From assembly GCF_000422085.1 (NCBI RefSeq), contig NC_021741.1:4650001-4714000 (forward strand): 64,000 bases of DNA, in the 5' to 3' direction. Made by a program: the position numbers and the translations under genes. Below are positions 1 through 64,000 of the stretch, in pieces; the first letter of the stretch is position 1, and every line of letters starts with the position of its first letter. The notes under the pieces are model-generated. The model was not told where the DNA came from. It saw nothing but the letters and a program-made list of their open reading frames with translations, and made no database searches. This stretch comes from Serratia liquefaciens ATCC 27592 (GTDB lineage: Bacteria > Pseudomonadota > Gammaproteobacteria > Enterobacterales > Enterobacteriaceae).

Positions 1-111
1 TGCGTCAAGATTGGCACCAAAAGCCTCATCCAGTGCAAACTTATGCGCAAAATCGCGGTAAAACGCCGGCAGATCGCTAATCTGATTAAAATCGAACTCT
101 ACTTTTGCCAT
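1..111 (-). CDS. yhcO: barstar-family protein, 5' part only (YhcO-like)
   Basis: Only the first 37 codons are inside the window; the gene runs off the left edge. The visible start reads MAKVEFDFNQI followed by DLPAFYRDFAHKF, the typical opening of the barstar family, small cytoplasmic inhibitors that plug the active site of barnase-type RNases. In E. coli yhcO lies next to aaeB, which fits the neighbours here. It starts 5 bp after the stop of the barnase-like gene, with GGTGGAG upstream as ribosome binding site, so the two form one operon. That it inhibits the neighbouring RNase is inferred from the pairing; the body of the protein cannot be checked here. Confidence 0.8.
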   Translation of the reverse strand, partial: MAKVEFDFNQISDLPAFYRDFAHKFALDEAFGANLDA

Positions 112-116
112 CAAGC

Positions 117-566
117 TCACTCCACCCGAATGAAGTTTTTATAATGGTCACGCGTGACAAAAATCAGGCCATCACTGGAATACAGCAGGCGATCGGCACC
201 ACGCCGGCCGCATTGGTAATTGATATCCGCCTCGCGCCATACCCGGCTGCGGGCCGCAGGCAGCTGTCCTTCACGGTTTGAGAAACGGTCGCCACCAATT
301 GCCTTGCCCGGCAGCACCGAACACAGGTTGCCGTTACGTGCATCCCATCCCTGCTCGCGCGCCTGTTTTTTGGTGATGTAATAGTCCGGCAGCCGCTGAT
401 GCTGCTGCAGGTAGCTCACCACCCTTTTCTGCTGCGTCAGTTGGTCAATACTCTGGCCTTCGGCCACCGCCGGTACGTTGGTAATCGCCCGATCGTTACC
501 ACGCAGTGCGCTAAAACCGGCTATCACAATGGCGATAACTACCGCCACGAGGATCCGCTTATTCAT
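117..566 (-). CDS. barnase-like guanyl-preferring ribonuclease, exported or membrane-anchored
   Basis: 149 aa. Residues 1-21 are a hydrophobic signal or anchor (RILVAVVIAIVIAGFSAL), so the enzyme should act in or beyond the periplasm. Residues 59-149 follow Bacillus barnase closely. The catalytic set is visible: Lys66 (ITK), Glu112 (WREADINY), Arg122 and Arg126 (DRLLYSSD) and His141 (DHYKNF), matching barnase K27, E73, R83, R87 and H102. IGGDRFSNREG is the conserved substrate loop. Cys82 and Cys119 are absent from barnase and could form a disulfide. The family cleaves RNA 3' of guanine. The downstream barstar homologue would protect the cytoplasm before export. The fold is clear; the biological role is not. 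Confidence 0.85.
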   Translation of the reverse strand: MNKRILVAVVIAIVIAGFSALRGNDRAITNVPAVAEGQSIDQLTQQKRVVSYLQQHQRLPDYYITKKQAREQGWDARNGNLCSVLPGKAIGGDRFSNREGQLPAARSRVWREADINYQCGRRGADRLLYSSDGLIFVTRDHYKNFIRVE

Positions 567-809
567 TGCTGTCCCTGAATTATGGCCGACAAGGGTGCAC
601 CGGCACCCATGCTAGTTGGATTTATAGATGAAGAGGATGAAGCAGAGATGACTGGTATGTAACGTTTTCACTTCAGGGAAACCACGCCCCACAACCTGCA
701 ACACCCATTCAAGCTAATCATGCCATTGTGCAGCGCGTCTGGCACTCAGTGCAACTCTGAAACAGGCCTCTATCAGGCAAGTATAGCCCCGGCAGGGGCG
801 TTTGGCGTA
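567..809. other. intergenic region between aaeB and the RNase gene
   Basis: 243 bp between two leftward genes. It should hold the promoter of the barnase/barstar pair and the end of the aae transcript. A short GC hairpin (786-799, GCCCC/GGGGC) follows the aaeB stop but has no U-run, so it is at best a weak terminator. I see no ORF or RNA gene. Confidence 0.3.
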
Positions 810-2777
810 TCAGTCGATCAACGCGTGGCGGTAGCGATGCAGCATGCCGGCCAGGCGTTTTACCGGATCGGTAACGCTGAGCGGTGCGTGATAATCCACC
901 AGCTTTTGCTGATAGTCATTCATTTCGTCCAGCAGCCGATCGTAATAGTAAGCGCGCTTCACGTCGTTCTTGGCCGAAACCACATGATCGGCAGTGTTGC
1001 GAATCTGCTTGTGGAACGCCGAAAGTTCCTCGCTAACCGGGATCTCCGCCCGCTGCATGCGCTGATGAGCAATGATCAGATTCAGCGCCAGCCGGTATTT
1101 GGCAATGTCGTTCGGGAACATCATCAGCAGTTGGTTAAGCTGCTGATACAGCGCCGGCAGATGGTTTTGCCGACGGCGCGACGCCTTGGTGGTCAGTGCC
1201 GATACTGCGCTGCTGACAAACTGGTTCAGCAGCGTGCGGCCGGTGCGTTCACGTGAATTATCGCGGATCAGCAACAGCACCATCAACCCCACGCAGCTAC
1301 CGAGGAACTGGCCAAGCGCACCGTCGAGAAACTGAGTGACGTTGAATTCCATCGGGTTACTCAACACCAAAATGTTGATGGTCCCCGCCAGCAAGCCGAG
1401 CGAACCCAGCCGCCTTTTCTGCACTTCGATACCGATGAAAAACGCCAGCAGCCCGAGGCTGAGGCACAGCAGCAAAATGCTTTGCTGGGTCGCCGGCAGG
1501 ATCACCATAAAGAACAGCGAACCGACCGGGATTGCCGCCAGCATGCCCAGCACAAAATCCATTGCGACCATACGCGGCGCGGGGGTACGCATTGCCAACG
1601 AGGTGATCACCGCAATGATCACCATAAAACCGCTGCCGGAGGTCCAACCGGTCCACAGCCACAACAGGCTGCCAAAGGTCGTCGCCACAAAGGTACGCAG
1701 ACCGTTGATCATCGCGTGATGGCCTTCCGCCGACGTCGGTTTGATCACCACCTCACTGCTCAGCACACTTTCTTCCACCGCACTGATGCTGCTGTTGGTG
1801 TGCACGCCTTTAGCCAATAACAGATAACGCGTGGCCGCCCCGACCCAACTGCTGATGGTCAGCAAGGTTTCGTCGGTGCGGTTGGTGGTCAGCACCTGGC
1901 GCAACAGCTTCATGCGCTTGTGAATTTCCTGCGGGGTATCCGCCGGCACCATCAGCAGTTCGCGAATATTCTCTTTCACCGCATCCGGATGATTCAGCAG
2001 GATTAAATACGTCTCGCAGGCCTGGGTAATCAGCGTCAGCGACAGCGTATGCAACGCCTGAACACGGCGGTTCACCTTTTGCCAGCGTGAAGACTCCATC
2101 ATCAGGTTGCTGCGCATGCCGTTCAGCGCAGTGGTGCTTTTCACCAGGTTGCTCCAGGCGCGGTCAATGTCTTCTTTCTCGGCATCGCTGATGCACATCT
2201 GCATCAAGCGGTACTGATCCACCAACAGTTGATCCACCGCGCGATCGATATCCTGCTTGATCGATCGCGGCGAGAACAACAGATCCGCCAGCACTGCGCT
2301 GACGATCCCCAGCACGATCTCGCTGCAGCGCTCAATGGCGAACTGCGGCGCTTCCAGCAGGTGGGATTCGCTGGTGGCGACCGTCACGATAATGATCAGC
2401 GCGGTATAACCGGCCAACCCCCAGGCGTAAGAATTCTCGACTTTAATCAGCGAGGACAACCAGGTACAAAAACCGGCCCAGATACAGCACAACAACAGCA
2501 TCACAACGGGTGCACGCGCCGTAGTGACGATAATCGCCAGACCGACAAAACACCCGATAAAGGTACCGATGATACGCAGCCAGCCGCGGTGGCGGATAGC
2601 GCCGGAGAAGGGTTCGCCACCGGCGGCAAAGGCCGGGCCGGCGGCCACGATGGCGGCGGTCATCGCCGACCAGCGTGGCGTTTCCAGATTGAGGTGGAAG
2701 CCGACAAACAGGGCAAACACAATGGCAAAGCTGAGCTTGAAGGCAAATCTCAGCCTGATAAAGGTTGGGTTATTCAT
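810..2777 (-). CDS. aaeB: aromatic carboxylic acid efflux pump, inner-membrane subunit AaeB
   Basis: 655 aa, the usual length of AaeB, a FUSC-family inner-membrane transporter. Two hydrophobic blocks (about residues 10-170 and 365-500), each with several membrane segments, are separated and followed by cytoplasmic helical regions. The N-terminal motif [21 protein letters not shown] is typical of the family. In E. coli AaeAB exports p-hydroxybenzoate and related aromatic acids as a metabolic relief valve. The start codon overlaps the aaeA stop (TAATG), showing translational coupling in an aaeX-aaeA-aaeB operon opposite aaeR. No frameshift or missing part is seen. Confidence 0.93.
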
Positions 2778-3712
2778 TAACCGAACTCACGCAGCCGATG
2801 CATCAAACGCACAAAAGGCGAGCCGCTGTCGGTAGCGCGATCGTTCTTGCCGGTGATCACCACGGTAGCCGTGGTACCTGCCGGGTACGGATGCAATTGG
2901 TCTTTGTCATCCAGCAGAATTTTCACCGGCACGCGCTGTGCCAGGCGCACCCACTCCAGGTTGCTGTCGATCGACGCCAGCCCTTTGCTGTTCACGGTGC
3001 TGCTGCTGTTATTGACGGCGGCGGCCACGCTGTCGACGGTGCCATGCATGATACGGTTACTGCCCAACGGGGTAATTTCCGCACGATCGCCTTTGTTCAG
3101 ACCATGCAGCTTGGTTTCTTCCAGATAGGCCAAAATATAGAAACTGTTTTTCTTCACCAGCGCCACAGCGACTGAACCGCGGGTAATGTACTCACCGGCA
3201 TGCACGTTCAGGTTTGTGATCCAGCCATCGGCCGGTGCGCGCACTGTGGTACGTTCCAGGTCCAGCTTCGCCAGTTCACGCGTCGCTACAGCCTTCGCCA
3301 ACTGATGTTCTACGGTTTGCAGAACGTTATTCGCCTGGTCTATTTCTTCCTGCGACATCGCCTGCACGCCCAAGCGAACACGACGGCCCGCCTCCCTTCT
3401 TTTTTCCGCTGCCAAGGTCTGGTAGTAGGCCACGTCGGCGTTAGCTTCCGCCAGAGCCTGCTGGTAGCGCGGCTGGTCGATCACCAACAGCACCTGCCCT
3501 TTCTTGACCAACTGGTTATCCACCAGCGGCACGTCGGTCAGCAGCCCGGTAACGTCCGGCGCTATTGCCACCACGTCGGCAGTAAACTTGGCATCACGCG
3601 TCCAGGGGGACTCGGTGTAAAACACCCAGGCTTTGAATACGGCGACGATCCCCAGCAGGACCAGAATCAGAGTGATCGCGATTCGGGTTATTTTTATTGA
3701 AAAATTTTTCAC
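2777..3712 (-). CDS. aaeA: aromatic carboxylic acid efflux pump, membrane fusion subunit AaeA
   Basis: 311 aa HlyD/EmrA-type membrane fusion protein. One N-terminal membrane anchor (residues 9-30, [22 protein letters not shown]) is followed by [25 protein letters not shown], the lipoyl half-motif of AaeA proteins, a helical hairpin around residues 75-140, the second lipoyl half ([19 protein letters not shown]) and a beta-barrel domain. It links AaeB to an outer-membrane channel across the periplasm. Middle gene of aaeX-aaeA-aaeB, 7 bp after the aaeX stop and overlapping the aaeB start by 1 bp. Confidence 0.93.
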
Positions 3713-3719
3713 AGCGACC

Positions 3720-3923
3720 TCAAACGAAAAGACATGAAATCAGATAGAACAAACAGCAGTACAGCGCGGTATTGAACAGCGCTGGATGCCAGACAAAATC
3801 GTAGATCCCGGTAGGCTGCAGCAGGCGGCGCAGCAAGAAAAACAGCGCCAGCGAGACCAGCAATTCAAAAAATACCGGGGGGAACGACAGTCCGAAAATG
3901 ACCATAACCGGAAGCAAACTCAT
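3720..3923 (-). CDS. aaeX: small membrane protein AaeX
   Basis: 67 aa from the start chosen here. The open frame extends 7 codons further up (to 3944), but those codons contain AAGGAA, a good Shine-Dalgarno 7 bp before the ATG at 3923, and known AaeX proteins start at this MSLLPV. Two hydrophobic segments flank a short loop ([23 protein letters not shown]). First gene of the operon; the function within the Aae pump is unknown. The promoter should lie between here and the divergent aaeR. Confidence 0.9.
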
Positions 3924-3963
3924 CAATTTTTCCTTATTACTCACTGCACCGGGCGTAACCCTT

Positions 3964-4088
3964 TATACCCGTCATCTTTCAAGTTGCAGCGCTGTTATCT
4001 GCACTCGCTCACCCCAGTTACTACTAAAGTAAGCGCCTGGGGTGAGCGAGCTGGTCGCCTAGCTGCAACTTGAAAGCTATAGGGTATA
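3964..4088. repeat. ERIC-type intergenic palindromic repeat, copy 1
   Basis: 125-bp imperfect palindrome. Its ends are TATACCC and GGGTATA, and its outer arms CTTTCAAGTTGCAG and CTGCAACTTGAAAG are complementary. The core AAGTAAG..CCTGGGGTGAGCG is close to the classic ERIC core. It sits between aaeX and aaeR, so it is probably transcribed into one of the 5' leaders or lies between the divergent promoters. A second copy is at 40422-40548. Confidence 0.85.
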
Positions 4089-4362
4089 TTTCATTCACAT
4101 TCTCTTTACATTTTAGCCGACACGCACCACAAATTCCGCCCCAGACAGGTTGTCCAGGCCACGAACCTGAAAAAAAGGTAAACTCTGGAACGTACATCCG
4201 CGATAGGGAATGCGAGGATACCGGAGGGATCGGCCACGGCGTCGGCGCCGATCGCACTCGCGCGTTGATAAGGTCTTTCCACCCGACCCCGTTATATTAG
4301 CGTGCTTACTATCAACTCATCAACAATCTGTGATCTAAATCACTTTTAAGCCAGAGTGAATA
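4089..4362. promoter_or_regulatory. aaeX/aaeR divergent control region
   Basis: About 270 bp between the ERIC element and aaeR. It should contain the aaeR promoter and the AaeR binding site for the aae operon, as in E. coli. No -10/-35 pair is convincing by eye. A CG-rich inverted stretch occurs around 4235-4262 (GGCCACGGCGTCGGCGCCGATCG). The aaeR ATG is preceded by GAGTGAATA, a weak ribosome binding site. Confidence 0.35.
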
Positions 4363-5274
4363 ATGGAACGATTAAAACGGATGTCGGTATTCGCCAAAGT
4401 GGTTGAATGCGGGTCATTTACTGCGGCGGCGCGCCAACTCGATATGAGCGTTTCGTCTATCAGCCAGACCGTCTCCAAACTGGAGAATGAGCTGCAGGTT
4501 AAACTGCTTAACCGCAGCACCCGCAGCATTGGCCTGACGGAAGCCGGAAAAATCTATTACCAGGGTTGTCGTCGCATGTTGTTGGAAGTGAGCGAGGTGC
4601 ACGAACAGCTGTACGCGTTTAACAATACGCCGACCGGCACGCTGCGCATTGGCAGCTCGTCCACCATGGCGCAAAACGTGCTGGCGACCATGACTGCCGA
4701 TATGTTGAAGGAATATCCTGGCCTGACGGTGAACCTGGTGACCGGTATTCCGGCGCCGGACCTGATTGCTGACGGGCTGGACGTGGTGATCCGTACCGGT
4801 GCGCTTCAGGACTCCAGCCTGTTCTCCAAACGTCTGGGATCCATGCCGATGGTGGTCTGCGCCGCCAAAAGCTATCTCAGCCAGCACGGTACGCCGCAGA
4901 AGCCCAGCGACATGGTCAACTTTTCCTGGCTGGAATACAGCGTGCGGCCGGATAGCGAATTCGAACTGATCGCCCCTGAAGGCATAAGCACGCGTATTGC
5001 GCCGCAGGGACGTTTTATCACCAATGATTCACAGACCATGATCCGCTGGCTGAAAGCCGGGGCCGGTATCGCCTATGCGCCGCTGATGTGGGTGATCGAA
5101 GAGATCAAACGTGGTGAGATCGAGATCCTGTTTAAAAGCTATCATGCGGATCCTCGCCCGGTGTACGCGGTGTACACCGAGAAAGATAAGCTGCCGCTCA
5201 AGGTGCAGGTGTGCATCAACTACCTGAGCGATTACTTCAAGCGCGTGGCGGAAGTTTATCAGGAGTATCGCTGA
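4363..5274 (+). CDS. aaeR: LysR-type activator of the aae efflux operon, AaeR
   Basis: 303 aa LysR-type regulator. The winged helix-turn-helix is at residues 5-60 (FAKVVECGSFTAAARQLDMSVSSISQTVSKLE), the effector domain at about 90-295. It lies divergent from aaeXAB, the arrangement in E. coli, where AaeR activates efflux in response to aromatic acids. The last 38 bp overlap the end of the convergent membrane-protein gene on the other strand. Intact. Confidence 0.9.
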   Translation: MERLKRMSVFAKVVECGSFTAAARQLDMSVSSISQTVSKLENELQVKLLNRSTRSIGLTEAGKIYYQGCRRMLLEVSEVHEQLYAFNNTPTGTLRIGSSSTMAQNVLATMTADMLKEYPGLTVNLVTGIPAPDLIADGLDVVIRTGALQDSSLFSKRLGSMPMVVCAAKSYLSQHGTPQKPSDMVNFSWLEYSVRPDSEFELIAPEGISTRIAPQGRFITNDSQTMIRWLKAGAGIAYAPLMWVIEEIKRGEIEILFKSYHADPRPVYAVYTEKDKLPLKVQVCINYLSDYFKRVAEVYQEYR

Positions 5275-5614
5275 GCAAAATACGGCGTGCCAACGCGCCA
5301 AGCAGCAGCAAGGCCAGCATGCCCAGCCCCCAAACCAGCCAGACAAGGTACCCAGCCCAGGTGATCAACTGCGGGAAATAACTCGCCAGCCAATCCCCCA
5401 GTTGCTGCAACAACGGTAACCAGCTTTCCAACAGCGCCTGCGGCACCAGGCTAAGCAACCCCGCCAACGGGGGCGCCAGCTCCGCAGAACCCCTTTGTGC
5501 CAGCCCCGTCAACGACGGTAGCCAGGCCAACACGCCAGAAGCTCCCCAGGCCAGCAGCGTCCATAACGTCATGGCCGCCAACAGGACGACCAGACTCCAT
5601 CCTGATTTGGTCAT
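5237..5614 (-). CDS. small membrane protein of unknown function, paired with a zinc-ribbon protein
   Basis: About 125 aa from the ATG at 5614, chosen because it overlaps the upstream zinc-ribbon stop (ATGA); the open frame extends 24 codons further without such support. Two clear membrane segments are near the N-terminus (WSLVVLLAAMTLWTLLAWG) and C-terminus (LITWAGYLVWLVWGLGMLALLLLGAL), with an amphipathic stretch rich in Leu and Trp between them. I do not recognise a family. The 4-bp overlap with the zinc-ribbon gene and the shared MerR-type promoter imply joint action. Its 3' end overlaps aaeR on the opposite strand by 38 bp. Confidence 0.7.
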   Translation of the reverse strand: MTKSGWSLVVLLAAMTLWTLLAWGASGVLAWLPSLTGLAQRGSAELAPPLAGLLSLVPQALLESWLPLLQQLGDWLASYFPQLITWAGYLVWLVWGLGMLALLLLGALARRILLSDTPDKLPPRA

Positions 5615-5898
5615 GGTTGCCCTCCGCTGACCGCCGTACCACACTGCTGGCAGAAACGGCTCCCCGGCGGCAGCGGCGCCGAACACCCGCGGCAGGACGC
5701 TGACTCCGTTTCGAAAGGTTGGCCGCAGCGGTGGCAGTAACGGGTACCGGGCCGGTTAGGCGCCTGACATTGCAGGCACTGCGGGCCCTGATCGCCATGC
5801 TGGTTATAACGGTTACCATGGTGTCCGCCCCCGTGCCGCGAACGTGAGTGGCCACCACCAAAGCCACCTTGTCCCAAAAGCTTTTTCAACATGCTCAT
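5611..5898 (-). CDS. small protein with a His/Gly-rich N-terminus and two zinc ribbons
   Basis: 95 aa. Residues 9-37 are rich in Gly, His and Arg (GGHSRSRHGGGHHGNRYNQHGD), a likely metal-binding tail. Four CxxC pairs follow (CLQC, CHRC, CRGC, CQQC), making two double-CxxC zinc ribbons of the kind found in short adaptor proteins. Ribosome binding site AAGAGGTGAAGA before the ATG at 5898. It is the first gene of a two-gene unit with the membrane protein at 5237. The promoter at 5932-5963 carries a MerR-family operator similar in design to the ZntR site of zntA. I infer a metal- or thiol-stress link; no function is known to me. Confidence 0.75.
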   Translation of the reverse strand: MSMLKKLLGQGGFGGGHSRSRHGGGHHGNRYNQHGDQGPQCLQCQAPNRPGTRYCHRCGQPFETESASCRGCSAPLPPGSRFCQQCGTAVSGGQP

Positions 5899-5931
5899 CG
5901 CTCTTCACCTCTTTGCTGTACGCCAGGACTC

Positions 5932-5963
5932 AATGTAAACCCTGGAGTAAACTCCAGGGTAAA
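5932..5963 (-). promoter_or_regulatory. MerR-family-type promoter of the zinc-ribbon operon
   Basis: A perfect dyad (5939-5960) with 10-bp arms ACCCTGGAGT and ACTCCAGGGT separated by 2 bp. On the minus strand it sits between a -35 (TTTACC, 5963-5958) and a -10 (TTACAT or TACATT, 5938-5932), a spacer of 19-20 bp. Over-long spacers filled by a dyad are the hallmark of promoters activated by MerR-family proteins; the E. coli zntA site has arms ACTCTGGAGT/ACTCCAGAGT. No merR-like gene is in the window, so the regulator is encoded elsewhere. Confidence 0.7.
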
Positions 5964-6106
5964 GCGCTGCGAGAGGGATTTACGTTTAATTACATCCTAA
6001 GATCAGCAACGCTTTGATGTGGCTAGCAAAAAGCATCATCTGTCATTACCTGGCCTGCTGCCGGTGCGCTATGCTGCGGAGACCTCTCCCTGCATCAGGA
6101 ATAAAA

Positions 6107-7051
6107 ATGAAAAAAATCATACTGGACTGCGATCCGGGGCATGACGATGCTATCGCCATGCTGCTGGCCTGGGGCAATCCGCAGATCGAGCTGCTGGCCG
6201 TCACCACCGTGGTGGGCAATCAAACGCTGGATAAGGTGACCCGCAACGCGCTGGCTGTTGCACGTATCGCCAATATTACCGGCGTGCCCTTCGCCGCCGG
6301 CTGCCCACGGCCGCTGGTGCGGCAAATCGAGGTTGCGCCCGATATTCACGGCGAGTCCGGCCTGGACGGCCCGGTTTTAACTGAGCCAACGCTGACGCTG
6401 GAAACGCGACACGCGGTAGATTTGATTATCGACACCATCATGGCCCATCCGCCAGGCAGCGTGACGCTGGTCCCCACCGGCGGCCTGACCAATATCGCCA
6501 TGGCAGTTCGTAAAGAACCACGGATTGCCGAACGGGTGAAGGAAGTGGTGCTGATGGGGGGTGGCTACCACGTGGGGAACTGGAGCGCGGTAGCGGAATT
6601 CAATATCAAGATTGATCCGGAAGCCGCGCACATCGTTTTTAATGAGAAATGGCCGCTGACCATGGTCGGGCTGGATCTGACCCATCAGGCGCTCGCCACC
6701 CCAGAGGTGTGTGCACGCATTGCCGCCATCCACACCGGACCAGCCAGGTTTGTCGGCGAATTGCTCGAGTTCTTTGGCAAAATGTACCAGCAGGCGCAGG
6801 GGTTCAGTGCACCGCCGGTGCACGATCCCTGTGCGGTGGCCTACGTTATTGCCCCCGATGTGATGACGGTGCGAAAAGTCCCGGTAGATATCGAACTCAC
6901 CGGCACCCTGACACTGGGCATGACGGTAGCCGATTTCCGCACAGCACCACCGCCCGACTGCCATACGCAGGTAGCAGTAACGCTGGATCAGGATAAATTC
7001 TGGGGTTTGGTGGTGGATGCTCTAGAGAGGATTGGGGACGTGAAGATTTAA
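6107..7051 (+). CDS. inosine-uridine family nucleoside hydrolase
   Basis: 314 aa from the ATG at 6107, which has AGGA upstream and matches the family start (MKKIILDCDPGHDDAIAM). DCDPGHDDA is the calcium-binding signature of nucleoside hydrolases; HGESGLDGP, EFNIKIDPEAA and VHDPCAVAYV complete the active site. The enzyme hydrolyses the N-glycosidic bond of ribonucleosides to base and ribose. It resembles E. coli RihA and RihB about equally by eye, so I give no symbol and no substrate preference. It borders the CDI island and may mark its left junction. Confidence 0.88.
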   Translation: MKKIILDCDPGHDDAIAMLLAWGNPQIELLAVTTVVGNQTLDKVTRNALAVARIANITGVPFAAGCPRPLVRQIEVAPDIHGESGLDGPVLTEPTLTLETRHAVDLIIDTIMAHPPGSVTLVPTGGLTNIAMAVRKEPRIAERVKEVVLMGGGYHVGNWSAVAEFNIKIDPEAAHIVFNEKWPLTMVGLDLTHQALATPEVCARIAAIHTGPARFVGELLEFFGKMYQQAQGFSAPPVHDPCAVAYVIAPDVMTVRKVPVDIELTGTLTLGMTVADFRTAPPPDCHTQVAVTLDQDKFWGLVVDALERIGDVKI

Positions 7052-7069
7052 TGAACGGTTAACAAGACG

Positions 7070-7159
7070 GGCATTACCGATGCCGAACAACTGGAGCTCA
7101 CCGCCGCACCGGGGATGATCCGGTTGCGGCGGCGGGAAGTTGATGTTTTTAGGGCATAA
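7070..7159 (+). pseudogene. remnant of an unidentified gene 3' end, copy 1
   Basis: The plus-strand frame reads GITDAEQLELTAAPGMIRLR then RREVDVFRA and a stop. The same tail occurs at 9220-9309 (GITNPKPLKITAAPGVIRLR then RREDEVFRA). Differences fall largely at third codon positions (for example CGA/CGG, TTA/TTG, ATT/ATC), which indicates that this was protein-coding DNA on the plus strand. No start and no upstream body is present. The parent protein is not recognised. Confidence 0.5.
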
Positions 7160-7165
7160 AAGCAA

Positions 7166-7200
7166 TAACCCCGGCCAGTTTAAGTTGGCCGGGATACCTT
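7166..7200 (-). terminator. hairpin after the orphan immunity gene
   Basis: Arms CCCGGCCA (7170-7177) and TGGCCGGG (7186-7193) with an 8-base loop. On the minus strand it follows the immunity gene stop and is followed by GTTATTGCTTTT, a modest T-rich stretch. Confidence 0.55.
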
Positions 7201-7219
7201 AATCAGTAGATTTAATAAT

Positions 7220-7693
7220 TTATAGTTTATTCTTATTAATTTCATTCACAGTTACTAAAACAGCTTGAATACTTGAGTCAAGATTATCCTCATCCAACCA
7301 TGAGACACCCTTTCTTCTTAAATGGAACTTTATTGTTGGAAATAACGTTTCATCATCTAACGATATAATAACATTCAAACAGTCAACATAATTTTCACTC
7401 CACTTCTTGATTATTGAATTACAAAAAATAATTGAATATTGCAAATACTTCTCACTTACATAATCCTCTATATGGATAGAATTTACAAAACATTCGAAGG
7501 CAATTTCATCCTCGAAAACATCAGGGGTAACAGAGTTACAATAAGAAAGTAGTTTTTTAGATAAAAAACAACCATGTAACTCAACAAAACCTTGTTCAAC
7601 AATATCATTCAACTCATAAGGAAGATTGAGTTTATCTATATCTTCCCAACAAATAGATTCAAGTTGAGGGAGCATTAAATAGTTAACTAACAT
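7220..7693 (-). CDS. cdiI: putative CDI immunity protein of the orphan module
   Basis: 157 aa, mostly acidic and hydrophilic with no signal peptide or membrane segment, so cytoplasmic. It begins 1 bp after the stop of the orphan CdiA C-terminal fragment, with GGGAGAG as ribosome binding site, the standard place for a cognate immunity gene. Base composition is far more AT-rich than flanking DNA, as is common for CDI toxin/immunity cargo. I recognise no named immunity family. It should bind and neutralise the toxin end encoded at 7695 onward; this is inferred from position only. Whether it is transcribed is unclear because the module lacks the cdiB promoter. Confidence 0.65.
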   Translation of the reverse strand: MLVNYLMLPQLESICWEDIDKLNLPYELNDIVEQGFVELHGCFLSKKLLSYCNSVTPDVFEDEIAFECFVNSIHIEDYVSEKYLQYSIIFCNSIIKKWSENYVDCLNVIISLDDETLFPTIKFHLRRKGVSWLDEDNLDSSIQAVLVTVNEINKNKL

Positions 7694-7694
7694 C

Positions 7695-9172
7695 TTATTT
7701 CTCTCCCAGGTATTTAGTCATACCTTTGTCTACAGCGCTCTTGAAAGCAGGATCTTTCAACTTATCATTCACACTTTTAGGTGCATCAGGGAATGTTTGC
7801 GTAATAGGATCATAATAGTACTTGTTATTACTATTATCTTGGTAATGTATTTGGCCTGCTCTCTTTCCTGGCGCAGGGTTCTCAACATCAATTCTCTCTT
7901 TCCCTTTACCCATCCACAATGTTTTACTTGGAACAGTTGGGCCATTTATGCCGAGCATAGCGCCATCTTTATTTAGGGTATAATTAGGCTTACCAGCCTT
8001 ACTAAATCCTCCAAATGCCGAAGCCGCTGCACTCGCAACAATACCTGCCTGAACCTCATCCAGACCATATTCTTTCTGGAGTGCCTCAGAGACTTTATTT
8101 GTAGCAACAACACCTTCCGCCTGCATCTGATGCGCAAAGGTCGCCGTCAGATCGTAGACCATCTTGATCGGGATATCTTCACCCAGGGCACGGTCTATCG
8201 ACTGCTTCACCGCCAGGCTGTCAGCTAGCACATTACCGTATTTCTGCTGGCAGGTTGTCGGACTAGTTGCACAGTCGCTGATAAGCTGTTTCTGCTGCGC
8301 GGTACTCAGTTCCTCATACTTCTTAATCACGCCGCCGCAGTCACCGCCGGAAGCCTGACAGGACTTCATTTCAGCCGACCAAGCGTCTACCTGCTTACTG
8401 CTCAGATAGTTATTCTCCGTCGCATTCTTACCGGCCTGCGAAGCCGCTACCGCCCCTGCCGTACTGTCTGAAGCTATCCCCCCTGCCAGTCCTGCGGCCA
8501 GTTGGCTCAAAGCACTCACCTCCTGCTTCTCACCTTCTGTCAGGCTGTTTATGTCACGGCCCGGGAACCTTATCTCAACTATCACCCGCGCAGCCAGCTC
8601 GCCACCGCCCGCACCCACCGCACCGGCTACCGCAGACTGGTTGTTCAGTTGCGCAGTTATCGCCCCCAGTAACGCATGCGCCATTGCGTTCGCTGCCACG
8701 TTATTTTCACCGACCCGCGCCTTGATTTCTCTCGCCAGATACGGTGCCGCTCCGCTCGCCAAAGCGCCGGCCAGATTGTTCCCCGCCAACGCCTGCAGCG
8801 CGCCCGTTACCGCCTGCGCGGCCCGTTGCATATCGCTGCCGGTGCCGTATTTCTGCATCTCGGCCTGATATTCCGGCGTTTTACGCAACGCTGTCGCATC
8901 CAGCCCCGGATGCTTGTCCTTTGCCTTCTGCAAGCCATTGATATCACCCTGGGTGCGGACAATATCCATCGTCTGCCCGGCGATTTCGCCGATCAGCTGC
9001 GCCTGCTTCAGCCGGTTCTGCTCTTTCTCCTTGTCGAAGATCGGCCCGATACTGCCATTGGCGTTATCCGTATCCCGGCTCAACGCATTCACATCTTGCT
9101 GCTGGTTGGCCCCATCGCGAATAACCACGCTACCGCCCGACACCGCAGCCTTGGTCGTGCCTTCTGCATGCC
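7695..9172 (-). pseudogene. orphan CdiA C-terminal fragment (pre-toxin region plus second toxin)
   Basis: The open frame from a Met codon at 9143 encodes 482 aa; homology to cdiA extends to 9172, where it stops abruptly. The first about 245 codons are nearly identical to the pre-toxin region of the main cdiA. The VENN motif position reads TENN (GKNATENNYL). What follows is a different C-terminus of about 237 aa: an entry-type region with two Cys pairs (KSCQASGGDC, SDCATSPTTC), then a toxin-like end with GKERIDVENPAPGKRAGQIH and a KYYYDPITQTFP stretch. I do not recognise its activity. There is no signal peptide, TPS domain or promoter, so it cannot be delivered unless recombined into a full cdiA. 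Confidence 0.8.
8408..9172. repeat. 765-bp direct repeat, orphan copy
   Basis: Aligns without gaps to 10646-11410 at an offset of 2238 bp. I saw only scattered substitutions (for example TCAACTATCACC versus TCTGTTATCACC). It covers the pre-toxin domain upstream of VENN. It ends at GCATGCC on the 5' side and just past the VENN codons on the 3' side, where the toxins diverge. This is the recombination homology typical of orphan cdiA-CT modules. Confidence 0.85.
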
Positions 9173-9173
9173 T

Positions 9174-9309
9174 TTTAGAACGGCAATCTGATCATCGACA
9201 TAACTGGCTCACCGAGTACGGCATCACCAACCCGAAACCTCTGAAGATCACCGCCGCACCCGGTGTTATTCGATTACGGCGGCGAGAAGATGAGGTTTTT
9301 AGGGCTTGA
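9174..9309 (+). pseudogene. remnant of an unidentified gene 3' end, copy 2
   Basis: Starts where cdiA homology breaks off. The plus-strand frame reads LLERQSDHRHNWLTEYG then ITNPKPLKITAAPGVIRLRR then REDEVFRA and a stop at 9307-9309. Its last 30 residues match the copy at 7070-7159. It points towards the hairpin that follows the main immunity gene. No start codon of its own is present. It marks the junction between the main CDI locus and the orphan module. Confidence 0.5.
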
Positions 9310-9314
9310 TAACA

Positions 9315-9338
9315 CTCCCCCGGCCAAGGCTGGGGGAG
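9315..9338 (-). terminator. hairpin after the main cdiI
   Basis: Arms CTCCCCC (9315-9321) and GGGGGAG (9332-9338), extended by inner GCC/GGC pairs, immediately after the cdiI stop on the minus strand. No clear U-run follows, so termination strength is uncertain. Confidence 0.5.
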
Positions 9339-9342
9339 TAGA

Positions 9343-9738
9343 TTAGTTCAGAAGATCCGTTGATACATTGCCAGTATCGAAGAACTCCTTAAAGATCCTG
9401 ACAACAAGATCGAAGTCTTTTGTAAGCTGACGCTCAGGCCAGTGATTACCAAGGATAATGATACTATCTCCTGATGATGACGTATTATCCCATATGGATC
9501 TTACATCACCTCCAGACTCATCATATTCCAGCAAAGTAACTAGATAAAAACCATTCTCTGCCTCAACGCTGAGTCTCTCTGGCCCGGTATCTGGAGCATT
9601 AATAATCCTGATATTTACGCTACCGCTGCTATTCTTCAGAACATTTAAAAAATCGAGCACATCAGACCACAAAGGGGATTCATTTCTGACATATTCCTCA
9701 CCAGAACATAAACGAGAAAGCTCATATTTTATTATCAT
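9343..9738 (-). CDS. cdiI: putative CDI immunity protein for the deaminase-type toxin
   Basis: 131 aa, soluble and acidic, with no signal peptide. Its ATG overlaps the cdiA stop (ATGA), the standard coupling of cdiA and cdiI. Features include GNHWPERQ near residue 97 and a hydrophobic C-terminal helix (DLVVRIFKEFF). I have an impression of Imm1-like immunity proteins, which often accompany deaminase toxins, but cannot confirm it. It should bind the C-terminal deaminase domain and protect the cell from siblings. It remains open although cdiA upstream is broken, which would leave this strain resistant but non-inhibitory if the gene is expressed. Confidence 0.75.
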   Translation of the reverse strand: MIIKYELSRLCSGEEYVRNESPLWSDVLDFLNVLKNSSGSVNIRIINAPDTGPERLSVEAENGFYLVTLLEYDESGGDVRSIWDNTSSSGDSIIILGNHWPERQLTKDFDLVVRIFKEFFDTGNVSTDLLN

Positions 9739-10645
9739 TTTGCAGGCCCCTTATTTTCTATTTTTTTCATACCCTGCTGCCAGAACAGAACGTTACCTGT
9801 TGACTCTTCATAAATTGTCAGTGATTTAAGCCCTGCTTTTTCTGCCATGACCTTTACATCACTCAAGCAATAGTTGCAGACTTCTTTCCCTGCTACGCTC
9901 ATTGCCATTTCGCGCCCTTGAGTCATTCCCTTATCATAAGCCTGCTGGATCACTCCCACTTCCGCATGGGCTGTTCCCATGTTTCCATTAGGGTAATTTT
10001 TATCCGGGCGCTTATCTATCTTAGCCTGCACAACATCATTGATGAGAGTCGGTTTATTAAAATCAGCTAACTGTGAAGGCCTTGCTCCCTGGTTAGTATC
10101 ACTGAACTTATTACCATCAACATTTCCTTTCGCAACGACCTTCACATTCGCATCTACAATCTTGCCAAGTTGTTTCGCCGCTGCCGCACCAAGTACCGGA
10201 GTGACCGAAGCAACAATAATATCGGCTCCTTGCTTCAACTCGGCGTAATCTTTGGCTGTTGCGTAATCAACCCCTTTCGTGGTCATAAAGAAGTTGATCA
10301 GTGCGTCTTGGATCTGCTGCTGATTCTGCGCATCAACACTGGTGATATTCAGCAGGTTCACTATCTGGCCGTAAGCATCCGCGTATTGCTGGCTCACCTT
10401 CGAGTTATACGGCCCGGTTTCATACTCACCCTTGGCCGCGATAACCTCCAGTCTCGCCGCACCACAGGCCGCACTGGCTGCCGCACCATTTCCGCAGGCC
10501 TCTATCACCTTCTTGTCGCTGGCGATATCCTTTTCACGCAGTTCATTAACTTTCTGCTGGGCCTGCTCACGCTCTGCCGGGTCTTTACTGTTCTGGAGCT
10601 TCTGCTTCGCCAGCTCGAGCTCTGTCTTTTCAGACACGCTCAGGA

Positions 10646-11410
10646 AGTTATTCTCCACCGCATTCTTACCGGCCTGCGAAGCCGCTACCGCCCCTGCCGT
10701 ACTGTCTGAAGCTATCCCCCCTGCCAGTCCTGCGGCCAACTGGCTCAAAGCACTGACCTCCTGCTTCTCACCTTCTGTCAGACTGTTTATGTCACGGCCC
10801 GGGAACCTTATCTCTGTTATCACCCGCGCGGCCAGCTCGCCACCGCCCGCACCCACCGCACCGGCTACCGCAGACTGGTTGTTCAGTTGCGCAGTTATCG
10901 CCCCCAGTAACGCATGCGCCATTGCGTTCGCTGCCACGTTATTTTCACCGACCCGCGCCTTGATTTCTTTCGCCAGATACGGTGCCGCTCCGCTCGCCAA
11001 GGCGCCGGCCAGATTGTTCCCCGCCAACGCCTGCAGCGCGCCCGTTACTGCCTGTGCGGCCCGTTGCATATCGCTGCCGGTGCCGTATTTCTGCATCTCG
11101 GCCTTATATTCCGGCGTTTTACGCAACGCTGTCGCATCCAGCCCCGGATGCTTGTCCTTTGCCTTCTGCAAGCCATTGATATCACCCTGGGTGCGGACAA
11201 TATCCATCGTCTGCCCGGCGATTTCGCCGATCAGCTGCGCCTGCTTCAGCCGGTTCTGCTCTTTCTCCTTGTCGAAGATCGGCCCAATACTGCCATTGGC
11301 GTTATCCGTATCCCGGCTCAACGCATTCACATCTTGCTGCTGGTTGGCCCCATCGCGAATAACCACGCTACCGCCCGACACCGCAGCCTTGGTCGTGCCT
11401 TCTGCATGCC
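10646..11410. repeat. 765-bp direct repeat, copy inside cdiA
   Basis: Partner of 8408-9172. It encodes the pre-toxin region just upstream of VENN. Recombination between the two copies would delete 2238 bp, carrying the deaminase toxin, its cdiI, and the remnant at 9174, and would fuse the orphan toxin to cdiA in frame (2238 is divisible by 3). Confidence 0.85.
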
Positions 11411-13900
11411 CTTTATTGCCCGCGCCGGAAAGGGCCGCGCCCGCCAGATTGGTCAGCAGATCTGACCCCACCGGGCCGCCGCTGCTGATGCTACCCCCTT
11501 GATGCTCGGCCTTGAAATCCGCCTGATTATGGATATCACTGAAGCCCAGGGTGCCGGTATCAAGACGGTTTTTCTCTGGCGCGGCAGTACTGGCGATGAC
11601 CGCGCCGTCCAACTGCGTATGCTGGTTAACCTTAATATCATAGCCGCCCTTGCCGGCAAATATACCCGTTTGCTCCTGCACGCTGTCATAATTGCTGTGC
11701 AATTTGTCACGGCTCATACTCAGACTCGCCGAGCCGCCAGCACCGAAGATAGCCACACTGACACCACCACTGACGCTGGTTTGTTTGGCGTCATAGTTGT
11801 CGCTATCCTGCTGGCTTTGCATTATCAGGTTACCGCCGGTATCCACCTCCACCCTTTCGCCACTGATTTGTGCCCCTGACAAAAGGGTATCCCGGGTACT
11901 GCGCATTGACATCACGCCACCGGTGTCTATCGTCGTCTCAGTCCAAAACGTTCCATCACCATGCTCACTGCCCTGGCTTTTGTTGGCATTGGCGAAGACG
12001 CTCAATCCCGTCTGTTTTCCCACGCCAATGCTGACGCCGATATTGCCGCCGCTGCTCTTGTTACTTCCTTCGGTCTTCTGAGTATTGGCTGCGCCCAACA
12101 GCAAGATGTCACGCTCGGCGGCCAGGGTGGTGTTGCCCGCCACTTTAAACTGACTGCCGACAACGACAATGTCACCGCTGTCAGCAGTATTGCCCTTGCC
12201 GGTTGCAGTCACCTGCATATTATTACCGGCACTGAATGTTGAACCGGCGATGCTCGTTTGTTCCTGATGCTGTTTCGACGACGATTTCTGGCCGCCAAGC
12301 GAAATACTGATCCCCACCATGCTGCCTTCTTCAGTATCGGTATCGCCGACTTTTGCCAGTCGACCCGCCTGAGCGGCCTGCACGCCGGATAATGCCGCTT
12401 TGGCCCCCTGCAAGGCAGCCAGTCGACCGTCGGTCTCCTGCTTTGCCTGTTGAGCCGTTGTCACCGCACTATTAATCGCACTGCCCACCGTACCGGACAG
12501 CGCCAGACTCAGGCCACTCTGTTTCTGTTCGAAGGCTTCGTCACGACGACGAATATCCTTACCCGGGTCGATATGGACGCTATCCCCCGTCACCGATAGG
12601 TTCTTATCCGCAATCACATCTGCGCCACTGATATGCACCTTGCCGCGCGCTTCGATATCCACGCTGCCGCCGGTCGAACCTATGGTGCTGACGCTCTGGC
12701 TTTGGGTAGTGCCATCTTCGTTCAATTGATGACGAGAAGATTTACTGCCGATGGTCACGCCGATGCCGCCGCCGCTGAACACGCCGCTGGTTTTTTTCTC
12801 GTTCAGCCGGTAAAGGGATTGCTCCTCGGTGGCGGCAAAAATATCGATGTTATTATCGGCCTTTAATGTGACCTGGCCGTCCCCCACTACCGTCGAGCCC
12901 CGTACTGTCAGGTCGTTACCGGCGTTGAGTAAAACGTTGTCGCCACTTAGTACCGCTCCTTTCTCATGGGTCGCGTAGTCCTCCTCCACCGTATGGGTGG
13001 TGGTTTTGGACATAAATCCTTTTTTGACCTTAGTCTCTTCGAAGAAGCTGTAGTCCCTTTCAGCTACGCTGTCCACCACGATATTACGGTCGGCGTTAAC
13101 CACCAAATCTCCACTTACCTGTGCCTGCGTACCCTCGAAGATGGCATCCTGGCCAGCATCAACGCGCAAACTGCCGCCGGCGATTTCGGTGACCTGTTGG
13201 CGTATGGACTCCTTCACCCGCTGCTGGCCGCCGCCGTGGCTTGCCTGATACTCCCGGTTTTCCACGCTGTTAAGATTTACGTCTCGCTTGCCACTCAGTA
13301 GGATGTCGCTGTCACCCACCAACACCGCCCCCTGCGAGTTCAAATCACGCTCGGCATGTAGCGTCATATTCCCACTACTGGTGATGATGCTGCGATCGGC
13401 ACCGCTGCTGATGCGCTCGCTATTACTGGTTTTATCAATGGATTCCGTGCGATTAACAAGCAGGTTGATATCACCCGTCGCCTGCAGATTCATCGTGCCA
13501 TCAGAGGCGATCCTCGCGCCGATAACATCGATATTTTTGTCGGCACGCATGATCAACGCATCTTCTGCGCTGATGACAGCAGTATCGCCAACTTCTGTAC
13601 GCGACAGGGACAACGTCTGGCCGCCCTGAGTCCCTGTGGCATCCCACTGGCGAGCCTGAGTTTTATTGATAATGCTGCCATCCAGACTTTCAATCGCGAC
13701 CCGCTTGCCGCTGATGGTCGAGCCGATATTGCTGATATCGCCAATGGCGCTGAGCTGCAAATTGCCGTCGGCGTCGAACAGCCCCTGGTTAAGGTTGCTG
13801 ATAACCGTTTTACTATTAACGTTGAGCCGTTCACCACCTTGTAGCGAGCTGCCGTCATTACGAATACTGCCGCCGTTCAGGTTAACGATATTGCCGGTGA

Positions 13901-16900
13901 TCACGCTGCCGTTGAGCTGGGCTGCGTCACCTTTGGCCAAATAGAGTTTTGGCGCCAACACCGTCTGGCCAAATAGAGTTTTGGCGCCAACACCGTCTGG
14001 CCGTTGATCGTTACCTTCTCCCACCAGACGATGCTTTTATCCAACTGCGCAACCTGGCCCGGCGTCAGGCTAACGCCAAACTGCAAGTTCAGGCCGCTCT
14101 GCGCTTGTGCGGCGTTGTCGATCAACTGCTGCATCTGCGCCAAATCGGAGCCGATACCGTTGAGATAGCGCTTGCCGGTCTGGCTGAGCATGGCGTTGCT
14201 GATATAGCGGGTATCGAACGCCGCATCCCCCAGGAACCGATAGTCGTAGTCCGGATTAAGTCGCAGCCGATCGAGGAAGTAGGCCGAACCGATAAACTGT
14301 TTTTCATCGGTAAAACGGCGGTCGTTTTCACGCGGAGCGGCACCCGGCTGTTGGCCCAGCATGGCGTAGAGATCGTTGAACAGGCTGTTATCCAACTGCC
14401 CCAGGCCGTCCAGTTTCGGGTTGGTGGTGATCAGGTATGGGCTATTGGGATCCGCGCTGACGACAAAACGGCCGCTATCCCCGCCCGGCAGTGGGTAGTC
14501 CGCCAAGGCTACGGCGTTATTACCCAGCGAGCCCAGGGCCGCCTGCAGGTTGTCTTTCCACTCAGCTGAACCGAAGGCAACGCTCTGATCCGCCGCCAGA
14601 TCCTGCTGTTGAACACCGCTGATAGCCTCCGGCTGCTGCAGGCTGTCCAACGTTGGTCTAGCCAGGGTATGGCTCAGGCTGCCGGCGTTCGGTGTCACCA
14701 TGCTGTTGCTGATATCGTCGGTAAAACGGACGTTAACGGCACCACCGGCCTGGATCACGCTGCGATAAACAGCGGTGTTTTCGTTCTGGTACTCTGGCTG
14801 TCCGGTTAAGCGGTACTGAATGGGGGTATTGACGTTATCACGGATGTAATTGCCGCTCTTTTTGAAGTCAGCCAACGAGCGGTGCTTGTCGAAATCATAC
14901 TGTGCGATTTCGCCGTCATAACGGTAATTCAGGTATTTATTCTGGCTTCCTGCCTGGGTGCTCTCATTATTCAGCGAGCCACCACTCAGCGAAATATCAC
15001 CATTGGCCAGCATGTCGCTGGCAATATTGTCAAAACGCGTAATGGTGCCGACAATGTCCTTTCCTGCGGCAATTCGCCCAGCGCCCCCGTTCGCAGTGAC
15101 GGTTACGCTGGAGGATTCAACCAGGATCTTTTTATCAACGGCAGGCGCTTTAGGCGCTAAATAATAGTAATCATCAACGGAACCGTTGCCATGCCCCATG
15201 CTGCCGCCGGTGCGCACCGTTTTGATGTAATAACCGAGCTCGCTTTCAGCCAAATCCCCCAGTTTCATATTGACCAGCGTCTGGCCATTCCACAGCGGAT
15301 CTTTCGCCGTCGTCTGCTTTTCGGTGCTCACCGACCAGCCATCACGCTGATTGAGCAAATGCGCGGTGTTGATCTGAATATTGCCATTTTCGGTCTCGAT
15401 GGTGCCGGAGGTGTTGACGATCTCACTGTTGGCATTGCCGGCCGCGTCTTTTTGCATCCACAGGTTGTTGCCCGCCAGGACGTCGCCACGCTGGTTAGTG
15501 ATACGTTCCGCCAACAGTTGCACATCGCCACCGCCGTACAACATGCCGATGTTGAGCAGATGGTTAGCCGCGCTCAGCAGCAAATTGCCGGCGGTACCGA
15601 TAAACCCGTTATTATTGATGTCGCCACGGCTCAGCAACTGTACCCAGCCACCCGACTGCAGACTGGCGGTGCTGGTTTGCGTGATGCCGGCGGCTTCGAT
15701 CCGCACGTCGCCGCTTCCGCCGCGCAGGGTACCGGCATGTGTCAGTTGGCCAGCGCTACGCACATCGATGCTCTGGCCCTGGAGGGTACCCAGCAGCACA
15801 ACATCGCCGTCGCTGCTCAGGGTCAGCTTTTTACCTGCCGCCAAAGTGCCATTCTGGGTGAAGGCTTCCTTTAACGTCAGCGTAATATTGCCCAGCGCCA
15901 CCAGTTGACCGTACTGATTCAGCAGGCTGCTCACCAATGTCGCATCGCCACCGCTGAACAGCTTGCCGTTCTGGTGGTTATCAATCTGCCGCGCGTTAAC
16001 GCTCATCTGGCTTGTCGCCAATAGCGTGCCGGTATTATCCAGGCTGCCTGTCTGCAGCGTTAAATTGCCGCCCTGCAGGGTTCCCATATTATTCAGAACA
16101 TCGAGCGTAAACCGGGTATCGCCGATACCGCTCAACGTGCCGCTGTTATCCAACCGGGTGCCCCTGAACGTCAGGCTATTGGCCTGCAGCCAGCCGAGGT
16201 TATTCAGCGAAGGCGCTTGAAGATCCAGTGCGCCGCCGACGATCATTTTGCCTGAGTTGCTCAACTGGCGATCCAACCGCAATACGCTGCCGCCATCTCC
16301 CTGCAGATCCCCAGCGTTGTTTAGCTCTGCCGCCTCTACCCGCAGGGTTCCCAGGCTGCGCACCGTGCCACCAGCCAGGTTATGGAATATGCCACTCAGC
16401 TTGGCCTCCAGATTTTTCTGTCCCTGCAGCCTGCCGGTGTTGGTCAGTTCAGCGGCTTTTAACGTCAACTCGCCCGCCTGTACATGGCCCTGATTGTTCA
16501 AGGTCTGCGCCGTCAGATCCGTTTTCCCACTGGAGAAGATCTTGCTGCTGGTTTCCGTCTTCAGGCTGTCACTGAGATCCAAATGGATCCCTCCCGTGCC
16601 CGCCTGCAACACGCCTTTATGATCCAACTGCTGAGCCGCCAGCCTGATGCTGCCGCCCTGCCATACTCCGTCGTTTTCGACTATCGCCGCCCCTACAGTC
16701 AGTTCCCCTTCGCTGAGCAGCTTGCCGCTTACTGTGTTGTTCAGATCCTTTTGCAACTGCAACGCCAACTGCCGTAGACCAATCAGATTGCCGCTGTTGT
16801 TCACCGTGTTGGCCGTGACGGTGGTCGCCGCACCCTGCGCTTCCCCCTGATTGCTGATGCTGTCGGCCGAAAGCTGTAATGCGCCTTCGCTCAATACCTT

Positions 16901-19354
16901 GCCGTCGTTATTCAGCGTGGCAGCCGTCAGTTTCAGTGGCCCCTGGCTCAGCACTTGCCCACTGTTGTGCAACGTCTGTTCGACCGTTGCCGTCAGCCCA
17001 TTTTCCCCCAGGGTGCTGCCAGTGTTGGCCCAACCTTGTACGCCGATATCAATGTTCTGTCCCTGTAGCTTACCGGCGTTATTCAACCGCTCCCCCTGCA
17101 GCGCCAACGCCCCCCCGGCCAGCACTCGCCCTGCCACGCGGTTTTGCAGATCTTTCGCTGTAATCTCCACCAGCCCCTTGGCCTGTATCAGCCCACTGTT
17201 CTCCACATCTTGCGCCGTGAGCTTCATGCTGTTGGCCGCGAGGGTGCCGGTATTGTTCAACGTTGGAGCCTTTAACGTCAGCGTATTGTCCGCCACCAGC
17301 TTGCCCTGGTTGTCCACCTTTTCACTAAAGCTCAGCTCCACCCCGGAGGCGCCGATCTGCCCGCTGTTGACCAGGGTAGTGCCATTCACCGTCAGCCGTT
17401 TGCCGGCCAGCAGTTCGCCTTGTTGATCGAGCCGATTTACCTTCAGCGTGAAGCCATTATCGGCCTGCAGATGCCCTCGCTGGCGCAGTGAACCACCGCG
17501 CCAGTCAATGTTAAGTGCGTTGATTTGGCCGCTGTTATCGGCAGTCGCAGCGGAAAAGTTCAAATCCCCCAAGGTGTTAAACACGCCCGCCAAATGCGCA
17601 TCCTGCGTAATTTTTAACGCCATGCCCTGTTTGGCCTGGGTGCGGGCGCCTGCGGTGGTCGACAAATTCTGGCCGTCCATCGTCAGGGCGAGTTCGCTGG
17701 AAAGCAGCCCGCCCAACCGCACGTCATTAGCCTGAATGACAATATCGCTATCACTCAGCAGCGATGAGCCTGCAGCTGTGCTCAGTATGCCGCCGTTGAG
17801 GGTGATGCCCTGTTTGCCGCTGGCGCTGCCCGCCAGCAAGAATTCCCCGGCCTGTACGGTTAAGGGGCCATCTGCAGACAGGGAACCTGCCACGTTAAGC
17901 TTGTCGCGCACGCGCAGCTCAAGGTGCTGCCTGGCCCCGATGGCCCCCTGGTTATCGACGCTTTTGGCCGTGATCCGCTGAACACCGCCCGCTTGCAACT
18001 GCCCCCGATTATCAAGCCGTTCGCCTATCAGCGTCTGCATGCCCTGTGCCTGTATCCGCCCGCTGTTGTCCAGGCTCTGTGTCTGAATGTGGCTGTCGCG
18101 GTTGGCGGCCAGCTGGCCGCTGCTGCTGAGGTTATTGGCTTGCAGGTGCAGATCGCGCCCGGCGGTCAGAACGCCCTGCCAGTCGCCGTCACCGTTAAGC
18201 GTCATATTGATGTCACCTTCGGCAGTCAGGCTGCTGTCTTTAGCGCTGCTCAGGGTGTCTGCGGTCAGCTGCAGTTTGCCGTCAGTACTGGCTTTGCCCG
18301 CCTGCAATTTGCCTGCGGCGCTAAGCTGCATATCGCCTTTGGCGTTCAACACGGCCTTGTCCAGGGCCAGTTCACCCCGGCTGTTCAGGCTCATCGCCTG
18401 GCCGGCCTTATGGTTGCCGCTCAGCGTCATTCCTGCCGCCGTAGCATTCAGGCTCCCCTCTGCCAGCGTATTATTCAGCCGCAGTTGCCCATTGGCATCC
18501 AATTGAATATCGCCCTCACGCGCGTTGAGGTTGCCGAGGTTGATCCCAACGCCTTTTTCACTGGAGACCAGGTGGATACGGTTGGCGTACATGCCACCAA
18601 GCGCACCAGTATCAATCGCCACCTTGGGCGCGTCGCTACTGCCTGCAATCGCCGTGGCCTTGCCGGTAGCATCTACCCGGTTGGCCCCGAGCGTGATGCT
18701 GAGGTCCTTGGCGTGCAGTTGCGCGTTAATCTCGGTTGCGCGGGCGATCAAGGCAAATTTTTCGCTCTTGCCGGCGTCCAGCCCGTTACCCTGAATGGTG
18801 ATTGCCCCCTGGGTGACTTCCAACGCCTGCAGCTTGCCGTCAGCACCCAGCACCGGCTTGCCGGTCGTCAGCGTCGCGTTGGGGGTATTGATAAAGCCGC
18901 AGCCGTCGCAGGTGATGCCATAGGGGTTGGCTACCATCACGCTGGCCTGCTTGCCCGCGACCTCCAGGTAACCGCGCAGCTGTGAGGGGTTCGGTGCCAC
19001 CACCTCATTGATGATGCCCTGCGCTTCCCCGCCGGCCTGCAGGTTGGGGTTGTTCTGGATCAGCCCGCCAAGCTGGCTCTGATTGAGCTGGCCAGTGGCG
19101 TTGTTGAGGATCGTCCCCTCTTTGCCAACGTTGAAATCGTTGTATTTGTTATGCGAAATACCAGCCTGGTTCGGCGTGGCAATATTGATCACCGGCACAC
19201 CATTGGCGGCCTGATCCACTCGGGTATTGCCTTCGGCTACGTTAATGCCCTCGGCCAGTACAGGCAGCAACGGTTGCCCCGCCAGCAATGTGCACAGGGT
19301 ATAGCTCAGCAGGCGCTGCGTGGTATTAAGGTTTTGATTATCACTATGTTTCAT
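13901..19354 (-). CDS. cdiA: CdiA/filamentous haemagglutinin-type exoprotein, 5' part truncated by frameshift
   Basis: 1817 codons. Residues 1-35 are the signal region ([22 protein letters not shown]). About 40-300 form the TPS secretion domain recognised by CdiB, with [19 protein letters not shown] and [16 protein letters not shown]. About 300-1340 are haemagglutinin (FHA-1) repeats. About 1370-1790 is a non-repeat region where receptor-binding domains lie in known CdiA proteins. The frame then shifts at the tandem duplication and ends after 26 foreign residues. Without one copy the gene would run to 9735 and give 3195 aa. The truncated product could be secreted and might still act as an adhesin, but lacks FHA-2 and toxin. 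It starts 26 bp after the cdiB stop. Confidence 0.9.
13935..13998. repeat. exact 32-bp tandem duplication that frameshifts cdiA
   Basis: Copy 1 is 13935-13966 and copy 2 is 13967-13998; they are identical, and 4 more bases (GGCC) of a third copy follow. 32 is not a multiple of 3. Deleting one copy rejoins the two cdiA frames as ...[20 protein letters not shown]... and gives 9588 bp, exactly 3196 codons with stop. This could be a slipped-strand event, a phase-variable switch or an assembly error. Confidence 0.95.
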
Positions 19355-19380
19355 CCTTGAAACCTTCCTGTGCGTTAGCG

Positions 19381-21054
19381 TTAAATAACGATATTGACCC
19401 GGTAATAGACCGAAACACGATCCGGCTTCATTCCATCCGGGTAAGCCAGTGGCCAGCCGACGGTCAGTTGACTGCTGAAATAGCGGCTACGGCTCCCCAG
19501 GCCCAGGGCGCCGCCCCACAGCGTCCCCGAGGCATTGGCATCCAGCGCGTCATGGTGCAGATAGCCGCCGTCTACCGCCGCCATGGCGTTAATACTGCCG
19601 ACGTACGGCAAGGTCACCAGCGCCCGGTTAACTTCATTACGCCAGTAGCCGCCCTTGTCACCGGAAAGATACTGCTCCTTGAAACCACGTACAGAGCTCT
19701 CACCACCGATGGTCAGACGTTCGCTGCCGTATAAGCGGTGATTGCTCCACTGGCTGTACAGGCTGGTGAGGTAAGTCCAATCTTGCGCCAGCGGCAGGTA
19801 GTAGCTGCCGGAAAGCGAAAGTTTATGAAATTCGGCGCGGGGGGCTTCCTTGATTTTGCCGCTGTCGTTCTCTGCCCCTAGCCACGGCACCCCGCGGCTG
19901 TAAGCCGGGTTCAGGGTGGCGAAACCGCCCAACAGCTTTTGGCTGTGGCTAACACCCAGCGTCACGCTGGTCAGTTTGCGGCTGCTGCTTTCCAGCCGGG
20001 TGTCATTGAGATAATTGCGATTGATGCGGTGCGTGACCCCCAGCGACAGGCCGGTTTTCATTTCGCCGTCACGGAACAACACCCGCGAAACGCCCAACCG
20101 ATGGATCTGGCTGTCACCGCTGGAACGCCAGTCAAAGCCCTGGTTGTTGAGGGTAGCCAGGTAGTCGCTGTAGGAATAGTTGTAATCCAGCGTCCAGTAG
20201 CCGTAAGGCAAGCTGAGGCCGGCCTGCACGCTGCGCGCATTGTGATCGTTGGCAAAATCGCTGCTACGGGCACCGGCGACAAACCATTGATCCGCCAGCC
20301 CCAGCAGGTTATTGCCGGTCAGCGATCCGTTGATCTGACCGGCACCGGTACTTTTTTGCCCGCTGTTGTCGAACCCTGCCCCCAGCGTCAGAGGAAACTC
20401 AGGTTTGGCGCTCAGATTGACCACCGAGTAACCCGGCCGGCTACCCGGCAGAATTTCTATCTGTACCGGCTGCTGACGCAGTCGGTTGATCTGTTCCATG
20501 CCCTGTTCGATATCACGCAGATTAAGAATATTGCCCTGCAGGCCCGGGAAGACCATTTTCAGCATGCGATCGTCTCGTTGCTCCAGCAGAACGTTCTCCA
20601 GCTTGCCCTCCAGCACCAGCAACCGCAGCTCGCCGCGCGACAGATCCTGTTCGGTCAGGAATGCGCGGCTGGTGATATAGCCACGGTTGATATACCAATC
20701 GGAGATCTGCTGCACCAGCGTCTGGACTTGGCCCAGATTCAGACATTGCTGCAGATAAGGCTGCGTGAGTTTACGTTGTGCACTGGCGGGCAGATGAGCC
20801 GCGCCTTCCAGCCGGATATGGGTGATGCTAAAACAAGGTCCGCCAGCGTTGGCGTTGGGTGTTGCAGGGGTCGGCAAGGCCGGCGTCAGGCTACGTTGCA
20901 GCTCCTGCCGCTGCTGCTGGTTTTGCTCCAGCAATTCACGCTGCTGTTGTTGAATGGTGTCACGATCTGCCGGGCTAAGCAGGTTAGCGCCCGCCGCGGA
21001 GGAAAAGAAAATGCACAGCAAAGCTGTCGAAAGCCGTTGAGTCACTGAATCCAT
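19381..21054 (-). CDS. cdiB: two-partner secretion outer-membrane transporter CdiB (FhaC/ShlB family)
   Basis: 557 aa. A signal peptide (residues 1-23) precedes a Gln-rich linker typical of the family ([18 protein letters not shown]), two POTRA domains (about 75-230) and a 16-strand barrel. Barrel motifs include VRGF ([20 protein letters not shown]) and the final strand [11 protein letters not shown]. It should translocate CdiA across the outer membrane by binding its TPS domain with the POTRA domains. First gene of cdiB-cdiA-cdiI, reading away from tldD. It appears intact, so the secretion half of the system is probably functional. Confidence 0.92.
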
Positions 21055-21341
21055 TCAGAAGATCATCCGTGTGTTTTTTCAGCATTTTAACGACGGAAGG
21101 AAGAATGTAACAAGCTGTGAATCATTAGCTGGAGAGGCAATTAGGGCAATCGATACAGAAAGCTCTTAGGGAAAACCGCAGAAAATAGCTTCAAATAGTT
21201 AAATCTAATTTATTGATTTACTGAGGCTGGGAAAAACAGTGGATCGCTCTTAATTTAAGCAAAGCCAACTCATTGCCGTTAATGCGATGCAGGCCGCAAA
21301 ATGGCGTTTGATAGGGGCCGGGATCCGGCCCCAGGAGACGG
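21055..21341. promoter_or_regulatory. region between tldD and cdiB, presumed cdiB promoter
   Basis: 287 bp, AT-rich in the middle (21180-21230), the likely right boundary of the CDI island. The tldD side has a strong hairpin (21314-21332, arms GGGGCCG/CGGCCCC) that may end the tldD transcript, though without a U-run. No single promoter stands out by eye on the minus strand. Confidence 0.4.
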
Positions 21342-22787
21342 TTATGCGGTACCGCCAACGGTCAGGGTGTCCAGCTTCAGGGTCGGTTGGCCGACGCCCA
21401 CCGGCAGGCTTTGCCCCTCTTTGCCACATACACCAACGCCTTTATCCAGCGCCAGATCGTTGCCGACCATTGAAATCTGCTGCATTGCCTCGATACCGGA
21501 GCCAATCAGCGTAGCGCCTTTCACCGGTTTGGTGATGCGGCCATTTTCAATCAAATAGGCTTCGGTGGTGGAGAACACGAACTTGCCCGAAGTGATGTCC
21601 ACCTGACCGCCGCCGAAGTTAGGCGCATACAGGCCGTACTCGACGCTGGCGATGATCTCTTCCGGCGCCGACTTACCCGCCAGCATGTAGGTATTGGTCA
21701 TGCGCGGCATTGGCAGGTGCGCATAAGACTCGCGGCGGCCGTTACCGGTCGGTGCAACGCCCATCAGGCGCGCATTGAGCTTGTCCTGCATGTAGCCTTT
21801 CAGGATGCCGTTCTCAATCAGCACGTTGTACTGACCCGGTACGCCTTCGTCATCGATAGCCAGTGACCCACGACGCCCTTGCAGAGTACCGTCATCCACT
21901 ACGGTGCAAAGCTCGGAAGCCACCAGTTGGCCCATCTGACCGCTGAACACCGACGTACCGCGACGGTTGAAGTCACCTTCCAGGCCGTGGCCTACCGCCT
22001 CATGCAGCAGTACGCCTGGCCAGCCTGCGCCCAACACCACCGGCATATTGCCCGCCGGCGCCGCAACGGCAGACAGGTTGATCAACGCCATGCGCACCGC
22101 CTCTTTGGCGTAGGCATCGGCGCGAACGTCACCCTCGACGATTTCCAGGAAATAATCATAGCCAAAACGACCGCCGCCGCCGCTGGAGCCGCGCTCACGC
22201 TTGCCGTCTTGTTCCACCAGCACGCTGACGGACAAACGCACCAAGGGGCGCACGTCCGCCGCCAGGGTGCCGTCAGTAGCAGCGACCAGGATCTGCTCAT
22301 ATACGCCGGTGATACTGGCGCTGACTTCCTGTACGCGCTTATCGGTAGCGCGGGCCACCTTATCAACGCGATGCAGCAAGGCGATTTTTTCTTCACGCGG
22401 CAGGCTTTGCAGCGGATCAAGCAGCGGGTACAGCGCCTTATGGCTGATTTCGCCCAGGGTATGTACCTGGCCGTTGCCCTTGTCACGTACGATGCTGCGC
22501 GCCGCCTGAGCGCTCTGCTGCAAAGCGTTCAGGGTGATCTGATCGGCATAGGCGAAGCCGGTTTTTTCGCCGCTGACGGCGCGCACCCCGACCCCTTGAT
22601 CGATATTGTAAGAACCATCCTTGATAATGCCGTCTTCAATCACCCATGCTTCATGGTAGCTCGACTGGAAATAGAGATCGGCATAATCGAGGCGGCGTTC
22701 TGCCAGTTGCCCCAGGACGGAAAACAGGTCTTGGTGGCTCAACTTATTCGCAGCAAGTAACTGCTCACTGACAAACGTCAGGCTCAT
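21342..22787 (-). CDS. tldD: metalloprotease TldD
   Basis: 481 aa from the ATG at 22787, matching the usual TldD start ([11 protein letters not shown]); the open frame runs 12 codons further up. The zinc-protease motif is [11 protein letters not shown] at about residue 262. The C-terminus ends [11 protein letters not shown]. TldD and TldE form a heterodimer that degrades unfolded peptides and, in E. coli, matures microcin B17 and degrades CcdA antitoxin. It follows the nitrilase-family gene by 7 bp and so is likely cotranscribed with yhdP-nit. Confidence 0.95.
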
Positions 22788-22794
22788 AATTTTT

Positions 22795-23655
22795 TCACTC
22801 TTTAATGGAGGAGTTTTTTTCAAACGGCGCCGTCAGCGACATCTGGAATCTGTTGTGTTGCAACACCGGCATCTGCTCACGAATCGTTTTGAGGCCGGTA
22901 GTGTCAACCCGCACTTTCAACGCCGAGACCGCATCCGCGTTTTCGGCCAGCACCTTGCCCCAACCGTCTACCGCCAGCGAGTGGCCCCAGGTGCGGCGAG
23001 TCGGGCCATGGCTGCCGACCTGCGCCGGCGCCAGGATCACACACTGGTTTTCAATCGCCCTTGCGCGCAGCAGTATTTCCCAGTGCGCTTCACCGGTCAC
23101 GCGGGTAAAGGCTGCAGGCACGGAAATCAGTTCAGCGCCCTGCGCTCGCAACGCCTGGAACAGCGCCGGGAAGCGCAAATCGTAGCAGATGGTCATGCCA
23201 AGCCGACCGACCGGGGTATCCACTACCGTGAGCTGTTGGCCATGTTGATAGGTGTCTGACTCACGATAATGGCCGTGGGAGTCGTTAATGTCCACGTCGA
23301 ACATGTGCAGCTTGTCGTAACGCGCCCGGATCTCGCCCTGATCGTCAAACAGCAGGCTGCTGGTAGTGATAAGCGCAGGATTTTCGCGGCTGACCAGCGG
23401 CATGGAACCGACCAGCAACCACACGCCATAGCGTCGCGCCATTTCACGCACCGCGTTTTGCAACGGCCCGTCGCCCTGTTGCTCCGCATGCTCACGATAG
23501 GCCGCAGAGTTGGCGAACAGCAGCGCATTCTCCGGCGTCATTACCAGTTTTACCCCGGCATTGAGCTGCTTAATCTGCTGTTCAATCTGGGCCAGGTTGT
23601 CACGCACCCGATCGCCACTGCACAACTGTAACAACGCAACGTTAGCATTTCTCAT
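22795..23655 (-). CDS. carbon-nitrogen hydrolase, probable deaminated-glutathione amidase
   Basis: 286 aa nitrilase-superfamily protein. The catalytic Glu-Lys-Cys triad is visible: MTPENALLF (about residue 42), YDKLHMFDV (about 115) and [12 protein letters not shown] (about 153). LHMFDVDI and RRTWGHSL resemble NIT1-type amidases, which hydrolyse deaminated glutathione as a metabolite-repair step. The start overlaps the yhdP stop (ATGA). E. coli lacks a gene at this position, but I recall similar genes here in Yersinia and Serratia. The substrate is inferred from family likeness. Confidence 0.82.
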
Positions 23656-26600
23656 GACGCCTTATCCTCCTTTGGCTTACGCAACACCTCATTGATCTTC
23701 GGCTGATCCAGGCTGCCGCCGATATGGTAACGAATCAGCGAAATCTTGTTCCACAGCGGCCCCAGCACTTTGGACGCGGCAAACACCGCAGCACCGACAA
23801 TCGGGTTAATCACGAATGCCGTCGCCACGCCGACGGTGGCTGAAATTTCCGGCGCCACCACCGCTTCCATATCAATCTGCCGACGCGCCAGGTCAATTTG
23901 CCCGCTCATGGCAATATCCGCTGCCAGCCCGTCAACCAAAAGGTTATCGGTATGCATTATGCCATCTTTCAACCACGAGGTGCTGCGGATGGAGTCAAAG
24001 TAGAAGCCTTTGCCGAAGGTATCGCTGAAATCGAACTGTAGCTTGCGTAACAGGGCATCGAAGCTCACCAGACGCAACAGCTGGCCGGCACGACCGCCGC
24101 CCATGCTGTCGATTTCGCCCTTGCCCATATTAATTTTCAGCGCGCCACTCAAGGTGTTCAACTGCGGTTTCCACGGCTGGCCGCGCCAGTAGAGATCGAA
24201 ATCGACGTCATAAGGTGCACCTTTCAGCGGCGTGGTGATGCCAAAGAAAGCCGCAGTTTCATCAATTTTGGCACCCAGCAGTTTACCTTTCAGCGAGCTG
24301 CGCTCTTCCTGGGCATTCTGTTTCCATAAACCGCTGGCGGTCATGCGCCCTTTGCCGGTATCGACTAACCCGTGCGTCAGCAGGAGGGTATCCCCCTGAT
24401 TGGTTAAATCCGCCTCAACCTTGCCGAGGTTCTGCCCCATCACCCAGCACGACTTACAGCGCAGCATCAGCGACGGCCAGTCGCGGAAGGAAACCTTGTC
24501 TGCGGCCACCTGCGCAGCTGCGGTCGCCGTCGGAGTGCTCTTAGCGGCGTCAAACTGCGGGTTGTAATAGAGATAATTGATATCGGCGCGCCACGGCCCC
24601 CGGTCCGCCACCCGTAAACTGCCATCAACCTCATCGCCCTTGGCGCTGACCAGCGTGGCCCCCAGCTGCTTCTCTGCCGACAGCGTCAACTTATGCCACG
24701 CCTGACCGCCTAGCAGCAGCTGTGGCGTTTTTAGTGCGACGGTGGTCGGGAAGTTAAATCCGCCCACCTTGCCCATACCGCCACTTTGTTTCAGCGCCGG
24801 TGCCATCAGGCCCAGCCATTTCTCACCGTCCAGCGGCGGCAGGTTCAGCGTCAGCGATTTTCCGTTCGGTAACGGTGGGGTTCCACTACCAGCGGTTTGC
24901 CAGGCCGCCCGTGCCAGCGTGACCTGCTGTTTGGCGAAGGTCCATTCGCTGTTGAATTTGTTTTGTTTGCCAGCACTGCCGGTCAGCATGAATCCATTCA
25001 GGCCACCTTTCACTTTTACGCTCAGCGGCAATGGCTCACCCGCCGGTTTATCTAATGGCGAAGGTAAGTGACTACTTACTTTCTTAAGGTCCGCATCAAC
25101 GCCAATGTCATAGCTGGCCGCGCCCTGATGAGGCAAGACAATAGCCACTTGGCCTTGCCAAGGGGCGCTGCCGCTCAGTGCATCGCTCACTTCCTGCGGG
25201 ATGCCAGGGAATTTGCCCGGCTGCCAGTCAGCTTTCAGGCCAACGTTGACCTTGTAATCGTTTTTCCCTTCCTGAGTGTTGAAATCCACCGCCACCGGCT
25301 GTCCAAACCAATTGGCAGACAGGGTATCGCTGCTCAGGTTGCCGTTATCAAAACGGAACTTGCCGCTGACCTTTTGCAGCTCACTGTCGATAGGCTTCAC
25401 CAACAGTGAGTTATTGTTCAGTGCAACTTCACCGGTGGCGCGCACCAGCTCGCCGTTCAAGGGAATATCGAGGTGTAAGCGCCCACTGACATTACCACCA
25501 ATCTGCAGTTCGTCCAGGGCCGAGCCCAATGAATCGTGCAGCGGAGTCTGTTTGAAATAGTCATGGATCTCCCCCCCCTGGCCCGCGACCTCGGCATCCA
25601 CCAACAAACGCTCTTTCAGGTAGTCCGGAATGACGGCACTGACATTTTTGCCATCGACTTTACCCAATTTGGTTTGCGGAGCATTCATCCACAGCCCCTC
25701 ATTGGCGAAGTCGAGATCGATAGCCAGATCGGTCAACGCCGGCCAATCCGGTTGGAACTGGAAGGTGGAATGACGCAGCGGGACAAACACCTCAAACTGA
25801 CCTTCGTTTTTGCGGTACGGGAAATGCTGCGGATCGCCGTTGTAGATCAGCGTGGCGTTATCCACCTGCCCACCCTGGATGGCGCCGCTGAGGTAATCCA
25901 CCAGATGCTTGCCCATCAGGGGCTCAGGGAAGTAGCGCCAGGCGTCCGCGCCATCGTACAGACGGATACCTGCCAGAATATTCAGCCACGGGTCGCCTTT
26001 GGCCGGCTGCTGATAGCGGAAGTCACCGTTAACCCACAGCGATTTGGCTTTCACATCCAGGTTTTGGCTCGCCAGTTCCCAGCCCTGGTCATTGTTCTGC
26101 CAGGTCAGAGCCCCCCGCGCGCTGCTGATTTCCAGAGGTGCCTGGAACATATCGCCATACGGCAAGGTGCTGTTATTGAGATCAAGCTGCAGACGACCAT
26201 TTTCCACACCGCCACTCAGTGCGCCGGAGAAGTGATTCACGCCGGGCAACAGTTTCCAGTGCTGCCAGCTGACGTCCTGCCAGAGGGCCTGGAAACGCGT
26301 TTTTTCCGGTTGTTTCAGCGGGATATCCAACGCCAGCGCGTTGACCTTGCCTTGCGGCTGCAGATCGTTCCAGCGATCCAACACGTCCGGGCTGAGGAAA
26401 GAGAAGGTCGGCAGTAGCGCGGCCAGGCGCTCAAGCTGAATGTCAGTGGCGCGCACGCGAAGCTCTTCGGTTTGCCCTGGGCCCAGGAACTCGGTGTTTT
26501 CCGGCAACCACAGCGCAGACAGCTTACCCTGTGGCCAGGCCTGACCGTCGGTGGCCAGGTTCAACTGCGGAACGTCCACCTGCCAGCCGGTACCCTGACG

Positions 26601-27467
26601 GCTGAGCGTCAGCGCCAGGTTGTCCACGTCGAGCCGATGAGCTTGAGTCCCCACGTTCCAGTTGGCCGCCCCCTGTTTCAGTAATGCACTGCCGGTGGCG
26701 ATTTCACCATTTTGGATCTGCAGCCAGGCCGCCAGACTGAAGTCTGCGCTTTCCAGCCCGGTATTGGCACGCAGCCAACGGGTGAACCAGGGCTTCATAT
26801 CGATATTGTCGGCCTGCATATAGACAGTGCCGGTATTCAATAGCCCTTGGTTATCACGCAGATCCATGCGCAGTTGCACCACGCCATGCTGTCCGTTCAG
26901 CGTCGACAGGCTGATCTGCCCTTCTGCCCGGTGACGATCGCGGCCGTTCAGCCAGGTCAACTGCGGGATTTCGAATTCGGCACGCGCGCCGGCGGGCGTC
27001 AGGAATGAGATGCGGCTGTCGCGCAGGTCGAAATGATCCAGCTGATGCAGCAGCAAATCGGTGATTTTACCCGGTTCGATGGTGCTACCCTGGTGCTCAT
27101 CGCCGCCCAGAGTGGTGTTAAGATCGAACTGGAGTTGGTGAAAGGTAAGATCGCGGAACTGCCAGCGTAAATGCAGCAGCGATTGCCACACGTCCAGCGC
27201 CAAGGTCACGCGTTCAATCTTCAGATTGCTTTTGGGCAGCGTGGCGCGCACGTTGCGCATTTCAAGCTGTGGGCCAAAAGTTTCCCAACTGCCCTGGATG
27301 AAATCGACCTGTACGGGCACGCCGGAGAGGCTTTCAACCTTTGCCAGCAATTGAGGGCGATAGTTGTTCAGTTCAGGCAGCGCCAGACGCAGCCCGCTGA
27401 TCAGCAACGCCACGATGACAATCAGAGTGGCGCCTGTAGCTAACAAAATCCCAGGCAGTCGCCTCAC
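23652..27467 (-). CDS. yhdP: AsmA-like phospholipid transport protein YhdP
   Basis: 1271 aa from a GTG at 27467, chosen because AAGGAG lies 7 bp upstream and E. coli YhdP begins at this RRLPGILL; the open frame extends 10 codons up. One N-terminal membrane anchor is followed by a very long beta-rich periplasmic body of the AsmA/TamB class and a C-terminal DUF3971/AsmA-2 region. YhdP helps move phospholipids from inner to outer membrane, in partial redundancy with TamB and YdbH, and affects enterobacterial common antigen and permeability. It is followed by an overlapping nitrilase-family gene. Confidence 0.93.
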   Translation of the reverse strand: MRRLPGILLATGATLIVIVALLISGLRLALPELNNYRPQLLAKVESLSGVPVQVDFIQGSWETFGPQLEMRNVRATLPKSNLKIERVTLALDVWQSLLHLRWQFRDLTFHQLQFDLNTTLGGDEHQGSTIEPGKITDLLLHQLDHFDLRDSRISFLTPAGARAEFEIPQLTWLNGRDRHRAEGQISLSTLNGQHGVVQLRMDLRDNQGLLNTGTVYMQADNIDMKPWFTRWLRANTGLESADFSLAAWLQIQNGEIATGSALLKQGAANWNVGTQAHRLDVDNLALTLSRQGTGWQVDVPQLNLATDGQAWPQGKLSALWLPENTEFLGPGQTEELRVRATDIQLERLAALLPTFSFLSPDVLDRWNDLQPQGKVNALALDIPLKQPEKTRFQALWQDVSWQHWKLLPGVNHFSGALSGGVENGRLQLDLNNSTLPYGDMFQAPLEISSARGALTWQNNDQGWELASQNLDVKAKSLWVNGDFRYQQPAKGDPWLNILAGIRLYDGADAWRYFPEPLMGKHLVDYLSGAIQGGQVDNATLIYNGDPQHFPYRKNEGQFEVFVPLRHSTFQFQPDWPALTDLAIDLDFANEGLWMNAPQTKLGKVDGKNVSAVIPDYLKERLLVDAEVAGQGGEIHDYFKQTPLHDSLGSALDELQIGGNVSGRLHLDIPLNGELVRATGEVALNNNSLLVKPIDSELQKVSGKFRFDNGNLSSDTLSANWFGQPVAVDFNTQEGKNDYKVNVGLKADWQPGKFPGIPQEVSDALSGSAPWQGQVAIVLPHQGAASYDIGVDADLKKVSSHLPSPLDKPAGEPLPLSVKVKGGLNGFMLTGSAGKQNKFNSEWTFAKQQVTLARAAWQTAGSGTPPLPNGKSLTLNLPPLDGEKWLGLMAPALKQSGGMGKVGGFNFPTTVALKTPQLLLGGQAWHKLTLSAEKQLGATLVSAKGDEVDGSLRVADRGPWRADINYLYYNPQFDAAKSTPTATAAAQVAADKVSFRDWPSLMLRCKSCWVMGQNLGKVEADLTNQGDTLLLTHGLVDTGKGRMTASGLWKQNAQEERSSLKGKLLGAKIDETAAFFGITTPLKGAPYDVDFDLYWRGQPWKPQLNTLSGALKINMGKGEIDSMGGGRAGQLLRLVSFDALLRKLQFDFSDTFGKGFYFDSIRSTSWLKDGIMHTDNLLVDGLAADIAMSGQIDLARRQIDMEAVVAPEISATVGVATAFVINPIVGAAVFAASKVLGPLWNKISLIRYHIGGSLDQPKINEVLRKPKEDKAS

Positions 27468-27516
27468 GCAGTTCTCCTTGCTTCCGCTGCCTGGCAACGG
27501 GAATATCTATGCACGA

Positions 27517-27540
27517 TGGGGCTCAGTATGCTGAGCCCCA
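27517..27540. other. hairpin between rng and yhdP
   Basis: Perfect arms TGGGGCTCAG and CTGAGCCCCA around a 4-base loop, in the 105-bp gap between rng and yhdP. No U-run on either strand, so it is more likely an RNA-processing or stability element than a strong terminator. Confidence 0.5.
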
Positions 27541-27572
27541 CTCATGTCTGACTTTAGCCACCAACGGGCGAA

Positions 27573-29042
27573 CTACATCATGACAACGTCAAATTGTTCC
27601 TGGCTGTATAAAGGTTCGATTTGTACCTTCACCTGCTTGCCCACAAAGATTTCCACTTCGGCCAGCGCATGGGACTCTTCGCTTTTCAGCGCCTCACCCA
27701 CCGCCGCAGAGGCGTAAACCAGGAAACGATCTGAATCATAAGCATGGTGCACGCGCACAATTTCACGCAAAATTTCGTAGCACACGGTTTCCACTGTTTT
27801 CACCGTGCCGCGTCCCTGACAGGTAGGACAATCGTTACACAGCACATGTTCAATGCTTTCCCGTGTACGTTTACGCGTCATTTCCACTAAGCCTAGCTGA
27901 GAGAAGCCGTTGATCGTGGTTTTTACCCGATCTTTACTCAGCGCCAGCTCCAACGAATGCAACACCCGGCGACGGTGCTCCTCATTGTTCATGTCAATGA
28001 AGTCAATGATGATAATGCCGCCCAAGTTGCGCAGCCGCAGTTGGCGGGCAATGGCCTGGGTCGCTTCGATATTGGTGTTGAAGATGGTTTCGTCGAGATT
28101 GCGGTGGCCGACAAAGGCGCCGGTATTGATATCCACGGTCGTCATCGCCTCGGTCTGATCGATGATCAGATAACCGCCGGACTTCAGCTCGACCTTGCGC
28201 TCCAGCGCACGCTGTATCTCGTTTTCGACGTCGTACAGATCGAAGATTGGCTGGCTGCCGGTGTACAGCTCCAGCTTGGCGGTGATATCCGGGATGTACT
28301 CACCGGTAAACTCCACCAGCAGGTCGTGGGTCAGGCGGGAATCCACGCGGATCCGGTCCAGCGCCGCGCCGGCGAAGTCACGCAAAATGCGCTGCGCCAA
28401 CGCCAGCTCACCGTATAATTTGTATTTTGTCTGGTTGCGTTTTTTACGCTCCATCACCTTGGTCCACAGGCGTTTGAGGAAAGCGGCGTCCTGCGCCAAC
28501 TCTTCTTCGCCAATGCCTTCAGCCGCGGTGCGGATGATAAAGCCGCCCAGCTCATCACAGTAACCGGCCACCGCTTTTTTCAGGCGATCGCGCTCGGCTT
28601 CACTTTCTATACGCTGCGAAACGCCAACGTGCGCCGCCCCCGGCATAAACACCAGGTAACGCGAAGGCAAAGTGATATCGGTGGTCAGGCGTGCGCCCTT
28701 GGTGCCGAGAGGATCTTTCACCACCTGGACCATCAGATCCTGCCCCTGGCGCACCAGTTCGGCAATGTCACGCACGTGGAAATTTTTCTGCTCATCGCCG
28801 GCGACACATTCCGTGTGCGGCATGATATCGGAAGCGTGCAGGAAGGCCGCTTTATCCAGGCCGATATCGACGAATGCCGCCTGCATGCCCGGCAACACGC
28901 GGCTTACGCGCCCTTTATAAATATTGCCGACGATGCCGCGCTTGGATTCGCGTTCGATATGGATCTCTTGCAGGATGCCGCCATCAATATAGGCAACCCG
29001 CGTTTCAGACGGTGTGATATTAACCAGTAGCTCAGCTGTCAT
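27573..29042 (-). CDS. rng: ribonuclease G
   Basis: 489 aa, as in E. coli RNase G. An S1-like RNA-binding domain (residues 39-128) is followed by the RNase H-like and DNase I-like catalytic core. DVNTGAFVG and IIIDFIDM give the magnesium-binding aspartates, and CPTCQGRG is the zinc-link motif. It cleaves single-stranded AU-rich RNA, matures the 16S rRNA 5' end and decays some mRNAs. Strong ribosome binding site GAGGAGAAGG. It lies downstream of maf in the mre-maf-rng run. Confidence 0.96.
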   Translation of the reverse strand: MTAELLVNITPSETRVAYIDGGILQEIHIERESKRGIVGNIYKGRVSRVLPGMQAAFVDIGLDKAAFLHASDIMPHTECVAGDEQKNFHVRDIAELVRQGQDLMVQVVKDPLGTKGARLTTDITLPSRYLVFMPGAAHVGVSQRIESEAERDRLKKAVAGYCDELGGFIIRTAAEGIGEEELAQDAAFLKRLWTKVMERKKRNQTKYKLYGELALAQRILRDFAGAALDRIRVDSRLTHDLLVEFTGEYIPDITAKLELYTGSQPIFDLYDVENEIQRALERKVELKSGGYLIIDQTEAMTTVDINTGAFVGHRNLDETIFNTNIEATQAIARQLRLRNLGGIIIIDFIDMNNEEHRRRVLHSLELALSKDRVKTTINGFSQLGLVEMTRKRTRESIEHVLCNDCPTCQGRGTVKTVETVCYEILREIVRVHHAYDSDRFLVYASAAVGEALKSEESHALAEVEIFVGKQVKVQIEPLYSQEQFDVVMM

Positions 29043-29080
29043 GCCTTCTCCTCAGAGCCGGTCGATAATGGCAGCGCCCA

Positions 29081-29665
29081 TCAACCGGTTCTTACATCAC
29101 GTAATGCGACAAAATTACTGAGCAGCTCATGTGTTTCGACTAACGGCAGGCCCATCACCGCATGATAACTCCCGGTTATCGTTCTGACGAAACAACCACC
29201 CTTTCCTTGAATTCCGTAGGCGCCCGCTTTATCCATCGGCTCGCCCGTAGCAATATAGTCGCAGATATCCTGCTGTGACAGGTTGCGGAATGTCACGTCC
29301 GTCACCACCAGTTGGCACAGAACGTCATGGCGATCGGCGATCGCCACCGCAGTCATCACTTGATGCTGTTTACCCGACAGCGCCGCCAGCATTTGTGCCG
29401 CGTGCGTCTCGTCCTGAGGTTTTTCCAACACCCGGCCATTGAGCACCACAATGGTATCGGCACCCAGCACCGGCCACGCCTGCGGTGCCAGCGCCACGCC
29501 GGCTTTGGCCTTATCCTGCGCCAGACGGCGCACATAGGCTTCCGCGGATTCCCCTTCCTGCCGCTGCTCTTCGGTATCCGTCAGGATAACTTCAAAGGGG
29601 ACGCCCAACAGGGTCAGTAATTCATGTCGACGGGGAGAGCCGGAGGCCAGATAAAGCGAAGTCAT
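29081..29665 (-). CDS. yhdE: Maf-family nucleoside triphosphate pyrophosphatase YhdE
   Basis: 194 aa. The N-terminal [18 protein letters not shown] is the Maf signature; [16 protein letters not shown] and [20 protein letters not shown] complete the active site. E. coli YhdE hydrolyses dTTP, UTP and modified pyrimidine nucleotides, a house-cleaning function. It sits 10 bp after mreD and 38 bp before rng, as in E. coli. Confidence 0.93.
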
Positions 29666-29675
29666 TGTTATACCC

Positions 29676-30164
29676 TTACTGAACGGCGAACTGACGGCGA
29701 ATTTTTCGCATCAACAGGAACAACCATGGCCAAAGGATGCCGTTTACCACACTACTCCAGAACACCTCTGGGCGGAAAGAAACGTTGATCACTAAAAACT
29801 CGGCCCAGAACACCACAACGTCCATCGCCAGTGACAGCAGCACGACGATCAGCGCCTGTTGCCAGAGCGCCATATTGCGGAACAGTTGGAATTTGAACGC
29901 CACAAGATAGGCAATAATACCTAACGCCAGCGCGCGTACGCCCAGCGTGGAACCGAGGATCAGATCCATAATCAGCCCCAGCACGAAGCCGGTGCCGACG
30001 TTAACCCGATGAGGCAGCGCCATCACCCAGTAGATCAGGATCAAAGCCAGCCAGGAGGGACGGAACATGTAGATCTGTTCCGGCCACGGCATGATTTGCA
30101 GCACCAGCGCCACCAGGAATGACAGCCAGATTATCCAGCGCCCGTTGCTGCGGTAACGATTCAT
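29676..30164 (-). CDS. mreD: rod shape-determining protein MreD
   Basis: 162 aa, with five or six hydrophobic segments and the MreD motif [24 protein letters not shown]. An inner-membrane partner of MreB and MreC in the elongasome that directs side-wall peptidoglycan synthesis. The start overlaps the mreC stop (ATGA). Confidence 0.93.
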
Positions 30165-31162
30165 TGCGTGACTCCCGCAGCAGGAGCGGCGGTTTGTACC
30201 GCGGCCCCGGTTGCCGGAGCAGGCAGAGGCAGTTGCGGCCCCACCGCATCAGCCGGCGGCAGAACCTGCGGCATCATCTGCATCAGACGCTCATTGGCAA
30301 CGCGATGAACTTCATCGGGCGGCAACGGCATGTCGCCGTTACGATCGGCCCCCCACAGCAGCAGCAGATAGCGCAAGCGCTGTAACCCTGCGGTTGGTCG
30401 AGCCTGAATCACGGTATAGGCGCGCTGATTATCCACTTTGACCGAGGACACCACCGCCACCGGATAGCCTTCAGGGAAGCGACCACCAAGGCCGGATGTG
30501 ACCAGCACATCACCCACGCGGATATCGGTATTGTTCGGCAGATGTTCAAGCTGTAAATCGTCGGCACAACCGCTGCCTGCGGCGATCACCCGGATATCGT
30601 TGCGCAGCACCTGAATTGGCAGCGCATGTGAAGCATCGCAGATCAGCAACACGCGGCTGGTGACTTTAGCCACCGCCACCACCTGGCCCACTACGCCTTT
30701 ATCACTGATGACCGGCTGGCCTTCATAAACGCCGTTATCCGATCCTTTGTCGATCACTACCTGATCGCTGTAAGGATCCGAGCCGGTCGAGATCACCTGG
30801 GTGACCATTTTGTGTTCGTCCTGGCGCAGCGGCGAGCCTAACAGCTCACGCAAGCGGGCGTTTTCCTGCTTGAATTGGCCAAGAAGAAGAATATCGCTGT
30901 TTTTCAGCAGCAGTTCCTGCCGCAGAGCCCGGTTTTCCAGCTCCAGCTGTTGGCGGGTAGCCAGCGTTTCTGAAACGCTGTCCAAAACTTTACGTGGCCC
31001 ATTGGCCAAAAAATAGAAAGGGCTGACGGCCGTGTCCATGTAGTTACGTATTTTCACGAACGTACCGAGACGGCTATCGGCAACGATCAGGCCAATGGCC
31101 ACGATCACCGCCAAAAAAAGTCGTAGTTGCAGGGAAGGCCCCCTGCTAAAAATCGGCTTCAT
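30161..31162 (-). CDS. mreC: rod shape-determining protein MreC
   Basis: 333 aa. A short cytoplasmic N-terminus and one membrane segment (residues 12-28) precede a coiled coil (about 65-110) and a periplasmic beta-domain (about 120-270, [23 protein letters not shown]). The Pro/Ala-rich C-terminal tail is a little shorter than in E. coli. MreC scaffolds PBP2 and RodA to MreB. A small hairpin (31174-31198, GTTCCTC/GAGGAAC) lies in the 94-bp gap after mreB and may tune mreB:mreC output. Confidence 0.93.
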
Positions 31163-31256
31163 AAATTATGCGTGTTCCTCGACAACAGAAAGAGGAACCG
31201 TACCTGATTTTCGCTTTGCGCATTCACCCGATACGATTCCTCCTTCTTGGGGCTGA

Positions 31257-32712
<1,456 letters not shown>

Positions 32713-34644
32713 TTAAACACGATAACGACGCGAATATTTTTTACGCCCGACGTCTATCGGTTCCGGCGACGCGAAAAAGTCGCCCTGTCCACCGAGGATC
32801 CCCCGCTCTTTCAGCGTCTGCCACTCATTACGCGTCCGCACGCTGGCGGCGAAAACCTGAGTGCTGGTGCCTTCACAGGCGCCGGTCAGGCTTTGAACGA
32901 ACAGCTGATTTTCATCACGCTTATCAATACTCCGCACCAGACCCGGATGGAGCTTAACCAACTCCACCGGTAAGGACTTGATATAGGAGGTACTTACCAC
33001 GGTTAACCCGGCCTGGGACACCGCCAGACGACAGCCCAGCCCTGACAGTAACTTCAGTACCGGACGTAAACGGTCGATATGTTGACACACGTCTGCCTCT
33101 GCAAGTTCAATCAGAATTCGCCGACGATGACTTTTTTCACACTGTAACAGGCTATCACGCAGCCAACGCTGGAAACTACGCTGCAACAGTGAGTCTACGC
33201 TCAGCGTAAAGGCCAATGTCTCTTCGGGCCACAGCGTCAGTAAAGGAAGAATACGGCTCAGATGTTGACGATCGTAGCTTTCCGCCAGCCCTAACTGCCG
33301 CACCAGAGGCATATACTCCGATGGCAGCAGTTCCTGGGTGCCATCGTAGATCCGGCTCATGATCTCACGGTGATGCACTTCCCCTTCTACCGTCACCGCC
33401 GGTTTCTGATACAAACGCGGGCCTCCCCGCGCCAGCACCTGTTCCAGCAGGGTGCGCCACTTGACGCTGCCGCGCCCTTTTTCCGGCACCTGGCTGTCAT
33501 AAACATACCAGCCGTTTTCGCCTTGCAACGTAGCATGGCGCGTTGCCTGCTCCGCGTAATCGATCACCTGTTCGGTGGTTTGTCCGCTGCGGTACGCCAC
33601 GATGCCAATGTGCAGGAATGCTTCACGATCGATAAGCGCCGTTGAAGGCAAGGCGTCAATCGCGTGGACCAGCTGTGAAGCAATGCCGTCCGCCTCTTTC
33701 AGCGTACGGTGCGGCAGCAGGACGGTGAAGTCGCTGTGGAAATAACGCGCCAGCAGCGCCGCCGGATAACGCATCACGAAGGTCGACAACAGATTGACCA
33801 GCGAGTACATCAGTTCCTGCACCGCGCCGTTGCCGTGAATTTCCCGCAGCGTGTCAAAATCGGGCAGTCGCACCATCATCACAATACCGTGCGAGCCCTC
33901 TTCTTCCAGTTGAGTGGTCAGTTGGTTGTCGAAGAACAAGCGGTTGTTGAGGCCGGTTTTCGCGTCCTGAGCGGCAAAGGCGCGGATCAAGGTATCGACC
34001 CGGCTGCGCTCCTCGCGCGCTTCCGCTAAATCCGCCAGTAAACGATCTAACGCGCCGCTTACGTTTGCTGGCCATTCGCGCATATCGCCCTGCATCACGC
34101 TCTCTCTTTCACCGTTAAGAATGCGCCGTGCGCGGCGTTCCAGCCGATCCTCTCCGTCGGCCTGATCGCGCAGCCAGCGCAGGCTAAACAGCAAGATCAC
34201 CACCATCACAACGATCGAAAGCGTCACGGCGGCGGTAGATTGCAACGAGCGTACGTCGCTGGCGAAGGGATCAACATAAGTGATATGCAGTGAAGCGCCG
34301 GGATGCTGCATCAACGGCAGAGCCACCTGCCGGTAGCCATTAAGCGATTCCCAGGGCAGCTTCAGCGTCTGCAATTTATAAGAGAGGAGATTGCTGTGGC
34401 TGGTATCCACGCTGACCGCCACAATGCCCAGGGGGCGCATTACCAGCGGCAACCAGCGTTTCTGTTCCTCTGGGGACTCATGCAGCATCGCCTGATCGAG
34501 CGAGGTCATCAGCGACTCGAAGCGGCGTTCCAGACGATCCTGAGTGACGTAAAAGAAGCTGTATGAGCAGCCCATCAGCATCAAAAACATCGCCAAAGCA
34601 ACAAGCAAAGTGATCAATGCAGAGAGTTTGGTGGTGAATCGCAT
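32713..34644 (-). CDS. csrD: regulator of CsrB/CsrC RNA decay, CsrD
   Basis: 643 aa from the ATG at 34644 (MRFTTKLSALITLL), as in E. coli; the frame is open 28 codons further. Two membrane segments (residues 8-30 and about 133-153) bracket a periplasmic sensor region, then a HAMP-like stretch, a degenerate GGDEF domain (signature reads HSDF) and a degenerate EAL domain (ELAEAD). CsrD makes or breaks no cyclic-di-GMP; it triggers RNase E decay of the CsrB/C sRNAs and so frees CsrA. The degeneracy is normal for the family. Confidence 0.93.
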   Translation of the reverse strand: MRFTTKLSALITLLVALAMFLMLMGCSYSFFYVTQDRLERRFESLMTSLDQAMLHESPEEQKRWLPLVMRPLGIVAVSVDTSHSNLLSYKLQTLKLPWESLNGYRQVALPLMQHPGASLHITYVDPFASDVRSLQSTAAVTLSIVVMVVILLFSLRWLRDQADGEDRLERRARRILNGERESVMQGDMREWPANVSGALDRLLADLAEAREERSRVDTLIRAFAAQDAKTGLNNRLFFDNQLTTQLEEEGSHGIVMMVRLPDFDTLREIHGNGAVQELMYSLVNLLSTFVMRYPAALLARYFHSDFTVLLPHRTLKEADGIASQLVHAIDALPSTALIDREAFLHIGIVAYRSGQTTEQVIDYAEQATRHATLQGENGWYVYDSQVPEKGRGSVKWRTLLEQVLARGGPRLYQKPAVTVEGEVHHREIMSRIYDGTQELLPSEYMPLVRQLGLAESYDRQHLSRILPLLTLWPEETLAFTLSVDSLLQRSFQRWLRDSLLQCEKSHRRRILIELAEADVCQHIDRLRPVLKLLSGLGCRLAVSQAGLTVVSTSYIKSLPVELVKLHPGLVRSIDKRDENQLFVQSLTGACEGTSTQVFAASVRTRNEWQTLKERGILGGQGDFFASPEPIDVGRKKYSRRYRV

Positions 34645-34940
34645 CCCTGTGCCTTGTCCGATATGGTTACGTGAGTTTTCACCTTTGCAAGTATAAAGGC
34701 CCCGAATCCGCTCAAATGAATCCAACACAATACCCTGATTTTTTTAATTAATAACGAGCCTCGCTCTGGCGAGACCCGTTGGCGGTGCACACAATCCAAG
34801 CTACCAAGCCTCGGCAACGAAGAAAACCTTCAATCGCCATTTTTTGCCTTTTATCAGGACATAAATTTCTTATATGCATATAGTCAATTAAATCTGATTC
34901 AGCCATCTATGGCAAAAATGCAAACAAGAGGAAGAGTGAC

Positions 34941-35918
34941 ATGCGTGCACTGTTATTGGAACAACAAGACGATCAAACTCTGGCTCACATCAAGGATATC
35001 AGCAGCGATCTGCTGCCCGGCGGCGATGTCCTGGTAGACGTCAACTGGTCCAGCCTCAACTATAAAGATGCGTTGGCGATCACCGGCAAAGGCAAGATCG
35101 TGCGTAACTTCCCGATGGTGCCAGGCATCGATTTCGCCGGTACGGTACGCGAGAGCCGCGACGATCGTTTTAAAGAGGGCCAAAGCGTGGTGCTTACCGG
35201 TTGGGGCGTGGGTGAAAACCACTGGGGTGGCCTGGCCGAACAGGCACGAGTCTCAGGCGAATGGCTGGTGCCCTTGCCAAACGGGCTGGATGAACGCAAA
35301 GCGATGATCCTGGGTACCGCCGGCTTTACCGCCATGCTGTGCGTGATGGCGCTGGAAGAAGGCGGCGTACACCCGGATGACGGCGATATTCTGGTTACCG
35401 GTGCCAGCGGCGGCGTGGGCAGCACAGCCATCGCCATTCTGGCGGCGTTGGGCTATCACGTCACCGCCATCAGCGGCCGCGAGAGCAATACCGAATATCT
35501 GAAAGCGCTGGGCGCCAAAGAAGTCCTGTCGCGCGACGGCTACCTGGAAGCCCCGCGTCCGCTGGAAAAGCAACTCTGGGCCGGGGCGGTCGATACCGTT
35601 GGCGACACGCTGCTGGCGCGAGTCCTGGCACAGATGAATTATAACGGCACGGTCGCCGCCTGTGGCCTGGCCGGTGGCTATCACCTGCCCACCACGGTGA
35701 TGCCGTTTATCCTGCGCAACGTTCGCCTGCAGGGCGTGGACTCGGTGCATACGCCACTGCATCGCCGCCAAACCGCCTGGGAACGGCTAGCCGGTATTTT
35801 GCCGGACAGTTTCTACCAACAGGCCACCCAGGAAATCACTTTGGAACAGGCACCGGCCACCGCCGCCGCGCTGCTGAATCATCAAGTGACAGGTCGCACT
35901 CTGGTTAAAATCCGCTAA
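34941..35918 (+). CDS. acuI: acryloyl-CoA reductase-type quinone oxidoreductase AcuI (YhdH)
   Basis: 325 aa medium-chain reductase without zinc ligands. It has the NADPH-binding motif TGASGGVGSTAIAILAALGYHV (about 151-172) and the substrate loop NWSSLNYKDALAITGKGKI. The E. coli YhdH/AcuI enzyme reduces acryloyl-CoA to propionyl-CoA with NADPH, which detoxifies acrylate. Ribosome binding site GAGGAAGAG. Divergent from csrD with a 296-bp gap; a hairpin (CCCCCCG/CGGGGGG, 35931-35948) follows as terminator. Confidence 0.92.
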   Translation: MRALLLEQQDDQTLAHIKDISSDLLPGGDVLVDVNWSSLNYKDALAITGKGKIVRNFPMVPGIDFAGTVRESRDDRFKEGQSVVLTGWGVGENHWGGLAEQARVSGEWLVPLPNGLDERKAMILGTAGFTAMLCVMALEEGGVHPDDGDILVTGASGGVGSTAIAILAALGYHVTAISGRESNTEYLKALGAKEVLSRDGYLEAPRPLEKQLWAGAVDTVGDTLLARVLAQMNYNGTVAACGLAGGYHLPTTVMPFILRNVRLQGVDSVHTPLHRRQTAWERLAGILPDSFYQQATQEITLEQAPATAAALLNHQVTGRTLVKIR

Positions 35919-35930
35919 AGCTTAAGTCGC

Positions 35931-35948
35931 CCCCCGGCAACGGGGGGA
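35931..35948 (+). terminator. hairpin after acuI
   Basis: Arms CCCCCCG and CGGGGGG with a 4-base loop 13 bp after the acuI stop. No U-run follows. Confidence 0.45.
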
Positions 35949-36038
35949 ACATTCGCCTGCGAAATTTCATATTTTCCCGCGCCCTCTCGCATATGGCCTG
36001 ATTTCACGCCATGCTTACAACACAGATACCCCAGCATA

Positions 36039-36100
36039 CTGTAGGGGCGTTGCATGCTGCGTCCGCGTTAATCGGGCTCAGAAGGCTACCCCCTACAGTC
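36039..36100 (+). promoter_or_regulatory. long inverted repeat in the msrP leader
   Basis: Exact 10-bp arms ACTGTAGGGG (36039-36048) and CCCCTACAGT (36091-36100) enclose 42 bp. A second GC hairpin (CCCGC...GCGGGG) follows just before the msrP start. It could be a structured leader, attenuator or operator of msrPQ. It does not match any riboswitch consensus I know. Confidence 0.4.
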
Positions 36101-36169
36101 ACTCTGACGGGAGCAGGTTTGAGTACCCGCACCTGAAAGGCGGCGGGGATGAAACGCGGAGAAAACACC

Positions 36170-37171
36170 ATGAGAAAGCCCCCTAAATTGACCGAAGCCG
36201 ATGTCACGCCCGAGAGCGTGTTCCATCAGCGGCGCAAAGTGCTGCAGGCGTTGGGTATCACCGCCGCGTCGCTGGCCTTGCCGCTTAATGCGCAGGCCGA
36301 TTTGCTGTCATGGTTCAAAGGCAACGATCGGCCCAAGGCCCCCGCCGGCAAACCGCTGGCATTCAGCAAGCCTGCGGCCTGGCAGGCGCAACTGGCCATG
36401 ACGCCGGAAGACAAAGTCACCGGTTACAACAACTTCTACGAATTCGGTCTGGATAAAGCCGATCCTGCCGCGAATGCCGGCGGCCTGAAAACCGAAGGCT
36501 GGAAAGTGCGTATCGACGGCGAGGTCGCCAAACCGATCACGTTGGACATCGATGACTTGATCAAACGCTTCCCGCTGGAACAACGCATCTACCGTATGCG
36601 CTGCGTGGAGGCCTGGTCGATGGTCGTGCCCTGGATTGGCTTTGAGCTGGGTAAGTTGATCAAGCTGGCGGAGCCGAACAGCAATGCCCGCTACGTCGCT
36701 TTCCAAACGCTGTACGATCCGGAGCAGATGCCGGGCCAGAAGGATCGTTTTATCGGCGGCGGGCTGAAATACCCTTATGTTGAAGGGCTGCGTCTCGATG
36801 AGGCCATGAACCCGTTGGCCCTGCTGACCGTCGGCGTATACGGCAAAACGCTGCCGCCGCAAAACGGTGCGCCGCTGCGGTTGATCACCCCCTGGAAATA
36901 CGGCTTTAAAGGCATTAAGTCGATCGTCCATATCCGTTTGGTGCGCGATCAACCGCCCACCACCTGGAATGAATCTGCGCCGAATGAGTACGGTTTCTAT
37001 GCCAACGTAAACCCGAACGTCGATCATCCACGCTGGTCACAGGCCACCGAACGCTTTATCGGCTCCGGCGGCATCCTGGACGTTAAACGCCAACCCACGC
37101 TGCTGTTTAACGGCTATGGCGAACAGGTAGCGTCGCTGTACCGCGGCCTGGATCTAAGGGAGAATTTTTAG
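36170..37171 (+). CDS. msrP: periplasmic methionine sulfoxide reductase catalytic subunit MsrP (YedY)
   Basis: 333 aa from the ATG at 36170 (CGGAGAA at the right distance; an upstream ATG at 36149 is 7 codons earlier). Twin-arginine signal [18 protein letters not shown], then [12 protein letters not shown] and the molybdopterin domain. The molybdenum-ligand cysteine is in [15 protein letters not shown]. It reduces methionine sulfoxide in periplasmic proteins damaged by chlorine species, with electrons from MsrQ. It reads directly into msrQ. Confidence 0.95.
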
Positions 37172-37771
37172 GTGCGTTTAACTCCGGCTCATATCAAGTG
37201 GATTAAGGTCGCCATTTATCTGGCGGCATTCCTGCCTTTTCTCTGGCTGGTGCTGTCGGTGGACCAGGGTTGGTTCAGCGCCGATCCGGCCAAAGACATT
37301 CAACACTTTACCGGCAGAATGACGTTGAAACTGTTGCTGGCGACCTTGATGATTGCGCCACTGGCGCGCTATGCCCGGCAACCGCTGCTGATTCGCTGTC
37401 GTCGTCTGGTGGGACTATGGTGTTTTGCCTGGGGCACGCTGCATCTGATAAGCTATTCGACGCTGGAGCTGGGGCTGAGCAATATCGGCCTGCTGGGGCG
37501 TGAACTGGTCACCCGCCCTTACCTGACGCTCGGCATTGTCAGTTGGCTGATCCTGCTGGCGCTGGCCGCAACCTCCACGCTGTGGGCGATGCGTAAACTG
37601 GGGGCCAAATGGCAGACGTTGCATAATCTGGTCTATCTGGTGGCGATCCTGGCACCGATTCACTACCTGTGGTCGGTAAAAACCTTTTCGCCGCAGCCCT
37701 TCATTTATGCTCTGCTGGCCGTCGCGCTACTGGCGCTGCGATACAAGAAATTCCGCAATTGGTGGCGTTAA
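37172..37771 (+). CDS. msrQ: heme-binding membrane subunit MsrQ (YedZ)
   Basis: 199 aa with a GTG start directly after the msrP stop, so translationally coupled. Six hydrophobic helices with the His ligands of the ferric-reductase-like family ([35 protein letters not shown]). It passes electrons from the quinone pool or a flavin reductase to MsrP in the periplasm. Confidence 0.93.
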
Positions 37772-37895
37772 AAGCCGGAACTTTTCTGTGTTCTACCCCT
37801 CATAATGCAATATCGCCCTGGCCAGTTTACTGATTTAGGGTTGAATATCTTCGCTGATAAGACCAGTATTTAGCTGCGAATTGCTACGATATCGT

Positions 37896-37901
37896 TATAA
37901 T
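37896..37901 (+). promoter_or_regulatory. candidate -10 box of the aroQ-accBC operon
   Basis: A perfect TATAAT lies 112 bp before aroQ, in the 241-bp msrQ-aroQ gap; the -35 is not clear (CTGCGA at 16 bp is the best). In E. coli accBC is transcribed from a far-upstream promoter with a long leader. Confidence 0.4.
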
Positions 37902-38012
37902 GCCCGACCTTGTTCCTGTTCTCAGGGTGAATTTTCCCCTTAACAGGTGACAAATCTGTGACGTCGGGTTATTTTCTACGATGATGGTTTTATTGCCGGA
38001 GATACCAGCACA

Positions 38013-38465
38013 ATGGCGGATAAGTTTCACATTTTGCTTCTGAACGGCCCCAATCTGAATCTGCTGGGGACGCGTGAGCCGGAGAAGTACGGCAGCACGA
38101 CGTTAACAGAGATTGTTAACGGATTGGAAAACCAGGCATCCGCACTGGATATTACCCTGAGCCATCTGCAGTCTAACGCCGAACATGCGCTGATCGACCG
38201 CATACATCAGGCGCGCGGCAACACAGATTTTATTCTGATTAACCCTGCCGCGTTCACGCATACCAGCGTGGCGCTGCGTGATGCATTGCTGGCGGTGCAG
38301 ATCCCGTTTATCGAGATCCACCTCTCCAACGTGCATGCCCGAGAGCCTTTCCGCCATCACTCTTACCTCTCCGATATTGCGGTAGGCGTGATTTGCGGCC
38401 TCGGCGCGGATGGCTACACATTTGCTTTACAGGCAGCGGTTAACCGTCTGTCGAAAACCCACTAA
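38013..38465 (+). CDS. aroQ: type II 3-dehydroquinate dehydratase AroQ
   Basis: 150 aa. [20 protein letters not shown] is the N-terminal signature; the catalytic Tyr is in EKYG and the catalytic His is in [21 protein letters not shown]. It dehydrates 3-dehydroquinate to 3-dehydroshikimate in the shikimate pathway. Many enterobacteria related to Yersinia and Serratia carry aroQ just before accB; E. coli does not. 31 bp before accB. Confidence 0.95.
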
Positions 38466-38496
38466 TTGCTACGCAAAAGAGTACGGAATCACACTC

Positions 38497-38961
38497 ATGG
38501 ATATTCGTAAAATCAAGAAACTGATCGAACTGGTTGAAGAATCAGGTATTTCTGAACTGGAAATTTCTGAAGGCGAAGAGTCAGTTCGCATCAGCCGCGC
38601 TGCTCCAGCGCAGGCTTACCCAATGATGCCACAGGCATACGCAATGCCGGCACAGCCGCAGCCAGCACTGGCTACCGCCGTTGCCAGCGCGCCAGCCGAA
38701 ACGCCTGCAGCACCAGCGGCCATGAGTGGCCACGTCGTTCGTTCCCCAATGGTCGGTACTTTCTACCGCACGCCAAGCCCGGATGCGAAAGCCTTCATCG
38801 AAGTCGGCCAGAAAGTGAACGCCGGCGACACTCTGTGCATCGTTGAAGCAATGAAAATGATGAACCAGATCGAAGCGGACAAATCCGGCGTGGTGAAAGC
38901 CATCCTGGTAGAGAACGGCCAACCGGTAGAATTTGACGAGCCACTGGTCGTCATCGAATAA
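38497..38961 (+). CDS. accB: biotin carboxyl carrier protein of acetyl-CoA carboxylase
   Basis: 154 aa from the ATG at 38497 ([18 protein letters not shown]); the open frame begins upstream inside aroQ but that part is not genuine. An Ala/Pro-rich linker (about residues 45-75) precedes the biotinyl domain, where the biotinylated lysine is in [12 protein letters not shown]. Carries CO2 between AccC and AccAD in the first step of fatty acid synthesis. Its start matches E. coli AccB, which represses its own operon. 10 bp before accC. Confidence 0.96.
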
Positions 38962-38971
38962 CGAGGCGAAC

Positions 38972-40321
38972 ATGCTTGATAAAATTGTTATCGCCAACCG
39001 TGGCGAGATCGCGCTTCGTATCCTGCGTGCTTGTAAAGAGCTGGGCATCAAAACCGTTGCCGTGCACTCGACAGCCGATCGCGATCTGAAACACGTACTG
39101 CTGGCTGACGAGACCGTGTGTATCGGTCCTGCGCCATCGGTAAAAAGTTACCTGAATATCCCGGCAATCATCTCTGCGGCTGAAATCACCGGCGCAGTGG
39201 CGATCCACCCGGGCTACGGCTTCCTGTCTGAAAACGCCGATTTCGCCGAGCAGATCGAACGCTCCGGCTTTATCTTCATTGGGCCGAGAGCCGAAACTAT
39301 CCGCCTGATGGGCGACAAGGTTTCTGCCATCAATGCCATGAAGAAAGCTGGCGTGCCTTGCGTACCTGGCTCTGATGGCCCGCTGACCGACGACATGGAT
39401 AAAAACCGTGCCTTCGCCAAGCGCATCGGCTACCCGGTTATCATCAAGGCATCCGGCGGCGGCGGCGGTCGTGGCATGCGCGTAGTGCGCAGCGACAAAG
39501 ACCTCGAGCAATCCATTTCCATGACCAAGGCGGAGGCCAAAGCGGCTTTCAACAACGACATGGTTTACATGGAAAAATACCTGGAAAACCCACGCCATAT
39601 CGAAATTCAGGTGTTGGCGGACGGTCAGGGTAACGCCATCTATCTGGCCGAGCGCGACTGCTCCATGCAGCGCCGCCACCAGAAAGTGGTTGAAGAGGCT
39701 CCGGCACCGGGCATCACCAGCGAAATGCGCCGTTATATCGGCGAGCGCTGCTCGAAGGCCTGTGTGGAAATCGGTTACCGCGGCGCGGGCACTTTCGAGT
39801 TCCTGTATGAAAACGGCGAGTTCTATTTCATCGAAATGAACACCCGTATTCAGGTTGAGCATCCGGTTACCGAGATGATCACCGGCGTGGATCTGATCAA
39901 AGAGCAGCTGCGTATCGCTGCCGGTCAGCCTTTGTCGATCAAACAGGAAGAAGTGAAGGTTCACGGCCACGCGGTGGAATGCCGTATCAACGCCGAAGAC
40001 CCGAACACCTTCCTGCCTAGCCCAGGCAAGATCACCCGTTTCCATGCGCCAGGCGGTTTCGGCGTGCGTTGGGAATCTCATATTTACGCCGGTTATACCG
40101 TACCGCCGTACTATGATTCCATGATCGGCAAACTGATCACCTACGGTGAAAACCGTGACGTGGCGATTGCCCGCATGAAGAACGCCCTGGCTGAGCTGAT
40201 CATCGATGGCATCAAAACCAACGTTGAACTGCAACAGCGGATCATGAGCGACGAAAACTTCCAGCACGGTGGCACCAACATCCACTATCTGGAGAAAAAG
40301 CTCGGTCTGCAGGAAACCTAA
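38972..40321 (+). CDS. accC: biotin carboxylase subunit of acetyl-CoA carboxylase
   Basis: 449 aa, the E. coli length. N-terminal [20 protein letters not shown], the ATP-grasp glycine loop [14 protein letters not shown], and catalytic-site motif [15 protein letters not shown] are all visible. It carboxylates AccB biotin with bicarbonate and ATP. Coupled to accB at 10 bp with GAGG as ribosome binding site; ended by the terminator at 40348. Confidence 0.97.
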
Positions 40322-40347
40322 GGCAGGCTATTCGCATCGCCTGACAG

Positions 40348-40376
40348 AAGGCCGGTTAATCACCGGCCTTTTTCTT
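40348..40376 (+). terminator. rho-independent terminator after accC
   Basis: Hairpin AAGGCCGGT/ACCGGCCTT with a short AT loop, followed by TTTCTTT. Confidence 0.85.
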
Positions 40377-40421
40377 TACTGCTTTGGGTCACTCAATGGA
40401 TGATCAAATCCATAATAGTTG

Positions 40422-40548
40422 TATACCCTAAATAATTGGAGTTGCATCAAGGCGGCAAAGGAGCGCATCCCGATGAGCTTACTGTAGTAAGTGATTCGGG
40501 TAAGTGAGCGCAGCCAACACAGAGGCAGCTTCAAGTATGACGGGTATA
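40422..40548. repeat. ERIC-type intergenic palindromic repeat, copy 2
   Basis: 127 bp with TATACCC/GGGTATA ends and the core AGTAAGTGATTCGGGTAAGTGAGCG, between the accC terminator and yhdT. Same family as 3964-4088. It ends 12 bp before the yhdT start and so lies in the yhdT-panF leader. Confidence 0.85.
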
Positions 40549-40560
40549 TTGGAGAAACGG

Positions 40561-40803
40561 ATGGACACACGTTTTATTCAAGCTCACCGCGAGGCGCGCT
40601 GGGCTCTGGGCCTGACGCTGCTTTATCTGCTGGCCTGGTCGCTGGCAGCCTATCTGCCGGACAGCGCATCCGGTATTACCGGTCTGCCGCACTGGTTCGA
40701 AATGGCCTGCCTGTTGGTTCCGCTGCTGTTCATCGGCCTGTGTTGGCTAATGGTACGCGGCATATTCCGCGATATTTCGCTGGAGGACGGCGATGCAAAC
40801 TGA
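40561..40803 (+). CDS. yhdT: small membrane protein YhdT
   Basis: 80 aa from the ATG at 40561 (GGAGAAACGG just upstream), the length of E. coli YhdT; the open frame starts 19 codons earlier inside the ERIC element. Two hydrophobic helices (ALGLTLLYLLAWSLAAYL, FEMACLLVPLLFIGLCWLMV). It is always next to panF and overlaps it by 11 bp; function unknown, perhaps a PanF accessory like the small subunits of other sodium/solute symporters. Confidence 0.9.
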   Translation: MDTRFIQAHREARWALGLTLLYLLAWSLAAYLPDSASGITGLPHWFEMACLLVPLLFIGLCWLMVRGIFRDISLEDGDAN

Positions 40804-42238
40804 AGTCATTCTGCCGCTGGTCGCCTATCTGGTGCTGGTGTTCGGGCTGTCGGTTTACGCCTATAGCCGACGCCAGAGCGGCAACTTCCTCAGCGAATAT
40901 TTTCTGGGCAACCGATCGATGGGCGGCTTCGTACTGGCCATGACCTTGACCGCCACCTATATCAGTGCCAGTTCGTTTATCGGGGGCCCCGGCGCCGCCT
41001 ATAAATACGGCCTTGGCTGGGTGCTGTTGGCGATGATCCAACTGCCGGCGGTTTGGCTTTCACTGGGCGTGCTGGGCAAGAAGTTTGCCATTCTGGCGCG
41101 CCGCTACAACGCCATTACCCTGAACGACATGCTTTACGGCCGCTATCAAAGCCGTCTGTTGGTCTGGCTGGCCAGCCTCAGCCTGCTGGTGGCGTTTCTG
41201 GGTGCCATGACGGTGCAGTTTATCGGCGGCGCGCGCCTGCTGGAAACCGCCGCCGGTATTCCTTACGACACCGGTTTGCTGATCTTCGGTATCAGCATCG
41301 CGCTGTATACCGCCTTTGGCGGCTTCCGCGCCAGCGTGCTCAATGACGCCATGCAGGGGCTGGTGATGCTGATCGGCACCGTGCTGCTGCTGGTTGCGGT
41401 GATTCACGCCGCCGGCGGCCTGCACAGCGCCGTGGATAAGCTGCAACAGATTGACCCCGCGCTGGTATCACCGCAGGGCGGTGAACAGATCCTCAGCCTG
41501 CCGTTTATGGCATCGTTCTGGATCCTGGTGTGCTTTGGCGTGATTGGCCTGCCGCACACGGCGGTGCGCTGCATCTCTTACAAAGACAGCAAGGCGGTGC
41601 ATCGCGGGATCATCCTCGGCACCATGGTGGTCGCGGTACTGATGTTTGGCATGCATCTGGCTGGCGCGCTGGGCCGTGCGGTATTGCCGGACCTGAAGAT
41701 CCCCGATCAGGTGATCCCGACGCTGATGATCACCGTGCTGCCGCCTTATGCCGCCGGTATTTTCCTGGCGGCGCCGATGGCGGCAATCATGTCGACCATT
41801 AACGCCCAATTGCTGCAATCTTCCGCCACCATCATCAAAGATCTCTACCTTGGCGTACGCCCACAGCAAATGCAGAACGAGCGCCTGATCAAACGCTTCT
41901 CCAGCCTGACCACGTTGATTTTGGGCTTGCTGGTGCTGTTGGCAGCCTGGCGGCCACCGGAAATGATTATCTGGCTGAACCTGCTGGCATTTGGCGGCCT
42001 GGAAGCGGTATTCCTGTGGCCACTGGTGCTGGGCCTGTACTGGGAACGCGCCAATGCGCAGGGAGCACTTAGCTCAATGGTGACGGGTGCGGTATGCTAT
42101 ACGCTATTGGCCAGCTTCAATCTGCAGCTAGCAGGGTTGCACCCTATTGTGCCTTCGCTGCTGCTTAGCCTGCTGGCGTTTTATATCGGTAACGTCATAG
42201 GCGAAAAGCGCCGAGTGGCGTCATCATTAGCCTCTTAA
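40793..42238 (+). CDS. panF: sodium/pantothenate symporter PanF
   Basis: 481 aa solute:sodium symporter with about 13 membrane helices. [34 protein letters not shown] is split by the first helices of the family core. It imports pantothenate with sodium for coenzyme A synthesis. It overlaps yhdT by 11 bp and precedes prmA by 11 bp, the same order as in E. coli. Confidence 0.95.
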
Positions 42239-42249
42239 AGAGAATTGTT

Positions 42250-43131
42250 ATGCCTTGGATCCAACTAAAACTGAACACCACCGGCAGCCAGGCGGAAGAC
42301 CTGAGCGACGCGCTGGTTGAAAGCGGCGCCGTATCGGTCACCTTCCAGGACACCCACGATAATCCAGTGTTCGAACCGCTACCGGGCGAGACCCTGCTGT
42401 GGGGCGACACTGATGTGATCGGGTTGTACGATGCCGAAACCGACATGGCCGACGTGGTCGCCATGCTGGAACAGCACCCGCTGCTGGGCGTCGGCTTCCG
42501 CCATAAAATTGAACAGCTGGAAGACAAGGACTGGGAGCGCGAGTGGATGGACAACTTCCACCCGATGCGCTTCGGCGAACGTCTGTGGATCTGCCCAAGC
42601 TGGCGCGACGTGCCCGACCCGAACGCGGTCAACGTCATGCTGGACCCGGGCCTGGCATTTGGTACCGGCACTCACCCAACGACTGCACTGTGCCTTCAAT
42701 GGCTAGACGGCCTCGATCTGGCCGGTAAAACCATTATCGACTTCGGCTGTGGTTCCGGCATCCTGGCAATTGCCGCGTTGAAGCTCGGTGCAGCGCGCGC
42801 TATCGGCATCGATATCGATCCCCAGGCCATTCAGGCCAGCCGCGACAACGCGCAGCGTAACGGCGTTTCAGAGCGTCTGGAGCTGTATCTGCCAAAAGAC
42901 CAGCCTGCCGATCTGCAGGCCGACGTGGTCGTCGCCAACATCCTGGCGGGCCCATTGCGTGAGCTGGCCCCCTTGATCGGTTGTCTGCCGAAGTCCGGCG
43001 GTTATCTGGGCCTGTCCGGCGTGCTGGCAACACAGGCGGCAAGCGTGGCGCAAGCCTATGAAGAGAAATTCACGCTGGATCCGGTCGCAGAGCGTGAAGA
43101 GTGGTGCCGCATCACCGGTCAGCGCAAGTAA
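42250..43131 (+). CDS. prmA: ribosomal protein L11 methyltransferase
   Basis: 293 aa. The N-terminal L11-recognition domain (about 1-60) is linked to a SAM-dependent methyltransferase with motif [19 protein letters not shown], preceded by [23 protein letters not shown] is the catalytic-site motif. It trimethylates lysines and the N-terminus of L11. Ended by a strong terminator at 43152. Confidence 0.97.
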
Positions 43132-43151
43132 TCCCCTTACTGCCCTGATAA

Positions 43152-43190
43152 AAACCACCGCCAACGTAGCCCGTGGCGGTGGTTTTTTGT
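43152..43190 (+). terminator. rho-independent terminator after prmA
   Basis: Hairpin AACCACCGCCA / TGGCGGTGGTT followed by TTTTTGTTTTT. Confidence 0.9.
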
Positions 43191-43527
43191 TTTTCCTGTC
43201 TACGCGACGTCGGCACCCCGCGCCTTTGAAACGCCATCCCAAATTCACGTGACCCTGAATATTTTCTGCCTAAGCCTTCACCACGCGATTTCAGCATAAT
43301 TCAGCCCATTCTCAATGAAAAACCCTGACAAACGACTTAAATCACTGCCGTTCTCGCGCTGAATCGAGACTCATTACAGATAAAATCCTGTTGTGTTGGG
43401 AATATTTTATAGCGCACTAATTAACCAAAACCAGGCAAGCCATTGTTAAGTATATATAATATTTTTATGAATCCCGACAAACCGCATTTTTAATGGCGAA
43501 TAGCGGCCAATTGGTCAAAGTTTGGCC
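43191..43527. other. upstream region of the dusB-fis promoter
   Basis: About 340 bp without a gene; the last 100 bp are AT-rich (TATATATAATATTTTTATG), fitting an UP element and upstream Fis/IHF sites as known in E. coli. The stretch GGTCAAAGTTTGGCC (43513-43527) matches the Fis consensus closely. Confidence 0.5.
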
Positions 43528-43556
43528 TTTCATCTCAGCGCAAAAATGCGTAATAT
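43528..43556 (+). promoter_or_regulatory. dusB-fis growth-rate-controlled promoter
   Basis: -35 TTTCAT (43528-43533), a 17-bp spacer and -10 TAATAT (43551-43556), followed by a GC-rich discriminator (ACGCGCCC). This is nearly the E. coli fis promoter (GCGTAATATACGC), which fires in early exponential growth, is stringently repressed by ppGpp and is autorepressed by Fis. The Fis-like site at 43513-43527 overlaps the -35 upstream side. Confidence 0.85.
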
Positions 43557-43594
43557 ACGCGCCCTTGCGGACACAGTATGGTTACTCTTTGTCT

Positions 43595-44560
43595 ATGCGC
43601 ATTGGACACCACCAGCTTACAAATTGCCTGATTGCGGCCCCGATGGCCGGCATTACAGATCGCCCATTTAGGACCCTATGTCATGCGATGGGTGCTGGGA
43701 TGGCTGTATCCGAAATGCTCTCCTCCAATCCGGAGGTGTGGCGGACGGATAAGTCGCGTCTGCGTATGGTCCATAGCGATGAACCAGGGATCCGTTCCGT
43801 GCAGATTGCCGGATGCGATCCGGGTGATATGGCCGCAGCGGCGCGTATTAACGTGGCCGGCGGTGCACAGATCATCGACATCAATATGGGTTGCCCGGCC
43901 AAGAAAGTGAACCGGAAACTTGCAGGGTCTGCTTTGCTGCAGTACCCGGATCTGGTTAAACAGATCCTCCACGCGGTGGTTAACGCCGTGGATGTGCCGG
44001 TAACGCTTAAGATCCGCACTGGCTGGGCGCCAGAACACCGTAACTGTGTAGAGATTGCCCAACTGGCCGAAGACTGTGGTATACAGGCCCTGACTATTCA
44101 TGGCCGAACCCGCGCCTGCCTGTTCAACGGCGACGCGGAGTACGACAGCATTCGGGCAGTTAAGCAGAATGTTTCCATTCCGATTATCGCGAATGGTGAC
44201 ATTACTGACCCGCATAAAGCCAGAGCAGTGCTCGACTACACTGGGGCTGATGCCCTGATGATAGGCCGCGCTGCTCAGGGGAGACCCTGGATCTTCCGGG
44301 AAATCCAGCATTATCTGGACACTGGGGAACTGCTGCCCCCTCTGCCACTTGGCGAGGTTAAGCGTTTGTTGATAGGGCATATTCGGGAATTGCACGGCTT
44401 TTACGGCCAAGGCAAGGGATTCCGGATTGCTCGTAAGCACGTATCCTGGTATCTCCAGGAGCACGCCCCGAATGACCAGTTTCGGCGCACATTCAACGCC
44501 ATAGAGGATGCCAGCGAACAGCTGGAGGCGTTGGAGGCATATTTCGAAAATCTTGCGTAA
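43595..44560 (+). CDS. dusB: tRNA-dihydrouridine synthase B
   Basis: 321 aa from the ATG at 43595 ([20 protein letters not shown]), the E. coli start; the frame is open 34 codons higher, through the promoter, which rules those out. FMN-binding barrel with the catalytic Cys in [19 protein letters not shown], and HGRTRACLF. It reduces uridine 17 of tRNA to dihydrouridine. The weak ribosome binding site is usual for this gene. Cotranscribed with fis, 21 bp downstream. Confidence 0.96.
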
Positions 44561-44581
44561 CAAAAAAGAGCTGACAGAACT

Positions 44582-44878
44582 ATGTTCGAACAACGCGTAA
44601 ATTCTGACGTACTGACCGTTTCAACCGTGAACTCACAGGATCAAGTGACTCAAAAGCCTCTGCGTGACTCGGTTAAACAAGCACTGAAGAACTATTTTGC
44701 TCAACTGAATGGTCAAGACGTTAACGATCTGTATGAGCTGGTATTGGCTGAAGTTGAACAGCCACTGTTGGACATGGTGATGCAATACACCCGTGGCAAC
44801 CAGACCCGTGCAGCCCTGATGATGGGCATCAACCGCGGTACGCTGCGTAAGAAATTGAAAAAATACGGCATGAACTGA
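44582..44878 (+). CDS. fis: nucleoid protein and global regulator Fis
   Basis: 98 aa, the E. coli length, with the C-terminal helix-turn-helix [20 protein letters not shown] intact and the N-terminal beta-hairpin ([18 protein letters not shown]) that contacts Hin-type recombinases. It bends DNA, activates rRNA and tRNA promoters and represses its own promoter upstream of dusB. Terminator follows at once. Confidence 0.98.
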
Positions 44879-44900
44879 TACTAGTCAGTTGGCATGTTGA

Positions 44901-44940
44901 AAAGGCGCAACCTCGCAAGAGGCGGCGCCTTTTTCTTTTT
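44901..44940 (+). terminator. rho-independent terminator after fis
   Basis: Two-part stem AAGGCGC/GCGCCTT with inner CCTC/GAGG, followed by TTTTTCTTTTT. Confidence 0.9.
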
Positions 44941-44954
44941 CCGGATTGCGGGCA

Positions 44955-44985
44955 ATAAAAAAGGCCGGAAGCCCGGCCCTCTTGC
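44955..44985 (-). terminator. terminator of the small exported protein gene
   Basis: On the minus strand GGCCGGG/CCGGCC stem followed by TTTTTTATT, 15-45 bp after the stop at 45001. Confidence 0.85.
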
Positions 44986-45000
44986 AGTATAGCTACCGAG

Positions 45001-45327
45001 TTATTCGGTGACTTTGTTCTTGAGGCTTTCCGTTTCTTGCTTGGTTTTATCCCAGGCTTTCTCGGTACCTTGTTTGGTGCTGTGCCAGGCTTTTTGCGTA
45101 CCCTCGGTCACTTTGCTGCCCGTAGTATCGCTTTTGCCTTCAGCAGCATGCTTAGCTTTCAGCTTCAGCTCATCGCCTTTATCCTGCGTTTGGTGCAGTT
45201 TTTCTTTGGCGGTATCTGCGCCCTTGTGCGCTTGCGCAACAACCTCATCGCTGGCCTGCGTCGTAGTTGCAGCAAACACCGGAGAAGCGAGTAACAATGC
45301 AGACAAGGCAAAAATTGATTTTTTCAT
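45001..45327 (-). CDS. small exported, lysine-rich LEA-like protein
   Basis: 108 aa. Cleavable signal MKKSIFALSALLLASPVFA, then a mature part almost free of hydrophobic residues, rich in Lys, Thr, Glu and Gln. It has imperfect 11-residue-like repeats (WHSTKQGTEKAWDKTKQETE, and AKEKLHQTQDKGDELKLKAK earlier). Such sequences resemble late-embryogenesis-abundant and other intrinsically disordered protectants, so a periplasmic stress role is possible. No named family recognised. Its own terminator lies just downstream. Confidence 0.75.
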   Translation of the reverse strand: MKKSIFALSALLLASPVFAATTTQASDEVVAQAHKGADTAKEKLHQTQDKGDELKLKAKHAAEGKSDTTGSKVTEGTQKAWHSTKQGTEKAWDKTKQETESLKNKVTE

Positions 45328-45580
45328 AATTCCCTCTTTTCAGATACGTGCTATTCAGCCTAGAACAAGATGGCATAATTTTTCCATTATGCGCCTTAGG
45401 AATAGGACTAAAATGCCATAACACGATACAAAAGCTCTTCAACATTCAGTTGTTCGAACTTTTATGCTACCCCTGCCACTTACCGCGTTCGCTCCAATCA
45501 AGGCACAAAAAATTAAAATTTTTCATGTCACAAACTATAATTTATCCGTTTTTTAACACGCAATGAATAGGATGGATTCT

Positions 45581-46486
45581 ATGGTTGCCGTCATCATCAT
45601 TGGCATATTTATCATCAGCTTTGCCTATGCGCACTCTCGCGGAAAAGAAAAACTAAAAGTGACACGTCAGCTTTTTGATCACTCTACATTTATGGGGCCG
45701 ATCAATATGTTCATGACGGGTTTTTCACGACTGCCTGCCAAACAGCCTTATTTCGATCCTCGTGAGTTTCCCGAGTTGCAGATCCTGAGCGACAACTGGT
45801 CGACGATCCGCGATGAAGCAGTTCGCTTGCAAGATCATATCAAGAAGGCGCAATCGCACAACGATGCTGGCTTCAATACCTTCTTCAAACGCGGTTGGAA
45901 ACGTTTTTACCTCAAATGGTACAGCGACAGCCACCCGTCAGCCGAAGCGCTATGTCCGCAGACGGTTGAGTTGCTGAATCGCCTCCCATCGGTTAAGGCA
46001 GCCATGTTTGCCGAGTTACCGGCCGGTAGCCATCTGGGCAAACATCGCGATCCCTATGCCGGCTCGGTGCGTTATCATCTGGGGCTGTTAACCCCCAATG
46101 ACGATCGCTGTTTCATCGACGTAGATGGGCAGCAACACAGTTGGCGTGACGGCCAGTCGGTGATTTTCGATGAAACCTATGTGCATTGGGCGCAAAACGC
46201 CACTAACCAGACACGAATCATCCTGTTCTGTGATATTGAACGGCCAATGAAATGGCGTTGGGCACAGGCGGTAAATCATTGGGTCGGTGCCACCCTCATG
46301 TCGGCCGCCAGTTCACCTAACGATGATAAAGACCGCACCGGCTTCATCAACCGGATATTCAAATACGTCAACGCCGCGCGTGATGCCGGTCAACGCCTGA
46401 AAGCCCGTAATCGCCGTGGGTATTACCTGCTAAAATGGCTGGTGATTGCCGCAATTTTCGCCGCCATCATATTTCCCAGCCTGTAA
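45581..46486 (+). CDS. lpxO: lipid A 2-hydroxylase LpxO
   Basis: 301 aa from the ATG at 45581, which has AGGA at 8 bp and matches the Salmonella LpxO start (MVAVIIIGIFIISF); two upstream ATGs in frame (45563, 45572) lack this support. One N-terminal membrane segment is followed by an aspartyl/asparaginyl beta-hydroxylase domain with iron ligands in KHRDPYAGSVRYHLGL and VHWAQN, and the 2-oxoglutarate-binding RIILFCDIERP. A C-terminal membrane helix ends the protein. It hydroxylates the secondary acyl chain of lipid A in the inner membrane. Beside lpxP, another lipid A gene. Confidence 0.9.
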   Translation: MVAVIIIGIFIISFAYAHSRGKEKLKVTRQLFDHSTFMGPINMFMTGFSRLPAKQPYFDPREFPELQILSDNWSTIRDEAVRLQDHIKKAQSHNDAGFNTFFKRGWKRFYLKWYSDSHPSAEALCPQTVELLNRLPSVKAAMFAELPAGSHLGKHRDPYAGSVRYHLGLLTPNDDRCFIDVDGQQHSWRDGQSVIFDETYVHWAQNATNQTRIILFCDIERPMKWRWAQAVNHWVGATLMSAASSPNDDKDRTGFINRIFKYVNAARDAGQRLKARNRRGYYLLKWLVIAAIFAAIIFPSL

Positions 46487-46734
46487 AATTCCGATCTTCA
46501 ATAGGGGTACAACACGAATGAGAATATTCGCATGCCCCTCTTCTGCTGCACCCAGTATTGTGTGATACAATACGCATTCCTAGAGCCGCCTTCGCTGGCC
46601 TACAGCCCTCCTTCCGAAGCCTGATAGCAGCGCGAACCGCCCTTCGAGTGTAAAGATTTAGTCAATTATGGAATCTGGCTAAACCATAGTGGTATCTGGG
46701 TGTCTGAGTGGTTGTATCGCAATTGAGTGGATCT

Positions 46735-46770
46735 TTATGCGTTACAGGTTGCTGCCCCCTTAACGCATAA
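46735..46770 (+). promoter_or_regulatory. hairpin directly before lpxP
   Basis: Exact 10-bp arms TTATGCGTTA (46735-46744) and TAACGCATAA (46761-46770) around a 16-base loop (CAGGTTGCTGCCCCCT), 10 bp before the ATG. There is no good Shine-Dalgarno between hairpin and start. Because lpxP is cold-induced in E. coli, a temperature-sensitive leader is a reasonable idea, but it is inference. Confidence 0.5.
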
Positions 46771-46780
46771 ATGAGTTCAT

Positions 46781-47701
46781 ATGAAGCGTCCGCAAAAATT
46801 CAAATCGGCCCTGCTGCATCCGCGCTATTGGTTCACCTGGTTCGGCCTGGCTTGCTTATTCTTATTGGTCCAACTTCCCTACCCGGTGCTGCACAAGCTC
46901 GGCGTGTGGATGGGCCGCACCTCAATGCGATTCCTGAAACGCCGCGTTGCCATCACCCGCCGTAACCTGGAGCTGTGCTTCCCGGATATGGACGAGGCTC
47001 AACGCGAACGCAAAGTGGTAGGCAACTTCGAATCCCTCGGCATGGGCCTGCTGGAAACCGGCATGGCCTGGTTCTGGTCTGATAAGCGCGTTAAGCGCTG
47101 GTTCAACGTTTCCGGTATCAATCACCTGAAAATGGCACAACGAAACCAACGCGGTGTGTTGGTGATTGGCGTGCACTTTATGTCGCTGGAGCTGGGTGGC
47201 CGTGCCATGGGTTTGTGCCAACCCATGATGGCGATGTACCGCCCACACAACAATAAAGCCATGGAATGGGCGCAGACCAAAGGTCGCATGCGTTCCAACA
47301 AGGCGATGCTCGATCGCAAAGATCTGCGCGGCATGGTTCATGCCCTCAAGCGCGGCGAGGCCGTATGGTTCGCCCCGGATCAAGACTACGGTCCACGCGG
47401 TAGCGTGTTCGCTCCACTGTTCGCCGTCGATCAGGCTGCCACCACCAGCGGTACCTTTATGCTGGCGCGCATGGCCAAGCCGGCGCTGGTGCCGGTGGTT
47501 CTGATCCGCCGCGAAAAAGGTCGGGGTTATGACCTGCTGATCCAACCGGCGCTGGAGAATTATCCTATCGGCGATGAGATTGCCGCGGCGGCTTACATGA
47601 ATAAAGTGGTGGAAAAAGAGATCATGCGCGCACCTGAGCAATACATGTGGCTGCATCGTCGCTTTAAAACCCGGCCGGTCGGGGCTCCGTCATTGTACTG
47701 A
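46781..47701 (+). CDS. lpxP: cold-type lipid A acyltransferase LpxP (LpxL family)
   Basis: 306 aa, the length of E. coli LpxP and closer to it than to LpxL in remembered sequence ([40 protein letters not shown]). N-terminal membrane helix; the HX4E active site is HFMSLE in [11 protein letters not shown]. It transfers a palmitoleoyl (or lauroyl) group from ACP to Kdo2-lipid IVA, an adaptation to low temperature. A 5' leader of 290 bp with a hairpin precedes it; terminator at 47721. Confidence 0.88.
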
Positions 47702-47720
47702 GCCCAAAAACCATACTTAT

Positions 47721-47748
47721 CAGCCCGGCCAATGCCGGGCTTTTTTGT
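47721..47748 (+). terminator. rho-independent terminator after lpxP
   Basis: Hairpin GCCCGGC/GCCGGGC followed by TTTTTTG. Confidence 0.9.
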
Positions 47749-47824
47749 GCGCCGGATTTAAAAAACTGCGGATGGGCGCTTATCTTTGCTGTAACCTCCT
47801 TTTTTACCCGCACAGGAAAAGGAA

Positions 47825-48523
47825 ATGATGAAAGCTCAAGTCCGTATTGCTCTGGTCGGTGACTACCAACCTCAGGCCGTTTCTCACCAGGCCATTCCTA
47901 TCGCTCTTCAGCTCACCGCTTCACATCTTAACGTCGACATTCAATCCCACTGGCTGCCCACAGAAACCATTACCGACACGTCGGTACTGCAGGACTATGA
48001 TGCCATCTGGGTGGTGCCCGGCAGCCCGTATAATCATGACGATGGTGCCTTTATGGCTATTCGCCATGCGCGTGAGCAAAACGTTCCCTTCCTGGGCTCT
48101 TGCGGCGGTTTCCAATATGCGATCGTAGAATACGCCCGTAACGTGATGGGCTGGCACGATGCCGGGCATGCGGAAACCGACAGCGGGGGTCGGTTGGTGA
48201 TAGCCCCGCTGAGCTGTTCGCTGGTCGAAAAAAGCGGTGCTATTATTTTCCAACCCAATACGCTGGCAGCCCGTGTCTACGGCAAGCTGGAAACGCACGA
48301 AGGCTATCACTGCAACTTCGGCGTCAACCCGGAGTTTGTCGCCGATCTGCAACGGCACCCGCTGATAATCAGCGGCCACGACACCGAAGGTGACGTTCGC
48401 TCGGTTGAGCTACCGGGACACCGTTTTTACGCCGCCACGCTGTTTCAGTCCGAACGTGCGGCATTGCGAAACGAGCTTTCACCACTGGTGGTGGAACTGA
48501 TCAGGACCGCGGCAACGGCCTGA
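47825..48523 (+). CDS. CTP-synthase-like class I glutamine amidotransferase domain protein
   Basis: 232 aa, a free-standing domain like the glutaminase half of CTP synthase. RIALVGDYQPQAVSHQAIP, then DAIWVVPGSPYNHDDGAF and the nucleophile elbow PFLGSCGGFQYAI with Cys93. The usual C-terminal catalytic HPE is not seen: the corresponding strand reads YAATLFQSERAAL, with Gln in place of His. It may have another catalytic base or act as a non-hydrolytic binding protein. Alone in a gap between two terminators; purine-rich GAAAAGGAA before the start. Substrate unknown. Confidence 0.7.
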   Translation: MMKAQVRIALVGDYQPQAVSHQAIPIALQLTASHLNVDIQSHWLPTETITDTSVLQDYDAIWVVPGSPYNHDDGAFMAIRHAREQNVPFLGSCGGFQYAIVEYARNVMGWHDAGHAETDSGGRLVIAPLSCSLVEKSGAIIFQPNTLAARVYGKLETHEGYHCNFGVNPEFVADLQRHPLIISGHDTEGDVRSVELPGHRFYAATLFQSERAALRNELSPLVVELIRTAATA

Positions 48524-48545
48524 TAGCCCCTGATTCGGCAATAAT

Positions 48546-48575
48546 AAGGAGGATCATGCCGCTATGATCCTCCTT
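48546..48575. terminator. bidirectional terminator hairpin
   Basis: Perfect arms AAGGAGGATCAT/ATGATCCTCCTT around 6 bases, between the convergent amidotransferase-like gene and the lrgB-type gene. Confidence 0.85.
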
Positions 48576-48594
48576 CTGGGTTGTAATCGCAGGT

Positions 48595-49284
48595 TCACCA
48601 CATCAGTTGCCCTATCAGTGGGGCGGCAATCACCGTGATAATCCCCGCCAGCATCATCACCAGGCTGGAGACGACGCCTTCTTCCTGCCCCATCTCATAG
48701 GCTTTCGCGGTACCGGCGCCGTGCGACGAAGCCCCCAGCCCGGCCCCTTTCGCCAGACTGCTGCGTACTGACAGCCGCAGAAACAGGATGTCCCCCACTG
48801 CCATACCGAATACCCCGGTGATCACCACGAACAGCGCCACCAGATCCGGCTGGCCGCCCATCTGTTTGGCGGCCTCCAGCGCAAACGGCGTGGTGATGGA
48901 TCGCACCGCCAGGCTGCGTTGCACTTCTTCCGGCAAGGTCAGCAGGCGAGCCAGCCACACCGAGCTGTAAACCGCCACCAACACCGCCGTTAGCACCCCG
49001 GCGCTGAGCGATAACCAATGGCGTCGAATGATATGCAGATTTTCGTAGACCGGTACCGCGAAGGCGATGGTCGCCGGCCCTAATAGCCATAACAACCAGT
49101 GCGTTTCACCGATGTAGTCCTGGTAGGAAATATGGGTCACCACCAGCAGCAGCACCAGGATCATCGGCGTCAACACCAATGGCATCAGCAGCAGGGTACG
49201 ACGGCGCCGGTAGAGTTTTTTATTGGCGAAGTACAACACCAGGGTTGCCAGAAAGCAGGCGAGGCTAAGGATAAAATCATTCAT
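48595..49284 (-). CDS. LrgB/CidB-family holin-associated membrane protein (YohK-like)
   Basis: 229 aa with about six membrane helices. The family motif GVFGMAVGDILFLRLSVRSSLAKGAGLGASSHGAGTAKAYEMGQEE is visible in shorter form as AKGAGLGASSHGAGTAKAYE. LrgB/CidB proteins work with small LrgA/CidA holins; they also affect pyruvate or murein hydrolase handling. The start overlaps the lrgA-type gene, one operon, divergent from a LysR regulator. Confidence 0.87.
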   Translation of the reverse strand: MNDFILSLACFLATLVLYFANKKLYRRRRTLLLMPLVLTPMILVLLLVVTHISYQDYIGETHWLLWLLGPATIAFAVPVYENLHIIRRHWLSLSAGVLTAVLVAVYSSVWLARLLTLPEEVQRSLAVRSITTPFALEAAKQMGGQPDLVALFVVITGVFGMAVGDILFLRLSVRSSLAKGAGLGASSHGAGTAKAYEMGQEEGVVSSLVMMLAGIITVIAAPLIGQLMW

Positions 49285-49699
49285 CGCGTTGTTTACGCCG
49301 TTGCAGCCAGACTTCCAGTCTATAGACGCGATCGACCACCAATCCGGTCGCGCCCAGCGTTAGCATGGTGCTGACGGCAATCACCAAGAAAATTTTCCAG
49401 CCCTCCACCATTAACAGCTGGGCATAGTTCACCACGGCCACCACCGCCGGAACAAAGAACAGCAGCATCTCGGCCAGCAACCAGCGCGAACCGGCCTTGA
49501 CCCAGTTCAGCGGCAGAATGCGCAACAGGATCAGCGCCAACAACATCAACATGCCAACAATGTTGGCGGGCAGCGGCAAATGGAACTGCTGCACCAATCG
49601 GTCGGCAATCAAAAATAACACCGCATATAAAGCAACCTGGATCGGCACCTGCAGCCGGTTCAACAAAGAGGGAGCTGCGTGGCGGAACGCCAATAACAT
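49277..49699 (-). CDS. LrgA/CidA-family holin-like protein (YohJ-like)
   Basis: 140 aa, four hydrophobic helices (ALYAVLFLIADRLVQQF, LPANIVGMLMLLALILLRILPL, LLAEMLLFFVPAVVAVV, FLVIAVSTMLTLGATGLVVDRVY). Matches the LrgA/CidA/YohJ family, small inner-membrane proteins with holin-like topology linked to cell lysis or metabolite export. First gene of the pair; its start region faces the divergent LysR gene at 49838, as in cid loci. Confidence 0.87.
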   Translation of the reverse strand: MLLAFRHAAPSLLNRLQVPIQVALYAVLFLIADRLVQQFHLPLPANIVGMLMLLALILLRILPLNWVKAGSRWLLAEMLLFFVPAVVAVVNYAQLLMVEGWKIFLVIAVSTMLTLGATGLVVDRVYRLEVWLQRRKQRDE

Positions 49700-49837
49700 G
49701 GGGGAAGGCCTTAAACAAAAAATTCACGGTTTACAGTATACGCAGCCAGGAAACCTCGCCTGAAATGAATTAAAATTATCGACATCATGCCATCAGGGAA
49801 TAGTTTCCCGACGGTACTTCCCCCAGGAGAATCCAAC

Positions 49838-50740
49838 GTGGATGTCCGCACCCTGCGCTACTTCGTGGAAGTGGTGCGCCAGCAAAGCTTTACCCGCGCG
49901 GCGGAGAAACTGTTCGTCACCCAACCAACCATCAGCAAGATGCTGCGCCATTTGGAAGAAGAACTGGAATGCACGCTGCTGATCCGCGAAGGCCGCAAAC
50001 TGCACCTGACCGACAGCGGGCAAGCGGTATACCAACGCGGGCTGGCGATCATCGATGAGTTCCGCCAATTGGAGGCGGAGCTGGAAGACATCAGTTCGGT
50101 CAAAAAAGGCGTGCTGCGGCTGGGTATTCCCCCCATGGTCGGCCGGCAGATTGCCGATCTGATCCGTCAATTCCGCCAAACCTACCCTGGCATCGAGCTG
50201 AAAATCTCCGAGCTGGGTGGGCTGTCGGTGGAGCAGGCGGTGATGTCCGGCGAGCTGGATCTGGCAATGACCATACTGCCGGTCGATTCGGATCAACCAC
50301 TGACCTTCCTGCCGTTACTCGTCCACCCCATGTGCGTGGTTGCGCCGCGCACGCCACACTGGCTTAATCGCACCAGCATCAATATCACCGAGTTGGCTAA
50401 CTGGCCGATCCTGCTTTATAACGAGGACTTCGCGCTGTACAAAATGCTGATGAAAGCGTTCCGTCAGGCCGGGTTTGAGCCACAGATTGCGGTGCGCAGC
50501 GGACAGTGGGATTTTTTGGCTTCGATGGTACAGGCCGGGGTCGGCATCGCCACCCTGCCGGAGCCGGTCTGCCAATGGCTGGATAAGGAAAACCTGATCT
50601 GGCTGCCGCTGGAACCCCGTATGGAATGGAAAGTCGGGTTGATCTGGCGGCAGGGCAGCTACCTGTCGCACAGTGCACAGGCCTGGATAGCCTGCTGCCG
50701 CGACTACTGGCCCGCAGCCAGTACCAGTCACCACAAATAA
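49838..50740 (+). CDS. LysR-type regulator, CidR-like
   Basis: 300 aa from a GTG at 49838 with AGGAG 8 bp upstream; an in-frame ATG 17 codons higher has no such site. Helix-turn-helix at residues 5-60 (FTRAAEKLFVTQPTISKMLRHLEEEL), effector domain with IPPMVGRQIADLIRQF. Divergent from the lrgA/lrgB-type operon, which suggests it is the local activator as CidR is for cidABC. Effector unknown, perhaps acetate or pyruvate by analogy. Confidence 0.8.
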   Translation: MDVRTLRYFVEVVRQQSFTRAAEKLFVTQPTISKMLRHLEEELECTLLIREGRKLHLTDSGQAVYQRGLAIIDEFRQLEAELEDISSVKKGVLRLGIPPMVGRQIADLIRQFRQTYPGIELKISELGGLSVEQAVMSGELDLAMTILPVDSDQPLTFLPLLVHPMCVVAPRTPHWLNRTSINITELANWPILLYNEDFALYKMLMKAFRQAGFEPQIAVRSGQWDFLASMVQAGVGIATLPEPVCQWLDKENLIWLPLEPRMEWKVGLIWRQGSYLSHSAQAWIACCRDYWPAASTSHHK

Positions 50741-50745
50741 CAAGG

Positions 50746-50908
50746 GCCGCATATGCGGCCCCAGACTGCTGATAATTCCTTTGTACTTAAAAGTCATGGA
50801 TTGTGTGCTGATAAAAACAAAGGATGATGTCTTCAGTTTTACCCCAAACACCCGAAAACCACGCTTTTCGGGTGTTTGTCATCAAATCAGGGCCGCATAT
50901 GCGGCCCC
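50746..50908. terminator. cluster of three hairpins between convergent genes
   Basis: GGGCCGCATATGCGGCCC at 50746-50763 follows the LysR gene; the same palindrome recurs at 50888-50905 after yjcE. Between them AAACACCCGAAAA/TTTTCGGGTGTTT (50848-50881) forms a bidirectional terminator. Two identical stems flanking a third is unusual. Confidence 0.75.
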
Positions 50909-50915
50909 GTGAGTA

Positions 50916-52565
50916 TTATCCTTCTCGCTCTATCAACAGCGCTTCCAGCAGGTCGAGATCGTGCAACAGCTTTTGCAGCGTCTCGTTGCTGATTTTTTGC
51001 GTAGCGCGCAGGTGATATAGCTCACCGCGCTCAGCGCGTAGCGCCGTCAGGCGGAAACGTCGCTCGAGGTTCTCCAGCATCAGCGCATTCTCGATATCGT
51101 CTTTGGTGGTGATACGGCGCCGCAGCGTCCCCACCACTCGCGAACTGATCTCTTTCAGCACCTGCGGATCGAGGTTTTCCTCGGTATCAACCGCCAACCG
51201 CTCTTCCATTTTGTTGATGCTTTCGATCGCCACTTCAGCCGCCATGGCGATTGCCATCCGCTCTTCGCTTTTGCTGACGCTCTTATCCGCCACCTGAACG
51301 CCGCGCAGCAACAGCGGCAGCGCCAGTACGCCGGCAATCAATGAAAGCAGGATCACCCCTGCAGCGATAAACACCAACTGGTAACGCGCCGGGAAGGCGG
51401 TGCCGTCACTCAGCAACAGCGGGATTGACAGCACACCGGCCAGCGTAATCGCCCCGCGTACCCCGGCAAACGACGCTACCCACAGTTCGCGGGTGGTGTA
51501 ATCGCCGAACTGCAACGGCCGTTTTTTCATAAAGCGACGGCTGGCGTTTTTCATCAGCCACAGCCAGGTAAAACGCAACACCAGCAGCGCCGCGTAGATA
51601 ATCGCCACGTCGGCAAACAGGTACCAGGTCTGAATGGTCGGATCCAGCTCCGCCTGCAGGATGGAGGTTTCCAGGATCCCCGGCAGCTGCAGACCCAACA
51701 TGATGAACACCATGCCGTTGAACACAAACTCCAGCATCGCCCAGACGCTGTTGGCGCGCAGGCGCATCGCCAGCGGCGCGTTGCGGATCACGCCGGACTG
51801 GCTGATGGTCATCCCCGCTGCCACCGCCGCCAGGATGCCGGATACGCCAATGTGCTCGGCAATCAGGTAAGAAGCAAAAGGTAACAGCAGCAGGAAGACT
51901 ATCTGCGTCGCCGGGTCATCACCGCTCCAGCGGCTCATGATCCGCAAAGATTTACTGTAGAGCCAGGTGACCGCTACGCCTGCCAGCAGGCCGCCGATCG
52001 CCACCTTGAGGAACTCGAGCGTCGCGCCGCCCACGGTAAACACCATGGTGCCCATCGCCACCGCGATAGCGAATTTGAGTGAGACCAGGCCGGACGCGTC
52101 GTTCATCAGCGCCTCGCCTTCCAGCACGCCCATGATCGGCTTCGGAATACGCCCTTTACCGACGATGCCGGACAGCGCCACGGCATCCGTTGGCGACAGC
52201 ACCGCCGCCAGCGCAAACGCCGCCACCAGAGGAATGCCCGGCACCATGGCGTAAATCAGATAACCGACGCCGACCACGGTGATCAGCACCAAGACCAGCG
52301 CCAGGCCAAGAATTTCACGACCGTGGTGCAAAAACTCCCGCGTCGGGGTTTTCCAGCCATCGGCAAACAGCAGCGGCGGGATAAACAGCACCAGGAACAA
52401 TTCAGGGTCAAAGTCGACGTGCAACCCGAAATGCGGCCAGGCCAACAGGGCCCCGATACCGATTTGCATTAACGGCAGCGGCACCTGGAACGGCAACATG
52501 CGCGTCACCACCCCGGACAGGGAGACCACCAGGATTAAAATGAGGATTGTAAAAAAGATTTCCAT
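50916..52565 (-). CDS. yjcE: CPA1-family sodium/proton antiporter YjcE
   Basis: 549 aa, the exact length of E. coli YjcE, with about 12 membrane helices. Ion-binding core ALAAVLSPTDAVALSGIVGKGRI and GEALMNDASGLVSLKFAIAVAMGT are conserved. A long cytoplasmic C-terminal helical tail ends DLDLLEALLIEREG. It should exchange sodium or potassium for protons; the E. coli protein is poorly characterised. Order yjcE-ghxP matches E. coli. Confidence 0.92.
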   Translation of the reverse strand: MEIFFTILILILVVSLSGVVTRMLPFQVPLPLMQIGIGALLAWPHFGLHVDFDPELFLVLFIPPLLFADGWKTPTREFLHHGREILGLALVLVLITVVGVGYLIYAMVPGIPLVAAFALAAVLSPTDAVALSGIVGKGRIPKPIMGVLEGEALMNDASGLVSLKFAIAVAMGTMVFTVGGATLEFLKVAIGGLLAGVAVTWLYSKSLRIMSRWSGDDPATQIVFLLLLPFASYLIAEHIGVSGILAAVAAGMTISQSGVIRNAPLAMRLRANSVWAMLEFVFNGMVFIMLGLQLPGILETSILQAELDPTIQTWYLFADVAIIYAALLVLRFTWLWLMKNASRRFMKKRPLQFGDYTTRELWVASFAGVRGAITLAGVLSIPLLLSDGTAFPARYQLVFIAAGVILLSLIAGVLALPLLLRGVQVADKSVSKSEERMAIAMAAEVAIESINKMEERLAVDTEENLDPQVLKEISSRVVGTLRRRITTKDDIENALMLENLERRFRLTALRAERGELYHLRATQKISNETLQKLLHDLDLLEALLIEREG

Positions 52566-52750
52566 GCTTTCCTTAGACTCTTGGGTTCAGACTACATCTC
52601 TGATGTATACCCGATAGTAGATCACTTTTTTTACGGCGGTTAAAGCTTGTTGTGCCTTTCAAAATGCAGCATTGGCAGAAGGAGATTTATCTGAATAGGG
52701 TATGAGGGCAAACATCCCCCGCCAGAGCGACGGGGGAAACGACATAGCGG

Positions 52751-54112
52751 TTAGATTGCCCAGCCGCCGGCATAGAATGCCACCAGCGCCACGGCGATCA
52801 GCACGGTACCGATATTCAGCCGACGCCATTCGCCGGAGAAGATACGGCCAATCACCAATGAGCTGAAGCCCAGCATGATACCGGTGACGATATTGCAGGT
52901 CAGCACGATAAACACGGCGCACAGCAGGCCGGACATGGCATCGACAAAATCATTGAAGTCCAGCTTGGTGACGTTGCTCAGCATCAGCAGGCCAACGTAC
53001 ATCAGCGCCGGTGCGGTCGCGTAAACCGGCACCAGATAAGACAACGGCGACAGGAACAGGATCAGCAGGAACAACAAACCGACTACGGTTGCTGTCAGCC
53101 CGGTTTTACCGCCCGCAGCCGTGCCCGCTGCGGATTCGATATACACCGCCGCCGGGGCCGCACCGACCAGACCAGAGAAAATGCTGCTCAGGGAGTCCGA
53201 AGTCAGCGCCTTGCCGCCGTTGATGATTTGCCCGTCTTTATCCAGCAGGTTGGCCTGACCGGCCACCGCACGGATAGTACCGGTAGCGTCAAATACCGCG
53301 GTCATCACCAGCGCCAGCACGCTCGGCAAGACCACCGGCTGCAATGCGCCCATGATATCCAGGCTGAAAATCAACGAATTGCCGTTGGCATCCGCCAGGC
53401 TTGGCATCGCGAATAAGCCCTGGTATTTCACCGCCGGGTCAAACACCAACCCCACCACCGAAATAGTGATGATCACCAGCAGAATACCGCCGGGAACGCG
53501 CAGTTTTTCCAGCCCGAAAATCACCGCCAATCCGAGCAGCGTCATCACTACCGGGAACGAAGTGAATGCGCCCAAAGCCACCGGCAGGCCGTCCAGTGGG
53601 TTTTTCACCACCAGGCCAACGCCGTTAGCCGCGATCAGCAACAGGAACAGACCGATACCGATGCCGGTACCATGAGCGACGCCCATCGGCAAATTGCGCA
53701 GGATCCAGGCGCGAATACCGGTTACCGAAATAATGGTAAAAAGCACCCCCATCAGGAATACCGCCCCCAACGCCACCGGAATGCTGATGTGTTGGCCCAG
53801 CACCAGACTGAACGCCGTGAAAGCGGTCAGGGAAATCGCACAGCCGATGGCCATCGGCAAATTGGCCCATAACCCCATCAGCAACGAACCGAGACCCGCC
53901 ACCAGGCAGGTGGCGACAAACACCGCCGTAGGCGGGAAGCCGGCTTTGCCCAGCATGCTCGGCACCACGATCACCGAGTACACCATCGCCAGGAAGGTGG
54001 TTAGCCCCGCCACCACTTCCTGACGCACGGTGCTGCCGCGCGCAGAAATATTAAAATAACCATCAAGCCCGCCTTTTGGTTTAACGGCGTTATTCGCTTG
54101 AGAATTCGACAT
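52751..54112 (-). CDS. ghxP: guanine/hypoxanthine permease GhxP (YjcD)
   Basis: 453 aa NCS2/AzgA-like purine permease with 12-14 helices. N-terminal [30 protein letters not shown], motif [18 protein letters not shown], and [17 protein letters not shown] are visible. In E. coli GhxP imports guanine and hypoxanthine with protons. Two PurR-like boxes lie upstream (54183 and 54239), in line with PurR control of purine uptake. It lies upstream of yjcE in the same direction, with a GC hairpin in between (52713-52738). Confidence 0.9.
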
Positions 54113-54182
54113 GTTGCTGTCCCCTGTGTTTCATTGCCAGCCCGTTTAAAGAGGCTTGTTATTCCGCCCACGCATGTTCATT

Positions 54183-54198
54183 AGGGTAACGTTTGCTT
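54183..54198 (-). promoter_or_regulatory. PurR-like operator, proximal
   Basis: On the minus strand AAGCAAACGTTACCCT, 15 of 16 matches to the PurR consensus ANGCAAACGNTTNCNT, about 70 bp before the ghxP start. Confidence 0.65.
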
Positions 54199-54238
54199 TT
54201 CTGCCCTTTGCTTACGTCGCCAATGGGCGTCGCATCAA

Positions 54239-54254
54239 AGGCAAACGTTTAACT
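54239..54254 (+). promoter_or_regulatory. PurR-like operator, distal
   Basis: AGGCAAACGTTTAACT, 15 of 16 matches to the PurR consensus, about 130 bp before the ghxP start. The centres of the two boxes are 56 bp apart. The rest of the 336-bp gap (54113-54448) shows no gene. Confidence 0.65.
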
Positions 54255-54448
54255 CACAGTGAATGGTGCGGGTAATTTATGGTGGTTTATTCAAGGCAAA
54301 CGATTATCCAGCCTTCCATACCGTCTGATCAACCAAAGATCGCGCCAATTTATGCGGAAAAGCACTGGGATCAATCATTATCGAAAATACGGTATTTGTC
54401 TCATAGGTAAATCCGATGGGAGCGCCCCCCTTTCGGAGGGCAAAACGA

Positions 54449-54856
54449 CTACTGAGCCTGGGCCGCCTTTTCATCCATGTACATCAGTTCCCAGATGTGT
54501 CCGTCCAGATCCTGAAAACCGTGTCCGTACATAAAGCCATAATCCTGCGGCTGATTATAGGTATTGCCGCCGGCGGCGATCGCTTTGCGTACCAGATCGT
54601 CCACCGCTGCCCGGTTAGGCTGCGACAGGCATATCAGCACTTCGGTCGCCTTTCTGGCATCGCTGATCGGGTTCGGGGTGAACATTTTGAATTTGTCGTG
54701 GGTTAACAGCATCACATAGATGCTGTCGCTGACCACCATGCAGGCGGCGGTGTCATCGGTGAACTGTGGATTAAAGCTGAAACCAAGACGAGTGAAAAAC
54801 TCGATGGATACGGGCAAATCGCCCACCGGCAGGTTAACAAAAATTTGCGTAGCCAT
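54449..54856 (-). CDS. VOC-family (glyoxalase/bleomycin-resistance-like) protein
   Basis: 135 aa, one vicinal-oxygen-chelate fold: MATQIFVNLPVGDLPVSIEFF, then the second half ending FQDLDGHIWELMYMD, with the C-terminal metal-binding Glu in HIWEL. It resembles uncharacterised glyoxalase-like proteins of enterobacteria rather than glyoxalase I. Substrate unknown. 47 bp downstream of the GST gene and probably cotranscribed with it. Confidence 0.8.
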   Translation of the reverse strand: MATQIFVNLPVGDLPVSIEFFTRLGFSFNPQFTDDTAACMVVSDSIYVMLLTHDKFKMFTPNPISDARKATEVLICLSQPNRAAVDDLVRKAIAAGGNTYNQPQDYGFMYGHGFQDLDGHIWELMYMDEKAAQAQ

Positions 54857-54903
54857 GGGCTACCTCCGACGAAGAGTGACCTCATCGAGTATAGCCCACC
54901 CGC

Positions 54904-55572
54904 TCATTTCAGCAGGTCATAAGGCCCGCCCTGCTCCAGCGCCCGTTGGTAGGCCGGCCGCGCATGGATACGCTGGAGATAGTCGCGTAGCTTTGGACAG
55001 CCATCCAATGCGCCACGTGCCGCCATCGCTTCCAGCGGAAAACTCATCTGGATGTCCGCTGCGCTGAATTCATTGCCGACAAACCAGGTGCTTTTGGCCA
55101 GGTGCTGTTCAAGATAGTCGCGGTGCGGAGCAATCTGTTTATCCAGATACTCCCGCTGTACGCCTTTGCCAATAGCCCCTGCCACTGGCCGTAACAGCCA
55201 GGGAATGGGCGGCTGGCCCAAGCGGCTAAACACCAGCTTCATCACCAACAGCGGCATCAGTGACCCTTCGGCATAATGTAGCCAGTAACGATACTGTTGC
55301 CGGGCATGATAGTCGGTGGGGATAAACTGCCCCTGCGCATCGTAGGCTTCCTGCAGATATTCAATAATGGCGCCGGACTCCGCCAGCGTCAGATCGCCAT
55401 CGACAATCACTGGCGACTTGCCGAGCGGATGGATCTTTTTCAACTCCGCAGGCGCCAGCATGGTTTGCGGATCGCGCTGATAGCGCTGCACCTGGTACGG
55501 CACTCCCAATTCTTCCAAAAACCACAGGATGCGCTGCGACCGCGAGTTATTTAGATGGTGCACGATAATCAT
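54904..55572 (-). CDS. glutathione S-transferase family protein
   Basis: 222 aa from the ATG at 55572 (GGAGAAG upstream); an in-frame ATG 8 codons higher has no such site. Thioredoxin-like N-terminal domain with MIIVHHLNNSRSQRILWFLEEL, KSPVIVDGDLTLAESGAIIEYL (glutathione-binding ESG), and an all-helical C-terminal half. Likely a bacterial GST of detoxification; substrate unknown. Upstream of the VOC gene. Confidence 0.87.
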   Translation of the reverse strand: MIIVHHLNNSRSQRILWFLEELGVPYQVQRYQRDPQTMLAPAELKKIHPLGKSPVIVDGDLTLAESGAIIEYLQEAYDAQGQFIPTDYHARQQYRYWLHYAEGSLMPLLVMKLVFSRLGQPPIPWLLRPVAGAIGKGVQREYLDKQIAPHRDYLEQHLAKSTWFVGNEFSAADIQMSFPLEAMAARGALDGCPKLRDYLQRIHARPAYQRALEQGGPYDLLK

Positions 55573-55803
55573 GGGGCTTCTCCACTCTGTTGCCACACCC
55601 GTTATATGTCGAGGCTTCTGGTTAAAGGGTAGTGGTGAATTATCCCACCCGCCAACAAGGTCATCTGCCGCTCAAAATTAAATCAATAAATTTGACAGAG
55701 ATACTCAAAACTCTCCGATTTTCTCTTTGGGCATGACGGCCTATTATCTAACACATCGAGAGACAACAGCCTCTCACCTAAAAAATACCCTGAGGATTGA
55801 ATC

Positions 55804-56064
55804 ATGAAAAACATCAAATTTTTTGCTACCGCTCTGCTGCTGACTACCGCTTCTTTCGCCAGCGTTGCCGCTGACCAACCCGCTAACCAGCCTGCGGCCG
55901 GTGCCCAGAAAATCGGTGTGGTGTCCGTGAGCGGCGCTTCTAACCTGAGCACGCTGGAAAATGAACTGGCCAGCAAAGCCGCTGCATCCGGTGCCAGCTC
56001 TTACCGCATCATCTCCGCCGGTGGCCAGAACAAACTGTATGGCACCGCAGAAATCTTCAACTGA
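55804..56064 (+). CDS. DUF1471 (YdgH/BhsA/McbA-family) periplasmic stress protein
   Basis: 86 aa with signal peptide (MKNIKFFATALLLTTASFAS) and one DUF1471 domain: KIGVVSVSGASNLSTLENEL and ASSYRIISAGGQNKLYGTAEIFN. Family members (BhsA, McbA, YhcN) are induced by acid, peroxide or metal stress and affect biofilm. In E. coli yhcN is next to yhcO; here the paralogue is elsewhere. Own transcription unit closed by a shared terminator. Confidence 0.87.
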   Translation: MKNIKFFATALLLTTASFASVAADQPANQPAAGAQKIGVVSVSGASNLSTLENELASKAAASGASSYRIISAGGQNKLYGTAEIFN

Positions 56065-56091
56065 TCGTCAGACAGTAAACTGACGGAAGAA

Positions 56092-56118
56092 AAAAGCCCC
56101 GCAAGGGGCTTTTCTCGT
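56092..56118. terminator. bidirectional terminator
   Basis: AAAAAGCCCC/GGGGCTTTT stem between the DUF1471 gene and the convergent LysR gene. Confidence 0.85.
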
Positions 56119-56120
56119 TT

Positions 56121-57038
56121 CTAGCGAGCATCAAACCTCGCCGCCAGCTTCTGCAGCCGAAATTGTTCGATCATGAAATCAACAAACACTCGGGTTTTGG
56201 TCGGCAGGAACTTGGTGGTGGGGAAATACAGGTGCACGCTGCCGCGATCGACATACCAGCCCGACAATACCCGCACCAGTCGACCGCTTTCCAGATAAGG
56301 CAAGGCGTTCGGCATGGCGATCAGCGCGATCCCCAACCCCATTTCCGCCGCCTGCGCTGCAGCGTCCGGTTCATTTACCGTCATTTTGATTTCCATCGAC
56401 GGCGCTCGCTGTTCATTCTCCGCATTACGCAGCGGCAGATTACGGATCCGCCCGGTTTGCGGTGAGCGGATAAAAATGCCCGCATGATTCATCAACTGTT
56501 CCGGCTGCCGGATGGCAGTGTTGCGCTGCAGATACGCAGCAGAAGCCACCAGGACGCCGTGGGCTGGAGCCAGTTCACGTGCAATCATGCCCTGCGCCAA
56601 TTCGATACCGCCCCCCATTGCAGCATCAAAATGCTCACCAATCAGATCCACTTTACGGTTGTCGAAATGCCAGTCGGGGACAATTGCCGGGTACCGCGCC
56701 AGAAAGTCGGGCAGCATCGGCATGACAAAATGCAGGCCGAACGCCGTCCCCATGCTGACCTTCAGCGTACCGGCCGCCACGCCGCCGCTGCTGCTTATCC
56801 CCTTTAGTGCGCACTGGATCGACAACAGACCGCCGCTGACCTCCTGCAAAAAACGTTCGCCCTCTTCGGTCAGGATCAATTTGCGCGTATTGCGCTGGAA
56901 AAGCCTTACCCCGACGATTGTCTCCAGCTTGGTCACGTTCTTCCCGACTGCCGCAGAGCTGATGCCCAGCTTGCGTCCGGCCGCAGAAAAGCTGCCGTTC
57001 TCTGCGCTGCAAACAAAACATTCCAGATGGCCCAGCAT
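56121..57038 (-). CDS. LysR-type regulator divergent from an SDR gene
   Basis: 305 aa from the ATG at 57038, which has AGGGGAA upstream; the frame is open 9 codons higher. Helix-turn-helix FVCSAENGSFSAAGRKLGIS near the N-terminus, and an effector domain with LPDFLARYPAIVPDWHF. It belongs to the large group with DNA-binding helices unlike AaeR, many controlling a neighbouring short-chain dehydrogenase. It most likely regulates the SDR gene 128 bp away. Confidence 0.83.
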   Translation of the reverse strand: MLGHLECFVCSAENGSFSAAGRKLGISSAAVGKNVTKLETIVGVRLFQRNTRKLILTEEGERFLQEVSGGLLSIQCALKGISSSGGVAAGTLKVSMGTAFGLHFVMPMLPDFLARYPAIVPDWHFDNRKVDLIGEHFDAAMGGGIELAQGMIARELAPAHGVLVASAAYLQRNTAIRQPEQLMNHAGIFIRSPQTGRIRNLPLRNAENEQRAPSMEIKMTVNEPDAAAQAAEMGLGIALIAMPNALPYLESGRLVRVLSGWYVDRGSVHLYFPTTKFLPTKTRVFVDFMIEQFRLQKLAARFDAR

Positions 57039-57166
57039 GGTTTCCCCTGTTGATTTCAAACCCACGGTTTAAGCTGATTATAGCTCTTTGTGGCTAGTGG
57101 CGACCCGGCGTTTCCCAGATACTGATCCGGTAGATGTTTAACCTCACCCCACTCTGGAGAAGCACC

Positions 57167-57916
57167 ATGACAACAGCACATCCTCTGCAAAACAAAGTCG
57201 CATTTATTCAGGGCGGCTCACGCGGCATTGGTGCCGCCATTGTTAAGCGCCTGGCACGTGAAGGCGCCACCGTAGCCTTCACCTACGTCGCCTCCGCCGA
57301 AAAAGCAGACGCCCTGGTGGCCGAAATCACCGCCACCGGCGGTAAAGCGCTCGCCATCAAGGCCGACAGTGCCGATGCCGCGGCCCTGCAACAAGCGGTA
57401 CGCCAGGCAGTAAACAGCCTGGGTAATCTGGACATTCTGGTGAACAACGCCGGCGTGCTTGCGATGGGCAGTACCGAAGAGCTGCCGCTGGAAGATCTGG
57501 ATCGCACGCTGGCTGTCAACGTGCGCAGCGTATTTGTCGCCAGCCAGGAAGCAGCGCGCCATATGAATGACGGTGGCCGAATCATCAATATTGGCAGCAC
57601 CAACGCTGAACGCATGCCCTTTGCCGGCGGCGCAGTTTATGCCATGAGCAAATCCGCGCTGGTCGGTCTGACCAAAGGCATGGCGCGCGATCTGGGCCCA
57701 CGCGGCATCACCGTCAATAACGTGCAACCCGGCCCGGTCGATACCGACATGAATCCGGCCAGCGGTGATTTCGCCGAACAGTTAAAAGCCATGATGGCCA
57801 TCAGCCGTTACGGCAAAGATGAGGAGATCGCCAGCTTTGTCGCTTACCTCGCCGGTCCGGAGGCGGGCTATATCACCGGCGCCAGCCTGAGCATCGACGG
57901 CGGTTTTTCGGCTTAA
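57167..57916 (+). CDS. short-chain dehydrogenase/reductase
   Basis: 249 aa from the ATG at 57167 (GGAGAAG upstream), the classical SDR length. NAD(P) loop GGSRGIGAAIVKRLA, structural NNAG (VNNAGVLAMG), catalytic Ser in INIGSTNAERMPFAGG, YxxxK in YAMSKSALVG, and C-terminal TGASLSIDGGF. It reduces or oxidises an unknown carbonyl/alcohol. Resembles FabG-like and quinone-reducing SDRs. Divergent from the LysR gene. Confidence 0.87.
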   Translation: MTTAHPLQNKVAFIQGGSRGIGAAIVKRLAREGATVAFTYVASAEKADALVAEITATGGKALAIKADSADAAALQQAVRQAVNSLGNLDILVNNAGVLAMGSTEELPLEDLDRTLAVNVRSVFVASQEAARHMNDGGRIINIGSTNAERMPFAGGAVYAMSKSALVGLTKGMARDLGPRGITVNNVQPGPVDTDMNPASGDFAEQLKAMMAISRYGKDEEIASFVAYLAGPEAGYITGASLSIDGGFSA

Positions 57917-57930
57917 ATGTTCTGAAAAGC

Positions 57931-57958
57931 AAAAAGCCCCGAAAGGGGCTTTTTTTTG
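57931..57958. terminator. bidirectional terminator between the SDR gene and ssb
   Basis: AAAAAGCCCC/GGGGCTTTTT stem around GAAA, with A-run and T-run on either side. Confidence 0.9.
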
Positions 57959-57977
57959 GGCTTAAGACAACCTGATA

Positions 57978-58514
57978 TCAGAAAGGAATATCGTCGTCGA
58001 AGTCCATTGGCGGTTCATTGCTGCTGGCTGCCGGTGCGTTGTTCTGCGCCGGGCGCGCCTGCTGGCCACCGCTGAACTGGTTGCCGCCTTGTGGCTGCTG
58101 AGGTTGACCCCAACCGCCCTGGCCGCCGGAAGCCTGACCACCGCCTGCCGGTGCGCCACCGCCTTGACGGCCGCCCAGCATCTGCATGGTGCCGCCAACG
58201 TTAACCACAACTTCGGTGGTGTATTTTTCTACGCCGGCCTGATCGGTCCATTTGCGAGTCTGCAGCGCGCCCTCGATGTACACCTGGGAACCTTTACGCA
58301 GATATTCGCCCGCCACTTCAGCCAGCTTGCCGAACAGCACAACGCGGTGCCACTCGGTCTTTTCTTTCTGCTCGCCAGTCGCCTTGTCACGCCAGCTTTC
58401 GGAGGTTGCCAGGGTAATGTTGGCCACTGCACCGCCATTCGGCATGTAACGGACTTCCGGGTCTTGGCCCAGATTCCCGACCAGAATTACTTTGTTTACG
58501 CCTCTGCTGGCCAT
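57978..58514 (-). CDS. ssb: single-stranded DNA-binding protein
   Basis: 178 aa. OB-fold [24 protein letters not shown] at residues 1-24 and [21 protein letters not shown], a Gly/Gln-rich linker (about 115-165), and the acidic tip MDFDDDIPF that recruits repair and replication proteins. Same length as E. coli SSB. Divergent from uvrA with a LexA box between. Confidence 0.97.
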
Positions 58515-58651
58515 GAGAACTCTCCTGATGATTGATTTTTACACAGTATAAACGAGTAAGTTTAACACGCTCAGCCTGAAACGACACCCGTGTTGATTAC
58601 TGCGTGCTGTATTCCGGAATTGTCCTTTCGATCGACCTGTTTGCATTCATG

Positions 58652-58671
58652 TACTGGATATTCATTCAGGT
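58652..58671. promoter_or_regulatory. LexA (SOS) box between ssb and uvrA
   Basis: TACTGGATATTCATTCAGGT, CTG-N10-CAG, one base from the E. coli uvrA box as I recall it. It lies 120 bp before uvrA and 138 bp before ssb; a -10-like CATAAT (58682-58687) follows for uvrA. Confidence 0.85.
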
Positions 58672-58791
58672 TTTTTTGTGTCATAATTATGCGTTTCGTA
58701 CTGGCTGTGCCGGTTTTTTGCGCGTTCGATCACATAATCGTGCGTAAATCACCCAGACAGGCGCGGTGTATCATCAAGACGGGAAGTGTAA

Positions 58792-61623
58792 ATGGACAAT
58801 ATCGAAGTTCGTGGTGCTCGAACCCATAATCTCAAAAACATCAACCTGATTATCCCGCGTGACAAGCTGATCGTCGTCACCGGTCTGTCCGGTTCAGGCA
58901 AGTCCTCGCTGGCCTTTGATACCCTGTATGCCGAAGGGCAGCGTCGCTACGTCGAATCGCTCTCTGCCTATGCACGCCAGTTCCTTTCGCTGATGGAAAA
59001 ACCGGACGTCGACCACATTGAAGGTCTGTCACCGGCAATTTCCATCGAGCAGAAATCGACCTCGCATAACCCGCGATCGACGGTTGGCACCATCACCGAG
59101 ATCCACGATTACCTGCGTCTGCTGTTTGCCCGCGTCGGCGAACCGCGTTGCCCGGATCACCATGTCGAACTGGCGGCGCAAACCGTTAGCCAGATGGTGG
59201 ATAACGTGCTCAGCCAGCCGGAAGGCAAACGCCTGATGCTGCTGGCCCCGGTGGTAAAAGACCGCAAGGGAGAGCACACCAAAACGCTGGAAAACCTCGC
59301 GAGCCAGGGCTATATCCGTGCACGCATCGACGGCGAAGTGTGCGATCTTTCCGATCCCCCGAAGCTGGAGTTGCAGAAAAAGCACACCATCGAAGTGGTG
59401 GTCGATCGCTTTAAAGTGCGTGATGACCTGTCGCAGCGTCTGGCGGAATCCTTCGAGACCGCGCTGGAGCTGTCCGGCGGCACCGCCATTGTGGCTGATA
59501 TGGACGACGAAAAAGCGGATGAGCTGCTGTTTTCCGCCAACTTCGCCTGCCCTATCTGCGGCTACAGCATGCGCGAACTCGAACCGCGCCTGTTTTCGTT
59601 CAACAACCCGGCCGGCGCCTGCCCAACGTGCGACGGTCTGGGCGTACAGCAGTTCTTCGATCCGGAACGCGTAGTGCAAAACCCCGAGCTTTCGCTGGCC
59701 GGCGGTGCCATTCGCGGTTGGGATCGTCGCAACTTCTACTACTTCCAGATGCTGCGCTCGCTGGCAGAGCATTACGCGTTTGACGTTGAAGCGCCTTTCA
59801 ACAGCCTGGACGCCAACGTGCAGAAAGCGGTGCTCAGCGGCTCCGGTAAAGAATCGATCGAATTCAAATACATCAACGATCGCGGTGACACCACCGTGCG
59901 CCGCCATCCGTTCGAAGGCGTGCTGCACAACATGGAGCGCCGTTATAAAGAAACCGAATCCAGTGCGGTGCGCGAAGAGCTGGCGAAGTTTATCAGCAAC
60001 CGTCCTTGCGCCTCGTGCCACGGCACCCGTCTGCGCGAAGAAGCGCGAAACGTGTTCGTTGAAGACACCACGCTGCCGGAAATTTCCGATCTGAGCATCG
60101 GCCATGCGATGACCTTCTTCCAGAACATGAAGCTCAGCGGCCAGCGCGCCAAGATCGCCGAGAAAGTGCTGAAAGAGATTGGCGATCGCCTGAAGTTCCT
60201 GGTGAACGTTGGCCTGAACTACCTGTCGCTGTCGCGTTCGGCGGAAACCCTCTCCGGTGGTGAAGCGCAGCGTATCCGTTTGGCCAGCCAGATTGGCGCC
60301 GGCCTGGTGGGCGTAATGTACGTACTGGATGAGCCGTCAATCGGCCTGCATCAGCGCGACAACGAACGCCTGCTGGAAACCCTGATCCACCTGCGTAACC
60401 TCGGTAACACGGTGATCGTGGTGGAACATGACGAAGACGCCATCCGCGCCGCCGACCATGTCATCGACATCGGTCCCGGCGCCGGCGTGCACGGCGGTCA
60501 GGTAGTGGCGGAAGGCACCGTCGAAGACATCATGGCGCAGCCTGAGTCCTTGACCGGCCAGTTCCTCAGCGGCAAACGCGAGATTGCCATTCCGGAACAG
60601 CGCGTCCCGGCGGACCCGACCAAGGTGCTGAAATTGAGCGGTGCTCGCGGTAACAACCTGAAGGACGTGACGCTGACGCTGCCGGTGGGGCTATTTACCT
60701 GCATTACCGGGGTATCCGGCTCCGGCAAATCCACGCTGATCAACGACACGCTGTTCCCGATCGCCCAGCGCCAGCTCAACGGTGCCACTATTGCCGAACC
60801 GGCGCCGTTCCGCGAAGTGACCGGTCTGGAGCACTTCGACAAGGTGATCGACATCGATCAAAGCCCGATCGGGCGCACGCCGCGTTCCAACCCGGCGACC
60901 TACACCGGCATCTTCACCCCGGTGCGTGAGCTGTTCGCCGGCGTGCCGGAATCGCGCAGTCGCGGTTACAACCCGGGCCGCTTCAGCTTTAACGTCAAGG
61001 GTGGCCGCTGCGAAGCCTGCCAGGGTGACGGTGTGATCAAGGTGGAAATGCACTTCCTGCCGGACATCTATGTACCGTGCGACCAGTGCAAAGGCAAACG
61101 CTATAACCGCGAAACGCTGGAAGTGAAGTACAAAGGCAAAAGCATCCACGAAGTGCTGGAGATGACCATCGAAGAGGCTCGTGATTTCTTCGACGCGGTA
61201 CCGGCATTGGCGCGTAAGTTGCAAACCTTGATTGAAGTCGGCCTGTCTTACATCCGTCTCGGCCAGTCGGCGACCACGCTGTCCGGCGGGGAAGCGCAGC
61301 GCGTCAAGCTGGCTCGTGAGCTGTCAAAACGCGGTACCGGTCAAACGCTGTACATCCTGGATGAGCCGACCACCGGGCTGCACTTCGCCGATATTCAGCA
61401 ACTGCTGGCGGTGCTGCATCAACTGCGCGATCAGGGCAATACCATCGTGGTGATTGAGCACAACCTGGACGTGATTAAAACCGCGGACTGGATTGTCGAC
61501 CTGGGGCCGGAAGGTGGCAGCGGCGGCGGTGAGATCCTGGTTGCCGGCACGCCGGAAACCGTGGCTAACTGCGAAACGTCGCACACCGCGCGCTTCCTTA
61601 AGCCGTTACTGAAGAAGAAATAA
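58792..61623 (+). CDS. uvrA: excinuclease ABC subunit A
   Basis: 943 aa. Two ABC ATPase modules: Walker [13 protein letters not shown] (about 31) and [12 protein letters not shown] (about 640), ABC signatures [12 protein letters not shown] and [12 protein letters not shown], and zinc modules [23 protein letters not shown] and [18 protein letters not shown]. It scans DNA for lesions as UvrA2B in nucleotide-excision repair. SOS-regulated by the LexA box upstream. A GC hairpin without U-run follows (61636-61660). Confidence 0.98.
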
Positions 61624-61847
61624 TCCCCTGCCAGGCGGGCCGTTACTGTAGCGGCCCGCACGCTTACCCGTTTCGGTCAAATTGAACAGAAACAGGCAAG
61701 ATTTAGACATTTTCAGGCATTTCCCTCCCCGCTCTCAGCTTTTATCATCAATGTTCCCTCTGTGGCCCTTTGCCGTACTCAGGCCACGTCCACCGGCACC
61801 CTACTGCCGGAAGCCGTTCCCCCCATACACTGATGACTGGAGTTACC

Positions 61848-62900
61848 ATGAACATTACGCACGCCTATGCCGCGCATGACGCCAAATCAGCGTTAGTTCC
61901 TTTTGATTACACGCCGCGCACCTTGCGCGACCACGATGTGCAAATCAAGGTTCTGTTCTGTGGCGTCTGCCATTCGGATTTGCACCAGGCCCGCAACGAA
62001 TGGAACAACACTCTTTTTCCGGTGGTTCCCGGCCACGAAATTGTGGGGCGCGTGAGCGCCGTCGGCAACCATGTGTCACGCTATCAGGTCGGCGATTTGG
62101 TCGGCGTGGGCTGTATGGTGGACTCCTGCCGCAGCTGTCCGAGCTGTGACGAGGGTCTGGAGCAATATTGTGAAAATGGGTTCACCGGCACCTATAACGG
62201 TGAGGATCGACAAACCGGCGCCACCACCTACGGCGGCTACTCCACCGATATGGTGGTAGATCAGGACTTTGTACTTCGCGTACCGGAAAACCTCGATCCT
62301 GCCGGTGTCGCCCCCTTACTGTGCGCCGGTATCACCACCTATTCCCCGCTGCGTCAATGGGGCGCCGGTCCGGGTAAAAAGGTGGGCATCGTCGGTCTCG
62401 GCGGGCTGGGGCACATGGGCGTTAAACTGGCCCGGGCGATGGGAGCGCATGTGGTGCTGTTCACGACTTCAGCGTCCAAAGTCGAAGATGCCAAACGCCT
62501 CGGCGCTCACGAAGTGGTGATCTCACGCAATCCGGAAGAGATGGCGCAGCACACCAACAGTTTCGATTTTATTCTTAACACGGTGGCGGCTCAGCACGAT
62601 CTGAACCCGTTCCTCAATCTGCTGCGCCGTGACGGCACCCTGACGCTGGTTGGCGCACCGGAGCATGACCATCCGTCACCGCAGGTGTTTAACCTGATCA
62701 TGAAGCGTCGTCGCATCGCCGGTTCACTGATTGGCGGCATTGCAGAAACCCAGGAGATGCTGGATTTCTGCGGCCAGCACGGCATTACCTCAGATATCGA
62801 ACTGATCCCGATGCAGCAAATCAATGAAGCCTTCGAGCGGATGCTGAAAAGCGACGTGAAATATCGCTTCGTGGTGGATATCGACTCTTTGCGAGCCTAA
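61848..62900 (+). CDS. zinc-dependent, NADP-type alcohol dehydrogenase (YahK/cinnamyl-alcohol type)
   Basis: 350 aa from the ATG at 61848 (GGAG upstream); the frame is open 26 codons further without a site. Catalytic zinc motif CGVCHSDLHQARNEW and GHEIVGRVSAVG, structural zinc cysteines CRSCPSCDEGLEQYC, and nucleotide loop GLGGLGHMGVKLA. Closest in kind to E. coli YahK and YjgB, broad aldehyde reductases. Substrate unknown. It stands alone, closed by a terminator shared with maa. Confidence 0.88.
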   Translation: MNITHAYAAHDAKSALVPFDYTPRTLRDHDVQIKVLFCGVCHSDLHQARNEWNNTLFPVVPGHEIVGRVSAVGNHVSRYQVGDLVGVGCMVDSCRSCPSCDEGLEQYCENGFTGTYNGEDRQTGATTYGGYSTDMVVDQDFVLRVPENLDPAGVAPLLCAGITTYSPLRQWGAGPGKKVGIVGLGGLGHMGVKLARAMGAHVVLFTTSASKVEDAKRLGAHEVVISRNPEEMAQHTNSFDFILNTVAAQHDLNPFLNLLRRDGTLTLVGAPEHDHPSPQVFNLIMKRRRIAGSLIGGIAETQEMLDFCGQHGITSDIELIPMQQINEAFERMLKSDVKYRFVVDIDSLRA

Positions 62901-62907
62901 GCCTCTC

Positions 62908-62938
62908 GGGCGCCCACAGCGGCGCCCGATTTTCTTAC
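62908..62938. terminator. terminator between the dehydrogenase gene and maa
   Basis: Hairpin CGGGCGCC/GGCGCCCG followed by ATTTTCTT on the plus strand; its end touches the maa stop. Confidence 0.8.
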
Positions 62939-63492
62939 AGCTGCTTTATCACTCGCGCCGGATTGCCGCCGACCACGCAGTTCGCAGGCACGTCCTTGGT
63001 CACCACCGCACCGGACGCCACCACCACGTTATCCCCCAGCGTAACGCCAGGATTAATCACCGCACGACCGCCAATCCACACATTATTGCCAATGCGCACC
63101 GGCTTGCCGAACTCCGCCCCGCCCACGCGGGTTTCCGCATCCAGCGGATGGGTGGCGGTATAAATATGCACTCCAGGTGCCAGCAGGCAGTTATCACCGA
63201 TATGCACTTCGCATACGTCGAGGATCACGCAGTCAAAATTGGCGTAGAAATTCTTCCCCAGATAGATGTTGTAGCCGTAATCGCAGCGAAACGTCGGCTC
63301 GATAGTGCCCCCCTGATACTGGCCCAACAATTCTGCCAATCCCTGTTTACGCAGGTCGCCCTCATCCGGTGACGAATGGTTGTAACGGTGGACCAATTGG
63401 CGTGCGCGCTTGCGCTCGCTGCGCAACAGTTCGTCGCCGGCGTCGTACAATTCACCGGCAATCATTTTGCGTTTTTCTTCACTCATCGCCAT
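62935..63492 (-). CDS. maa: maltose O-acetyltransferase
   Basis: 185 aa left-handed beta-helix acetyltransferase. [14 protein letters not shown] is the Mac N-terminal domain; the hexapeptide repeats [20 protein letters not shown] and [12 protein letters not shown] follow, with catalytic His in YTATHPLD. It acetylates maltose and glucose at C6 using acetyl-CoA. The second Met (MSEEKRKM) could equally be the start by comparison with E. coli Maa. Confidence 0.92.
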
Positions 63493-63661
63493 CTCGCGGC
63501 ATCCTTTGGTATTTCGGCTTATTGATTAAAAAGCCTAGTCTTTCCTCATCAACAATAAAACGGGAACGTTCCCAATATCGAATCGCGATCACAGTTTGGC
63601 GGGAAAACAGAAGAAATAAACGAAGGACTCAGGCAGGCGCTACACCTGCCGTTATCTATGG

Positions 63662-64000
63662 CTAGGCGCGCAATTCCTGGCGCACATGGTCGGGTAACCC
63701 TTCCAGCACCAGCTGATAGGAACTGTCGATCAACGTATAGAACTGTGAGTTCGGCAGATTGCCATCAAGAAAGACCGTATTCCAGTGTGCCTTGTTCAGA
63801 CCGACGCAGGGGACGATCTCCGGGTGATGCTCCCGTAGGCTTTCCGCCAGTTCCGGGCTGGATTTTACCGCCAAAGCAGGTCGCCCCTGTACCTCGCACA
63901 CCATGGCGAACATAACGTCGCCGACTTTGATCTGGCTGGCCTGCCACTGGTTCTGGTCGCTCTGTTCCGCGCCCGGCTTCGCCATGCAGTATTCCAGCAG
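63662..64000 (-). CDS. yjbR: MmcQ/YjbR-family DNA-binding-like protein, 5' end cut by window edge
   Basis: 113 codons visible (LLEYC then MAKPGAEQSDQNQWQASQIK...), lacking only the first few residues, which lie beyond base 64000. Matches the CyaY-like YjbR/MmcQ fold: KVGDVMFAMVCEVQGRPALAV, SSPELAESLREHHPEI and LNKAHWNTVFLDGNLPNSQF. Function unknown. In E. coli yjbR is just next to uvrA, so this supports the local synteny. Confidence 0.88.
   Translation of the reverse strand: MLEYCMAKPGAEQSDQNQWQASQIKVGDVMFAMVCEVQGRPALAVKSSPELAESLREHHPEIVPCVGLNKAHWNTVFLDGNLPNSQFYTLIDSSYQLVLEGLPDHVRQELRA

What the first reader, a model, noticed from the sequence alone, without database searches (positions are those of the whole stretch)
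13935..13998. Exact 32-bp tandem duplication splits an otherwise intact cdiA
Two identical adjacent 32-bp units shift the cdiA frame in the middle of the gene. Removing one restores 3195 uninterrupted codons across 9.6 kb, so the break must be very recent, reversible, or an assembly error. If real, the cell secretes a shortened toxin-less adhesin while keeping immunity, a state that slippage could reverse. That would make a CDI system phase-variable.
Basis: partly seen in the sequence, partly recalled or inferred. Interest (0 to 1): 0.8.

Follow-up and report, generated by a model that had tools for sequence, protein, structure and literature searches.

The report
Recent tandem duplication breaks cdiA
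In one Serratia strain a 32-letter stretch sits twice in a row inside a gene for an antibacterial surface weapon and cuts the gene in two; it looks like a fresh copying slip, and nothing yet shows that it works as an evolved on/off switch.

Summary
Window 13934-14002 holds an exact 32-bp tandem duplication (37 bp of perfect self-match) that shifts the frame in the middle of cdiA of a Serratia liquefaciens-like chromosome. Both halves are otherwise open; cdiB and cdiI are intact. It is the only exact tandem array found in 463,001 bp sampled from this genome. All six genus genomes whose sequence spans the site have one unit, and a near-identical S. liquefaciens protein (cluster of 229) runs uninterrupted through it. 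The FHA-2 region behind the break shows no decay (dN/dS 0.16-0.17, against 0.06-0.16 in front), though a 220-codon stretch before the toxin is at 0.34. The lesion is probably recent and strain-specific. Best explanation: slippage across a 5-bp GGCCA microhomology, a generic loss-of-function mutation that could in principle revert. I found no support for an evolved phase switch: no multi-copy repeat, no examined genome with two units, and an unremarkable microhomology. 'Secretes a shortened adhesin' is doubtful: the break comes about 120 residues before the shortest truncation reported as exported. Expression of immunity is untested. The strain has a second, uninterrupted CDI locus. An assembly error cannot be excluded without reads.

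The parts
13934..13965 (.). first 32-bp unit (plus-strand order)
13966..13997 (.). second 32-bp unit, identical
13998..14002 (.). 5 bp that continue the periodicity (GGCCA on the coding strand); the microhomology that bounds one unit in relatives
13901..19354 (-). front part of cdiA, 1,817 codons; the last 20 residues are out-of-frame tail
18476..19228 (-). TPS secretion domain (PF05860)
14495..15445 (-). region matching the receptor-binding region of E. coli CdiA (residues 1304-1620 here)
13964..14392 (-). conserved block between receptor region and FHA-2, residues 1655-1797 (YP-like by position); the break sits at its end
9735..14024 (-). rear part of cdiA, 1,429 codons, in another frame: FHA-2, pretoxin and toxin
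11775..12299 (-). best stretch of hemagglutinin repeat (PF13332) in the FHA-2 region
10638..10787 (-). PT-VENN pretoxin domain (PF04829)
9750..10148 (-). C-terminal putative cytidine deaminase toxin domain (PF24241)
9343..9738 (-). probable immunity gene cdiI, 131 aa (DUF6911, PF21852), intact
19381..21054 (-). cdiB transporter, 557 aa (POTRA, ShlB), intact

Best explanation
A spontaneous short tandem duplication, formed by replication slippage between two 5-bp GGCCA copies that lie 32 bp apart in the ordinary cdiA coding sequence, has recently interrupted cdiA in this strain. Translation ends at about residue 1797 plus 20 out-of-frame residues, so FHA-2, pretoxin and deaminase toxin are not made as part of CdiA; cdiB and cdiI stay intact as genes. 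The lesion is ordinary loss of function. Like other short tandem duplications it can in principle be lost again by the same slippage, but I found no evidence that the locus evolved to switch. Shown: the array, the frames, the single unit in the relatives examined, lack of decay. Inferred: slippage as the origin, loss of toxin delivery, possible reversion.
For: One unit in 6 of 6 Serratia relatives that span the site, and the GGCCA pair at 32-bp spacing already present in 5 of those 6. Near-identical uninterrupted protein in S. liquefaciens, 1771 of 1797 residues identical, running through the site. No other lesion in either half, in cdiB or in cdiI. dN/dS against G007 and G006: 0.157 and 0.168 in the first 900 codons behind the break; in front 0.139 and 0.155 (first 1,300 codons), 0.063 and 0.077 (next 483). 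Window-lineage changes are 9 nonsynonymous to 15 synonymous behind the break and 22 to 36 in front. Only exact array in 463,001 bp. Precedent: short duplications inside pneumococcal capsule genes (PMC4022640 and PMC4243769, passages).
Against: No reads were available, so an assembly error is not excluded. In the 220 codons before the toxin (rear codons 900-1120) dN/dS against G007 and G006 is higher, 0.345 and 0.340, which could be read as relaxed constraint; against three more distant relatives the same stretch gives 0.21-0.24, and the lineage counts, which include most of it, show no excess. The toxin ends of G006 and G007 are too different to judge. A cluster at 90% identity (229 members) could hide further strains with the same split. 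I have no measurement of any slippage rate here.
Confidence: 0.76

Rival explanations
1. Assembly or consensus error: the cell has one unit and an uninterrupted cdiA.
For: No reads available; the six spanning relatives and the conspecific cluster representative have one unit.
Against: Exact 32-bp insertions are not the usual error of long-read consensus (own knowledge), and no other exact array occurs in 463,001 bp of the assembly. The assembly is 2 contigs, 100% complete.
Confidence: 0.13
2. A selected toxin-less adhesin: the strain gains from CdiA that binds cells but delivers no toxin, while immunity is kept. (This does not exclude the best explanation of origin.)
For: Other toxin-less CdiA occur: P0124 (S. 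liquefaciens, cluster of 44) ends in a 47-aa unmatched, R/K-rich tail before the PT domain; P0152/P0007 lie on contigs of the same length, split around residue 1612-1635. Toxin-less cells that keep immunity should escape the surveillance described in PMC4927057 (inference from passages). E. coli CdiA cut after 1930 still adheres (PMC5371414).
Against: The break is about 120 residues or more before that shortest working truncation, and shorter E. coli truncations are poorly exported and degraded. No clear decay yet, so no time for selection to show. Breaks in other Serratia fall at different places. The strain has a second, uninterrupted CDI locus.
Confidence: 0.12
3. An evolved phase-variable CDI locus that toggles unit number at this site.
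For: The microhomology is conserved in 5 of 6 relatives; a 37-bp perfect tandem match should be unstable; duplications are reported as reversible in pneumococcal capsule genes and homopolymer frameshifts reverted in an E. coli capsule gene (PMC13410964, passages).
Against: Two units in none of 6 relatives; 10 of 10 listed plasmid homologues (of 81 records) span 31-36 bases less than the query, as expected for one unit. 1,144 direct repeats of at least 5 bp at 10-100 bp spacing in the sister cdiA, so this one is unremarkable. No di- to hexanucleotide repeat in cdiA. A search for CDI with phase variation found 10 papers; I read passages of one of them (PMC6211672) and only the listing of the rest, and none of that describes a slippage-switched cdiA.
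Confidence: 0.05
4. The split gene is still read through by ribosomal frameshifting in the overlap.
For: The two frames overlap for 124 bases.
Against: No heptamer of the kind three identical bases, then AAA or TTT, then any base, in 13890-14060; the six relatives need no recoding at this site.
Confidence: 0.01

Closest known systems
Spontaneous short tandem duplications in pneumococcal capsule genes (cap3A, cap8E, tts; Waite et al. 2001, 2003; seen only as references and passages in PMC4022640 and PMC4243769; the gene name cap3A is recalled)
   Same: A duplication inside an open reading frame that abolishes the product and is in principle reversible
   Different: There, phase variation is reported; here one static sequence, another gene and another phylum, and no switching data
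CdiBAI contact-dependent growth inhibition systems (E. coli EC93/EC536 type)
   Same: cdiB-cdiA-cdiI order, TPS domain, receptor region, YP-like block, FHA-2, PT-VENN, C-terminal toxin and adjacent immunity gene
   Different: cdiA is split; putative deaminase toxin with DUF6911 immunity
Contingency loci with simple sequence repeats (Neisseria, Haemophilus type; recalled)
   Same: Slippage could change the frame
   Different: One duplication instead of a multi-copy repeat; no variation among the relatives examined

Membership tests
CDI (CdiBAI) locus | TpsB transporter next to a TPS-domain giant exoprotein with PT-VENN and a C-terminal toxin, followed by a small immunity gene | tested here: met
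   cdiA is split between two frames
CDI (CdiBAI) locus | working toxin delivery | not testable with these tools
   cdiA interrupted, so expected absent
Simple-repeat contingency locus | multi-copy short repeat in or before the gene | tested here: not met
   two units of 32 bp; no di- to hexanucleotide repeat at the thresholds used; longest homopolymers 7 bases at three places in 9735-19354; the region before the gene was not scanned for short repeats apart from TRF
Simple-repeat contingency locus | unit number varies between related genomes | tested here: not met
   0 of 6 spanning relatives have two units; the conspecific representative has one; no strain-level DNA sample was available
Duplication-based reversible inactivation (pneumococcal type) | exact in-gene tandem duplication that shifts the frame | tested here: met
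Duplication-based reversible inactivation (pneumococcal type) | observed reversion in culture | not testable with these tools
   needs reads or colonies

The most novel reading that the evidence does not exclude
CDI in Serratia is switched by short tandem duplications: at a conserved coding microhomology next to the YP-like block, slippage repeatedly creates cells that keep immunity but carry no toxin, and slippage brings the toxin back, so a population holds a reversible mixture of armed and disarmed siblings.
Probability: 0.06. Interest if true: 0.65.

Novelty: new member of a known kind. Interest (0 to 1): 0.27.

Why it matters
If the array is real and unstable, it would give a natural system in which a CDI toxin is lost while the immunity gene stays, a state that sibling surveillance should not punish, and so a test of how CDI is maintained. 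As it stands it is a well-documented example of a fresh, probably strain-specific pseudogene with a clear likely mutational mechanism, and a warning against reading one genome as phase variation.

Tried and rejected
Recoding: no canonical slippery heptamer in the overlap. Special microhomology: rejected, since 5-bp pairs at 10-100 bp spacing number 1,144 in the sister cdiA. Clustering of breaks at one hot spot in other Serratia CdiA: breaks map near residues 1612-1635, upstream of 1658, 1880 and elsewhere, and the length limits of the search bias which are seen, so no claim. I first placed the P0152/P0007 break near 1757 in a note, counting in P0152's own numbering; one search puts it at 1612-1635 of the reference. 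An own promoter for cdiI: 3 promoter-like sites in 9100-14300 on both strands against 4.1 expected by chance; the one on the minus strand at 9760-9731 overlaps the cdiI start. An EC93-type protein to place residue 1931 directly: none among the proteins held, so the position rests on an offset. Literature: 9 searches, otherwise seen as listings. Papers opened for passages that did not bear on slippage in cdiA: PMC11278526 (a single-base split of an orphan cdiA in Proteus), PMC8510554 (neither term found in the text) and PMC6211672.

Full report
What is there. The window lies in a 5.28-Mb, two-contig genome (G000) of the genus Serratia (relatives named). The front half of the split protein is 99% identical to a Serratia liquefaciens protein (1771 of 1797 residues), so the strain is S. 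liquefaciens or very close (inference). On the minus strand the order is cdiB (19381-21054), front part of cdiA (13901-19354), rear part of cdiA (9735-14024) and a 131-aa DUF6911 gene as probable cdiI (9343-9738). Pfam finds a TPS domain in front, and hemagglutinin repeats, PT-VENN and a putative cytidine deaminase domain behind. Between the parts lies an exact tandem array, 13934-14002, period 32.

Is it more than chance. 100 shuffles of the window gave no match to the unit. I scanned the window plus 20 stretches of the same genome, 463,001 bp, for exact tandem arrays of period 7 to 300 with a self-match of at least one period and at least 14 bases; this is the only one. In eight further regions (seven relatives and the second cdi region of this genome) there is one site only, a short 8-bp array outside cdiA in L020.

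Relatives. Of 30 genus genomes searched with 800 bp around the array, nine matched, one being the window's own. Two of the other eight match only short pieces that do not reach the array. The remaining six (G005, G006, G007, G017, G018, G019) span it and carry one unit. In G006 and G007, the closest, cdiA is one frame of 3,243 and 3,187 codons stop to stop. Of 81 plasmid records that match at 60-80% identity, the 10 listed rows have a record span 31-36 bases shorter than the query span, as expected for one unit; the other 71 were not shown. The conspecific protein P0123, listed for a cluster of 229, runs through the site without interruption. The cluster is at 90% identity, so single members with the split could be hidden in it. 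No strain-level DNA collection of this species was at hand.

Age. Two identical 32-bp copies say little by themselves, since 0 of 32 differences still allows about 9% divergence. The stronger evidence lies behind the break: no premature stop and no further frameshift up to the gene's own stop. dN/dS in the first 900 codons there, against G007 and G006, is 0.157 and 0.168; in front it is 0.139 and 0.155 for the first 1,300 codons and 0.063 and 0.077 for the next 483. Against this reading, the following 220 codons (900-1120) give 0.345 and 0.340; the same stretch against G018, G019 and G005 gives 0.210, 0.235 and 0.228. The toxin ends of G006 and G007 are too different to judge. Changes assigned to the window lineage are 9 nonsynonymous to 15 synonymous in the first 1,090 codons behind the break and 22 to 36 in front, the same ratio (only codons where both sisters agree, 1,011 and 1,678; 73 and 134 changes could not be polarised and are left out). 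Changes on the sister side were 14 to 7 behind and 17 to 24 in front, so these counts are small and noisy. The rear FHA-2/PT part differs from four close C-terminal proteins (P0003, P0005, P0009, P0010) by 0.9-1.4% over 706-909 aligned residues, from P0123 by 3.2% over 1,098, and from P0124, which has another FHA-2, by 36%; the front part differs from P0123 by 26 of 1,797. The toxin end is conserved with G018: dN 0.042, dS 0.846 over 278 codons. So the gene was most likely under constraint until recently.

Mechanism of origin. In five of six relatives the single unit is already bounded by GGCCA copies 32 bp apart, extended to GGCCAAA or TGGCCAAA in some. Slippage between such copies during replication would give exactly this array, including the extra 5 bp. 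This is inference from the sequence. The microhomology is not special: the sister cdiA (G006) has 1,144 direct repeats of at least 5 bp at 10-100 bp spacing, 480 of them at spacings that are not multiples of three.

Consequence. E. coli CdiA is described as TPS, FHA-1, receptor-binding region, YP domain, FHA-2, pretoxin and toxin, with the YP domain likely responsible for secretion arrest and FHA-2 for translocation (PMC9086364, passages). I used three E. coli proteins that carry all four published EC536 boundary residues as a ruler. The receptor region maps to residues 1304-1620 here. The break at 1797 falls at the end of a block (1655-1797) that is 66% identical to E. coli, with 4.9% Tyr and 3.5% Pro; the receptor region just before it is as rich (5.0% and 4.0%) and the FHA regions are poor (1.0% or less), so 'YP-like' rests on position and conservation more than on composition. 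The published EC93 truncation that is exported and adhesive ends at 1930, which a constant offset of 32 places near 1915 here, or further back if the offset grows. [quoted passage not shown] the original paper was not opened). The product here would be about 120 residues shorter, so a stable secreted adhesin is possible but not the default expectation. For immunity, cdiI is intact; relatives in four other genomes are 84-94% identical, with two more at 51-52% (7 of 30 genomes, own included). A promoter scan gave no excess over chance, so its expression behind a long untranslated stretch is uncertain. The strain also has a second CDI locus in one open frame of 3,179 codons with TPS, hemagglutinin repeats, PT-VENN and an Ntox25 toxin domain, beside an ShlB-type transporter frame of 590 codons, so it need not be CDI-negative as a whole.

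Phase variation. A single duplication with 37 bp of perfect match may be lost again by slippage; pneumococcal capsule genes give the precedent (PMC4022640 passages, which expects reversion of at most about 1e-5 for a 9-bp insertion; PMC4243769 passages, 'spontaneous, reversible sequence duplication'), and frameshifts in a run of A in an E. coli capsule gene reverted under selection (PMC13410964, passages). But I found nothing that marks this locus as an evolved switch: no di- to hexanucleotide repeat in cdiA and no homopolymer over 7, no examined relative with two units. In the papers found with CDI and phase variation together (10 papers; passages read in one, PMC6211672, the rest by listing only) I saw no slippage-switched cdiA. 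Loss of the toxin while the immunity gene stays should not be punished by sibling surveillance (inference from PMC4927057 passages), which could explain why such mutants survive without any switch.

Other broken CdiA. Interrupted or toxin-less CdiA is seen repeatedly in the genus: G017 (frames of 2,335 and 1,114 codons), P0124 (cluster of 44, S. liquefaciens, unmatched 47-aa tail before the PT domain), P0152 with P0007 (contigs of the same length, 197,343), and P0147 (19-aa unmatched tail). The lesions differ in place. On the other side, by my count the rows listed (a cut-off list) hold 29 distinct frames of 2,900 codons or more without a stop. This fits recurrent ordinary loss better than a dedicated mechanism.

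Verdict. The best reading is a recent, probably strain-specific slippage duplication that disables cdiA; phase variation is a testable but unsupported extension, and an assembly error is the main unexcluded alternative.

Noticed in passing
7220-9143: Downstream of cdiI lies an orphan-like cdiA-CT frame (7695-9143, 482 codons; PT-VENN only in Pfam, nothing in NCBIfam, no PDB match at E 0.01) with a 157-aa frame without Pfam or NCBIfam match next to it (7220-7693), a candidate displaced toxin/immunity pair.
   Followed up: partly
P0124, S. liquefaciens cluster of 44: A CdiA of 2,798 aa with a different FHA-2 region ends in a 47-aa R/K-rich unmatched tail before the PT domain: a second toxin-less CdiA type in the same species.
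   Followed up: partly
P0152 and P0007 (contigs of 197,343 bp): Front and rear parts of a CdiA on contigs of the same length (P0152 named unclassified Serratia), split around residue 1612-1635 of the reference, another independent break in the middle of the gene.
   Followed up: partly
L022 about 9050-9450 (G017): cdiA of this genome (contig length as S. proteamaculans CCUG 14510) is split into frames of 2,335 and 1,114 codons by a different small lesion in the rear part.
   Followed up: partly
L055:3161-12700 and 13216-14988 (G000:C1 about 4445160-4456987): A second CDI locus in the same genome: one open frame of 3,179 codons with TPS, PT-VENN and Ntox25, beside an ShlB-type transporter frame of 590 codons.
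   Followed up: partly
9761, 12791 and 17110: Three 7-base homopolymers (two of T, one of C on the plus strand) inside cdiA, ordinary possible sites of single-base slippage.
   Followed up: no
L020:12903-12936 (G018): An exact array of an 8-bp unit (about four copies) shortly after the cdiI homologue of this genome.
   Followed up: no
9343-9738: The DUF6911 protein next to the deaminase toxin has relatives in six other Serratia genomes and a weak match to an uncharacterised solved structure (6anz, E 5e-6), so DUF6911 may be an immunity family for Deam_C toxins.
   Followed up: partly
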